42,691 nucleotides of DNA from a virus: the IMG/VR virus record IMGVR_UViG_3300030107_000147, positions 1 to 42,691 of that record. One strand, 5' to 3'. Made by a program: the position numbers and the translations under genes. Position 1 is the first letter of the stretch, and every line of letters starts with the position of its first letter. This document shows, piece after piece, positions 1-42,691 of this stretch. A model generated the notes under the pieces. The model made no database searches. It worked only from the letters and a program-made list of their open reading frames with translations, and was not told the DNA's origin.

Positions 1-48
1 ATAAATCTCAAAGCGGTAGACCTGCCACCGCTTCAAGTTTTATATTTA
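1..48. repeat. 48-bp end repeat, copy 1, with hairpin
   Basis: This stretch is identical to 42614-42661. It contains the inverted repeat AAGCGGT / ACCGCTT around a 9-base loop (positions 10-32), with a T-rich run on the plus side. On the minus strand it follows directly after the stop codon of the last early gene (stop at 46-48), so it could act as a terminator-like hairpin. The window starts exactly at the repeat, which looks like the overlap of a circular or terminally redundant contig. The flanks of the two copies differ after the repeat. Confidence 0.85.
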
Positions 49-219
49 TTCTTCTTCGCTGTCCTCGTCTTCATCATTTTTTAAAAACATATATGAAGCA
101 CCTTCATAATAAGATGTATCATTATCGTTATAGTGTTTTCCATTTCCTGTTCTAAACCATTGGACAGGGCATTGGTCTAGCCACTCGTGAAATTCATCAT
201 TCATTACTGAAACGTCCAT
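46..219 (-). CDS. Small acidic early protein, unknown function
   Basis: A 57-residue frame begins with MDVSVMNDEF and ends in a strongly acidic tail (DEDEDSEEE). I do not recognise a family. Its ATG overlaps the TAA of the upstream gene (TAATG arrangement), which supports translational coupling and makes the start credible. The stop codon is the last three bases of the 48-bp end repeat. Small acidic proteins are common in early regions of T7-like phages, where some bind host enzymes or mimic DNA; that role is only a possibility here. Confidence 0.7.
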   Translation of the reverse strand: MDVSVMNDEFHEWLDQCPVQWFRTGNGKHYNDNDTSYYEGASYMFLKNDEDEDSEEE

Positions 220-548
220 TATCCCACCGCCTTTGTTGAAACAACGCTGTCATTATCTCGTAGGTGTGTTGAAATTAAAGAAGCTGTTGATGTAATTGTT
301 TTTGCTTTCACATCATAAACACATTCTTTAATTAACGCATCATCAAGCCAAAATTGAAAAGTCATAGTTCCATCATCATTAACTATTTTTTTAGTTTCAT
401 GCTTTAAGAACTCGTGTGAGTTTCTTGAACTCGTCCCAACAACAACCTCTGTTGTTGTGAATGAGTTTGTCCCAAACGACTTTGCACCTGTATTCTTGTA
501 GTCTGGTGCGTGTACTTTGTTATATATATTAAATTGTTTAAACGACAT
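219..548 (-). CDS. Early protein, unknown function
   Basis: This encodes 109 residues starting MSFKQFNIYNK. A longer reading starting at 560 exists, but its ATG lies inside the leader and has no ribosome-binding site. The ATG at 548 has GGAG at a good distance, so I chose it. The leader carries two copies of the AATCAACAA motif found before other early genes. The middle of the protein (FGTNSFTTTEVVVGTSS) is rich in Thr and Ser and no domain is recognisable. The gene ends in a TAATG overlap with the next small gene and lies downstream of the hairpin at 586-605. Confidence 0.75.
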   Translation of the reverse strand: MSFKQFNIYNKVHAPDYKNTGAKSFGTNSFTTTEVVVGTSSRNSHEFLKHETKKIVNDDGTMTFQFWLDDALIKECVYDVKAKTITSTASLISTHLRDNDSVVSTKAVG

Positions 549-585
549 TGTGTACTCCATTGTTGATTGATTGTTGATTGAACAA

Positions 586-605
586 GGGCGGATATTGCAC
601 CGCCC
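586..605 (-). terminator. GGGCGG/CCGCCC hairpin, copy 1
   Basis: A perfect 6-bp GC-only stem with an 8-base loop lies between two early genes. The same stem and the same loop recur at 22634-22653 after the capsid gene. On the minus strand the stem is followed by TTGTTC, a weak U-tract. It is probably a terminator or a transcript-end stabiliser. Identity of the loop as well as the stem suggests recent duplication or a constraint beyond simple pairing. Confidence 0.7.
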
Positions 606-618
606 ACTGTTTTAGATT

Positions 619-897
619 TTAATATTTGCTAAAGTATTTCTTTTGATGAAGCTCTAGTTTTTTCTCTAGTGGCAACTCGTCAAAAATTGCCTTTTCATCA
701 TCAATTAGATTTTCAACAAATATATGTTCTTGTTCGTCAAGTGTCTGTCTGCCATTTTTAGTAAATCCTATTTGATTGATTTTAATATCTTCAAACAGAC
801 TTTCCAAAATCTGACAACCCAAGCCGACAGTGTAAGTATGAGGACAACCCATCATATTACCTTGTTTGCATTGTGGACACCAGAGAACGAGAGCCAT
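619..897 (-). CDS. Small protein with possible zinc-binding N terminus
   Basis: This encodes 92 residues starting MALVLWCPQCKQGNMMGCPH. The N-terminal CxxC and later CxH (about residues 7-20) resemble a small zinc ribbon or knuckle, but only one clear CxxC is present, so metal binding is inferred. The C-terminal half is charged and helical-looking (LDEQEHIFVENLIDDEK). An upstream TTG at 900 is in frame. The ATG at 897 overlaps the TGA of the preceding gene and is the more natural start. The GC hairpin at 586-605 follows the gene. Confidence 0.75.
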   Translation of the reverse strand: MALVLWCPQCKQGNMMGCPHTYTVGLGCQILESLFEDIKINQIGFTKNGRQTLDEQEHIFVENLIDDEKAIFDELPLEKKLELHQKKYFSKY

Positions 898-1055
898 CAA
901 GAAACAAATCTTTTAGGAAACTTAATTACGTTATCAAGTTTCTTTTTTTTCTGTTTCTCTTTGCGTAGAGCTTGGCGAACTTTACGAACTACAACCGAGT
1001 GTAGATAACAGTCCGCCAACTCTTCAGGACTAAACAAACTTAATTGTCTAGGCAC
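897..1055 (-). CDS. Small basic protein with GTG start
   Basis: A 52-residue frame, MPRQLSLFSPEELADCYLHS and onward, ends in a very basic stretch (RKEKQKKKKLDNVIKFPKR). The GTG start lies inside the end of the upstream gene (GTGCCTAG), with GAGGGG upstream as the ribosome-binding site. Its TGA overlaps the next ATG. Both junctions are tight overlaps, which supports reality despite the small size. The basic tail could bind nucleic acid; no family is recognised. Confidence 0.7.
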   Translation of the reverse strand: MPRQLSLFSPEELADCYLHSVVVRKVRQALRKEKQKKKKLDNVIKFPKRFVS

Positions 1056-1218
1056 TTATCCACCCCTCTGCGATAGCTTCATGGAAAAGTTTTGTTTTCT
1101 CTTCCTTCGTCTTCGCTTTGGAGTAGGCGTCAAAGTGTTCCTTCTTTTCTTGCTCGTCTTTAAACTTTGCAAGAGAAGCAACCCTTTGTATTTTTTGAAC
1201 AGCTTTGCAAATTTGCAT
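1048..1218 (-). CDS. Small charged helical early protein
   Basis: This encodes 56 residues starting MQICKAVQKIQRVASLAKF, with a Lys/Glu-rich middle (KDEQEKKEHFDAYSKAKTKEEK) likely to form a long helix. The start is well supported: AGGAG sits at the right spacing and the leader has the AATCAACAA motif seen before other early genes. It is the first gene of a run of five overlapping or closely packed small genes reading toward position 46. No family is recognised. Confidence 0.75.
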   Translation of the reverse strand: MQICKAVQKIQRVASLAKFKDEQEKKEHFDAYSKAKTKEEKTKLFHEAIAEGWISA

Positions 1219-1638
1219 AGTGGTTCACTCCTATTGTTGATTGTTTCGGCTTTGCTGAAGCCTCTTCAGTATGGGTTTGTTGGTGCGGTTCACTTTGTGC
1301 TACTTATCCAACTTTCCTTAATCGCCACCCATAGACAACCACAAACTTGGAAAGGGCTTACCACTTTTCAGTGTCGTTCCCCCTTCCGAGAGGAGTTTCC
1401 TTCTGGTGCGAAACTATCTAGGTGCGAGACAACGAACACGCCACAACACCCCCAGAGGCTCTGTTTTTTATTTGTGCTAGATAAAAAAAACTTTAAAAAA
1501 AACGTGATAATGTCCTTATACTTATGTATTTGTGGATTAAAACATGACACAGTGTCGCACCCCTAAAATAGTTAATAAATGGGATTTAATGGGAGTTTAT
1601 AGGATTTTCAACTAGAAATAGTCTTTATGGGTGGATAG
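1219..1638. other. 420-base non-coding early leader region
   Basis: I see no convincing gene here on either strand. It holds the leader of the 1048-1218 gene, including a CTGAAG/CTTCAG hairpin (about 1254-1268) that overlaps a mutually exclusive GGCTT/AAGCC hairpin. It also holds a candidate folded RNA (1371-1439), an 11-bp palindrome GACACAGTGTC (1546-1556), and T- and A-runs near 1460-1500. The part at 1320-1460 is richer in G+C than the surrounding genes. It may carry early promoters or RNA-processing sites, but I could not identify a clean sigma70 promoter. Confidence 0.5.
1371..1439 (-). ncRNA. Possible folded RNA (three helices)
   Basis: Read on the minus strand, GTGTTCGTT (1439-1431) can pair with AACGACAC (1378-1371) with one bulge. 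Inside, AGTTTC (1415-1410) pairs with GAAACT (1399-1394), and CCTC can pair with GGGG using a G-U pair that exists only in minus-strand RNA. TCGCACC is repeated inside. This is a hand fold only, so the call is tentative. Confidence 0.25.
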
Positions 1639-1794
1639 TTAGTCTGGCTCTTCACTTGGGAAATGAAAAGAAAAAGATTTATTTACTTTTAAAGATTTCT
1701 TTTTGTCTTGTTTTTTCTTTTGTCTGTAATTCTTATTTTGTCTAATCTTGTAGGCTTTGCCTTTGTCTGTCTTTAGCCAATTAGTTCTATTCAT
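1639..1794 (-). CDS. Small, very basic early protein
   Basis: A 51-residue frame, MNRTNWLKTDKGKAYKIRQN and onward, is very rich in Lys, Arg and Gln and ends in an acidic PSEEPD tail. It is the first frame with protein-like composition after the phage-type promoter at 1897-1914. There is no Shine-Dalgarno sequence. The ATG follows an AT-only palindrome (ATTAATATATTAAT), so initiation would depend on an unstructured leader. A nucleic-acid-binding role is suggested only by charge. No family is recognised and it could be spurious. Confidence 0.5.
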   Translation of the reverse strand: MNRTNWLKTDKGKAYKIRQNKNYRQKKKQDKKKSLKVNKSFSFHFPSEEPD

Positions 1795-1819
1795 ATTAAT
1801 ATATTAATGTTGATGGTCT

Positions 1820-1867
1820 CTTGATGTATTACTTGATGATGTACTTGAAGAGATACTCAAAGAGATA
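1820..1867. repeat. Four 12-bp imperfect tandem repeats
   Basis: Four consecutive 12-base units can be read on the plus strand: CTTGATGTATTA, CTTGATGATGTA, CTTGAAGAGATA and CTCAAAGAGATA. They lie 30-77 bases downstream of the phage-type promoter at 1897-1914. Tandem iterons beside a promoter near a genome end fit a replication origin or protein-binding array. They also fall in a 22-codon frame (1804-1872) that would encode Ser-rich repeats, so a translated repeat is the alternative. Confidence 0.6.
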
Positions 1868-1896
1868 CACATAGTTATTCTTTTCTTTTGCTCTCA

Positions 1897-1914
1897 TCTA
1901 ATAGTGCAACTTTA
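1897..1914 (-). promoter_or_regulatory. Phage RNA polymerase promoter, left-end copy
   Basis: The minus-strand sequence TAAAGTTGCACTATTAGA is identical to the site at 36773-36790 and matches the sites at 12829-12846 and 26761-26778 with two changes (plus one at the last base of the 12829 copy). The CACTAT core is shared with the T7 promoter. It lies between the end of the late genes and the first early genes, the position of the T7 left-end promoter phiOL, which serves replication or packaging. Confidence 0.75.
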
Positions 1915-2291
1915 GTGATTATTAATTATCTATATAAATGATTAAAATACTTATGACCTGTACCCTGCGTTGACCTTGAAATGTTGCTGTGCGTGGCTCT
2001 GTGTGGCTTGTGGTGGTGCTTGTTGTGGTGCTTTGCGTGTGTCTGTGCGTGATACTTAAAGAGAGCAACGCACACGCCCACCCACTCACGCAAAAAAACA
2101 GACTAGCTCAAGCACACACGAAAATAAAAAAAGTACGCCCCTATGTGTGCGTATGCAAAGGATATTCTATCCTTATACACGCAGGAAGCCGCCAAAAGCC
2201 TCACTTTTTGCACTTTCTAGGCGTGGCGTGGCGTTGGCTATGGGGGAAACTTGGCGTCGAGTTAGTACGAATACCCCCACAGATTTTTCTA
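1915..2291. other. Probable genome-terminus region, non-coding
   Basis: This stretch between the last late gene and the left-end promoter has a composition unlike the rest of the phage. The plus strand at 1984-2050 is G+T-rich (repeated TGTGGTGCTT, GCGTGTG), and 2066-2110 is A+C-rich (CACACGC, CACCCACTCACGC), so the two can pair. It also holds the palindrome AAGGATA-TTC-TATCCTT (2158-2174) and repeated GGCGTGGCGT near 2220. A plus-strand frame from 1989 is open but has no phage-like features. By T7 synteny, the concatemer junction or terminal repeat belongs here. Confidence 0.45.
2238..2282 (-). other. Long-stem hairpin after the last late gene
   Basis: In minus-strand RNA, CTGTGGGGG (2282-2274) pairs with CCCCCATAG (2246-2238). 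This gives a 9-bp stem with one G-U pair and a loop of about 27 bases, starting within ten bases of the lysozyme stop. There is no U-tract, so it is not a standard terminator. It may protect a transcript end, be an RNase III site, or mark the packaging region. Confidence 0.45.
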
Positions 2292-2714
2292 CTAAATATT
2301 CGCCATTCGTTCAGCCATACGTTTTGCTCTGTTAGGAGTTTGTTTAGCCCAACGACTGTCAAGCATTTCATAAGAGGCTCTCTTATAGTCCTTCTCTGAA
2401 ATAGCTTTAATCATTCCTTTAAATTTTGATACACCGAATTGACCCATTTGATAACACATTTCCACCACAAGATTTCTAGCAGTTTCACTTATGTCAGCAG
2501 GACATTCTTTTAATACTTCATCTGCACCAGTTACCGCTTTAGCAAAGTCTCTTTCAAATAACTTCTCCCACCCTAGTTTATCTTTGGGTGCTTCTTCGCC
2601 TTCTAGCATCTTATGCCCATATCCCCCTGTGAGGTGTCCTTCGGTACAGTGGTAGGTCTCCATTCTGAAACCTTCCTCTTTCTTAATAGCTTCTTTTGTA
2701 TGTTCTATATCCAT
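2292..2714 (-). CDS. T4-type lysozyme (GH24 muramidase), endolysin
   Basis: The 140-residue protein has the GH24 signature at its N terminus: EEGF, then YHCTEGHLTGGYGH. The catalytic spacing Glu14 - 8 residues - Cys23 - 5 residues - Thr29 matches the known E-8-(D/C)-5-T pattern; T4 lysozyme has Asp at the second position. It would cleave the NAM-NAG bond of peptidoglycan to release progeny. There is no signal peptide, so it needs a holin, and one lies upstream (5813-6172). The start overlaps the large terminase end by ten bases with AAAGAAAG ahead of the ATG. It is the last late gene. Confidence 0.92.
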   Translation of the reverse strand: MDIEHTKEAIKKEEGFRMETYHCTEGHLTGGYGHKMLEGEEAPKDKLGWEKLFERDFAKAVTGADEVLKECPADISETARNLVVEMCYQMGQFGVSKFKGMIKAISEKDYKRASYEMLDSRWAKQTPNRAKRMAERMANI

Positions 2715-4339
2715 CTTTCTTTAACCTGTTTCCTTCCTATTGAATGTTCCATAAATTTTTCTAATTCCCTATCCAAGAGTTCCTCTTTGTGTTGATTGTA
2801 AGATAAGGTTTGGTCTCTATCTAATCTGTCCACCCAGTATTTAGCCGCCATTGCAAGTGCGTCTATGGCATCATCATGCCTTAAACTACCTTTGTCTCTA
2901 GTTAGCCTTGTCATTTGTCTAAACAACTGATGGTCAGGTTCGTTCTTAAAGTCTTCGTGTATTAAGACATCATCTACAACCAACCTATGACTATTCATAA
3001 GTGGTTCTAGGGTGTCTATAATTCTTTTCTCTTTTTGTATATTGTGTCTTACTTCTTCTATTTCACATGGGTGTATCTTTGCCATAATAGGTTTTAACAA
3101 CTGGGTTGCCATACCATCACCAAAGTTACTCTCTATTACAACGTAATTAACACTATGCTTTTTAGCAATATTAGATAATCTAGCCATAGTATTCTCTGAA
3201 TATCCACCTTCAAGAGAACCTACAGAGGTTAAATAAAGCACTCCATGAAGCATTTTAAGCACCGCATACGCTGTTTTGTCCTCTCCACGACCTGATGGGT
3301 CAATAGACATACATGTGCCTTCAAATTTAGTATATTCTTCAGACATCATTAATGGTGCTACCCAATAATCCCCTTTAAGTCCTACATTAGGAATATCAGG
3401 GTCTATATCTTTCATTTGCTGTGTGCCTGAAGCCCATTGTATCTTCGCAGGAGCTTCTTTCCATGTAGAGCTTCCACTAGCCACAATTAAATCGTTTAAT
3501 TTAAGTGGGTATCTGTTTTGGTCAGACAAACTTGTGTCTAACATAAACTGTAAGTTAAAACCTGAACGACCATACGAAGATAATCTTTCCATAAGGTCTA
3601 TTTCATCAAATCTTTTAGGGTCTGTGGGTTTACCTTCGTCCCCTTGAATTATATCTGCAAGTTTATGTCCATAACTTATTCTTTGTGTCTTGTTAGGTAC
3701 TAATGCAGTCCATATTTTTGTCTTAAACCCTCTTTCTTCTAATGTATTATACAAAGACATCTCATTTTGAGGTGTTCCTAGAAATATAATACGTCCAGTA
3801 TTAGGTTTAATAATGGCATCAAATTCTTTGACTGTTTCTGATAGTCTATCACGCATTAACTGCGTTTGTGAGTTATTGGCACTCTCTACGTCATCTGCAA
3901 TGATAATATCAGCTCTACTACCTGTTAACTGCCCTGTAATACCCATAGATTTAACTGATGGAGCATGTGAGGCTTTTGCAGGTGCTACATCAAATGATAC
4001 TTTTGAATGTCTTTGATTATCTCTAGGTATCAAGTGTTGTAACAAAGGCATTTCACTTATTAGTCTTTGTGTAAACGTAGAAAAGTCATCTGCTCTAGTT
4101 TTAGACGCAGAGACCACTAAAATATTTTTTTGAGGATTAAGTAATAACTGATGACAGACAAAAGCTGAAGTAATCCAAGATTTACCTACTCCTCTAAATG
4201 CTTCTATTACAAGTCTCTTTTCATTTGACTGTAAATAGTCAGCAATATCGTATTGTACTGGTGTTGGGTCTGGTAATCCAAGATGTTTCCAACACAAATA
4301 CAGGAAATTTTTAAAGTTATTAATTCTTTTGTCCATCAT
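2705..4339 (-). CDS. terL: Terminase large subunit (T7 gp19-like)
   Basis: This is the ATPase and nuclease that packages DNA into the prohead. Walker A is FRGVGKSW (about residues 48-55) and Walker B is the hydrophobic-DD run IIIADDVE (about 150). The nuclease half shows the first acidic residue in MSIDPSGRGEDKTAY and the last in HDDAIDALAM. The length of about 544 residues is slightly below T7 gp19 (586). A TTG at 4342 is in frame, but ATG at 4339 or 4336 is more likely. The start overlaps the end of the small-subunit gene, as expected for coupled terminase subunits. Confidence 0.95.
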   Translation of the reverse strand: MMDKRINNFKNFLYLCWKHLGLPDPTPVQYDIADYLQSNEKRLVIEAFRGVGKSWITSAFVCHQLLLNPQKNILVVSASKTRADDFSTFTQRLISEMPLLQHLIPRDNQRHSKVSFDVAPAKASHAPSVKSMGITGQLTGSRADIIIADDVESANNSQTQLMRDRLSETVKEFDAIIKPNTGRIIFLGTPQNEMSLYNTLEERGFKTKIWTALVPNKTQRISYGHKLADIIQGDEGKPTDPKRFDEIDLMERLSSYGRSGFNLQFMLDTSLSDQNRYPLKLNDLIVASGSSTWKEAPAKIQWASGTQQMKDIDPDIPNVGLKGDYWVAPLMMSEEYTKFEGTCMSIDPSGRGEDKTAYAVLKMLHGVLYLTSVGSLEGGYSENTMARLSNIAKKHSVNYVVIESNFGDGMATQLLKPIMAKIHPCEIEEVRHNIQKEKRIIDTLEPLMNSHRLVVDDVLIHEDFKNEPDHQLFRQMTRLTRDKGSLRHDDAIDALAMAAKYWVDRLDRDQTLSYNQHKEELLDRELEKFMEHSIGRKQVKERWI

Positions 4340-4619
4340 CAAATGGTACTGTATCTAAAATGTTTTCTTCTTTTTTCTCTAAAGGTTCGGAGCTGTAAGT
4401 TTTACAAACTTCTAAACAGACTTTCATTTCTGATGCTGTTAGTTCATCTCCTGATTTTAGCTTTTTATAAGCATGAGTTACTAATAATTGTGGTAACTCT
4501 TTTATAATTGTACCTAATTCTGGTTTAACGCCCTTGTCCTCTGTAGCGTTTTTTGGTTGTACTTTTATTTGGAGACTTTGCGTGTCTTCCTTTTCGTTTT
4601 TTGGGCTTGTCTTTAACAT
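4320..4619 (-). CDS. terS: Putative terminase small subunit (gp18-like)
   Basis: This 99-residue protein lies directly upstream of and overlapping the large terminase, the position of T7 gene 18. A disordered charged N terminus (about residues 1-35) precedes a helical part (IIKELPQLLVTHAYKKLKSGDELTASEMKV), and the tail is acidic. The start has a strong GGGGAG site. The role, DNA recognition during packaging, is inferred from position and size; the sequence alone has no clear motif. Confidence 0.75.
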   Translation of the reverse strand: MLKTSPKNEKEDTQSLQIKVQPKNATEDKGVKPELGTIIKELPQLLVTHAYKKLKSGDELTASEMKVCLEVCKTYSSEPLEKKEENILDTVPFDDGQKN

Positions 4620-4652
4620 AATTATTTACTCCCCACTTCGGTGCTTTTGCCA

Positions 4653-4916
4653 TTAATTCTGATAAGAGTTCTTATATGAATGGTCTATTACTTTAATAAT
4701 TCTAATTCTTCCTGTAGTATCACCAATTTCTTCAATATGCTCTATGTCCGCTTTAACCTGTCCACAAGCAAACTTAACGTGTTCAGGATTTATCGTTCTC
4801 ATGGCAACCCTCTTATTTTTCATACAGTCAACCATAGATTTTTGGTATGTATGTTCTACTAAATCTCCATTTAACCACATACACAACGCCCAAACCATAA
4901 CTCCTAATTCTTTCAT
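4653..4916 (-). CDS. Small protein with hydrophobic N terminus
   Basis: This encodes 87 residues. The N terminus, MKELGVMVWALCMWLNGDL, is hydrophobic enough for an export signal or a short membrane anchor, and two or three Cys follow. The ATG overlaps the stop of the preceding gene (TAATG), and GGGAG sits about 14 bases upstream. It lies between the spanin-like gene and the terminase genes, so a lysis or envelope role is possible. I recognise no family. Confidence 0.7.
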   Translation of the reverse strand: MKELGVMVWALCMWLNGDLVEHTYQKSMVDCMKNKRVAMRTINPEHVKFACGQVKADIEHIEEIGDTTGRIRIIKVIDHSYKNSYQN

Positions 4917-5281
4917 TAGTGATTACTCCCATTTGCTTTTCTAAATTTGTTTTTTAATTCTTCTACGTCTTTTTCTAATTTTGTTATTTTCTTTTCAGCT
5001 TCAATTAATAAAACCTTTGTATGTACATTTTCATCTAATTGGTGTTGATGTTTTTCTAATACACCTGCATTATGTTCAATTAACATGTACATCTCTAAAT
5101 TTTTTGGTGTCTGGTCTGCCTTTTTTAAGAGGTCTGCGGACATCAGTTCTTTAGAAGTTTCTAATTTATTTAATCTCTCCTGAATTTGAAAAAATCCATA
5201 TAAACCAGAACAGATTATAAAAATTAAAGCTATTAAATTACGAACAGGTAATGATACCTGTGTATTATCATTTATTTTCAT
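4916..5281 (-). CDS. Membrane-anchored coiled-coil protein, possible i-spanin
   Basis: This 121-residue protein has one N-terminal membrane segment (about residues 13-31, PVRNLIALIFIICSGLYGF). A mostly helical, charged region with coiled-coil character follows (LNKLETSKEL; IEAEKKITKLEKDVEELKNKF). That is the build of an Rz-like inner-membrane spanin. A lipoprotein candidate for the partner lies 145 bases upstream (5426-5626). T7 has its spanin gene 18.5 in this neighbourhood. The start overlaps the end of the Cys-rich gene by 14 bases. The spanin role is inferred from topology and place. Confidence 0.7.
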   Translation of the reverse strand: MKINDNTQVSLPVRNLIALIFIICSGLYGFFQIQERLNKLETSKELMSADLLKKADQTPKNLEMYMLIEHNAGVLEKHQHQLDENVHTKVLLIEAEKKITKLEKDVEELKNKFRKANGSNH

Positions 5282-5426
5282 ATTTTACCTCATCTTCGTA
5301 AGTCATGTCTGTAGCATGGTCTATTTTTTTGTCGTATTGTCTTTTGCTTTTATTACATTCACAATTAGCACACTCATTAGATGTACCATCACAATGACAA
5401 TCACAATTACAGTCTGCACAAATCAT
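5268..5426 (-). CDS. Cys-rich metallothionein-like mini-protein
   Basis: This 52-residue frame starts MICADCNCDCHCDGTSNECA. Eight Cys fall within residues 3-24 in the pattern C-x2-C-x-C-x-C-x-C-x6-C-x2-C-x-C, with a His between two of them. The C-terminal half is charged and Cys-free. The spacing is that of metal-thiolate proteins, so metal binding is likely but unproven. The ATG overlaps the stop of the lipoprotein gene (TAATG) and the end overlaps the next gene by 14 bases, so it is embedded in a compact operon. It has no signal peptide and no membrane segment. It could also be a redox or zinc-finger-like protein. Confidence 0.75.
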   Translation of the reverse strand: MICADCNCDCHCDGTSNECANCECNKSKRQYDKKIDHATDMTYEDEVKYENK

Positions 5427-5626
5427 TACTTGGTTATCCCATTAAGTCTTAAACCCCATTTAAAGGTTTGTTTAATTGACTTATTAGTTTTATTTTTACC
5501 ATTTTCTGATGTTCCATATTCTATTGTTGTAGTATTTGGTTCTATTGTTCTATTACAACCACTTAAAAACATCATTAAAGTAAGAAGAGAACAAACAAAA
5601 GTTACTGAAACAATGTATTTAGTCAT
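5426..5626 (-). CDS. Small lipoprotein, possible o-spanin (Rz1-like)
   Basis: This encodes 66 residues. A short positive start is followed by a hydrophobic stretch and a lipobox (MFLSGC, Cys24), so the mature protein would be a lipid-anchored peptide of about 43 residues. Small outer-membrane lipoproteins next to a membrane-anchored coiled-coil protein are typical spanin pairs, which fuse the membranes at lysis. The mature part is Thr/Asn/Lys-rich rather than Pro-rich, so the spanin call is not certain. The start overlaps the upstream gene by eight bases. Confidence 0.75.
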   Translation of the reverse strand: MTKYIVSVTFVCSLLTLMMFLSGCNRTIEPNTTTIEYGTSENGKNKTNKSIKQTFKWGLRLNGITK

Positions 5627-5813
5627 TGTTTTTCTTCTTTTTATTTTTTTTAGGTTTTTTCTTTTTAGAAACTTTATCCATCACACTTTCAATCATAGAA
5701 ATCTTTACTTTAACTTCTGTCATGTCATTAGATAATTTAAAAGTTTGACTTAAATTCCAACCACCTAAAGCAAGTAAAATTGCTAATAAAGCAGTGATTA
5801 GTTTTTCATTCAT
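5619..5813 (-). CDS. Single-pass membrane protein with poly-Lys tail
   Basis: This encodes 64 residues: an N-terminal membrane segment (LITALLAILLALGGWNL, about 5-21), a helical linker with a possible short coiled coil (MTEVKVKISMIESVMDKV), and a tail made almost entirely of Lys (KKKKPKKNKKKKNN). The start ATG shares its A with the last stop base of the preceding gene. It may be a holin accessory, antiholin or pinholin-like protein given its place after the holin candidate. No family is recognised. Confidence 0.75.
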   Translation of the reverse strand: MNEKLITALLAILLALGGWNLSQTFKLSNDMTEVKVKISMIESVMDKVSKKKKPKKNKKKKNND

Positions 5814-6172
5814 TATTTCTTTTTAAGTTTATTCATTGTTGTTACACCGAATGATGCACCAACTATTGTTAATATTATGTACCAAAACATAGGGTCAGCA
5901 TTTTGTAATATTGTCCAACCACGTTCCATTGTGTCTTGGAAGTATGGTACGAAATGAAGTCCCATTAAAATTGTGAAAAACAAACATAACCACTCGTCTT
6001 TCCATGAGTGTTCTTGTTGACGTATTTGCTCTATTGAAATTTGTGATACTGCGTCTAGTTCTTTTTCTCTAACAATTTTATCTTTTTGTAATTTGTGTGA
6101 TATAGCACCAAAAGTTTTTTCTGCTATAATCTTCGTAAGGGGGTTTTTTAAAAGTGATAGAAAAGGTAGCAT
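5813..6172 (-). CDS. Holin-like membrane protein
   Basis: This 119-residue protein has two clear membrane segments in its second half (WLCLFFTILMGLHFVPYF, about 62-80, and MFWYIILTIVGASFGV, about 96-111). A weaker hydrophobic N terminus and a charged end follow the build of the three-segment holins found in marine phages and gene-transfer agents. The KDEW...P...W...P.FWY pattern supports that relation from memory. It would time membrane opening for the lysozyme. The gene sits in the T7 gene 17.5 position, after the fibre genes and before the terminases. Confidence 0.75.
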   Translation of the reverse strand: MLPFLSLLKNPLTKIIAEKTFGAISHKLQKDKIVREKELDAVSQISIEQIRQQEHSWKDEWLCLFFTILMGLHFVPYFQDTMERGWTILQNADPMFWYIILTIVGASFGVTTMNKLKKK

Positions 6173-6173
6173 A

Positions 6174-6296
6174 TTACATTACCCATAAAAATGCTGACCA
6201 GATTACAAAAGCTACAAAAAGTTTTTTATCTGTATCTTGCCAATATATCTTTGCTTTATTTAACCAAGTCTTTGGTGTATATCCATATATTATCAT
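6174..6296 (-). CDS. 40-residue membrane mini-protein
   Basis: MIIYGYTPKTWLNKAKIYWQ is followed by a charged DTDKK and a C-terminal membrane segment (LFVAFVIWSAFLWVM). The ATG overlaps the TGA of the upstream gene (ATGA), and GGAG lies eight bases ahead. The stop is one base before the next start. Such tight packing makes a real gene likely. Its place directly before the holin candidate suggests a lysis or membrane function, not a defined one. Confidence 0.7.
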   Translation of the reverse strand: MIIYGYTPKTWLNKAKIYWQDTDKKLFVAFVIWSAFLWVM

Positions 6297-6502
6297 ATTT
6301 GTTCTCCTATTTGTTTACAGTGCATTTCTAAAAGAATGCCTCTGTTCTTAAATTCTTCATCTACCGAAATAGCTATGTTTTTTATTGTGTTTAAACACAT
6401 TTGCTTACTATCAACTGGTTTAGTTAAAGGTATGTCTCCTGTAAGACATAAATCTTGACCATGTACTGCTAATACGCAAATTATTGCGGTTATCTTAAAC
6501 AT
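6293..6502 (-). CDS. Small exported protein, unknown
   Basis: This encodes 69 residues with a signal-peptide-like start (MFKITAIICVLAVHG, possible cleavage near residue 15). The remaining periplasm-sized peptide has three Cys (DLCLTG, QMCLNT, EMHCKQ) that could form a disulfide. AGGA precedes the ATG. It lies in the lysis and membrane gene cluster and ends in an ATGA overlap. Function is unknown. Confidence 0.7.
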   Translation of the reverse strand: MFKITAIICVLAVHGQDLCLTGDIPLTKPVDSKQMCLNTIKNIAISVDEEFKNRGILLEMHCKQIGEQI

Positions 6503-6511
6503 TATTAATTC

Positions 6512-6754
6512 CTATCTGTATTGAAAGAAACCAATAATTCCTGCAACTATTGTTCCTAAAAATACTAGCACTTGAACCATGCCTTTACCTTTAGAAACGT
6601 CTTGTCTTAAACTTTTAACTTCCTTCTTTAATTCATTTATACTTTCATGCAAAACTTTCATACGTTCTGCACATATTTTTTCGTGGCTTGATAGTCTTAC
6701 TCCTGTAGAAAGTTCTGTAAACTCTTTAGAAGTTAAAACTTTTTTCCTAGCCAT
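6512..6754 (-). CDS. Coiled coil with C-terminal membrane anchor
   Basis: This encodes 80 residues. The middle (KICAERMKVLHESINELKKEVKSLRQDV) reads as a coiled coil, and the end (MVQVLVFLGTIVAGIIGFFQY) is a membrane segment. This tail-anchored layout is common in XhlA-like lysis accessories and small marine phage proteins. The ATG lies one base after the stop of the fibre-type gene. The ribosome-binding site is weak, so translation may be coupled. It is the first gene of the membrane cluster. Confidence 0.75.
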   Translation of the reverse strand: MARKKVLTSKEFTELSTGVRLSSHEKICAERMKVLHESINELKKEVKSLRQDVSKGKGMVQVLVFLGTIVAGIIGFFQYR

Positions 6755-6755
6755 G

Positions 6756-8054
6756 TTAGTAGTTTATGCCTATTCCATGAAGTTGAGTTTCTTTTGAACC
6801 ACTAGCTTGATTAGCCCAAACTGCTTTGTATCTTACATCTGTACCAGAAGTACAAGTTGTTTCGCCTAATCTTACTTGTTTAATTCCTGTAGAATAAACA
6901 GGTGTAATTGCAGAATATGAACTTGCTTCTGTCCAATTTGTTCCACCATTACAAGTAAAGTATATTTTTAAATCTGTTCCTAAAGTTGCTGTTCCACTTG
7001 CGTCTTTATATAACATTGTTCCACCAACTTTTGTTTTAGCTGAACCAACTGTGTTTGCAGATTGTATTAATGTTCCAGTTGCATTAAGCGATACTTCAGT
7101 CCAAGGTGTTATTATAGAACCCTCTGCATCTTCAATTTTTACTGTTCCAAATTCTGCATAAGTAGTATTTGCAATTATATGAAGATATCTACCAGTTGCA
7201 GTACCACTCCAAGCATATTGGATATATTCAGTATCAACAGCACCATAAGCACCAACACTTGTTATATGATAAACACCTAAATCACCTGAACTTAAATTAT
7301 TTTGTGGTAAATTAAGATACCCATTAGTGACCCAATTATCCCAACCACCTGCAAAACTACCACCACTATAAGCTGAACCACCTGTAATAGTTGGTGTAAT
7401 TGAACTATTATCATCAAAAACAAAACCTGATGATGTTCCAGTAGAAAAGTTTAATTTCACAAGACCTGCATTATAATTAGTACCACCTGCATCAGGGTGT
7501 TGTTTATTTCTAAATATCCATTTTAAAGGAGATTTTAATGTTCTGTTTGCGCCTAAATCAATTCTTGCACCATAATCAGAGGTAGCATCACCAACTCCAT
7601 TAGTTGAAATTGTAGCACCAAATTGCATAATTCCAGTATCAGACGCAATACTTAAAGAAGTTCCATCTGATGTTGATGTAGCTGAACCTTTATATTGTGA
7701 TGTTGCTGTTGGTGTAAGTGATGCCCCTGCTGTATTTGAATTAATATATCCATCTTGTCTATCTACTGTAGTTTGTGTTCCTAAATTCGTATCGTCTGTA
7801 AATGTATCTATAAATTGATTTGGTAAATTAAAAGCCGCAGAACTTTCGTTAGTAGCTTCTCTTAAAGCTAAAGCAGATATATCTGATTTGATTGGTTGTA
7901 AATCTGTTGCTGTAACATGTTGAGTTACACTTGAAGAAGCAATTCTTGCATCAGCAAATGTACCAGAAGTTATTTTTGATGTAGATAAATTTGGTATATC
8001 TGCTTCTGTAAAACCACCAGATATTATATTTGCTAAATCTCTTGCTTTTGTCAT
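6756..8054 (-). CDS. Fibre or adhesin-like structural protein
   Basis: The N terminus of this 432-residue protein, MTKARDLANIISGGFTEADI, is typical of marine phage tail and decoration proteins as I remember them. The body is Ser/Thr/Gly-rich and beta-like, with a part that looks like a carbohydrate-binding or jelly-roll fold (GYLNLPQNNLSSGDLG; GRYLHIIANTTYAEFGTVKI). It has a strong AAAAGGAG start and follows two other adhesin-like genes in the fibre operon. It may form a receptor-binding tip. The exact role is not visible. Confidence 0.75.
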   Translation of the reverse strand: MTKARDLANIISGGFTEADIPNLSTSKITSGTFADARIASSSVTQHVTATDLQPIKSDISALALREATNESSAAFNLPNQFIDTFTDDTNLGTQTTVDRQDGYINSNTAGASLTPTATSQYKGSATSTSDGTSLSIASDTGIMQFGATISTNGVGDATSDYGARIDLGANRTLKSPLKWIFRNKQHPDAGGTNYNAGLVKLNFSTGTSSGFVFDDNSSITPTITGGSAYSGGSFAGGWDNWVTNGYLNLPQNNLSSGDLGVYHITSVGAYGAVDTEYIQYAWSGTATGRYLHIIANTTYAEFGTVKIEDAEGSIITPWTEVSLNATGTLIQSANTVGSAKTKVGGTMLYKDASGTATLGTDLKIYFTCNGGTNWTEASSYSAITPVYSTGIKQVRLGETTCTSGTDVRYKAVWANQASGSKETQLHGIGINY

Positions 8055-8073
8055 AATTATTTATTTTCTCCTT

Positions 8074-9135
8074 TTAAAATGCTGTACATGGTGTGTTGTT
8101 TGTTCCTACTATTGATTGTCCAAATGCCATGTAGATGTATGTATTACCACTACCATTTCTATTAGAATTACTATTACGAAGTTTAAAACCATTTGATAAA
8201 AAATCAGTATCACCATTTGAATTTGTACTTTCTGCATAAGTTCCATTAGGGCATAAAACAGCACTATTTGGATTGTTTGTATCTCTTTTATTATCGTATA
8301 TATGCCACTCACTTGTAGCTGATGTATCTTTAGTTAAAATAAAAGTAGGTTTAAATCCTGTATAAACAAATGTTCCATCTGTACTTCCATTTCCTGTGTA
8401 TTTTCCAAATTTTGAATAACCGACTTTTTCTGCAAAGCAGTAAGCAATTATGTCATTAGTATTTGCTCCCCAAAAACCTGTATTCATTGAAAATACAGAA
8501 GATGTTGGAGTTGTTGAACCCCATATATTAGCATTAGATGCTTCTGCATCAGTTGTATTTAATTTAAGATATTTACCATTACCCATTTTAGTATGATATG
8601 TCCACCACGCATCAGTAGTTGGTAAAGGTTTTAATATCATCATTTTTGGAACTGCACCTAAACCGTGTCCAACTGTAAATGTTCCAGATTGACCATTAGT
8701 ATTAAATTTTACCATACTAAATCCTGATGTTGTATTAACACTAACTGTAGAATTTGCATCTCCATCTGAATTAGCTGAACCTGCACCACCTGCTTTCCAA
8801 TTCCAAGCTACATGTGTTTGACCATTTGTATTTGTGTCGGAATAATCATTTAATTCAAATCCATCTGCATTAACATTATTAGATGAAAATATATTTCTAT
8901 TATAAGCCGCACTTGTATTATTAGAAGAAATGTTTGGTGTATCAGAGCTACCTGTACCCCAACCTTGTAAAACGTCCATTAAGTGGTGTTCTGTACTTCC
9001 TGCACTTCTTGCTTTTATCCAAACTAAATCAGGTTGAAAACCTACTCCACTAATAGAATGCCCATTACTTCCATTACCAGTATAAAGTTTAGTATTAAAA
9101 TGTGCTGTAGATTTATTAATTGTTGTATAAGCCAT
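8074..9135 (-). CDS. Structural protein with YTGNGS repeats, adhesin-like
   Basis: The 353-residue protein has an internally repeated motif: LYTGNGSNGHSISGVGFQP near residue 17 and KYTGNGSTDGTFVYTGFKP near 245, each followed by a strand such as LVWIKARS or FILTKDTS. Between them is VGHGLGAVPKMMILKPL. This pattern is frequent in marine phage and prophage-like structural genes (DUF7483-like, from memory). The composition is low in charge and rich in Asn, Ser, Thr and Gly, as in fibre and decoration proteins. AAAGGA precedes the start. It lies in the fibre operon. Confidence 0.75.
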   Translation of the reverse strand: MAYTTINKSTAHFNTKLYTGNGSNGHSISGVGFQPDLVWIKARSAGSTEHHLMDVLQGWGTGSSDTPNISSNNTSAAYNRNIFSSNNVNADGFELNDYSDTNTNGQTHVAWNWKAGGAGSANSDGDANSTVSVNTTSGFSMVKFNTNGQSGTFTVGHGLGAVPKMMILKPLPTTDAWWTYHTKMGNGKYLKLNTTDAEASNANIWGSTTPTSSVFSMNTGFWGANTNDIIAYCFAEKVGYSKFGKYTGNGSTDGTFVYTGFKPTFILTKDTSATSEWHIYDNKRDTNNPNSAVLCPNGTYAESTNSNGDTDFLSNGFKLRNSNSNRNGSGNTYIYMAFGQSIVGTNNTPCTAF

Positions 9136-9136
9136 A

Positions 9137-10447
9137 TTATTCGTTTAATCCTTTCGTACAAAGAGCTGTGTGATTTGCAGGAACATTATATTCAAACTTC
9201 CCAATTCCTGAAGCATTAGTTCCTTCTGAAGAAATCGCAGTTGTATTAAAATATCCATTTCCGAAATTCCAATAAAATCTTGTGTCGCTATAACCAGAAC
9301 AACCAAATAAATAAAATTTATCTGCTGTTAAAGAAACTGCATTTCCTTCTGCACTTCCATTAATATAAAATTGAACTGTGTTGTTATCTAAATCCATAGC
9401 AATTCCAACTATTGTTCCTGAAGATAAAGCAGTTAAACCTGTTTGTTGGTCAGAATTTGCTTTCATTGTTCTTCCATTATTAAAATAAGAAATACTATCA
9501 GCTTCTTTACCCATATAATCGCCTGAACCTTGTTCTAGAGAAGCTGAATCTGAACTAATAATTCCTAAAGAACATTCTCCACCAACTGCATCTATTTTAC
9601 ATTCAGCATAATACTTTCCAGTTATTGCACCTAGAGTTGATGTTGTGTGCCACCATTGACCAGTTTGGTCAAAGAATATATTTGTATTTCCTGAAGAATA
9701 ACCAATAGTACTACCTGTATGTTCTTGTGTTAAAGGATTAATTGTACAAAAAACATTGCTTGGACAATCTTCTGTTTTTGTAAGTGTACCACCGCCTACT
9801 GTAAAATTATTAGTATTAGGAGATTGGTCTGTAACTGAATTACCATCTTTTAAAATAAAGAAACCATTAGTTCCATAATTTGCAACTGCACCTGCACTTA
9901 TTTGCCATTCGCCAGTCGTTGCATCTGTAGAACCAAATGAACTTGCATCATAAGCATATCCATCTGTAACATGAACATGACTTAATATACCATCAAAGTA
10001 TTCATTTGTTGATGCTCTTTGATAACCTATATCAAATTTACAGTTAGTTGATGAAAAACCACCAAATGTTGAATTTTGTGTTGGTGCTGTATAACCAGAA
10101 TAACCACCTAAATTATCAATATTTTCTCCATTAACAAACATTTTCATTCTGTCTGTTGATGTACTTTGTGTGCTATCCCATTTAATACATATATGATACC
10201 AAAATCCAACATCTCGAAATTTCATATTAGTTGTTAAAGTAGACCAAGTTGAACTTGAAGTTTCGCACCAAGCAGAAAAAACATCACCACTGTCAAATCT
10301 CCAATACATTCTATTGCTACTGTCATTATCTTGCGAAAATACTCTTTGAGTAGAACCTAAACCAGTTCTCTTTACCCAAAACGAACAAGTTAGTTTTGTA
10401 GGTGTACTTGTTGAAGATATTGTTCTTGTTAAATGTGTACTAGCCAT
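9137..10447 (-). CDS. LamG plus SPRY-type adhesin, fibre operon
   Basis: This 436-residue protein appears to have two lectin-like domains. The N-terminal part (KLTCSFWVKRTGLGSTQRVF; MKMFVNGENIDNLGGY) matches a concanavalin/LamG sandwich. The C-terminal part (GKYYAECKIDA, GIAMDLDNNTVQFYINGSA, FYWNFGNGYF) has the order of a SPRY domain. Both folds bind glycans or protein surfaces, so a receptor-binding role is likely. The start overlaps the fibre gene end, with GGGGGA as ribosome-binding site. Confidence 0.8.
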   Translation of the reverse strand: MASTHLTRTISSTSTPTKLTCSFWVKRTGLGSTQRVFSQDNDSSNRMYWRFDSGDVFSAWCETSSSTWSTLTTNMKFRDVGFWYHICIKWDSTQSTSTDRMKMFVNGENIDNLGGYSGYTAPTQNSTFGGFSSTNCKFDIGYQRASTNEYFDGILSHVHVTDGYAYDASSFGSTDATTGEWQISAGAVANYGTNGFFILKDGNSVTDQSPNTNNFTVGGGTLTKTEDCPSNVFCTINPLTQEHTGSTIGYSSGNTNIFFDQTGQWWHTTSTLGAITGKYYAECKIDAVGGECSLGIISSDSASLEQGSGDYMGKEADSISYFNNGRTMKANSDQQTGLTALSSGTIVGIAMDLDNNTVQFYINGSAEGNAVSLTADKFYLFGCSGYSDTRFYWNFGNGYFNTTAISSEGTNASGIGKFEYNVPANHTALCTKGLNE

Positions 10448-12795
10448 TAGTTAAATTGTCCCCCACCTGTTGCACCAAATGTTGAAGATAAACTAAAAGT
10501 TCTATCTGTAGTTTGACTTTCCCCATCTGTTGCTCTGATTGTAAAATTATATGTTGTTGGTGTTGTTGAACTAGCACCAAAATCGGTAGTAGTTAAAGCA
10601 CCTGTTGATGTATTTAAAGTTACCCCTGCACCTGAAAGTACAGAAGTAGTCTCTGAATAAGTTATTGAACTATCGGAACTAGCCGAAAGTGTTGCAAGTG
10701 TACCAGAGAAATTACCTGCAAATGAACCAAGTGAACCTGAAGCTGTACTCCAAGTAGGTTCGTCTGAAACTGTTAAAATATTATTAGTAGAAAGAGTTGC
10801 GTTACCATCTGGGTTTTCAACTCTAATTTTATATTGTGCATCTACAGTTAAAGTGAAGTTAGCTGTAATTGAAGTTGCACTTGTATAAGAAACACTATTT
10901 GCTAAATACCATATTCCTGTTGCAGTATTAATCGCCCATACCTGCGGAATAGAAGTAAAGTTAGTCCCTGCAATAACTACGTTTGTTGCTGAATTTGTAA
11001 TTGTACTTGGTGTGCAACCTGTTGCTGTTGGTTTGGTTTCTCCTACAGTCACACTTCCACCTAAAGCTACTGCTGAACCATTAATTGTAATACTGTTATT
11101 TGCTAACTTATCATTTGCGATTGAACCTGCTAATTTATCATTAGAGATTGAACCTGCTAGTTTAGCATTTGTAATACTTGGTAATCTGTCTATGTTAATA
11201 GTTCCTGCATTAATAGCCGAACCATTAACTGCCGCAACATTAAATGTGCCATAGCCGACAATATCTAAAATATCTCCGACTGCCGCACCTGTCGCTAAAA
11301 CTACAGAAGTACCTGAAGTAATTGTAATATCTGCCGCAGATAATCTTACACCATTTAGGTAGACATCAGCGAACCCTGCGTCATACGCTAAAGTATTTCC
11401 TGCTGTGTCTGCACCAGTAAATGTTGTTTGGTTTGCTGTAGCTGTATAATTAAATCTTGCTGAAGTTCCATTAACTGTAGAACCTGCCGCCGCCCAACCA
11501 CTAGCTTTATAAACTTTTAATTCATTTGCTGTCGTATCAAAATATAAATCACCAACATTTAAACTTGAAGTTGGAGCTGAACTTGCAATTCTATATTGTT
11601 CTGCAAAACTATTTACTGAAGCTAAATTTGTAGCAACAGTATTAATATTTGTTATTGCACCACCAACATTATTAACATTAGTGATTGCACCTGCTACAGC
11701 ATTGATATTTGTAGCGTTTGAATTTACTGATGAAATATTAGATGAATTTCCTGCAACTGTAGTTACATCACTAGATATTCCTGCGACTGTAGTAACATTT
11801 GAAGAAATACCTGCTACTGTTGAGACGTTAGAATTAATACCTGCTACTGTCGTAATATTTGCATTGTTAGTTGCAACAGTGTTTATATTTGAACTGTTAG
11901 AATTAACAGCAGACACATCTGAAGCTATAGTGTTAACACCTGAAACAGCACTTGATATTCCTGATACTGTACTTATAGCAGAACTTATACCTGCTACAGT
12001 AGTTACATTAGCTGATATACCTGCTACTGTTGTTACATTAGCTGATATCCCACCAACTGTATTAACATTAGCTATATTATTAGAAACAACTTCAATTTCT
12101 GATGTTGCTTCATTTAAGTCATCTGCAACAGTTTCTACTTCTGAAACTGCTTCTGCTAAATCATTTGCTACAGCTATAACTTTAGTAATATCTGCGGCTA
12201 CAGTGTTAACTGAAGAAATATTTGTAGCTACAGTATTAACATTAGTAATATTTGTACCTACATTATTAATATTAGTTGAATTACTAGCAACTGTAGATAA
12301 TCCTGTAATTCCTGCTACTGTATTAATATTAGCTTTGTCTGAAGCTGATAACCATGTATTTTCAAGATAATGCTTTGTGGCGACATCTTGGTTATCTACT
12401 GGATTAGTAACATTTATAATTCTTTTACTATTAGCGTCCCATTGAAAGTTCGTATTGGAAGGTTTAATAACATCATTAGCATCATCAATAGCTTCCTGAC
12501 CCATATAAAAGGCTTGGGTACTATCTGTATCTAAATCGTTTTCTGTTAATACTGAACCATCAGCATAGTCTGTTAATCTTGTTGTTTGAGATGTTTTTCT
12601 TCTTATCTCAATCGCTACACTTGAAGCAGGTGCAGAATTAAATGTCAGGGTAGTCCCTGCCGCATTTAGAGTATAAGCTGTTGTAGCCACCCCTGCTAGA
12701 GTAACTGTTAGGTCTGCTGTGCTTCTATAGCTAAAAGGAATGGAATATGATGTTGTACTGTTATCGCCTGTATAACGTACAAAACTATTTGCCAT
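10447..12795 (-). CDS. Tail fibre with T7 gp17-type N terminus
   Basis: Of 782 residues, about 1-145 (MANSFVRYTGDNSTTSYSIP; EIRRKTSQTTRLTDYADGSV; NVTNPVDNQDVATKHYLE) match the tail-attachment domain of T7-like fibres. A long repetitive shaft follows (about 160-390), built of units such as NVTTVAGISS and NINTVATN. Toward the C terminus lie IPT/TIG-like and He_PIG or cadherin-like beta domains (about 590-770). The protein would contact the host receptor and anchor the adhesins encoded downstream. A phage promoter (12829-12846) drives it, and AAGGA precedes the ATG. Confidence 0.93.
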   Translation of the reverse strand: MANSFVRYTGDNSTTSYSIPFSYRSTADLTVTLAGVATTAYTLNAAGTTLTFNSAPASSVAIEIRRKTSQTTRLTDYADGSVLTENDLDTDSTQAFYMGQEAIDDANDVIKPSNTNFQWDANSKRIINVTNPVDNQDVATKHYLENTWLSASDKANINTVAGITGLSTVASNSTNINNVGTNITNVNTVATNISSVNTVAADITKVIAVANDLAEAVSEVETVADDLNEATSEIEVVSNNIANVNTVGGISANVTTVAGISANVTTVAGISSAISTVSGISSAVSGVNTIASDVSAVNSNSSNINTVATNNANITTVAGINSNVSTVAGISSNVTTVAGISSDVTTVAGNSSNISSVNSNATNINAVAGAITNVNNVGGAITNINTVATNLASVNSFAEQYRIASSAPTSSLNVGDLYFDTTANELKVYKASGWAAAGSTVNGTSARFNYTATANQTTFTGADTAGNTLAYDAGFADVYLNGVRLSAADITITSGTSVVLATGAAVGDILDIVGYGTFNVAAVNGSAINAGTINIDRLPSITNAKLAGSISNDKLAGSIANDKLANNSITINGSAVALGGSVTVGETKPTATGCTPSTITNSATNVVIAGTNFTSIPQVWAINTATGIWYLANSVSYTSATSITANFTLTVDAQYKIRVENPDGNATLSTNNILTVSDEPTWSTASGSLGSFAGNFSGTLATLSASSDSSITYSETTSVLSGAGVTLNTSTGALTTTDFGASSTTPTTYNFTIRATDGESQTTDRTFSLSSTFGATGGGQFN

Positions 12796-12828
12796 CTATG
12801 ATTTTTCCTTATTTTTTGAATTTGTTTT

Positions 12829-12846
12829 ACTAAAAGTGAAACTTTA
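12829..12846 (-). promoter_or_regulatory. Phage RNA polymerase promoter before fibre operon
   Basis: The minus-strand sequence TAAAGTTTCACTTTTAGT matches the other three sites (TAAAGTTKCACTWTTAGA) except at the last base. It overlaps the stop of the internal virion gene (12844) and leaves a leader of about 35 bases with AAGGA before the fibre ATG. It would start an independent transcript for the fibre, lysis and packaging genes. Confidence 0.72.
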
Positions 12847-15800
12847 CTGAAGCAGTGTATTTAATGATGAATTTCTATTCTTAATAGCCTCATTAACTTT
12901 AAGAAACTTGAACTCATTACGTTCATTAATCGTTCTTTGAATAATTGGATATTCTTTCATCATCTGTATTTTAGCCATTCTTTCAGCTCTTCTAACTATA
13001 GATATGATATACTTCTGTCTCATATCCTCACCTAAAACTTGACCATCTGGTCTAAAGTAGATTGCACTTTTCTTATCCATTATAAGTGCTTCTATATAAC
13101 CTTTAAGATTATATTTTTTACCTTTGTATGAAAATGTTTGCTGACCTGTAAGCTCTCTCCATCTATCGTAAGCTGTTTGTTTAGTCTTATCATTAACAAT
13201 TCTTCTTAAATCAATTTTAGATTTTCTATCTATTGGAGATGGTTTTGTAAATTTAAACTCTCTATCTTTAAAGAAATTACCTATTTCAGGGTTTGACCAT
13301 TGTGTCATAGCAAAAGGAGAAGACCATAAGCCACTCTCTTTTCCTAAACCAAATAACCAACCATTTTGTCTGTCAACTTTTTCACCAAACATATTTCTTT
13401 GAGGCATAATACTATCTTTGTCTGCTACCCATTCAAATGGGTCTAGCTGTAACATTCTATCACTTAATGACCATAATTCTTGTTGAACATCACTATCTAC
13501 TCTACTCATGTATCTTAAACCACCTGATAGTGGGAATACTTTATAAATTGCTCTTGATAATATTGAAGTACCTATTCTATCTGGTGCTTTACTTTTCATA
13601 GCTTCGTCTCCTAATAAAAATCCTGCTGTTTCAATAATACCTTTCATGTAAAATTTAGAAGTTAAATTATGAGTTAGTGAAGCTAACATACCCATAGCTA
13701 ACTCTTCCATACCATTTTGTGCTTCCGCAGGTAAATCTTCATTAGTTTTTAAGAAACTATTTAATGTTTCCATCATGTCAGCCATAATAAAGAATGGCAT
13801 CATAATAGGGTCTAATCTGTTTAATTTAATATATCTACCATCATCTGTAATATAAGAATAAGGTTGCCAACCTGTTGTTGCTGTTCTTTCTTTATTCTCT
13901 CTCCAATCTCTTGAACCACCGCCAGTAATCTTTCCTGCAAGAGCAACATTGTAAGCGGCAAACCATAACATCATTCCACCTTGCATTCTTGCATTAGCTT
14001 CTGCCGCCGCTTCTGGGTTTAGATATTTACCATCTGCACCTTTCATTAAAGCGTGTCTTGTAGAAACTACTAATCTTCTAGCTAAAGGTATTTGTTCAAA
14101 ATTCCATTTAATTAAGTTTGAAGGTGTATTGATAAAGTGTAAACCTAAAGCTCTTGACCATTTGTTTCTTGAAGTCCATGATAGAACAGCCGCAGTAACA
14201 CCACCTTCTTGTTTTCCTGTTGCAGGATTTGTAGACATAGAAGATTGTGTATAAGTAGCTTCTCTAGCATATTGTAATGGGTCGTTTACTTCTAATTTGT
14301 TTACGTCTTGTATCGCTGTAGAATTACTTGATATTGTAGATTTAGCAACATTGTTATTTTCCATGTATGCCATCTCAATTTCTTTAAATCTTTTTTTGTA
14401 TTCTTCTTTAGCTTTTTTATCTTTAAAATAACCTGACCATAGAGAAGCATTATTTTCTTTTCTTAATTGAGAATGTATTTGTGATGTTCTTCTTGCTCTA
14501 AAAGCAACAGTTTTAAGAAATTCATCACCTGCTGAAAGAAATCTCATAGGTGTTGTTACAAGATAAGATGTGGGTTTAACTAATCCATTGTGAATTATAC
14601 CACCTACTTTACCTAAAGGTCTTGTTAATAAAGCACTTGTTGCATTAATCCATGCTTGAAGTTGTCCTTGTCTCATAGAGTTATCATACTTCATGGCTCT
14701 ACTATCAAGCATACCTCTTCCAAAATAAAAACTTTTACCAAATTGTTTTATTGCATGACCTAAATAAACGTATTGATGAATGTAAGTATCAAACGCTTCT
14801 ATAGCTAATTCTCTACTTCTTCTATTAGTCCACAAGCCCATATTAGCAGACCTTAATAACATAACAAAAGGTTTCCACTGTGTCTGTGCTAAACCTGATA
14901 CTATGTTAAGTATGTGTGTATCTGGTGAAGATAGTAAATTGTTATTAATATATTCAGCCGCTAATTCCCATTTATCAACTTTTTTAGCATTTTGTAATGC
15001 AAGTATAACTTGGTTATGGTCATCTAGTTTTCCTAATGCTAATTTATATTCTCTTGAACTTTTTGTTTTTAATTTCTGCATTGCAGGGTCTTCAGGATTA
15101 GCAATTAATTCTGCCGCCCTTCTAGCATCTTTACCAACTCTTTGTATTTGCGTTGCTCTAGCTTTTCCTGTACTAATTTTCTTATAATCTATTAAACTAT
15201 CTTGAATAACCCCATCTAATAAATCCATTTTGTCTTCTATTAGTTTTGCTTCATCTAGTTTACCTTCATTTATTGCTCTATGTAATTCGTTACCTAATTT
15301 AAGTTGGTCATCTCCTTGTTTAGCAATCCAATCTCCATATATTAGAAGTCTAACAAAATCTTCTTTTTGACCTTCACCTGCTTTTTTAGCCCATAATAAA
15401 ATTTGTTCTATAGGCTCATCAAATACTTGTGATAATTCTATTGCTTTTTTATTATCAAATTTTTTTATTTCATAATCTAATTTACCAGTATTTAGTGCAT
15501 CATCTATTGCACTTCTTAAATATACTTGTACTGCTCTAGGAGTGTATTTAGTAAAGTTAATAGGTTCTTTTAAAGATTTTTTACCATCATTTATTCTATG
15601 AAGGTTTTTTAATTTTTCATCTAAAGTCTTACCAGTAATTTTACTTTTTGTTTCTATTGCATCTATTTCATCTTTAGTAAGATTTTTATAATATGATTTT
15701 TTATCTTTAGAAGTAGTTAAATCACTGAACAATCTTGAACCAGTTATTTCACTTCTTCCATAAGTATGTAAATCTTGTAAGTTTTTAATTGATTTCTTTT

Positions 15801-16584
15801 TTAACCCTCTGCTAGTTAGTTTGAAACCTATGCCAGAAAATACGCCACCAAAGACAGTACCAAATGTACCACCTACAGCAGAAGCTATAGCTGTTTGTTT
15901 TAAATCTCTTTCTTTTATTAAACCAGATTTTAAATAAGTTGATTGTAAAATACTGTCTTGCATACCTGCAACACCTGCACCTATCATTCCTTCATAGATA
16001 GCACCTTTTTTAATAGCCGCACCCATAGCTTTCTTTTTAGCTTCGTCAGCCGCCATTTTAATTGTTTGTTCACTAATCTCTTTAGCAATCTTACCTTTTA
16101 GTGCTTCTTTAAGTGCAATTTTATAACCTTGTTTTGCCGCTTGACCACCAACACCAAATCCAATTAAGTTTATTGGGTCAGCTACAACAGCACCCCCAAC
16201 TTCCATTAACCATGTACCAAAGTTTCTATTTGGGTCATTCCAAAATGAAGGAAGGTCTTGATATAATTTAGTAATATAATTAAAATCTTTAAGAGTTTCA
16301 GCGTCAGCTTTCATTGCATCATTTAAGTCAAGACCCATAGCAACACTGTTGTTAGTTCTCCAAGACCTATCATTATAGAATTTTTCCATAATGTCTGCAT
16401 GTGAATAACTTAAATAGCTACTATCATTGTGTCGTTTTGCATAATATCTTCTTGTGATTTTAGCAAAATTTTCTGATTGTATTTCTTCTAAAGCGTTCTC
16501 TCCTCTTTTTGCTCTATTATATTCTAAATCAGCGTTGTTTATTTTTATTGTAGAAGTATTGTCTGAAAGTAAATCATTAGCCAT
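12844..16584 (-). CDS. Large internal virion protein (T7 gp16-like)
   Basis: This 1246-residue protein is in the T7 gene 16 position (1318 residues in T7). It would belong to the internal core and be ejected to form the DNA-entry channel in the envelope. Small, glycine-rich hydrophobic segments that could insert into membranes appear near 125-155 (WLMEVGGAVVADPINLIGFG) and near 230-255 (ASAVGGTFGTVFGGVFSGIG). The N terminus shows no lytic transglycosylase motif like that of T7 gp16, so wall cleavage at entry would need another protein. The start follows AGGAAATAATTA and overlaps the gp15-like gene. Confidence 0.88.
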   Translation of the reverse strand: MANDLLSDNTSTIKINNADLEYNRAKRGENALEEIQSENFAKITRRYYAKRHNDSSYLSYSHADIMEKFYNDRSWRTNNSVAMGLDLNDAMKADAETLKDFNYITKLYQDLPSFWNDPNRNFGTWLMEVGGAVVADPINLIGFGVGGQAAKQGYKIALKEALKGKIAKEISEQTIKMAADEAKKKAMGAAIKKGAIYEGMIGAGVAGMQDSILQSTYLKSGLIKERDLKQTAIASAVGGTFGTVFGGVFSGIGFKLTSRGLKKKSIKNLQDLHTYGRSEITGSRLFSDLTTSKDKKSYYKNLTKDEIDAIETKSKITGKTLDEKLKNLHRINDGKKSLKEPINFTKYTPRAVQVYLRSAIDDALNTGKLDYEIKKFDNKKAIELSQVFDEPIEQILLWAKKAGEGQKEDFVRLLIYGDWIAKQGDDQLKLGNELHRAINEGKLDEAKLIEDKMDLLDGVIQDSLIDYKKISTGKARATQIQRVGKDARRAAELIANPEDPAMQKLKTKSSREYKLALGKLDDHNQVILALQNAKKVDKWELAAEYINNNLLSSPDTHILNIVSGLAQTQWKPFVMLLRSANMGLWTNRRSRELAIEAFDTYIHQYVYLGHAIKQFGKSFYFGRGMLDSRAMKYDNSMRQGQLQAWINATSALLTRPLGKVGGIIHNGLVKPTSYLVTTPMRFLSAGDEFLKTVAFRARRTSQIHSQLRKENNASLWSGYFKDKKAKEEYKKRFKEIEMAYMENNNVAKSTISSNSTAIQDVNKLEVNDPLQYAREATYTQSSMSTNPATGKQEGGVTAAVLSWTSRNKWSRALGLHFINTPSNLIKWNFEQIPLARRLVVSTRHALMKGADGKYLNPEAAAEANARMQGGMMLWFAAYNVALAGKITGGGSRDWRENKERTATTGWQPYSYITDDGRYIKLNRLDPIMMPFFIMADMMETLNSFLKTNEDLPAEAQNGMEELAMGMLASLTHNLTSKFYMKGIIETAGFLLGDEAMKSKAPDRIGTSILSRAIYKVFPLSGGLRYMSRVDSDVQQELWSLSDRMLQLDPFEWVADKDSIMPQRNMFGEKVDRQNGWLFGLGKESGLWSSPFAMTQWSNPEIGNFFKDREFKFTKPSPIDRKSKIDLRRIVNDKTKQTAYDRWRELTGQQTFSYKGKKYNLKGYIEALIMDKKSAIYFRPDGQVLGEDMRQKYIISIVRRAERMAKIQMMKEYPIIQRTINERNEFKFLKVNEAIKNRNSSLNTLLQ

Positions 16585-18491
16585 TAATTATTTCCTAATA
16601 ATAAAGTTTTTATAGTTTGTGCCACTACTTCAGGCGGTATTCCTAATTGTTCTGCTAGAGTTATTTTTAATAAATCAGCTTCTTGTTGGTTCATTGAATT
16701 TATAAATTCTGTTGTAAAAGTTCCTTCAGGGAATACACTTGCAACAGCATCTTCTATTGCTTTGTTTCTAGTTGCATTGTATTCATCTTTGTCTGGTTGA
16801 TTAAATGGTTTATAATCTTTAAATGTACTATCTTCTCCAAAAGGTACAGGAATGTTAAATTCTGCATTTTGAATAGTATTAATAAGTTCACTTGCAATAT
16901 TTGCTGTATCTAATCTTTCTCTAGTGTCTTCAAGTTCTTGTTCATTAATTTCTTTTTGGTCAAAAGATACTAGACCTTTTGGCATTACAATTCCTTCTTC
17001 TTGGTAATTAAATTTAACCCATTTATATAATTCTTCCATAAATTTTCTTCTATCTTCAGGCTTTGGAGATGCACCATTATTTTCTGCTTTAAAATCTGCT
17101 TCAAAATCTAATATTTCATTTTTTATATAACTATTAAGCTCTGGCATAGCTTCAGCCGAAAGTGTACCACTAGGGTCTAATTTATCTAAATATTTTTCTA
17201 CAAAGTTTGTTGTGGTTGCTGTGCCTGAAGTATATGTTTTATCAGAAAAGTATATTGGGTTATCCCCTTTGTCTCTATTTTGAGACCATGTAGTCCATCT
17301 GTTTTCTGCTTTTTCTAAAAATGCTGAAGGAATGCCCTCTGTATTCATAGCTTCTATCATTTCAGCATAAGTCTCATACTTACCTTCAGCTACAGACATT
17401 AGAAATTCATTAGTCTTATCAGCATCATTTACTATTGTTCTGCTACTGTTAAAGAAAGTTACAAATTCATCTAATAATTTAGGGTCGCCAAATTCTTTTA
17501 ATTTCTCTTTTATTTCATTAAGCTGTGTTAATGTTTTTGCTGAACCATCTTCATTAGGTGCAAAGGCTTCTTTATAAATTTCTTTTACAGTATCATCTTT
17601 GTATTTAGCTTCTTTTCTAATTTGGTCTGCTTCAATAGCTTCTTTTTTAACTATTAGTGATAGTTTAATATCATCAATATCACCTGTTTTTCTATCACCT
17701 AATGTACCTAATTTTTTACCATCTTTACTTAAACCCATATCAAGATTTAAGATAGCTTCTGCTCTTTCTATTTCTTCAATAGTAGTTGCAGTTTTAATTA
17801 AACCTTTAACATCAGCTTTAATAACTTCTATTAAATCTGCATTAGTATATAATTGATTAGGTTTAGAAGAGCCATCAGTGCTAGGCACGTCCATGTTTAA
17901 ATTTTTCCATGTTTCAATATATTTTTCTAAAGACGTATTTGCTAGAACAGTTCTACCTTCTTTTATTTTATTTGCTTGTGCAAGTGCTGACCTAGCGTTT
18001 GCATCTTCTTCTGCTAATACTGCTTTAAATCCATTAAATGTAGAACTAAAACCTGCAATTTGAGATTTATCCATACCTTCAAAATTAGGAAGAAATGGTT
18101 TAATAAATAATTCTAATGATTGTGAAGTATCTTCAATATCGTAATCTTGTATGTTTTCTTTTATTTTATTAAAAACTTCGTTTGCTTGTACTTTACCTGT
18201 ATGAAATTTTGTAGTGGCATCAATGTATTTACCAGTTAAATCTGGGTGTTTGTTTGCTAAAATCTCTGCTTGTATATCTTCAACTTTTTTACCAGAAGCG
18301 TATAGCTCTTGAATTTTATTTATAGCTTCAGTTTTTTCTCTATCAATTCTAGTGTTTTCAGCATTCTGAATTAAATAACCTGCGTTATCTAATGATTTAG
18401 CTAAACCATCTGATTGTGTATTTGTGTAAACTTTACCTGTACCACCTAAACCATAGTATTTAGCAGTTGCTTGTTTTTTATATTTTGCCAT
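16584..18491 (-). CDS. Internal virion protein (T7 gp15-like)
   Basis: The 635-residue, charged and largely helical protein (T7 gp15 has 747) lies between gp14-like and gp16-like genes, which fixes its likely identity. It begins MAKYKKQATAKYYGLGGTGK and continues with long helical stretches and no catalytic motif. In T7 the protein joins gp14 and gp16 in the core and periplasmic tunnel. The stop and the next start share a base. Its own ribosome-binding site is weak, which suggests coupling to the upstream gene. Confidence 0.85.
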   Translation of the reverse strand: MAKYKKQATAKYYGLGGTGKVYTNTQSDGLAKSLDNAGYLIQNAENTRIDREKTEAINKIQELYASGKKVEDIQAEILANKHPDLTGKYIDATTKFHTGKVQANEVFNKIKENIQDYDIEDTSQSLELFIKPFLPNFEGMDKSQIAGFSSTFNGFKAVLAEEDANARSALAQANKIKEGRTVLANTSLEKYIETWKNLNMDVPSTDGSSKPNQLYTNADLIEVIKADVKGLIKTATTIEEIERAEAILNLDMGLSKDGKKLGTLGDRKTGDIDDIKLSLIVKKEAIEADQIRKEAKYKDDTVKEIYKEAFAPNEDGSAKTLTQLNEIKEKLKEFGDPKLLDEFVTFFNSSRTIVNDADKTNEFLMSVAEGKYETYAEMIEAMNTEGIPSAFLEKAENRWTTWSQNRDKGDNPIYFSDKTYTSGTATTTNFVEKYLDKLDPSGTLSAEAMPELNSYIKNEILDFEADFKAENNGASPKPEDRRKFMEELYKWVKFNYQEEGIVMPKGLVSFDQKEINEQELEDTRERLDTANIASELINTIQNAEFNIPVPFGEDSTFKDYKPFNQPDKDEYNATRNKAIEDAVASVFPEGTFTTEFINSMNQQEADLLKITLAEQLGIPPEVVAQTIKTLLLGNN

Positions 18492-19001
18492 TTAATTTGT
18501 TTTCTTTGCACCTTTATTAGTTTGATTTTTTTGGTAAGCGTCATAACTTACTGCACCAATCTCTAACATTAATCCAGTTCTTGAAGGTTCTATTGGGGAA
18601 GTTAAGCTGTTATAGCCTTTATGAAGATTAGCGTATGCTTCTGTTTGCTGATTTCTGAATGTTTCAACATCTTTGTCGTAATCACTGGTAATTTCAACCC
18701 AGTCTTGGTCAAACAAATATCCTATTGATTGAACTATTTTTGTATTATTACCTGCACCTAAATTTAATGTTTCAGATATTTGTGCATTCTTTTCATATTT
18801 AGATTTAATTTCTGCTTTTACTTTTTCTTTATCTGCATTGACCTTCTCTTGGTCAATCTTATTCATGTCATGTAAATAACCTCTATCAAAACCTCTTCGT
18901 GAAGTCTCTTGGTCTCTTCTGATAGCTTTGTTTTGTGCTTTCTTTTCTCTGTAACCTTGAACTAAACTAGCGACTTGAATAGCCGCACCAATGTTACACA
19001 T
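18492..19001 (-). CDS. Internal virion protein (T7 gp14-like)
   Basis: This 169-residue protein, MCNIGAAIQVASLVQGYREK and onward, starts with a short hydrophobic helix and continues with a highly charged helical region. This is the layout of the gp14 core protein, which in T7 forms the outer-membrane part of the ejection channel (196 residues). The position between the gp13-like and gp15-like genes supports the call. Its ATG overlaps the stop of the preceding gene by one base. Confidence 0.82.
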   Translation of the reverse strand: MCNIGAAIQVASLVQGYREKKAQNKAIRRDQETSRRGFDRGYLHDMNKIDQEKVNADKEKVKAEIKSKYEKNAQISETLNLGAGNNTKIVQSIGYLFDQDWVEITSDYDKDVETFRNQQTEAYANLHKGYNSLTSPIEPSRTGLMLEIGAVSYDAYQKNQTNKGAKKTN

Positions 19002-19480
19002 TAATTATTTACCTCTTTCATCATTAATAAAAATGGTATCTTACCGACACCGAATTTCCCTATTTTTTCTTTTGGTTCAAATCCTAAAAATTGTAACCAT
19101 TTTAATGCTTTCCAATTTCTTTCATCTACAAAATTGTAAACATATTTATAATCTTTACTCATTTGAGCTACCCAGTAAGGACATTCTTTAATAAATTGTT
19201 TTATATGTTTAAATAAATGTTCACTAGATAGTAACCAAACTACTCCATACTCTTTTAATTTAGTTGGAGAAGAACCAAACATACCAATTACACCTTCGCT
19301 TTCAGTTCCTACTATTGTATAAATTTTAGCTTTCTCATCTGTAAATGGTAAGACTAATGCTTCCAATGGTGTAGCACCATCTGAAGCCATAATTTCTTTT
19401 CTATCACCTATTCTTATTTTAGGTGCTAACTCTAAACTGTCCGCTAATATAGCAGGACGAACATAGTTCTCTTTAATCAT
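19001..19480 (-). CDS. gp13-like protein, GNAT-related fold
   Basis: This encodes 159 residues: MIKENYVRPAILADSLELAP, then VGTESEGVIGMFGSSPTKLK and ERNWKALKWLQFLGFEPKEK. The last part resembles the end of an acetyltransferase (GNAT) fold, as in T7 gp13-type proteins. In T7, gp13 is needed for virion assembly; enzyme activity is not established. The location between tail tube B and gp14 is the expected one. It overlaps both neighbours by a single base. Confidence 0.8.
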   Translation of the reverse strand: MIKENYVRPAILADSLELAPKIRIGDRKEIMASDGATPLEALVLPFTDEKAKIYTIVGTESEGVIGMFGSSPTKLKEYGVVWLLSSEHLFKHIKQFIKECPYWVAQMSKDYKYVYNFVDERNWKALKWLQFLGFEPKEKIGKFGVGKIPFLLMMKEVNN

Positions 19481-21990
19481 TAAATCCTATTTGCTCTGTT
19501 ATGATAATAACCTTCAACTTCTGCACCTGCGACATACATAGGTAAATGAGAAGATGATTTAATATCTAATACAAATTCTGTATTTTGTGCTTGTACTGGA
19601 ACTCTTAATGTCCCTGAAGCTATAGCAGGTTGTCCAACAACTGAAGATGATGTACCAATGACATATCCATTCATTATTGAAGTTGATTTATTTCTGTTTG
19701 TTGGAGTTACTTCTACCTGAAAGAACCCACTGTTTTCAAAATTAAATAATATATTTCTAATTTGGTATCTACCTGTAGTAATAGCGACTAGACCTCTTCC
19801 AGTATTTTCTCTTACATAAGGTGTGGATAATCTATATAAACTTTCATAAGGTACTCCAATGTATAATGAAGTGTGATTACCTTTTATTGTATATGTAGAA
19901 CCACTTGTATTTGTAGCTGTGTAGTCATTACCATTTGTTCTATCTACAGCCATTAACCCTGTTTTAGCACCATAAGGTGATGTAAACGTAGTTAAGCCTG
20001 TTGCGGCATCATACGTTCCTGTAACTGAAGTTTTTAAATCAAGAAAAACTCCATGACCTATAGTAGTATCTTTTAAATTTCTTAAATCTATTTTAAATAA
20101 TTTTGTAGTAGTACCTTCAGAAGCTAATACATAAAGATAACTTTCTCTACTCATTACTCCTATAATTTTAACACCTGTAAATGTCCATTTAGACCAAGCG
20201 TTTTGTACTTTTTCACCACCATCAAAGAAATACTTATAAATAATCATTGTACTAGCATTTGTAGCTGAAGCTGTCCCTGTGTATGGTGCAGTTTGTGTAT
20301 CTGCGGCATCAGCAGAAAGAAATACTAATGTGTCTTCTGTTGTATTACTTACAATTTGATAACAGTTAGATGGTATTAAATTCTGTACCGATACACTAAT
20401 ATCTAAACCATCATTTGTTAATGTATCATCATCAGCAAAGTATTCTCTTATTGCTGTATTGTTTGTTCTAGCTTGTGCAAAGTAAGCAAACTTACCTGCT
20501 GAAACTGGTGTTACTTTATCATCATGTTCAAATGAAGATACTTCATTAAGTATAGCTGTTGTAGGTGATATGCTTTCACCAGAGCTATCTAATTTGTATT
20601 GTGCTGTATCAGAAAATAACAATAAACTTTCGTTAAATCCTACAGAGTTTTTAAGTGTATTAACCTGTGTACCTGAAGCCGCTATATCAATAGGGTCAGT
20701 ATCTAAAACTTGTGTAGATGTTGTTGCAAAGAAATTAAAGAAAGAAGCATTTTCTGTTAATACTAAATTTTCACCAGACATAATACCTAATCTGTTTTTG
20801 TAAAATGTAAGGTTATTTATTTTCTTTCCTACAAAAGTAGGGTTAGCATTTGTTTCGCTATCTCCACATAATCTATCTGTCCAATCTAATTCTTTAAAAG
20901 TAAATGTACCATTATTATTGTTAATCAATGCGTGTGGCATTGTAGAATTGTCTAAACCTACAGAAGTAGCAGGTGCTATAGTTTCATTCCATACACCAGA
21001 CTTACCTGTAAATTTAACATAGTAATCTGATAATGTATCTCCTTCTTCACCAGTTACTTTTATAATTACATCTTTCTTTCCATAAAAAGGTAATTTACTA
21101 AAATCTTGTATTTCATCTCTGATAGCGTACATAGCTGTGTTACCAGAACCATCTGATGAACTTATTGTATAATCAGCTAGTGTGTTTGGTGATGAAACTG
21201 TACCTGTAGGTTTTCCATAGATAACACTATCAAATGATTCAAATGTAAAATGAGATGATATACCTGAATAGTTTGCTAATCCTTGTGAACTAGATAAAGT
21301 TGCACCTGTATCTGTTCTAATAGTTTTAAATCCAATACCATCAGCCGAAGCGTCCCAATGTGAACTAGAATGACCATTTAATAATATATCTGTAATTTTG
21401 TTTGTATCTCTAAATTTACTATCAGTAGAAGCATCATTACCTGAAGGTAATTGAAACACTACTTCATGTTCATAAGCCATGTTAGGGTGATTTAATGCTA
21501 CTTTATATTCTCTACCATAGTTTGTTAGTTTACAAACAATTAAAAATTCTTCTACTTTAGCCGCAGACGTTGTACTATCAGCCGCTACTGTTGTTGCTGT
21601 GTTAGCAAGAAATGTATAATCTGCAATATTAACTAATTTAAAATTATCTTTAGGATTAGTTGATGTTAAATAACTTGAACCACTTGCAACTGTAACAGTT
21701 TTTTCATTACCTGCTAAATCAAATACTTTAACACCACCATTGTATAAGGCTACAATGTATTGGTTGCTTTCATCTCTTTGTATTGACCAAAATTTTGTTT
21801 TATTAGAATATATATTTGAGGCATCTAATGTTGCTACATAATCTAAAGGCGGTCTTTTAGATAAACCATCTACTAAACCATTCTGTAAATTAACTTGGTC
21901 TGCTCCTTGATTTATACCTCTTTGAGTGGGTGTCTGTTGAGACATACCATTCAAAAAGTTAGGAATAGATTGTGAAACAACACTACCCAT
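19480..21990 (-). CDS. Tail tubular protein B, nozzle (gp12-like)
   Basis: The 836-residue protein (T7 gp12 has 794) starts MGSVVSQSIPNFLNGMSQQT and continues RGINQGADQVNLQNGLVDGLSKRP, a hallmark of podophage nozzle proteins. It would close the tail tip and carry the fibres together with gp11. A TTG at 21999 is in frame, but AAGGA upstream of the ATG at 21990 favours the shorter start, two bases after the gp11 stop. Confidence 0.95.
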   Translation of the reverse strand: MGSVVSQSIPNFLNGMSQQTPTQRGINQGADQVNLQNGLVDGLSKRPPLDYVATLDASNIYSNKTKFWSIQRDESNQYIVALYNGGVKVFDLAGNEKTVTVASGSSYLTSTNPKDNFKLVNIADYTFLANTATTVAADSTTSAAKVEEFLIVCKLTNYGREYKVALNHPNMAYEHEVVFQLPSGNDASTDSKFRDTNKITDILLNGHSSSHWDASADGIGFKTIRTDTGATLSSSQGLANYSGISSHFTFESFDSVIYGKPTGTVSSPNTLADYTISSSDGSGNTAMYAIRDEIQDFSKLPFYGKKDVIIKVTGEEGDTLSDYYVKFTGKSGVWNETIAPATSVGLDNSTMPHALINNNNGTFTFKELDWTDRLCGDSETNANPTFVGKKINNLTFYKNRLGIMSGENLVLTENASFFNFFATTSTQVLDTDPIDIAASGTQVNTLKNSVGFNESLLLFSDTAQYKLDSSGESISPTTAILNEVSSFEHDDKVTPVSAGKFAYFAQARTNNTAIREYFADDDTLTNDGLDISVSVQNLIPSNCYQIVSNTTEDTLVFLSADAADTQTAPYTGTASATNASTMIIYKYFFDGGEKVQNAWSKWTFTGVKIIGVMSRESYLYVLASEGTTTKLFKIDLRNLKDTTIGHGVFLDLKTSVTGTYDAATGLTTFTSPYGAKTGLMAVDRTNGNDYTATNTSGSTYTIKGNHTSLYIGVPYESLYRLSTPYVRENTGRGLVAITTGRYQIRNILFNFENSGFFQVEVTPTNRNKSTSIMNGYVIGTSSSVVGQPAIASGTLRVPVQAQNTEFVLDIKSSSHLPMYVAGAEVEGYYHNRANRI

Positions 21991-21992
21991 AA

Positions 21993-22601
21993 TTACCAAT
22001 TCCTTCTAGTAGGTCTGTGTATTATAGAAAATGTGTTACTATCTCCATCAAGTATGTTTACATCACTCTCTTGGCTATCTGCTTGATGGAAAGCCATCAA
22101 TGCTTCTTGTTCATCTTGACCAATTAATTGTGTAATTTCTTTATCACCAACAAATCTTGCCGCAAATCTTCTAGCCGCTTTCATTGTAATATATTGTCTA
22201 GCGTATTCTGGTAAATGTTCAAATTGTTGTACTAAAACAATATCAACTGATGAAGGAGCTTCAGTAAATACATCTGTATGATTATCCATATCATATAAAT
22301 AACCATCTCTTAATGTATAGTTTAAATATCTGTGTTGAGAATTTGCGTCAACTTTTACGCAGTTTGAAGGAAGGGGAACTTTATTGTTACTATCTAAAGT
22401 TAAAGATTTGTAATTTGTGTGAGTGTTGAAATTCCACCCTTGTGATTGAATGGACATAGATGTTTCATTTAAAATATTTTTTGCTGTACCTACATCAACT
22501 GTAGTAGTACCTGTGATACTATTGACTGGTGCTTCTCCTATCGTAGAGAGCATTATATTTACAGCCTGAAGTTCACTGGTTGGTGTAATTTGTGTTGCCA
22601 T
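21993..22601 (-). CDS. Tail tubular protein A, gatekeeper (gp11-like)
   Basis: This encodes 202 residues (T7 gp11 has 196). The N terminus, TSELQAVNIMLSTIGEAPVN, and the later segment EHLPEYARQYITMKAARRFA are characteristic of podophage tail tube A. The protein forms a ring between portal and nozzle. It follows the capsid gene and the GC hairpin at 22634-22653, and AAAGG precedes the ATG. Confidence 0.95.
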   Translation of the reverse strand: MATQITPTSELQAVNIMLSTIGEAPVNSITGTTTVDVGTAKNILNETSMSIQSQGWNFNTHTNYKSLTLDSNNKVPLPSNCVKVDANSQHRYLNYTLRDGYLYDMDNHTDVFTEAPSSVDIVLVQQFEHLPEYARQYITMKAARRFAARFVGDKEITQLIGQDEQEALMAFHQADSQESDVNILDGDSNTFSIIHRPTRRNW

Positions 22602-22633
22602 CTGTGCCTTTGTGTAAATTTTGATTAAACACA

Positions 22634-22653
22634 GGGCGGATATTGCACCGCCC
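22634..22653 (-). terminator. GGGCGG/CCGCCC hairpin after capsid, copy 2
   Basis: The 20-base stem-loop is identical to that at 586-605, loop included. It lies 26 bases beyond the capsid stop and is followed on the minus strand by TGTGTTTAATC. T7 has its late terminator T-phi at the same place, directly after gene 10. A partly efficient terminator here would raise capsid mRNA over tail mRNA. Confidence 0.78.
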
Positions 22654-22679
22654 TATGTAAGTAAAAACGTAATTAATTA

Positions 22680-23654
22680 TTACGCTTCTTTAATGCCGAC
22701 TGCCGCTTCTGGTCTTAATACCCCATGTCCCATAGAATATTTAGCAACCATTAACGTACCTTGTCTTCTTATGTCGTACTCTTTCTCAACAGCTAAATCC
22801 ATTAGCTTAACAGTTCCAACTGCTGAAGGGTGAGATACAAGAGCAACAAAGTTTGATAGGTTAACCGCTTGTGGCGTTGAACCTGCGTTTGTAGCTGAAC
22901 CTGCGTCTACACCTGAAGTTACATTAGAAGATACAAAGTGAGGAACTGGTACTAATTCAATTCCTGCAATTTTGAACACTTTACCTTCAGCGATTGAACC
23001 TTTACCACTGAAATCAACATTCACTGCATTCGTAGCGTTTGCTAATTTGTAGTATTCTTCCAATCTCATAAAGCATTTTCTGCCTTCTGAAGGAACATAA
23101 TTTGCATCAAGTTCTTTAGCCGCCGCAAAGATTGCATCAATCATTGCATTAGCCGCAGTAGCATCTGTAGCAGATGCGATACCTGTGTTAGTTATGTTAG
23201 TTGTTGCGTCTCCGCCTGTAACACTAGCTGATGCTAGTGATGCTTGACCGATTGTTTGTAAAACGTGCTTATCTTTTTGGAAAGATAATGCTCTACCCAT
23301 TTCAGTAGAGTACGCACTTCTTACGTCCCAATGCGATTTAGCTTCTTCGATATTTGAAACAAATACAGAAGAGATTAAAAGGTCATTAATTGTAATAACC
23401 TTTTCGTTTGCGTTAACATCTGAACCTGTAATTTCAGTTCCAACTGCGTGATAAGATGCCGCAATTCTTCCCAAAACTGGGAAGGTTGCTGACTTACCAG
23501 AAGATATACTTCTGACCATGTCTGCACCTGCTGTTTTTGAAGCTCTGTCAAAAGAAGTAATTACTTCCCCTGCAAAAACTTTTAAAAACAATGCGTCATC
23601 ACGAGTTCCACCAGAATTAGCATTTCCAAATTTAACTGGACTTGCGTTTGCCAT
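22680..23654 (-). CDS. Major capsid protein (gp10-like)
   Basis: The 324-residue protein (T7 gp10A has 345) should adopt the HK97 fold. Segments such as DALFLKVFAGEVITSFDRAS, SGKSATFPVLGRIAA and KVITINDLLISSVFV are typical of T7-like capsids. It follows the scaffold gene and a short unknown gene. The ribosome-binding site is strong (AAAAAGGAG). I see no extended frame after the stop, so no sign of a T7-style 10B frameshift product. Confidence 0.96.
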   Translation of the reverse strand: MANASPVKFGNANSGGTRDDALFLKVFAGEVITSFDRASKTAGADMVRSISSGKSATFPVLGRIAASYHAVGTEITGSDVNANEKVITINDLLISSVFVSNIEEAKSHWDVRSAYSTEMGRALSFQKDKHVLQTIGQASLASASVTGGDATTNITNTGIASATDATAANAMIDAIFAAAKELDANYVPSEGRKCFMRLEEYYKLANATNAVNVDFSGKGSIAEGKVFKIAGIELVPVPHFVSSNVTSGVDAGSATNAGSTPQAVNLSNFVALVSHPSAVGTVKLMDLAVEKEYDIRRQGTLMVAKYSMGHGVLRPEAAVGIKEA

Positions 23655-23768
23655 AGTGTTTTCTCCTTTTTATGACGTTAGTTTAATAAAAGCCTCTTCA
23701 ATTCAGTTATTTAGTCAAGATTGTCTACCGCAGTAGGTCAAGTTATTTGGCTAAATTGTATTGGCAGT

Positions 23769-23788
23769 TGCCACGCATAAGCGTTGCA
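23769..23788 (-). other. Stem-loop in the capsid leader
   Basis: On the minus strand TGCAACGC and GCGTGGCA pair around a TTAT loop with one mismatch. It begins three bases after the stop of the preceding gene and lies about 110 bases upstream of the capsid ATG. T7 processes its mRNA with RNase III near gene 10, so a processing or stabilising role is possible. The rest of the 23655-23791 gap shows no promoter of the phage type. Confidence 0.4.
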
Positions 23789-23791
23789 CAA

Positions 23792-24013
23792 CTATTTTTT
23801 CTCTTTGTCCTTTTTCATGGACGCTTCTGTTAGTTTATCTATTTCAGATATAGCATGTTTTGCATGAACTAATTTATCAAACTGTGTTTTTAAAGTTTTA
23901 ATAAATTTATCATGGTCAGCTACGCCAACAGAATTTTGTAAAAATGTGTCAATGATTGCTGTACTTTCAGCAACCTCTGCATCATATAATTTTCTTAATG
24001 CTAATAGCCACAT
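23792..24013 (-). CDS. Small head-region protein, unknown
   Basis: A 73-residue, mostly helical protein, MWLLALRKLYDAEVAESTAI and onward, ends in a Lys/Glu tail (MKKDKEKK). GGAG precedes the ATG. It lies between scaffold and capsid genes, where T7 has none. It could be an assembly helper or decoration factor. I recognise no family. Confidence 0.72.
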   Translation of the reverse strand: MWLLALRKLYDAEVAESTAIIDTFLQNSVGVADHDKFIKTLKTQFDKLVHAKHAISEIDKLTEASMKKDKEKK

Positions 24014-24014
24014 A

Positions 24015-24779
24015 TTATATCTCCGATTTAGAAAGTTTATCTTTTACTAATGCTTGATAAGCAGGGTCTTTTTGGTATCTATCATCAGACATTGCTCTAG
24101 TAACTTCAGCCCAAGATTTATAACCTGTCTCTCCTGATGGAGCAGACTTACCTTCTAATAAACTAGGTTCTGTACCATTAGCTTTTTCAAATTTTGCTTT
24201 TAATCCAACAACAGCTAACTTCGCTGTTTCTAAATCTTTAGAATTAACTGCTGTGTTGTAAGCTGTTTTCTCTGCGTCTGTTAAATTATCAGCCGCCCAG
24301 TTAGACATTTCATTATAAGCATCATTACCACCAACTAAATCTTTAACTGCGTTAGTTTGTTTTTCACCTATTGCTTTTTGACCTTCTATAAATTGGTCTA
24401 CATAATCTTTAGGTATTCCTGCTTTTTCTAATGCTTCATAAGATTTAGTATCTAACTCACCTTTTTCAGCATACTCATTTGACAGAGTTTCCATATTTAA
24501 CCCTGCACTTTCAACTGCTTTTTCAGCAATATCCAATTCACCTTTTTGTTCTTTAGGTGCATCTTCTTTTAAAGTAGCCTTACTCATTGGGTCTACTTCT
24601 TCTTGTTTTGGAGTTTGTTCACCAAGTTTCTTTTCTAACTCTGAATATGACTTTGCTAAATCTTCAACTGAATTGAATTTTTCAGGTAAGCCTTCAGGTT
24701 TACTTTGTGTAGACTTCTCCTCTACTGGCTTTTCGCTAGTAGTTTCTTCTTCTTTATTTACTGTTACTGTTTCTACCAT
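24015..24779 (-). CDS. Scaffolding protein (gp9-like)
   Basis: The 254-residue, strongly acidic and helical protein has a disordered start (KEEETTSEKPVEEKSTQSKP), a middle helix (FNSVEDLAKSYSELEKKLGE) and a C-terminal helical part (MSDDRYQKDPAYQALVKDKL). This is the typical composition of podophage scaffolds, which guide capsid assembly and are then removed. The gene lies between portal and capsid, as in T7 (307 residues there). AAGGAA precedes the ATG. Confidence 0.9.
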   Translation of the reverse strand: MVETVTVNKEEETTSEKPVEEKSTQSKPEGLPEKFNSVEDLAKSYSELEKKLGEQTPKQEEVDPMSKATLKEDAPKEQKGELDIAEKAVESAGLNMETLSNEYAEKGELDTKSYEALEKAGIPKDYVDQFIEGQKAIGEKQTNAVKDLVGGNDAYNEMSNWAADNLTDAEKTAYNTAVNSKDLETAKLAVVGLKAKFEKANGTEPSLLEGKSAPSGETGYKSWAEVTRAMSDDRYQKDPAYQALVKDKLSKSEI

Positions 24780-24791
24780 AGTGTTTCCTTA

Positions 24792-26351
24792 TTATTGCGG
24801 TTTAGACAAATTGTTAGCAACTGGTGCAACCGCCTTCTCTGCCATTTGCATTACTTGTTGTTCTTGGGCTTGTTCAGCTTGTTCTTCCGCTTCAGCTTGT
24901 AATTGTTCTGGTGATTTAAGAAGACCATCAGTATCTATTCCTAGACCAATAGCTATTCTTTTAATTAAATCATCAGGGTTTAAAGCCTGAACAACTTGCG
25001 GATTTATCTGTGCAAGATTTCCTATCTCTGCAACAAATTCTCTTAATTTTTGTAAATCATTTCCTCTACCTAATGCTTCAATACCAGTAATAATAGTAGG
25101 CTGTACTGTTCCTTTAGGTAATGTTGGAATTTCATCAGATTGTTCCATTCTTTTCATAAGTATTGCTACTAATGGAAGTTGGAACTCTTGTGATAATAAT
25201 GAATATATACCACCCATAGCTGTTTCTAATTGTTCAGCCATGTATCTAATTTCTTGTGCTGTTACTCTTTCTGCATCTCTTTGTATTGCTGTGTGAAGTA
25301 AGAAAGCATAAGACATTCTCTCTTCTAATTTAGCAATAGATTTTTCTACTACTTGTAAATCATATTGTTTTTGTGCTTGTAATACTGTTACATCTTCAGC
25401 ACTTCCAGTGATAATATCACCATTTCTTGTTAATGATAAATCTTTCTTTCTAGTAACAGAATTAGGTCTCACCATAAATACTACTTTAGATGAAGCCGCC
25501 GCACTTTCTACAAGTGCTTGTGATAATCCTTCTAGTGATTTTAAATCACCTAAAAATTCTTCAACATATCCTCTTCCATAGTCTTCATTATCTACTCTTA
25601 CCATTCTTAATGCTTGATAAGGCATTCTTTCTTTTTTGAATTTACCTATACTTTCAGGTATTTTAATTCCATTAACTTCCTGACATACATAAAAATCATT
25701 GTCATCTAATTTATAAATATGTGTATAAACTTCTACATCTTCATCTTCTTTATAATCTGGGTCTGAAATAACTTGTGCCGCTATTTCTTTTCCTAAAGAT
25801 AAAACAGTAGTTAATTCTTTTATAATTATTTCTAATACATTTCCTGAAGCATCTCTTCTAACTACATATTGAGATAATGGAAATACTCTCATGCTACCTT
25901 TTTTAGGTAAATAAGTTAAAACATTTCCACCAACTATTAAGTGTTTTAATGCTTCAAATACTGAAACTCTTAAAGCAAGTTGTTCAATTTTATTTGATAC
26001 TTCTTTTTCAATAACAGACAAAGATTTCTCTATGTCAGTCTTCATTTCTTTATTTTGTTCTAGTTCTTTTTTAGCTTCTCCTGCTATTGATAATCTAAAA
26101 AATGGGGAATTTGGGGGAAGCAATAGTAAAAGAAGTTTACTTGCTAAATTGTTGACACCTCTAGCACCAACTGATTGAAAGGGATTGTATAAATCGCTTG
26201 ATGATGTGAAACCATCAGGCTTAATTAAGGAAGGAATTGTTAATTCACTACACTCTTCTGCTCTATCTAAATAATGTTCTCTGTTAGTGGTTAACTTATT
26301 ATATCGTTCTTTTGCTGTCTGTTGTTTAGTTAATTCACCTGTATATTCCAT
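24792..26351 (-). CDS. Portal protein, head-tail connector (gp8-like)
   Basis: The 519-residue protein (T7 gp8 has 536) starts MEYTGELTKQQTAKERYNKL and has NPFQSVGARGVNNLASKLLL and MRVDNEDYGRGYVEEFLGDL-like segments, hallmarks of T7-type portals. It forms the twelve-subunit ring through which DNA enters and leaves. The C terminus is Gln/Glu-rich (AEAEEQAEQAQEQQ). The ribosome-binding site is weak; the start is four bases after the upstream stop. Confidence 0.95.
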   Translation of the reverse strand: MEYTGELTKQQTAKERYNKLTTNREHYLDRAEECSELTIPSLIKPDGFTSSSDLYNPFQSVGARGVNNLASKLLLLLLPPNSPFFRLSIAGEAKKELEQNKEMKTDIEKSLSVIEKEVSNKIEQLALRVSVFEALKHLIVGGNVLTYLPKKGSMRVFPLSQYVVRRDASGNVLEIIIKELTTVLSLGKEIAAQVISDPDYKEDEDVEVYTHIYKLDDNDFYVCQEVNGIKIPESIGKFKKERMPYQALRMVRVDNEDYGRGYVEEFLGDLKSLEGLSQALVESAAASSKVVFMVRPNSVTRKKDLSLTRNGDIITGSAEDVTVLQAQKQYDLQVVEKSIAKLEERMSYAFLLHTAIQRDAERVTAQEIRYMAEQLETAMGGIYSLLSQEFQLPLVAILMKRMEQSDEIPTLPKGTVQPTIITGIEALGRGNDLQKLREFVAEIGNLAQINPQVVQALNPDDLIKRIAIGLGIDTDGLLKSPEQLQAEAEEQAEQAQEQQVMQMAEKAVAPVANNLSKPQ

Positions 26352-26355
26352 CTAT

Positions 26356-26574
26356 TTATGCTGTATAATTAGAGCCGCCTGTAGATATATTTAAACCAGA
26401 AGAAGTATTTAAAGCAGATGTACCTGATTGCTTTTTCTTCTTTTTCTTAATGTTTAAATCCTGCTCGTTAGCTGTAACCAATTCTGGTGCAGTTTGTTCA
26501 CCAACAGTCTGTGAAGTATTCACAGGTGCAGGTGGTTGCTTTGGTGGCGGCGGCATTTTTGGTCTCATGCACAT
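26356..26574 (-). CDS. gp7.3-like tail assembly or ejected protein
   Basis: This 72-residue, low-complexity protein has a Pro-rich N terminus (MRPKMPPPPKQPPAP), a Lys run (KKKKKK) and a Ser/Gly-rich end (SGLNISTGGSNY). T7 gp7.3 also has a Lys-rich part followed by a Ser/Gly end with GGGINI just before the portal gene, and it is needed for adsorption. The similarity is weak but the position matches. The ATG overlaps the stop of the preceding gene region and AGGA lies upstream. Confidence 0.65.
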   Translation of the reverse strand: MCMRPKMPPPPKQPPAPVNTSQTVGEQTAPELVTANEQDLNIKKKKKKQSGTSALNTSSGLNISTGGSNYTA

Positions 26575-26575
26575 A

Positions 26576-26761
26576 TTATTTTTCTGTCCTCTCTTTTAGT
26601 GTATTTATAAATTTTACCACATCTCTTTGACCTGCTTTAAAATAGATAGTTTTAGTATCATCAGATAATTCAGGTGATTTTTCTGGGTAAACTTCATTTA
26701 ATAATTTGACTAGGTCATCTACCTTTGTCGGTAGTACCAAATCTTCGTCAATGTTTTTCAT
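26576..26761 (-). CDS. Small protein at the head-operon promoter
   Basis: This encodes 61 residues, MKNIDEDLVLPTKVDDLVKL and onward, with a likely helix-strand pattern and no recognised family. Its only possible ATG lies directly at the end of the phage-type promoter (26761-26778), with no ribosome-binding site. If the promoter is used, the mRNA would be nearly or fully leaderless at this gene. Readthrough from the nrdB gene could provide a normal message. It is followed by the gp7.3-like and portal genes. Confidence 0.7.
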   Translation of the reverse strand: MKNIDEDLVLPTKVDDLVKLLNEVYPEKSPELSDDTKTIYFKAGQRDVVKFINTLKERTEK

Positions 26762-26778
26762 CTAAAAGTGAAACTTTA
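26761..26778 (-). promoter_or_regulatory. Phage RNA polymerase promoter before head operon
   Basis: The minus-strand sequence TAAAGTTTCACTTTTAGA differs from the sites at 1897 and 36773 at only two positions. It overlaps the nrdB stop codon (26776-26778) and its last base is the A of the next ATG. By analogy with T7, initiation would fall at about the last A-G-A, so the transcript would begin on the start codon. Confidence 0.75.
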
Positions 26779-27726
26779 GTCCCAAAGATTACCTGTTACA
26801 GTACCTTTGTTATATTCTGTTGCTCTATTCTCAAAGAAATTAGCGTGTTCTACGCCATTAAGTACCCACTCTAACCAACCTAATGGATTATCTTTAACCT
26901 TATAATTTGGTTTTAAAGATAATTGTAGCAATCTTCTATCAGCTATATATCTAATATATTGTTTAACTTCTTCAGCTTTTAATCCTCTAATTCCACCCAT
27001 ATCAAAAGCTAAATCAATAAACTTATCTTCAAGGTCAACCATATCTCTAGCTGTTTGATAGATACTTGCTTTAAATTTTTCTGTCCAAATATTTGGGTTT
27101 TCTTTTATTAACTGATGGAACAATTTAATCATACTTTCAACGTGGTGTGTCTCATCTCTAATACTCCAAGTAACTATCTGACACATACCTTTCATTCTTC
27201 CATATCTTTGGAAGTTAAGAAGCATTGCAAATGATGCAAATAGTTGTAAGCCTTCACCAAATGCAGAAAAACAAGCTATCTCTTTAGCTAAACCTTCAAC
27301 ACCTTTACCTTTAGATTTAAAAAGATACTCATGTTTATTAGACATTTCTTTATATTCTTGGAAGGCTTGATATTCTTTATCAGGTAAACCAATAGTATCA
27401 TTTAATAATGAATAACTATGTGCATGGTTAGCCTCACTTGAAGCTATAGCTGATAACATCATTCTAACTTCAGGTGGTTTAAACATAGGAATATATTTAT
27501 CTAAATAGGCTTGTGCTATATCTACATCACCTTGCGTAAAGAATTTTAAAATTTGTCCTATTAAGTTTTTCTCTGGTTCAGACAATCTTTCATTCCAATC
27601 TCTAACATCTTCATGTAATGGTACTTCACTAGGTAGCCAGTGCATTTTCTGTTGCATATCGTATGCTTCAAAAGCCCATTCATATTCAAATGGTTTGTAA
27701 TAAGGTCTACTTTTAAATAAACTCAT
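26776..27726 (-). CDS. nrdB: Ribonucleotide reductase small subunit, class I
   Basis: This 316-residue ferritin-like protein supplies the radical for deoxynucleotide synthesis. Visible ligands include Glu98 and His101 in SSEANHAHSY, followed by Tyr105 at the spacing of the E. coli radical Tyr122, and later EGL and DETHHVES with Glu and His ligands. The C terminus (TVTGNLWD) is the flexible tail that contacts the large subunit. The start overlaps the small membrane-protein gene by four bases (ATGA). Phages use it to raise dNTP supply in nutrient-poor hosts. Confidence 0.95.
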   Translation of the reverse strand: MSLFKSRPYYKPFEYEWAFEAYDMQQKMHWLPSEVPLHEDVRDWNERLSEPEKNLIGQILKFFTQGDVDIAQAYLDKYIPMFKPPEVRMMLSAIASSEANHAHSYSLLNDTIGLPDKEYQAFQEYKEMSNKHEYLFKSKGKGVEGLAKEIACFSAFGEGLQLFASFAMLLNFQRYGRMKGMCQIVTWSIRDETHHVESMIKLFHQLIKENPNIWTEKFKASIYQTARDMVDLEDKFIDLAFDMGGIRGLKAEEVKQYIRYIADRRLLQLSLKPNYKVKDNPLGWLEWVLNGVEHANFFENRATEYNKGTVTGNLWD

Positions 27727-27884
27727 CTCAATAACTCTATTCCTTCTATTATAATTATTATTAATAACTCAACTGCTAGAACTGTATGATAAACAGTCCA
27801 CAGAACTGATTGTTTTTCTACTTTTTTACGTCTTCTTTTTTTTCTAGGTTTGTCTATATCTTTAAATAAATCTGTATATGTCAT
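27723..27884 (-). CDS. Small membrane protein between nrdA and nrdB
   Basis: A 53-residue frame, MTYTDLFKDIDKPRKKRRRK and onward, has a very basic segment (RKKRRRKKVEK) followed by one hydrophobic helix (HTVLAVELLIIIIIEGIELL). AGGA precedes the ATG and the stop overlaps the nrdB start (ATGA), so translation of nrdB is likely coupled to it. The topology suggests a cytoplasmic basic patch at the inner membrane. Its conservation would be the real test, since function cannot be read from sequence. Confidence 0.75.
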   Translation of the reverse strand: MTYTDLFKDIDKPRKKRRRKKVEKQSVLWTVYHTVLAVELLIIIIIEGIELLR

Positions 27885-27905
27885 GTTGTTTTTCCTATAT
27901 GCAAT

Positions 27906-29657
27906 TTATTCACAAGCTAAACAATCAGCTTCAGGTATGATTGTTCTTTCTATTTTCTTTGATAATAACTCTGCACGTTTGATAGCTTCACTTCTACAAT
28001 AGTACAAAGTTTTAAGTTTTCTTTTCCAAGCCAACATGTGTATGTCATGTAACTCTTTAACATTAACATCAGCAGGTACAAAAACATTTACTGATTGTGC
28101 CTGACAAATGTATTGTTGTCTGTCAGAAGCATGTTCTATTATCCATTGTTGATTAATTTCTATTGCTGTTTTAAAAGTATCTTTTTCAAAATCAGATAAT
28201 TCTTTTAAATGTAATACTGAACCTCTGTTTGCAAGTATAGATGTCCAAGTTTTCTCTGTATTAATACCCTTCTTTTCTAATAATTTTTCTAAATATTTAT
28301 TCTTAACCAAGAATGAACCTGACATAGTTTTTTGCACATAAGCATTTGCTCTGTATGGTTCTATTGATGGTGAAGTAGTGCCACAAATAATAGATGAAGA
28401 AGCGTTAGGTGCTATTGCTAATAAGTGTGCATTACGCATACCAGTGCCTTCCATATCAGGAGCTTCACCTCTTTTAATAGCTAGTCTTTTACTCTCTGCT
28501 ACTGCTTGTTCTTTAATGTGTTTGAATATTTTTAAGTTCATTGATTTAGCCAACGCACCTTCAAAAGGAATACCTTTAGATTGTAAGTAAGCGTGGAAAC
28601 CCATAGCTCCTAGCCCAATACTTCTTTCATTAGCCGCACTAAACTTTGCTCTGAATACACTATCAGGTGCATGGTCAATAAAATAAGTTAAAGCATTATC
28701 TAAAAATCTAACTAAATCAGATATAAATAAATTGTTATTTTTCCATTCATCAAACTTTTCTAAATTTACAGAAGATAAACAACACACTGCTGTTCTATGT
28801 TCGTCAGTAGGTAATACTATTTCTGTACATAAATTAGAATGATGTACGTTTAATCCTAATTTCTTTTGTGTTTCAGGCATTCCTTCATAGATAGTATCTG
28901 TAAAAGAAATATAAGGCTCACCAGTAGCAACTCTAATCTCTAAAATCTTTTGCCACAAATCTCTTGCTGATACAGTTCGTACAACTTCATTAGTATGTGG
29001 GTCTATTAAGTCCCAACTGTCATCATAAGTAGGTTCAGTAATACACTTCTCAATTAATTGCATAAACTCATCTGAAATATTTACAGCGTGATGTAAGTTA
29101 AGACATTTTCTATGTATGTCTCCACCACTAGGCTTACGCATTTCTAAAAATTCTATAATCTCTGGGTGTGATATATCCATGTAAGCCGCATAACTTCCAC
29201 GTCTAGTTTTACCTTGTGAAAATGCCATTATCTCACTATCAACAACGTGTAAGAATGGGATTGAACCTGATGATTGTGAACCACCAGACGTACTTACTCC
29301 ATCACTTCTAACATGACCCCAATAGCCACCGATACCACCACCAATAGATGCCAACCAAGCATTCTCTGTGTAGTGTCCTGTTAATCCTTCTCTACTATCA
29401 CCGACATAATTTAAAAAACAAGAGATAGGCATACCTCTTGATGTTCCACCATTAGATAAAATAGGCGTAGAATACATAAACCACAATTTAGAAGCATAAG
29501 AGTATATCCGATTAGCCATCTCTTCATTATCAGAGAATGCCTTTGCGGCTCTCATAAATCCATCTTGGGGAGACGTTTCATCTGGTAATAAATATCTATC
29601 TTTCAATGTTGTCTTACCAAAGTCTGTTAGTAATTCGTCTCTGTCGTAGTCTATCAT
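27906..29657 (-). CDS. nrdA: Ribonucleotide reductase large subunit, class I
   Basis: The 583-residue catalytic subunit reduces ribonucleotides. Cys80 (MPISCF) and Cys292 or 293 (AVCCLSS) would be the redox pair. NLCTE (275-279) holds the Asn, thiyl-radical Cys and Glu, and the C-terminal CLAC (579-582) is the shuttle pair. The usual N-terminal ATP-cone is absent, so dATP shut-off is probably lost, as in many phage enzymes. Loop 2-like SGGSQSSGS and QGKTRRGS suggest the specificity site. The start overlaps the AdoMet decarboxylase-like gene (ATGA). Confidence 0.95.
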   Translation of the reverse strand: MIDYDRDELLTDFGKTTLKDRYLLPDETSPQDGFMRAAKAFSDNEEMANRIYSYASKLWFMYSTPILSNGGTSRGMPISCFLNYVGDSREGLTGHYTENAWLASIGGGIGGYWGHVRSDGVSTSGGSQSSGSIPFLHVVDSEIMAFSQGKTRRGSYAAYMDISHPEIIEFLEMRKPSGGDIHRKCLNLHHAVNISDEFMQLIEKCITEPTYDDSWDLIDPHTNEVVRTVSARDLWQKILEIRVATGEPYISFTDTIYEGMPETQKKLGLNVHHSNLCTEIVLPTDEHRTAVCCLSSVNLEKFDEWKNNNLFISDLVRFLDNALTYFIDHAPDSVFRAKFSAANERSIGLGAMGFHAYLQSKGIPFEGALAKSMNLKIFKHIKEQAVAESKRLAIKRGEAPDMEGTGMRNAHLLAIAPNASSSIICGTTSPSIEPYRANAYVQKTMSGSFLVKNKYLEKLLEKKGINTEKTWTSILANRGSVLHLKELSDFEKDTFKTAIEINQQWIIEHASDRQQYICQAQSVNVFVPADVNVKELHDIHMLAWKRKLKTLYYCRSEAIKRAELLSKKIERTIIPEADCLACE

Positions 29658-30043
29658 AATTTAACTCTTTCTATTTTATTTGTTTTAACGTCTATAAATT
29701 CTGCTCTATCAATAATAGTATGACTAACTTTAGTAGGTTCAAAATCATCTAAAAATAATAATACAATTTCTTTATCTAACTCTCCGCAAGTGTAGACATC
29801 TAGTTGTGCAATAGCAGGAGAGGTTTCGTCCCATACATGTAGGGCTATGTGTGATGTATCAATACATTGCACACAAGTTAAACCTCTATTACCTTCTTTA
29901 TTAGAATATACAGCAGTGGGTTTACCTAAAGGTCTCATACCAATAGCTTTAACTAATTTTCTAACCCACTTTTTAATATATCTAATATCCTTTGGGGGTG
30001 AGTTTATCTCCGCCCTGATTATTATGTGTTTGTGGTGTGTCAT
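29654..30043 (-). CDS. speD: S-adenosylmethionine decarboxylase-like (SpeD)
   Basis: The 129-residue protein carries the SpeD core: SHIALHVWDE followed by LDVYTCG. Ser64 (would become the pyruvoyl group), His69 and Cys86 sit at the spacing of Bacillus Ser63, His68 and Cys83, with two extra residues before the Cys. The family self-cleaves at the Ser and makes decarboxylated AdoMet for spermidine synthesis. The start lies inside the DUF3310 gene (62-base overlap) with a weak ribosome-binding site. The N-terminal HKHIIIRAEI fits the first strand, so this start seems right. Confidence 0.8.
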   Translation of the reverse strand: MTHHKHIIIRAEINSPPKDIRYIKKWVRKLVKAIGMRPLGKPTAVYSNKEGNRGLTCVQCIDTSHIALHVWDETSPAIAQLDVYTCGELDKEIVLLFLDDFEPTKVSHTIIDRAEFIDVKTNKIERVKL

Positions 30044-30233
30044 ACTTGTCTATTATAAATTGTACATACTGTTTGCATTTTAAAAGGTCATCAATTCCAC
30101 CCTTCTGTTTGTAACGAGTGATGTACTTAACAACATTACCTTCACAGAAATCTAGTTTGTTAGAAACTATATAATCAATAGGTTCTATTTTATTGTTTGC
30201 ATAGTGTGGTGGTTCTTTAATCATATCTGCCAT
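29982..30233 (-). CDS. DUF3310-like small protein
   Basis: This encodes 83 residues with PIDYIVSNKLDFCEGNVVKY followed by ITRYKQKGGIDDLLKCKQY. This is the signature of the DUF3310 family, common in phages and often called a nucleotide-kinase-like protein; its function is unknown. It overlaps the end of the exonuclease gene by 13 bases and has AAGG before the ATG. It sits among replication and nucleotide genes. Confidence 0.85.
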   Translation of the reverse strand: MADMIKEPPHYANNKIEPIDYIVSNKLDFCEGNVVKYITRYKQKGGIDDLLKCKQYVQFIIDKYDTPQTHNNQGGDKLTPKGY

Positions 30234-30976
30234 AGTTTTACCTTCCCTGTTTTCTTATTGTAATCACCATGTCTACAGATGTGTGCCACTCTTGCTTGTT
30301 GTAATGCTTCCTTCTGTGTGTAACCTTTTTCTTTATAGATACCTTTAACTATCTTCCATAAATCTTTAAGTTGTACATTGGTATATTTCTTAATAAGTTT
30401 TTCAGCAGTCTTAATTCCGACACCCTCTATTCCATCATAGCCATCAATTTTATCTCCTGTCAAAACTTGAAGCATAAAATTATAGTTAGCCATCTTCTCT
30501 GGTATCTCTTCAGTAGTGCTACCATCATTAGATAAAGTACATGGAATTGTACGCATGTCTTTATCAATACTAACAAGAACTCTCTCTTCCATTGTTGCAG
30601 GTTCAGTTGCCATAATCCCCATGACATCATCAGCTTCTAAATTCTTCCACATGACACCATTATGTTTTTCCATAATGTATTCACGCATAGCTTTTAAAAC
30701 TAATGGTTTACGTTTAGCATTTCTGTTTGATTTATATGTAGGAAGAACATCTTTACGAAAATTATTCTTATCTGTTAACGCTACAACATAATCATCTGCG
30801 GATAATGTAGAACCTAAATCATCTATAACTAAATCAAGTTGTTCTTTACAACTGTTTTCGTTAGAATGTAATGTCCATATACCATCACCCCAGTTTGTCT
30901 CTACTTCATTATTAGTTGCGATTTTATACGCTAGTATGTCGCCATCTATAATGAGAACTTTCTTTTTCTTATACAT
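30221..30976 (-). CDS. 5'-3' exonuclease (T7 gp6-like)
   Basis: This 251-residue FEN-type nuclease degrades host DNA and removes primers. The metal-binding acidic residues appear in LIIDGDILAY (Asp11, Asp13), LEADDVMGI (Glu114, Asp116, Asp117), SIDKD (Asp138, Asp140) and GDKIDG (Asp175, Asp178). A helix-hairpin-helix (GIEGVGIKTAEKLI, about 182-195) follows for DNA binding. T7 gp6 has 300 residues. The gene follows the polymerase and PD-(D/E)XK-like gene; AAAGGATAG lies before the ATG. Confidence 0.93.
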   Translation of the reverse strand: MYKKKKVLIIDGDILAYKIATNNEVETNWGDGIWTLHSNENSCKEQLDLVIDDLGSTLSADDYVVALTDKNNFRKDVLPTYKSNRNAKRKPLVLKAMREYIMEKHNGVMWKNLEADDVMGIMATEPATMEERVLVSIDKDMRTIPCTLSNDGSTTEEIPEKMANYNFMLQVLTGDKIDGYDGIEGVGIKTAEKLIKKYTNVQLKDLWKIVKGIYKEKGYTQKEALQQARVAHICRHGDYNKKTGKVKLWQI

Positions 30977-31381
30977 TTATTTTACTATCCTTTGTTGCAT
31001 AGATTTGGTTAAATTTTTTGGCAAAAATATTTCGGCTAAAGGTATAAGAACAAACTTACTTCTAAAGCCATCACCACCTGCTTTTAATGTGCTGATATAT
31101 TTCTTTGCCAATCTTTTGATTGTCTTTGTGTCAAAGATTAATCTACAATAATCTTTCTCTCCTTCTGCTAGGATATGTACCCAGTAGTCAGACTTTGTAG
31201 CCATGACACCTGAAGGTTTACCATTACATTCCATCTCAATGGCAATGTTTCCAGTCTTAAACCACCAGTCTCTTTCTGTCTTAACTTCTATTTTAGATTT
31301 ATCTTTATCAAGTATAGAAGCTAAACGCTTTTCTCTTTCCTGACCATACTTTAGGTCAAGGTCAAATTTTTTATTATACAT
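30977..31381 (-). CDS. Putative PD-(D/E)XK nuclease-fold protein
   Basis: With the ATG at 31381 it has 134 residues; the start shares bases with the DNA polymerase stop (TAATG). A longer reading from a TTG at 31399 is unlikely. The segment KIEVKTERDWWFKTGNIAIE is followed by MECNGKPSGVMATKSDYWVH. The ExK-like IEVK and the later acidic strand recall the restriction-endonuclease fold, and the GKPSG...T.SDYW pattern is seen in other phage proteins. Activity is uncertain. It lies between the polymerase and the exonuclease. Confidence 0.7.
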   Translation of the reverse strand: MYNKKFDLDLKYGQEREKRLASILDKDKSKIEVKTERDWWFKTGNIAIEMECNGKPSGVMATKSDYWVHILAEGEKDYCRLIFDTKTIKRLAKKYISTLKAGGDGFRSKFVLIPLAEIFLPKNLTKSMQQRIVK

Positions 31382-33078
31382 TAATGTGTTCCACTCCAAT
31401 CAGTTGAGACTTTGTATTCTCCTGTTAGAGGAACTCTTAATTTGTAGTGTTCACCTGCTCGTTTAATACAATCTACTGCTATCTTACCAATAGCATCAGC
31501 GTCTTTTGCATCACACTCAACTTGTATTTCATCATGTACCCATACAACTTGTTGTGCATTGTTAAATTTTTTGATTTCTTTATTAAATTCTACTAACCAT
31601 CTCTTACACAATATCGCACCGCTAGATTGCAAAAGTGTATTGAGAGAAGCAAAACTATTTCTAACTTTAATTTCTCTTTTATCTAAACCTTTAATAAAAC
31701 CACGTTCAGCCGCAGTCTTAACAGCTTCAATAAGTTTATATAATGCAGGTAAATTATTTAAAAATCTTTTCTTAATCTTTCCTGCTTCTTTGAATGGTTT
31801 ATTAATTACTTCAGAAATCTTTTTTGATGAGCCACCATAGAGTAGACAATAGTAAAATCTTTTTGCAAGGTCTCTGCTTTCTAACCCTGCTAGTTTCTGT
31901 GTCTCTGTGTGTATGTCTCCTTCAAGAGCAACTTTAGCATACTCACCATTGTCAAACCTTGACATAAAATGACAAAGCATCATCACTTCTAATGAACTTA
32001 CATCTATACCAACTAATCGTTTACCTTCTGGTACTGTAAATAATTCTCTACACTCTTTACCATAAGGTGCAGACGTACTAACAACCTGTCCTAAATTTGG
32101 AAAAGAATGACTAGCTCTTTGTGTTACACAAGAGTTAGTATTACATGTACCATGTATCTTACCATTACGTTCATGTTTTAACCAAGCCTGTGAACCAGTA
32201 GCTATTTGTGCAATTCTTTTATTTAATAAAAAGTGTTCAGCTAATATTTTAGCTTCAGGATATTCTAATTGAGATAATATTTTATCATCTAACTTTGCTT
32301 TACCATCTGAAGTAAATTCCTGTGCGTCCCACCCATATTTTTCTTTTAATCTTTCTGCTATATGATTTCGTGAACTAGGATTAAATACTATAACTAAATC
32401 TTTTAATCTTTTACCTGTCTTTGTAGACCATCTTTCTTTTACAATAGGTTTAAATACATTCTGTAAATCTTCTTCTAACTCTACACTTCTAGCTTTTAAT
32501 TTAGTATATAATTGTTCAGCTTTATCTCTATTAAAAGTAAACCCATGTTGTTCTTGTTTAAATATTAATTGTGCTACTTCATGTTCTAAATCCATAGCTT
32601 CTTGTGAGTAACCTTTTTCTTCTATTACTTTATATAATTTATAAGTTACCTCTGTGTCTTGCTTACAATATTCTAACAATTCTGGTGTAAAAGTTTTAAA
32701 GTCAGTATCTATTTGTTCTTTGTACTCACCTATTCTATTACCCCATGCTTTTAATGAGTGCTTACCTATACAATCTTTAGGAAAATCCTTAATTGAAAAG
32801 TCTTTATCCTTAATGTCTGCATAAAGTAATCTTGTTCCTACTAAAGTGTCAAAAATTTTTTGTCTAAAATCAAAGTTATATAATTTCTCTAATACTGGAA
32901 TATCAAATTTAATAATATTGTGTCCTACTATTAAATCAGCTTCTTCTAATTTTTTAATAGCACTCTCATTATCTAATGTAAGTATCTCACCACTATCTAT
33001 ATCTTTAAGTACAATACAGTGTACTTTTGTACAGGTGTGTAAAAATCCATCTGTCTCAATGTCAAATATATATCGCAT
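31381..33078 (-). CDS. DNA polymerase, family A (T7 gp5-like)
   Basis: The 565-residue enzyme has an N-terminal 3'-5' exonuclease (Asp6 and Glu8 in FDIETD, GHNIIKFD near 52-59, Asp141 in YCKQDTE) and a family A polymerase part: motif A GIDVSSLE (Asp359, Glu364), motif B RDLAKRFYYCLLYG (Lys406, Tyr410), motif C VHDE (515-517). T7 gp5 has 704 residues. About 80 residues are missing between the last exonuclease motif and motif A, where T7 inserts its thioredoxin-binding loop. Use of host thioredoxin as clamp is therefore doubtful. Confidence 0.96.
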   Translation of the reverse strand: MRYIFDIETDGFLHTCTKVHCIVLKDIDSGEILTLDNESAIKKLEEADLIVGHNIIKFDIPVLEKLYNFDFRQKIFDTLVGTRLLYADIKDKDFSIKDFPKDCIGKHSLKAWGNRIGEYKEQIDTDFKTFTPELLEYCKQDTEVTYKLYKVIEEKGYSQEAMDLEHEVAQLIFKQEQHGFTFNRDKAEQLYTKLKARSVELEEDLQNVFKPIVKERWSTKTGKRLKDLVIVFNPSSRNHIAERLKEKYGWDAQEFTSDGKAKLDDKILSQLEYPEAKILAEHFLLNKRIAQIATGSQAWLKHERNGKIHGTCNTNSCVTQRASHSFPNLGQVVSTSAPYGKECRELFTVPEGKRLVGIDVSSLEVMMLCHFMSRFDNGEYAKVALEGDIHTETQKLAGLESRDLAKRFYYCLLYGGSSKKISEVINKPFKEAGKIKKRFLNNLPALYKLIEAVKTAAERGFIKGLDKREIKVRNSFASLNTLLQSSGAILCKRWLVEFNKEIKKFNNAQQVVWVHDEIQVECDAKDADAIGKIAVDCIKRAGEHYKLRVPLTGEYKVSTDWSGTH

Positions 33079-33356
33079 TATATTCTAACCATTTTCTTAA
33101 TAACACTTCTTGGGTAAATATTTCTATCGCCAAATTCTATGCTATCATTTTCAATACAATAACTTGCAAATGAATAAACATAGTTAGTAGTCTTCTCAAA
33201 TATCCAACACTCTGTTTGAACATCAGCACAAGACATTTTTAGAAAATCATTTTGATTAGCTAGTGTGCTATCTCCCACAATATCTTCCCAAATAATTTTG
33301 TATTTGTAATATTTTTTGTTACCAACAATAATTGGTTCACTTATTTTATTTTTCAT
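33078..33356 (-). CDS. Small protein upstream of DNA polymerase
   Basis: With the ATG at 33356 this is 92 residues, MKNKISEPIIVGNKKYYKYK and onward, beta-rich with aromatic residues (IIWEDIVGDST; ECWIFEKTTNYVYSFASY). A longer frame to 33395 would overlap the preceding gene and lacks support. The start is two bases after the previous stop and the end shares a base with the polymerase start. Unknown function; many phages carry a similarly placed small protein. Confidence 0.75.
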   Translation of the reverse strand: MKNKISEPIIVGNKKYYKYKIIWEDIVGDSTLANQNDFLKMSCADVQTECWIFEKTTNYVYSFASYCIENDSIEFGDRNIYPRSVIKKMVRI

Positions 33357-33358
33357 AA

Positions 33359-33583
33359 TTAATGTAATGTGTGTACTCGTACTTCTACGTTCCACGCCGC
33401 TTCATCTCCTTGTAATGCCATTGTTGTTAATGCGTCTTGTAAAATAAAAGCAGTTTGAGTTCTGCCTACATCTAAAAAGACAATGTTTTTTGTTTTTCTT
33501 GCTTTATCTACTGCTTGAAGTACATAGGCAGTCCAATTTATTGCGTCTCTTCTATTTTGAAGAGGAGATTTTTTAGTAGTCAT
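33359..33583 (-). CDS. Small protein downstream of primase/helicase
   Basis: This encodes 74 residues, MTTKKSPLQNRRDAINWTAY and onward, ending VEVRVHTLH, with a basic start and a helical middle (AFILQDALTTMALQGDEA). The start overlaps the primase/helicase end by eleven bases, suggesting coupled translation. No domain is recognised. Its location between helicase and polymerase suggests a replication helper only by association. Confidence 0.72.
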   Translation of the reverse strand: MTTKKSPLQNRRDAINWTAYVLQAVDKARKTKNIVFLDVGRTQTAFILQDALTTMALQGDEAAWNVEVRVHTLH

Positions 33584-35171
33584 CTAAAACATCTTCAGTA
33601 GTTTCAGACAAACAACCAGTAGTTAAGTCATATAATAATGTACCTGCGTTGCCTGTCTCACCTGAAAATCTGTTTTTAAGAATTGTAACTTTTGCTAATT
33701 TCTTTTCTGACTTAATGTCCCTAGATAGTGAAAGAATTAAATCTGATAGCTGACCTATACTGGCACTACCTCTCAAACTATTCATAGTAACATCTTTTCC
33801 ATCTTCAAAACCTTTGTCTCCTTCTGACCTACGAAGATGTGAAACTAATATTAAACCAATACCTGTTTCTTCTACTAATGTTCTTAATTTACTTACAAAG
33901 TAATCAATAAGTTTTCTTTCATCACTTGTGTGTTCATCTCCAAGTGCAGACAAAGCCATGTGTAAATGGTCTAATACCACAAAGTCTACTTCACATGATT
34001 TTGCTAAATATCTTATCTTACTTAATAAGTTGTCAGCGATTGTACTGCCAAAGTGGTTATATAAATAAAAATTCCCATTACCAATAGTTGATTTAAAAGT
34101 CTCCTGAAGTTGTTGTTCACTTATTCCTTCTCTAGTTAAATGCAAAGGTTTCTTTAGGTGGACACCCATAATACCTAATGCACTACGTTTAATACTTTCT
34201 TCTAGTGCTATGTAGCCAACACCAAAACCTTGTTTTAATAAATCTAATGCTACATGACGACAGAAAGATGATTTACCTACACCTGTACCTGCGGTTATAG
34301 TTGTTAACTCACCTTTTCGTAGTCCATGTGTTTTAATATTAATAGTTTTAAATGGATATTGTGCAGTAACATAAGTATCTTCTTTCATTATGTCGTCAAA
34401 GATTTCTGTACCAAGTACAATTCCATCTGGTCTATATGGTTTTGCATTCCACATAGCTTGTTTTAATTCTTCTGCTCTACCTGCGAGTAACATCTCATTA
34501 GGGTCTTTCAAAGGGAGAGACGCAATCTTGGCTTTATTCGGAGTTAGAAGTTTAGCACATTCTACAGCCGCTTGTTGCCCTTGTATGTCTTGGTCATACA
34601 TGAAGATTACGTTCTCATAACCTTCCAAGAAATCGAGTGATTTTTGAATATCTTTTTTTGCACCTGCCGCACCAGACTTAATAGAGACTACGTCCCATTT
34701 ATTATCGTTAATCTGTGACATTGTAAGGGCATCAATTTCACCCTCGCAGACAGTTATGTATCTTCCTTTTCCTTTGCAAACTTCTTGTCCAAATAATCCT
34801 GATTGTTTTGCTTCACCAATCCATTGAAAATCTTTTGAAGGGTATCTTAATTTTTGTGCTACTAACTCTTTGCTATCATTATAATAATTAGCAATATGAC
34901 ATGGTCTTCCAAACCATGCACCAATTTGGTAGTTATATTTTTGTACAGTGTTTAAATGTATTTTTCTTTTATTAAGAGGGAGAACATCTCCTTTAATAAA
35001 GTCACTTTCTTTTTTAGTAATTGTTTGTAATTCCATATTTGTTGATTTTCCTTTGGTATGTGTATTGCAAGAAAAGCAATACGAATGATTTGTATAGACA
35101 GCATTTGCATCAGACGAGCCGCAATTATCGCATGGGCTGTGATATAAAAACTCTTCTTCTGTTTTGTGCAT
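33573..35171 (-). CDS. DNA primase/helicase (T7 gp4-like)
   Basis: The 532-residue bifunctional enzyme has a zinc-binding domain with four Cys (14, 17, 32, 35), a TOPRIM primase centre (VCEGEIDAL with Glu143; YDQD near 192-195), and a RecA-type hexameric helicase (Walker A GTGVGKSS, 295-302; Walker B-like VVLDHLHMAL; SLRGSASIGQ). T7 gp4 has 566 residues. An internal ATG at codon 46, just past the zinc domain, is preceded by AAAGGA and could yield a helicase-only short form like T7 gp4B. The leader contains two hairpins. Confidence 0.96.
   Translation of the reverse strand: MHKTEEEFLYHSPCDNCGSSDANAVYTNHSYCFSCNTHTKGKSTNMELQTITKKESDFIKGDVLPLNKRKIHLNTVQKYNYQIGAWFGRPCHIANYYNDSKELVAQKLRYPSKDFQWIGEAKQSGLFGQEVCKGKGRYITVCEGEIDALTMSQINDNKWDVVSIKSGAAGAKKDIQKSLDFLEGYENVIFMYDQDIQGQQAAVECAKLLTPNKAKIASLPLKDPNEMLLAGRAEELKQAMWNAKPYRPDGIVLGTEIFDDIMKEDTYVTAQYPFKTINIKTHGLRKGELTTITAGTGVGKSSFCRHVALDLLKQGFGVGYIALEESIKRSALGIMGVHLKKPLHLTREGISEQQLQETFKSTIGNGNFYLYNHFGSTIADNLLSKIRYLAKSCEVDFVVLDHLHMALSALGDEHTSDERKLIDYFVSKLRTLVEETGIGLILVSHLRRSEGDKGFEDGKDVTMNSLRGSASIGQLSDLILSLSRDIKSEKKLAKVTILKNRFSGETGNAGTLLYDLTTGCLSETTEDVLDDY
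35034..35054 (-). promoter_or_regulatory. Internal ribosome-binding site in primase/helicase
   Basis: AAAGGA (35054-35049, minus strand) precedes an in-frame ATG at 35036 by 12 bases, with the ATCAACAA leader element between them. The ATG is codon 46, directly after the zinc-binding domain. T7 makes gp4B from an internal start at Met64 in the same way. The spacing is a little long. Confidence 0.5.
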
Positions 35172-35204
35172 AAATTTTTTGGGTAAAATGTTTGGGAATT
35201 TTGT

Positions 35205-35234
35205 GGGCTAGGTTCAGTCTCCCTCTACTAGCCC
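35205..35234 (-). other. Hairpin in primase/helicase leader
   Basis: GGGCTAG (35205-35211) and CTAGCCC (35228-35234) form a perfect 7-bp stem with a 16-base loop. It lies about 34 bases before the primase/helicase ATG. It may be an RNase III or stability element, or attenuate expression. No T-tract follows on the minus strand. Confidence 0.5.
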
Positions 35235-35275
35235 TATGGGGTCAGTTTCATTGTAAGCCACCCCAAAAATACGAA

Positions 35276-35305
35276 ACGCACCTAGCTATTTCTAACTAGA
35301 TGCGT
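35276..35305 (-). terminator. 13-bp stem with GAAA loop after amidase gene
   Basis: On the minus strand ACGCATCTAGTTA and TAGCTAGGTGCGT pair over 13 positions, closed by a GAAA tetraloop. The two non-Watson-Crick positions are G-U in the minus-strand RNA and would be A-C in the opposite RNA, so selection acts on the leftward transcript. It starts one base after the amidase stop, and TTCGTATTTTT follows. It is likely a terminator or processing hairpin. Confidence 0.65.
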
Positions 35306-35306
35306 C

Positions 35307-35741
35307 TCAATCAACAATCGCTTGTACATCAAAAAATATACAAGAGTTGGAGTTAGTTGCATCTCTGCAACCCACCACCTCAACACTATACTTCTTTTTC
35401 AACTGTTTCACAAGGTCTCGCAGTGAGACGAACTGTTTGAACGTGAAGTTAGTGTCAAGATTATCTCCATTTTCGGACAGCCCACCAACTAGGGCTATCG
35501 CTATGGAATTTTGGTTTGTAATTAATGGCTGATTAATAGGTAAGATAGCACCAGACATATCAATGTTTCTACCTTCTTCTACTTTACCATCTCTTTTTAT
35601 GATATAATGAAAAGCATTATGAAAGTAACCTTCTTTTCTATGCTTTAAAGTTATATCCTTTGCACTTAAATTCTCACTAGGTTTTGTTCTAGTAGAGTGT
35701 ACAACAATAAAATCTGTTCTTGCTCTGTTATTATTATTCAT
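35307..35741 (-). CDS. T7 lysozyme-like protein (gp3.5), probably not an amidase
   Basis: The 144-residue protein aligns with T7 gp3.5, a zinc amidase that also inhibits the phage RNA polymerase: FIVVHSTRTKPSENLSAKDI, FHYIIKRDGKVEEGR, SIAIALVGGLSENG. The first zinc ligand (His15) and the last (Cys134) remain. The middle His ligand region reads VVGCRDATN without His, the catalytic Tyr position is Phe44, and the Lys position is Asn or Ser. Amidase activity is therefore doubtful, and polymerase regulation is the likely retained job. GGAG precedes the ATG inside the endonuclease gene end. Confidence 0.85.
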   Translation of the reverse strand: MNNNNRARTDFIVVHSTRTKPSENLSAKDITLKHRKEGYFHNAFHYIIKRDGKVEEGRNIDMSGAILPINQPLITNQNSIAIALVGGLSENGDNLDTNFTFKQFVSLRDLVKQLKKKYSVEVVGCRDATNSNSCIFFDVQAIVD

Positions 35742-36147
35742 TTAACCACTCCAATGGTATGTGTTTGTCTGCATACTTAAATCCATATTTCTCACACCAC
35801 ATTGCATAAGTAGTTTTAGATTTTTTAGAAATTCTACTTCTTGAATTACTAAATATAATTCTAATGTCTTTCTCTGGGTGTTGTTCTTTAATAAGCCTCA
35901 TCTTCTGTCTGTCAGCAGAAGTAAATAATCCTTTTGTCTCTATATAAAAATCGTGTGCTTCTAGGTAAAAGTCTGGCGTATAAGTGTGAGCTTTCTGTGG
36001 TTTAACATAAGTTAATTTAACCTTCTCGTACTGATACTTTACTTTATTTGCATCTAACTCTTCCGAGATAGATATTTCTAAACCAGACCTAAAACCATAT
36101 TTAAGTCCTACTTGATTAGAAGTCAGTTGCGTTTTCTTGAACTTCAT
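35734..36147 (-). CDS. Endonuclease I, Holliday junction resolvase (gp3-like)
   Basis: With the ATG at 36147 it has 137 residues (T7 gp3: 149). The catalytic set is present: Glu24 in FRSGLE, Asp59 in YTPDF, Glu70 and Lys72 in IETKG, followed by REQ-like KEQHPEKDIRIIF and FKYADKHIPLEWL, all typical of gp3. It resolves branched DNA and breaks down host DNA. An open frame continues to 36231, but this would lie inside the SSB gene. The chosen start overlaps it by 32 bases. Confidence 0.92.
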   Translation of the reverse strand: MKFKKTQLTSNQVGLKYGFRSGLEISISEELDANKVKYQYEKVKLTYVKPQKAHTYTPDFYLEAHDFYIETKGLFTSADRQKMRLIKEQHPEKDIRIIFSNSRSRISKKSKTTYAMWCEKYGFKYADKHIPLEWLNE

Positions 36148-36724
36148 TTTCTTGTGGAACTTCTGGTGCTGTATAACCATCTTTAACTTCTGAAAAGCCA
36201 TGCGAGGACGAAGTCGCACCAGACCCTTCAACTAATTTAGTTATTTGCACCGCTTTTAGTCTTAATGAAACACCTGCACCTGCCATAGCGGTATAGTAGG
36301 GTATCATATCCGCAGACGCTTTCATTTGACTACCAGACCAAACTTGATTGGTCATTGGTGTACCTTTGCTATCAAAGATAGGAACTTTGTTGTCAATGAC
36401 ATCTCCATTCTTCATTATTATCTTTGCTTTAGCTTTGAATTTGAAGATTATGTTTCCAGTTGGTTTACCTTTGTCATACTCTTCTTCAAAAGGTTTGTTT
36501 GCTGTTTTTATGTTCTTGCCTTTAGATTTCTCTTTAGCCATAGCAACAGCTTTGGTTACTTCACCATTTATCTTTTCAATGAGTGGCTTTGCTTCAGCAG
36601 AAGCAATTACTAGATTAACTTTGTAATGTCCATTATCATCAAATTTAGTATCTGGTTTATTTAACCATGCAAATTGTGATACACCTATTGGTGTAACCAA
36701 TTTTTCGTATGTTTGTTTACTCAT
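36116..36724 (-). CDS. ssDNA-binding protein (T7 gp2.5-like)
   Basis: The 202-residue protein begins MSKQTYEKLVTPIGVSQFAW and carries an OB-type body (KVNLVIASAEAKPLIEKING; GNIIFKFKAKAKI). Its acidic C-terminal tail ends in Phe (ENEVQENATDF), as in T7 gp2.5, where that Phe contacts polymerase and helicase. A longer frame to 36763 exists, but AAGGAG before the ATG at 36724 decides the start. The phage promoter at 36773-36790 lies about 50 bases upstream. Confidence 0.9.
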   Translation of the reverse strand: MSKQTYEKLVTPIGVSQFAWLNKPDTKFDDNGHYKVNLVIASAEAKPLIEKINGEVTKAVAMAKEKSKGKNIKTANKPFEEEYDKGKPTGNIIFKFKAKAKIIMKNGDVIDNKVPIFDSKGTPMTNQVWSGSQMKASADMIPYYTAMAGAGVSLRLKAVQITKLVEGSGATSSSHGFSEVKDGYTAPEVPQENEVQENATDF

Positions 36725-36772
36725 GTTTCTCCTTGTGTTTATCTCTGTGTTTTCTCCAACCATGTTGATTAG

Positions 36773-36790
36773 TCTAATAGTGCAACTTTA
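36773..36790 (-). promoter_or_regulatory. Phage RNA polymerase promoter before SSB operon
   Basis: The minus-strand sequence TAAAGTTGCACTATTAGA is identical to the left-end site at 1897-1914. It lies between the small gene after the RNA polymerase and the SSB gene, at the start of the DNA-metabolism operon. It overlaps the stop of the upstream gene (36788-36790). The following leader has AATCAACA and AAGGAG before the SSB ATG. Confidence 0.77.
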
Positions 36791-37000
36791 CTTACTGGCA
36801 TCACACATTTTTCCTATGTATTGCCATTTCTTGCCGCCTATTATTATTTCATGCTTGTTTATTGGGGGTTCGTGATAGGTTGTAGGAACTTCATACCTAC
36901 AATCAGTTACTTTAATTTCAGTTACCCATAATTTACTATCTACCTTGAAAGTTTCCTCAAAAGGTAGAAGTAGCAAAGTCATTATTATATATTCTTTCAT
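36788..37000 (-). CDS. Small protein after RNA polymerase, unknown
   Basis: This encodes 70 residues, MKEYIIMTLLLLPFEETFKV and onward. The start is hydrophobic for about 12 residues, then soluble, with WVTEIKVTDCRYEVP and IIIGGKKWQYIGKMC. GAGG precedes the ATG at the far end of the useful range. T7 has several small class II genes at this place. It may be exported if the hydrophobic start acts as a signal. No family recognised. Confidence 0.7.
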   Translation of the reverse strand: MKEYIIMTLLLLPFEETFKVDSKLWVTEIKVTDCRYEVPTTYHEPPINKHEIIIGGKKWQYIGKMCDASK

Positions 37001-37024
37001 TTAACTATCCTCTGTTGCATAGGT

Positions 37025-39484
37025 TTAGGCAAAGAAAAACTTGGATTGATGTAGTAAATCCAAATCCAATTCGCCTGACGCAGGAATTTCAGGAAACTTT
37101 TTAATAGCTTCTTTATCTTCCACTAATAAGGCGGTTTCTTTTTTAAACTTGTCAAATAAATCTTGACTAAAGGTTTCAACAAAAGCCTCTCTTATGCTTT
37201 CATTAAGTTTATCAATATCACAAGCATGTGTAGCAAAGCTATCATGTACGTTACAAAAACTTTCAATACCTTTTTCTTGTGCAATATTGACAGTCTTAAT
37301 CATACAAGCACTATCTAAACTATGAACATAGTTAGCCGCCGCCGCATTACGAGTACGAAGTTTGTCAGTACCTTCAGTTTCTTCTTTTATTTGAGGCATA
37401 ATAACTTCTCCCATTAGATTTGATTTTACTCTTTTAGTTTTCATTTCAGGATAGAATTGAAATACTGGAAATCCAACTGGTGTAGTCCAATGTAAAGGAA
37501 CACCTTGTTTAGCGATAACTTTTGCTATCCCTTGTAAGAAATTCATTCCTTGTCTAGCTGACTTTAAATTTTCACCTATACTAGCCCAAATAATTTTAGA
37601 CAAATAAGTAGCAGGTTTAAACATGTCATCAAAAGGGTGCATCTCACCTTTATCTTTTCGTTTAGTTAAATCTTCAACTACGAAATCTGTGCATGAATAT
37701 CTAGTAGACCCATAACAAATTGTCATAATAGGTCTTTTACAAGTAGAACGCTTAACTCCATATTGTAACCATTTCTTCGCCAAGTCATCACCTTCTTCAG
37801 CTTTCACTTTTAAAGTTTTAATAACTTCATCAGCAACTAATTGATATATGTCTTGTGGTTTATCACTAGGAATACAGTTAACTAATGTACCTGCAACTTT
37901 ATCTCTTAATAAAAGAGAATAAATTTGAAGACCATTACAAGAGCCATCTACGTTTACTGGTAAATGAGATATAAAACCATCACCTGTTTCATGGTATCTT
38001 GTCCATTCATCACAAAAAGCTAGAAACTGAAAAGGACTATCTGCGTCTTCCCATTGTCTATTACCTATTGGGTCAGTACCACATGCTTTAATCCATTCTA
38101 GGTTATCATAAGCCCATTTTTCTCTATCTTCTAATGAGACTTTATCATTACCCCACATGTTAGAGCCATGAACAGCTAACCAAAAGACACCTCTATTGGC
38201 TTTCGTAATAGTTTTTCCAACAGCAAAATTAAGTAGTGCTTTAGCACCACCAATAGACTGATAGTTAAGAAAAGCAGGAACGCAATATGCTCTTCCTCTG
38301 AAGTCTAATTGTAGTGGGAAGAATAGAGTTAAATATTGTACAAACTTTTGGGCTAACCAAATAATTTTAGCGTACAATAATCTCTTTGATACCATTCTGT
38401 TATTCTCTGTGTGAACAATGACACTATCTTTCTTAAATTTTTTAAGTGCGGCTTTGCCCTCTTCAGTGTCTTCACTTATATTGTGAGGTTTTTTAGGTAA
38501 TGGTAAGTTTTCTATGGGTGGCATACCACCAATAGATAGTCCCTTATCCCACGCATGTTGCATTACACCTAATACAAACTTATTAATTCTATAAGCTGTA
38601 CCCTGCATTAAGTTAATAGCTTTGGTTACTTCAGGCATAGCAAAGGCTTCTAATTCTTTATTGAATTTCTTACCTTTTTGCTTAACTAGGTCTAACTCTG
38701 GGAGTTCTTCAGTCCAATATCCATGACCAGAAATTTTCCCATCTTCAATCATTTTTGGTGGCATAACCATTGGAAGATACTCTGGGTTTAATAGTTCATT
38801 AAACTTATTTCGGTTATCAATCCACTGTTTAGTCTTTTCAGTTTGTTTAATAACTTTTACAGTTTTATGTTTATGTTGCTCTGTACCAACTTGGACAAGT
38901 CCTGTACTTTCAATGAGTAAATCAATGAGTTGCATACCAACATGTAATCTTTCGGTGGTAGTCCATTGTTCCCATTTCATAACACTATCTCGTTTAGCAC
39001 TCTCTCTTAACTTTCTTCTTTTATAGTTATAATTCCAAGACCTTTTATCTAAATCTCTTTTTACAGTTTCGTATAATTCAGGATTAAGTGATTTAAAGTT
39101 TTTTAAACTTATCTCTGTCTCAACTCTACCGCCACAAGTGATTGCAGTAGCAGTCAAGTTCTTGGTATTAGTAATAGTGTTGATTATATGCTTTGCAGTT
39201 ATCAACGCTAATATCTTTGGGTCTACTTGTGAGATATATTTAAGAGCAATGGGAGTTTTAGAATGAACATTAGATAAACTCTGTTCTACCCATTCTGCTA
39301 TTCGGATTGCTAATGGTCTTATTGTATTGGCAACAATTACTTTACCATAAGAAGTGACACTTTCTTCGCCTCTATCAATATGTGATAAGCGTCTTTTGTT
39401 TGTCCTCTTTGCACCTAACTCTTTAGACATTGTCTCGTTTAGATGTTGGTCTTTGTATGTCGGCATTATTTCTAGTATTTTCAA
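37025..39484 (-). CDS. Single-subunit phage RNA polymerase (T7 gp1-like)
   Basis: The 819-residue enzyme (T7: 883) transcribes the middle and late genes. Key residues are Asp513 in VDGSCNGLQ (T7 Asp537), Lys583 and Tyr591 in KRSTCKRPIMTICYG (T7 Lys631 and Tyr639), Asp748 in HDSFATH (T7 Asp812), and the C-terminal FFFA matching T7 FAFA. The start is TTG, with a perfect AAGGAG six bases upstream and the AATCAACAA leader before it. Four candidate promoters for this enzyme are found in the window. Confidence 0.97.
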   Translation of the reverse strand: MKILEIMPTYKDQHLNETMSKELGAKRTNKRRLSHIDRGEESVTSYGKVIVANTIRPLAIRIAEWVEQSLSNVHSKTPIALKYISQVDPKILALITAKHIINTITNTKNLTATAITCGGRVETEISLKNFKSLNPELYETVKRDLDKRSWNYNYKRRKLRESAKRDSVMKWEQWTTTERLHVGMQLIDLLIESTGLVQVGTEQHKHKTVKVIKQTEKTKQWIDNRNKFNELLNPEYLPMVMPPKMIEDGKISGHGYWTEELPELDLVKQKGKKFNKELEAFAMPEVTKAINLMQGTAYRINKFVLGVMQHAWDKGLSIGGMPPIENLPLPKKPHNISEDTEEGKAALKKFKKDSVIVHTENNRMVSKRLLYAKIIWLAQKFVQYLTLFFPLQLDFRGRAYCVPAFLNYQSIGGAKALLNFAVGKTITKANRGVFWLAVHGSNMWGNDKVSLEDREKWAYDNLEWIKACGTDPIGNRQWEDADSPFQFLAFCDEWTRYHETGDGFISHLPVNVDGSCNGLQIYSLLLRDKVAGTLVNCIPSDKPQDIYQLVADEVIKTLKVKAEEGDDLAKKWLQYGVKRSTCKRPIMTICYGSTRYSCTDFVVEDLTKRKDKGEMHPFDDMFKPATYLSKIIWASIGENLKSARQGMNFLQGIAKVIAKQGVPLHWTTPVGFPVFQFYPEMKTKRVKSNLMGEVIMPQIKEETEGTDKLRTRNAAAANYVHSLDSACMIKTVNIAQEKGIESFCNVHDSFATHACDIDKLNESIREAFVETFSQDLFDKFKKETALLVEDKEAIKKFPEIPASGELDLDLLHQSKFFFA

Positions 39485-39608
39485 TTTATTCTCCTTTTGT
39501 TGATTGATGCACCAAAGGAATGGCTTACAAATTAAGTTTAGTCCTTTGATTATTTTATTAAGATGTAGTAGAGAATAGTTGAGTGTTTACTTATGAAATA
39601 AAACAACT

Positions 39609-39649
39609 GGCAACGTGGCGGAATGGTTACGCAGAGGATTGCAAATCCT
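39609..39649 (+). other. attP: Candidate attP: 5' half of a tRNA-Cys gene
   Basis: The plus strand reads like the 5' half of tRNA-Cys: acceptor strand GGCAACG, TG, D-arm GCGGAATGGTTACGC, and anticodon arm AGAGGATTGCAAATCCT with anticodon GCA. No T-arm or 3' acceptor strand follows. The segment lies just beyond the integrase gene, the usual place of attP in such phages. Identity to the host may run on to about 39657. A 7-bp inverted repeat ACTGGCA/TGCCAGT (39606-39612, 39662-39668) frames it. Confidence 0.72.
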
Positions 39650-39735
39650 ATTGTACCCATGTGCCAGTGGAACAGTCTATTTTACTTATATTATATAACA
39701 ACATTTATCAACTATCCTCTAACTACTTTTATTCC

Positions 39736-40617
39736 TTAATTGGATTGTGAATTTTGATTAATCCCATTAAGAACATTTACTGCACCCACTAGATTATTCG
39801 GTATCAAGTGAGCATACCTTTTTATCATCTTCCATGACTTATGACCTAGCATTTGACCAATCATGTGAAGTTCTACCTTCCCTGATTGAGCTAACCTAGT
39901 AGCACAAGTATGTCTTAAACAATGAATGACAAACTCTTTGTCTTCTTCTAAATTCATTGCTTTTCTTAAACGTCTCCAAGTATTCTCACACGTCCAATAT
40001 TTTAAGTGTTTGAATACCAAGTCGTTTCTTTCCGCTTTGTCCAACAGTTTGACAACAATAGACTTTGCACGTTCTGTTAGTGGTACACCTCTTGGCTCAC
40101 CATTCTTCGTAATTGAAGCAGGTAAGTTAACAATATAACTTCCATTGTTATTGTGTATCATCAACTTCTTAATAGATAACGCTTCGCCTAGTCTCATACC
40201 TGTATCTATTAGAAATAAAAAAAACTCCAAATAGTCAACCATATTCCACTCGGTTAACAATCTAATAATTTCTTTTTCTTCTTCTAGTTCAAGGTATCGT
40301 TCTCTACCATTGTCCTCTCTATTCCAATCAATGTGAGGCATTCTATCAAGATGATAAATAGATTGTCTCTGATTGGCATATCTTAACATCTTTGAGAGTG
40401 AGGACAGATACCGATTAATTGTAGAACCTTGATACCCTCTGTTTTCTAAAGTATCAACAACATGCTCTACATGATTATCTGTAATTTCAGTCACTAACAT
40501 TCCACGACCTAACATTGTAATAATTTTTTCGGCTCGTGTTTGTTGCAACTTTTCCCACCCTTTAAGAGTAAGTTTGCGGTGTATCTCTGTAAGCAGTTTT
40601 GGATTTTTAGTCTGCAT
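39736..40617 (-). CDS. int: Tyrosine site-specific integrase
   Basis: The 293-residue recombinase has a SAM-like core-binding N terminus (about 1-100) and a catalytic domain with Arg142 (DTGMRLGEAL), Lys171 (TKNGEPR), His232 and Arg235 (HCLRHT), His259 (LGHKSW) and nucleophile Tyr268 (KRYAHL). All active-site residues are present, so integration and lysogeny are likely. The gene lies between the regulator and the RNA polymerase. AAAGG precedes the ATG. The tRNA-Cys-like segment 87 bases past its end is the probable attP. Confidence 0.95.
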   Translation of the reverse strand: MQTKNPKLLTEIHRKLTLKGWEKLQQTRAEKIITMLGRGMLVTEITDNHVEHVVDTLENRGYQGSTINRYLSSLSKMLRYANQRQSIYHLDRMPHIDWNREDNGRERYLELEEEKEIIRLLTEWNMVDYLEFFLFLIDTGMRLGEALSIKKLMIHNNNGSYIVNLPASITKNGEPRGVPLTERAKSIVVKLLDKAERNDLVFKHLKYWTCENTWRRLRKAMNLEEDKEFVIHCLRHTCATRLAQSGKVELHMIGQMLGHKSWKMIKRYAHLIPNNLVGAVNVLNGINQNSQSN

Positions 40618-40636
40618 ACTGTACCGCCTTTCATTG

Positions 40637-40969
40637 TTATTTAACCCATTCCAAAAGAGTTAAATATACTCTTTTGCCTTTTGCTGTAAGACGCACTAAC
40701 TTTCTACGTCTTTCCATTGGGTCTTCAAAAGTCTCTAGGAGACCTATTCCAGTCTTCTTATGTCTATTTATGTCAGCTAGTTTATAGCAATTCCTAGACA
40801 CAGAAGATTGAGCCAAGTCCAACTCTTCACTTATAGTTTGCATGGCTACTCCTTCTTTTTTTCCATGTACCGCTACAAATAAAAACACAGCGATTGCCTG
40901 TGCTTCAATTTGTGTATCAAACTTTCGCATTTCTTCTATAATTTTCAGAAGGTTTAATCCGCTACTCAT
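40637..40969 (-). CDS. MarR-like winged-helix regulator
   Basis: The 110-residue DNA-binding protein reads TISEELDLAQSSVSRNCYKL for helix-turn-helix (about 45-65), then a wing with ETFEDPMERRRKLVRLTAKG, the typical MarR-type hairpin and following helix. A helical dimerisation N terminus precedes it. It lies directly upstream of the integrase, so it may control integration or early genes. AAGAAAGGA gives a strong start. A palindrome next to the promoter at 41336-41364 is one possible target. Confidence 0.85.
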   Translation of the reverse strand: MSSGLNLLKIIEEMRKFDTQIEAQAIAVFLFVAVHGKKEGVAMQTISEELDLAQSSVSRNCYKLADINRHKKTGIGLLETFEDPMERRRKLVRLTAKGKRVYLTLLEWVK

Positions 40970-41001
40970 TATCTTTCGTCCTTTCTTACATTAGTCTTCA
41001 A

Positions 41002-41130
41002 TTATGATAAGTAAAGTCTCCAAAAACCAAAATCTACTATTTTTTCATAATTGTCGGCACTTATTTTAAGATTACTCCATTTAGAGAAAGTCTCTACATA
41101 TACTTTAAAAAGAATAAAATTAATATGCAT
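41002..41130 (-). CDS. 42-residue early protein, unknown
   Basis: MHINFILFKVYVETFSKWSN is followed by LKISADNYEKIVDFGFWRLY; the product is aromatic and largely hydrophobic with charged breaks. AAGGAG, which also encodes the end of the upstream gene, lies directly before the ATG. It lies downstream of the sigma70-type promoter and just before the MarR-like gene. Function is not recognisable. Confidence 0.6.
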   Translation of the reverse strand: MHINFILFKVYVETFSKWSNLKISADNYEKIVDFGFWRLYLS

Positions 41131-41132
41131 AT

Positions 41133-41288
41133 TTACTCCTTTTTTGTATTTACATTAAATTTAAGTAATCCTTGACACGTCCAAAATCTTGTGAAACGTA
41201 GCCAGTTCATTAACTGCTCTATTTTAGCTTTCATAGAAATAAAAACTTTCCAAGAATAGCCATTTTTACTTACCAGTAATTTTTCCAT
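41133..41288 (-). CDS. 51-residue early protein, unknown
   Basis: MEKLLVSKNGYSWKVFISMK continues AKIEQLMNWLRFTRFWTCQG; the protein is basic and amphipathic. AAAGGGGG precedes the ATG and the sigma70-type promoter at 41336-41364 lies about 40 bases upstream, so it is the first gene of the regulator-integrase transcript. No family is recognised. Confidence 0.65.
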   Translation of the reverse strand: MEKLLVSKNGYSWKVFISMKAKIEQLMNWLRFTRFWTCQGLLKFNVNTKKE

Positions 41289-41335
41289 ATTTTCCCCCTT
41301 TCTGTGTTATATTGTTGATAATCATTCGCACATGG

Positions 41336-41364
41336 ATAATAAGCATTGTAGATTTATTTGTAAA
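41336..41364 (-). promoter_or_regulatory. Sigma70-type early promoter
   Basis: On the minus strand TTTACA (41364-41359) and TATTAT (41341-41336) are separated by exactly 17 bases, each one base from consensus. Transcription would start near 41329 and run into the 41288 gene, the MarR-like regulator and the integrase. A palindrome lies directly upstream (41373-41390) and a related imperfect copy (TCCATGTGCGAAT) lies over the start site. Confidence 0.65.
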
Positions 41365-41372
41365 TCCTTAAC

Positions 41373-41390
41373 TTATTCACATGTGGAAAA
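41373..41390. promoter_or_regulatory. Palindrome of two head-to-head DnaA-box-like sites
   Basis: TTATTCACA on the plus strand and TTTTCCACA on the minus strand meet directly. Each fits the DnaA-box pattern TTWTNCACA and together they form an imperfect 18-bp palindrome centred on CACATGTG. It ends eight bases upstream of the -35 element. It could be an operator for a dimeric winged-helix repressor or a DnaA site. Confidence 0.5.
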
Positions 41391-41396
41391 CGCCGT

Positions 41397-41567
41397 CTAG
41401 TCAACTGTCGGCTTTTTATTTAAAACCAAAGGTCTTTTGCTGTTCTCTCCTTCAGGTTTAAATTCTTTTGAATTTTTCTTTTTGCCAAAAATGGCGTTCC
41501 ACCCTTCTTTGTATTCTTTTGTAGGTATGTGAACGCCATCTCTTATTTTATAGTCTTTAAAGCCCAT
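41397..41567 (-). CDS. Small basic early protein, unknown
   Basis: A 56-residue frame, MGFKDYKIRDGVHIPTKEYK and onward, has EGWNAIFGKKKNSKEFKPEG and a basic tail. The ATG is two bases after the stop of the preceding gene; AAAGGA lies upstream at a long distance. It is the last gene before the promoter and palindrome region. The composition is protein-like, with many charged residues and no homopolymer. No function can be assigned. Confidence 0.7.
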   Translation of the reverse strand: MGFKDYKIRDGVHIPTKEYKEGWNAIFGKKKNSKEFKPEGENSKRPLVLNKKPTVD

Positions 41568-41569
41568 CT

Positions 41570-42004
41570 TTATTTGTATTCCTTTATTATTTTTTCTTCT
41601 TTTAGAACTGCAACGGCTTTATCTGCACCCATAGCTTTCACCATTGTTCTTACAAAAGCTAGTCTTGCTCCTGCCCTATGGTCTATATTAAAGTTTGGCT
41701 TTCCAAAAAACTTAATCATTTTTCTTAAAAGTTTTTTAGATACCTTTTCTTGTTCTGAACCAACATATATTGAACCATCATCAATATAGTATTCAAGAAA
41801 GTACACATACCAAGTTTGATATTCTTCTTCTGTTACCTCTATTATATTAAAAGATTTTCTTCTATCAATCTTATAATATTTAGATAACATAATATCCAAA
41901 AGGTCATATGCTCTTTTAGATTCATTTTCATAAGTTATAGTAACCTTATGCTCTAGTTCTTGTCGTATAAACCAGCTAGGTATTTTGAACTTATGTGTTT
42001 TCAT
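41570..42004 (-). CDS. Early protein, unknown
   Basis: With the ATG at 42004 it has 144 residues, MKTHKFKIPSWFIRQELEHK and onward. A longer GTG reading from 42037 is less likely, since AAGGAG lies at the right distance from the ATG. The body is mixed helix and strand, with aromatic clusters (YQTWYVYFLEYYIDDGSIYV) and a basic C-terminal half. The leader has two AATCAACAA motifs just after the upstream stop. No family is recognised. Confidence 0.75.
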   Translation of the reverse strand: MKTHKFKIPSWFIRQELEHKVTITYENESKRAYDLLDIMLSKYYKIDRRKSFNIIEVTEEEYQTWYVYFLEYYIDDGSIYVGSEQEKVSKKLLRKMIKFFGKPNFNIDHRAGARLAFVRTMVKAMGADKAVAVLKEEKIIKEYK

Positions 42005-42057
42005 TTTTCTCTCCTTGTTTTTGTTGAACGATACCACTCCTTTTGTTGATTGTTGAT

Positions 42058-42399
42058 TTACTTGTATTGTTTAGTCATTGCTTTGTTTTTTATACAAACT
42101 GCCCAACCGCCCTCGCCATGAGATTTTAAGTCCCATAACAATAACGCTTTATGTTTTTTGTTATAATGATTAAAAGCAAAAAGGGCTTCTAACTGTTCAT
42201 CATAAAATTTCATAACGCATTGATTGTCAGGAAAATTTTTAGCAATCCATAACTGTTTTTTAACTTGTTCTTTTTTAGGTAAAGAATAATCAGTCCCACC
42301 TTTTTTGCTTTCATAAATCTCAAACCTGTTGAATTGAGAATTTAAAAAACCAGAACAACTACCATTTTCCAAGTTTTCTATTTGGTGTGCTTTAAGCAT
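42058..42399 (-). CDS. Early protein, unknown
   Basis: The 113-residue protein, MLKAHQIENLENGSCSGFLN and onward, includes KKEQVKKQLWIAKNFPDNQC and ALLLWDLKSHGEGGWAV, a compact mixed fold. GGAG precedes the ATG and the leader has tandem AATCAACAA motifs, as at other early genes. It heads the early group at this end of the window. I recognise no family. Confidence 0.75.
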   Translation of the reverse strand: MLKAHQIENLENGSCSGFLNSQFNRFEIYESKKGGTDYSLPKKEQVKKQLWIAKNFPDNQCVMKFYDEQLEALFAFNHYNKKHKALLLWDLKSHGEGGWAVCIKNKAMTKQYK

Positions 42400-42613
42400 A
42401 ATGCTTCACTCCATTGTTGATTGTTGATTTTAAAACGTCGTCTAGTCCACGCTTCAGGCTATACTAAAAAGTTAGCTAATCACGCTAGAACTAGACAACA
42501 TTTAACACACACCAAAAAAGGTTTTTATTGCCTATAGAGTACGCTTCGCCTTTTCAGGCGTTTCCTCTTTTTGTCCTTTTGGCTTGTACTGTGTGTTGAT
42601 TTATACAGCTAAT
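42400..42613. other. Leader region of the 42399 gene, non-coding
   Basis: No gene is visible. On the minus strand it holds the hairpin CGCCT-GAAA-AGGCG (42560-42547), the 16-base element aaaacgtcgtctagtc (42432-42447, plus-strand reading; 15 of 16 bases recur at 41387-41402), and the AATCAACAA leader just before the 42399 gene. It should contain an early promoter, but I cannot name one with confidence. The 48-bp end repeat follows. Confidence 0.5.
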
Positions 42614-42661
42614 ATAAATCTCAAAGCGGTAGACCTGCCACCGCTTCAAGTTTTATATTTA
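42614..42661. repeat. 48-bp end repeat, copy 2
   Basis: It is identical to positions 1-48 and carries the same AAGCGGT/ACCGCTT hairpin. Thirty further bases follow (42662-42691) that do not match the sequence after copy 1. If the genome is circular or terminally redundant, the unit length is 42,613 bp and the last 30 bases are a variant or an assembly tail. Confidence 0.85.
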
Positions 42662-42691
42662 AAATACAAATACACTTAAAAAAATGTATGT

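Follow-up and report, generated by a model that had tools for sequence, protein, structure and literature searches.

The window analyzed here, the whole of a 42,691-base IMG/VR record, comes from a Pelagivirus-like podovirus. It carries a group of small genes on the minus strand. A holin-like membrane protein of 119 aa (5813–6172) is followed by P0006 (5619–5813), a Lys-rich 64-aa protein with an N-terminal transmembrane (TM) segment; by a 66-aa, o-spanin-like lipoprotein (5426–5626) with the lipobox LSGC at residues 21–24; by the Cys-rich gene P0002 (5268–5426), which encodes 52 aa plus a stop; and by an i-spanin-like protein of 121 aa (4916–5281) with a TM segment and a coiled coil. Downstream on the same late strand is a lysozyme gene, the probable endolysin (2292–2714; Phage_lysozyme, E 1.7e-9). 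The start of P0002 sits within the stop of the lipoprotein gene (a TAATG junction, 1 nt overlap), and P0002 overlaps the TM/coiled-coil gene by 14 nt. An earlier note on this DNA had described P0002 as flanked by spanin-like genes and overlapping both. The overlaps are as described and make late co-translation plausible; late timing is also what the position of the gene suggests. The spanin identities are more tentative, being assigned from anatomy with weak PHROG matches. Several of the small flanking genes encode membrane proteins or lipoproteins, and for most of them "lysis" is a presumptive label, since their PHROG matches were weak or to families of unknown function (phrog_2524 for the holin-like protein, phrog_20984 for the coiled-coil protein).

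The P0002 frame runs uninterrupted from its ATG to the stop codon, and its product is MICADCNCDCHCDGTSNECANCECNKSKRQYDKKIDHATDMTYEDEVKYENK. Cys occupies positions 3, 6, 8, 10, 12, 19, 22, and 24, with His11 in the same stretch. This translation bears out the earlier description of eight Cys in 22 residues, in C-x-C and C-x2-C spacing with one His; there are four C-x-C and two C-x2-C steps. The protein is 15% Cys with a net charge of −5 (family medians, 17% and −4). No signal peptide, TM segment, or lipobox was found in it, and its AlphaFold model was poor (pLDDT 61). Alignment with relatives indicates that P0002 is bipartite. Residues 1–25 (5352–5426, minus strand) make up a putative metal module with C3, C6, C8, C10, H11, C12, C19, C22, and C24. 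Residues 26–51 (5274–5351, minus strand; KSKRQYDKKIDHATDMTYEDEVKYEN) make up a separate portable peptide, present once in the record, which the earlier note had missed. The metal module lacks a stretch of about 10 residues (DLHADEYGLC, two ligand positions) that is present in most relatives, leaving Cys8His. With these positions gone, metal loading in the window copy may be relaxed or may differ.

A chance ORF or a low-complexity artifact might be suspected, since TGT is abundant in the DNA of the Cys stretch and the closest isolates lack the gene. Against this, none of 100 dinucleotide-preserving shuffles of the window yielded an ORF of at least 50 aa with eight Cys in 22 residues; the maximum reached was six. 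Median dN/dS over 260 pairs of relatives was 0.096, whereas the two alternative frames gave about 1.4, and the relatives use both TGT and TGC for Cys. In relatives, the P0002 frame is under strong purifying selection. Given that selection and hundreds of homologs, we rejected the chance reading, which has almost no prospect of being right.

The homologs are widespread. A DNA pattern for CxxCxxDCHCD matched viral contigs in at least 119 places, nearly all of them short ORFs, and in 64 of 83 unique short ORFs a CxCxxCxC motif, a part absent from the query pattern, followed downstream. In IMG/VR, a search with a family alignment gave relatives, confirmed by tblastn, in at least 278 stretches. All of these collection-scan counts are lower bounds, and the records may be fragments. 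In the phage collection, tblastn masks sequence of low complexity, and it missed some members that were reached with other representatives. When P0002 alone was compared with viral contigs and exact 8-mer peptides were demanded, there was no match; Cys-spacing patterns did match, and one fixed-spacing pattern of seven Cys returned stretches without any family member by HMM. P0002 aligns end to end with many family members at 45–56% identity, through both halves and without the middle segment, and it fits the family definition of C-x2-C-x-[CH]-x-C-H-C followed by C-x2-C-x-[CH]. Two scans of 84,980 prokaryote genomes, both dependent on a CHC-type pattern, confirmed no cellular relative.

Most family members are found in HTVC023P-type phages, with others in Fussvirus, Stopavirus, Chosvirus, and T4-like contexts. 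A gene labeled "PurM", typical of HTVC023P-type pelagiphages, precedes the Cys gene in 92 of the 139 unique members with upstream sequence, and an unannotated member follows it in HTVC023P itself. The member in Fuss-, Stopa-, and Chosvirus is placed after the holin-like gene, the order seen for Gjalp gp42 and for unannotated genes of HTVC041P and KM23-C739. On a T7-like contig (L308), the Cys gene is right behind lysozyme. Some members lie in T4-like tail regions, assigned by eye from neighboring ORFs. The gene of about 215 aa upstream of the Cys gene carries conflicting labels in related records (L007, L331): GenBank versions call it PurM, RefSeq versions ferredoxin. Some phages have two different Cys-family or Cys-family-like genes (L300, the second about 1.3 kb downstream; L473, 2035–2244 and 3659–3784).

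We aligned 163 unique family proteins. The four Cys at the N-terminus and one His were present in 163/163, a figure biased by the choice of sets by Cys pattern; the same Cys/His conservation was seen in 27 proteins reached through a neighbor gene. Two later Cys were present in 161/161 and another in 155/160. The conservation check proposed in the earlier note thus returned seven Cys and one His with almost no variation. At three additional positions, Cys and His replace each other (85 Cys, 75 His, and 3 other; 137 Cys, 23 His, and 1 other; 128 His and 19 Cys), and the columns beside the ligand positions vary freely. Such swaps cannot be explained by disulfides and argue for metal coordination. 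P0002 very probably binds metal. The metal-thiolate pattern proposed earlier gains support from the homologs that keep it, from the Cys-to-His swaps, and from the purifying selection. Many CxxC and CxC steps would also suit a redox or disulfide protein, such as a thiol buffer or a disulfide-rich peptide. However, Cys is swapped for His rather than lost pairwise, the Cys count differs between members, and no export signal was seen. This reading appears very improbable, and the disulfide formation raised in the earlier note is disfavored, since a disulfide leaves no place for His and the protein carries no signal peptide. The other roles raised there, holding metals set free at lysis or tuning a metal-dependent enzyme, are candidate functions.

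No family in Pfam, PHROGs, NCBIfam, or PDB matches the P0002 family. The PF02069 (SmtA-like) profile matched neither P0002 nor 40 family members, and the family profile found no metallothionein in PDB at E up to 10. One member gave a sub-threshold match to Metallothio_5 (E 0.011). We found no description of phage metallothioneins in the open-access literature, although one may exist elsewhere. In the functional sense of the term, P0002 has the size and Cys content of a metallothionein (52 aa, 8 Cys, four C-x-C), and its family conserves Cys and His as metal ligands are conserved, with three C/H swap positions and the other Cys nearly invariant. The C-x-C-x2-C-x-C motif is common to bacterial metallothioneins and the P0002 family. 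The family is both acidic and Cys-rich, and so resembles small metallothioneins rather than DNA-binding fingers. SmtA/BmtA and the Pseudomonas metallothioneins are likewise proteins of 50–60 aa with about 15% Cys, a few His, and mixed Cys/His ligands (PMC7387436, PMC10612145). Pseudomonas metallothionein binds Zn3 with Cys9His (PMC7387436) and has a disordered C-terminal tail; SmtA binds four Zn (PMC7387436, PMC10612145). Unlike these proteins, P0002 has a different Cys order and spacing and no profile match, no regulator gene was seen adjoining it, and its family is phage-borne, with no member confirmed in cells. Because the profile of no catalogued metallothionein family matches, our claim is that P0002 works like a metallothionein, not that it is one.

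The C-terminal half has a distribution of its own. Residues 26–51 match the consensus KRxYxxxxDHxxDMSYENE, and a pattern for this peptide recovered at least 120 stretches of viral sequence. Of 93 distinct copies, DUF3310 (nucleotide-kinase-like) proteins carry 53 at the N-terminal end and Cys-family proteins carry 26 at the C-terminal end; 5 are inside scaffold-like proteins, and the others are on at least five other proteins. In all, the peptide is present on eight or more unrelated proteins of marine phages (examples are L516, L591, L533, L506, L520, L588, and HTVC033P gp29). Synonymous codons differ between copies, so it is the peptide that is conserved and not the DNA. Exactly one copy was present in each of the 16 records checked (15 large records and the window), although one copy per genome is a provisional rule because possession of a copy was the basis for choosing these records, some of which may be incomplete. 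Where the Cys protein is tagged, as in the window, any DUF3310 protein found is untagged, and no full Cys-family match was found in records with a tagged DUF3310 protein. Many Cys-family members are without the peptide, and the metal module is therefore independent of it.

These observations bear on the main rival to the metallothionein reading, a structural zinc-finger adaptor in which one or two Zn would fold a small knuckle and the tails would bind a partner, with no role in metal storage. An adaptor would fit the recurrence of the peptide on unrelated proteins and the tolerance of His at ligand-type positions in many members. It would also fit HTVC027P gp12, which at the same locus retains only CxxC...CxxCxC, and the best PDB match of the family profile, a small CPxCG-related zinc-finger micro-protein (8q5b; E 0.57, non-significant). 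This micro-protein resembles P0002 in its tiny size and CxxC pairs, whereas P0002 is without C-P-x-C-G and has many C-x-C steps and more ligand-type residues. HTVC027P gp12 resembles the family in its place after a PurM-like gene and in its CxxC, His-rich middle, and CxxCxC; it differs in its fewer Cys and its Trp/Lys amphipathic C-terminus, and is too divergent for assignment from sequence alone. Weighing against an adaptor, the dense C-x-C steps, with up to 11 Cys/His packed into about 30 residues, are more than one or two zinc knuckles need, the core is acidic and poor in aromatics, and the peptide module is missing in many members. We regard the adaptor as possible, if on balance unlikely. 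The tail on P0002 nonetheless suggests that a partner, not storage, may be the point.

The nearest isolates over the P0002 region are the SAR11 Pelagivirus podoviruses HTVC121P, HTVC105P, HTVC021P, and HTVC048P (91–94% identity in aligned parts). Between the conserved holin-like gene, which forms the upstream border, and the TM/coiled-coil gene lies a hypervariable slot, and this variability accounts for the absence of P0002 from close isolates. None of five isolates has a P0002-like gene; their slot holds a gene of 39–54 aa or nothing P0002-like. When the holin-like protein served as bait, none of the 80 pelagivirus-backbone loci listed contained a Cys-family member. The earlier statement that T7-like phages do not normally have such a gene therefore holds. 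The frame is missing from close relatives, an absence that the earlier note would have counted against the gene, yet related genes are common in other marine phages. P0006 and the lipoprotein gene are likewise absent from those relatives, save for one weak match (L021), and their homologs adjoin Cys-family genes in other phages. From this absence and the shared neighborhood elsewhere, the three genes look like one block, apparently exchanged between phage lineages with a common host.

In pelagivirus relatives, the same slot can encode a protein of 39–47 aa with an amphipathic N-terminus, in some cases with a CKCKGKCKCK end (L001, 3282–3401; L002, 3426–3545; L003, 3621–3743; L009, L021, L061, L071–L073, L083). 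This protein is another possible metal-binding microprotein. The type represented by HTVC121P gp52 resembles P0002 in its genomic slot and C-x-C Cys, but it has an N-terminal amphipathic helix and a Lys-Cys tail and is without sequence similarity to P0002.

With P0006 as the sole bait, a Cys-family gene was found within 2.5 kb in 36 of the 80 loci listed, which links the Cys gene to the presumed lysis block. This linkage is free of selection by Cys pattern because many of the genes so reached read NCHCS or DCHCN rather than DCHCD. One contig (L432) has the order P0006, P0005 (the lipoprotein), Cys gene, lysozyme, and a marker gene lies within 1.6 kb of the Cys gene in 50 of 85 HTVC023P-type members. 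Some contigs (L235, L238, L326, L371, L387) encode Trp/Lys-rich amphipathic segments, either as fusions to the Cys module or next to it; such segments are also present in HTVC027P gp12 (L331, 6641–6799) and, in L214 and L300, close to the Cys gene.

Because linkage to membrane and lipoprotein genes recurs across several genome layouts, a role in lysis is possible: the metal protein might set the timing or activity of adjacent membrane proteins, for example as a metal-dependent spanin or holin regulator. Lysis-type genes adjoin the Cys gene in the window, in HTVC023P-type phages, in Fuss-, Stopa-, and Chosvirus, and in L308 and L432; besides the retrieval with P0006, fusion to Trp/Lys amphipathic ends is seen in a few members. 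P0002 itself has none of the traits of a two-component spanin or known lysis protein (TM segment or lipobox, lysis-family profile), and most members are without a membrane segment. Others lie in T4-like tail regions and other contexts with no lysis gene nearby. Such slots gather small late genes regardless, and the lysis role of several neighbors is itself presumptive. We consider a lysis-module component improbable.

We give about an even chance to the metallothionein-like reading, in which P0002 is a late, cytosolic metal buffer encoded by the phage. Its N-terminal 25 residues would enclose a small metal-thiolate cluster, with Zn(II) the most likely metal and Cu(I) possible. The eight Cys and one His of this short variant would suit about three metals, a count that is a guess, and full-length relatives, with up to 11 Cys/His positions, might hold three to four. 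The protein would buffer or sequester metal freed late in infection, as host proteins are broken down, and the C-terminal peptide would probably dock the metal module to a partner. Weighing against this reading are the negative profile searches for known metallothioneins, the poor structural model, the two ligand positions lost from the window copy, and the tail with its hint of a partner. A more tentative proposal, and one we think rather unlikely, is that different marine phages have grafted an 18-residue docking peptide, one per genome, onto unrelated proteins, and that it is joined here to a new viral metallothionein-like module as a metal-carrying effector directed, near the lysis step, at a single conserved target of the host or the phage.

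Host zur, irr, and iron uptake genes go up on infection by HTVC027P and do not on infection by the pelagivirus HTVC022P (PMC12753301). A tie to phage metal handling is possible, but we kept this response out of the evidence because HTVC027P has only the divergent gp12.

The binding target of a portable peptide carried by at least eight unrelated proteins is a second lead from this locus. The first is a metallothionein-like gene that is common among marine phages, unannotated in HTVC023P and HTVC041P, and in no Pfam, PHROG, or NCBIfam entry. Such a gene would point to virus-directed trace-metal handling in a major ocean host–virus system.
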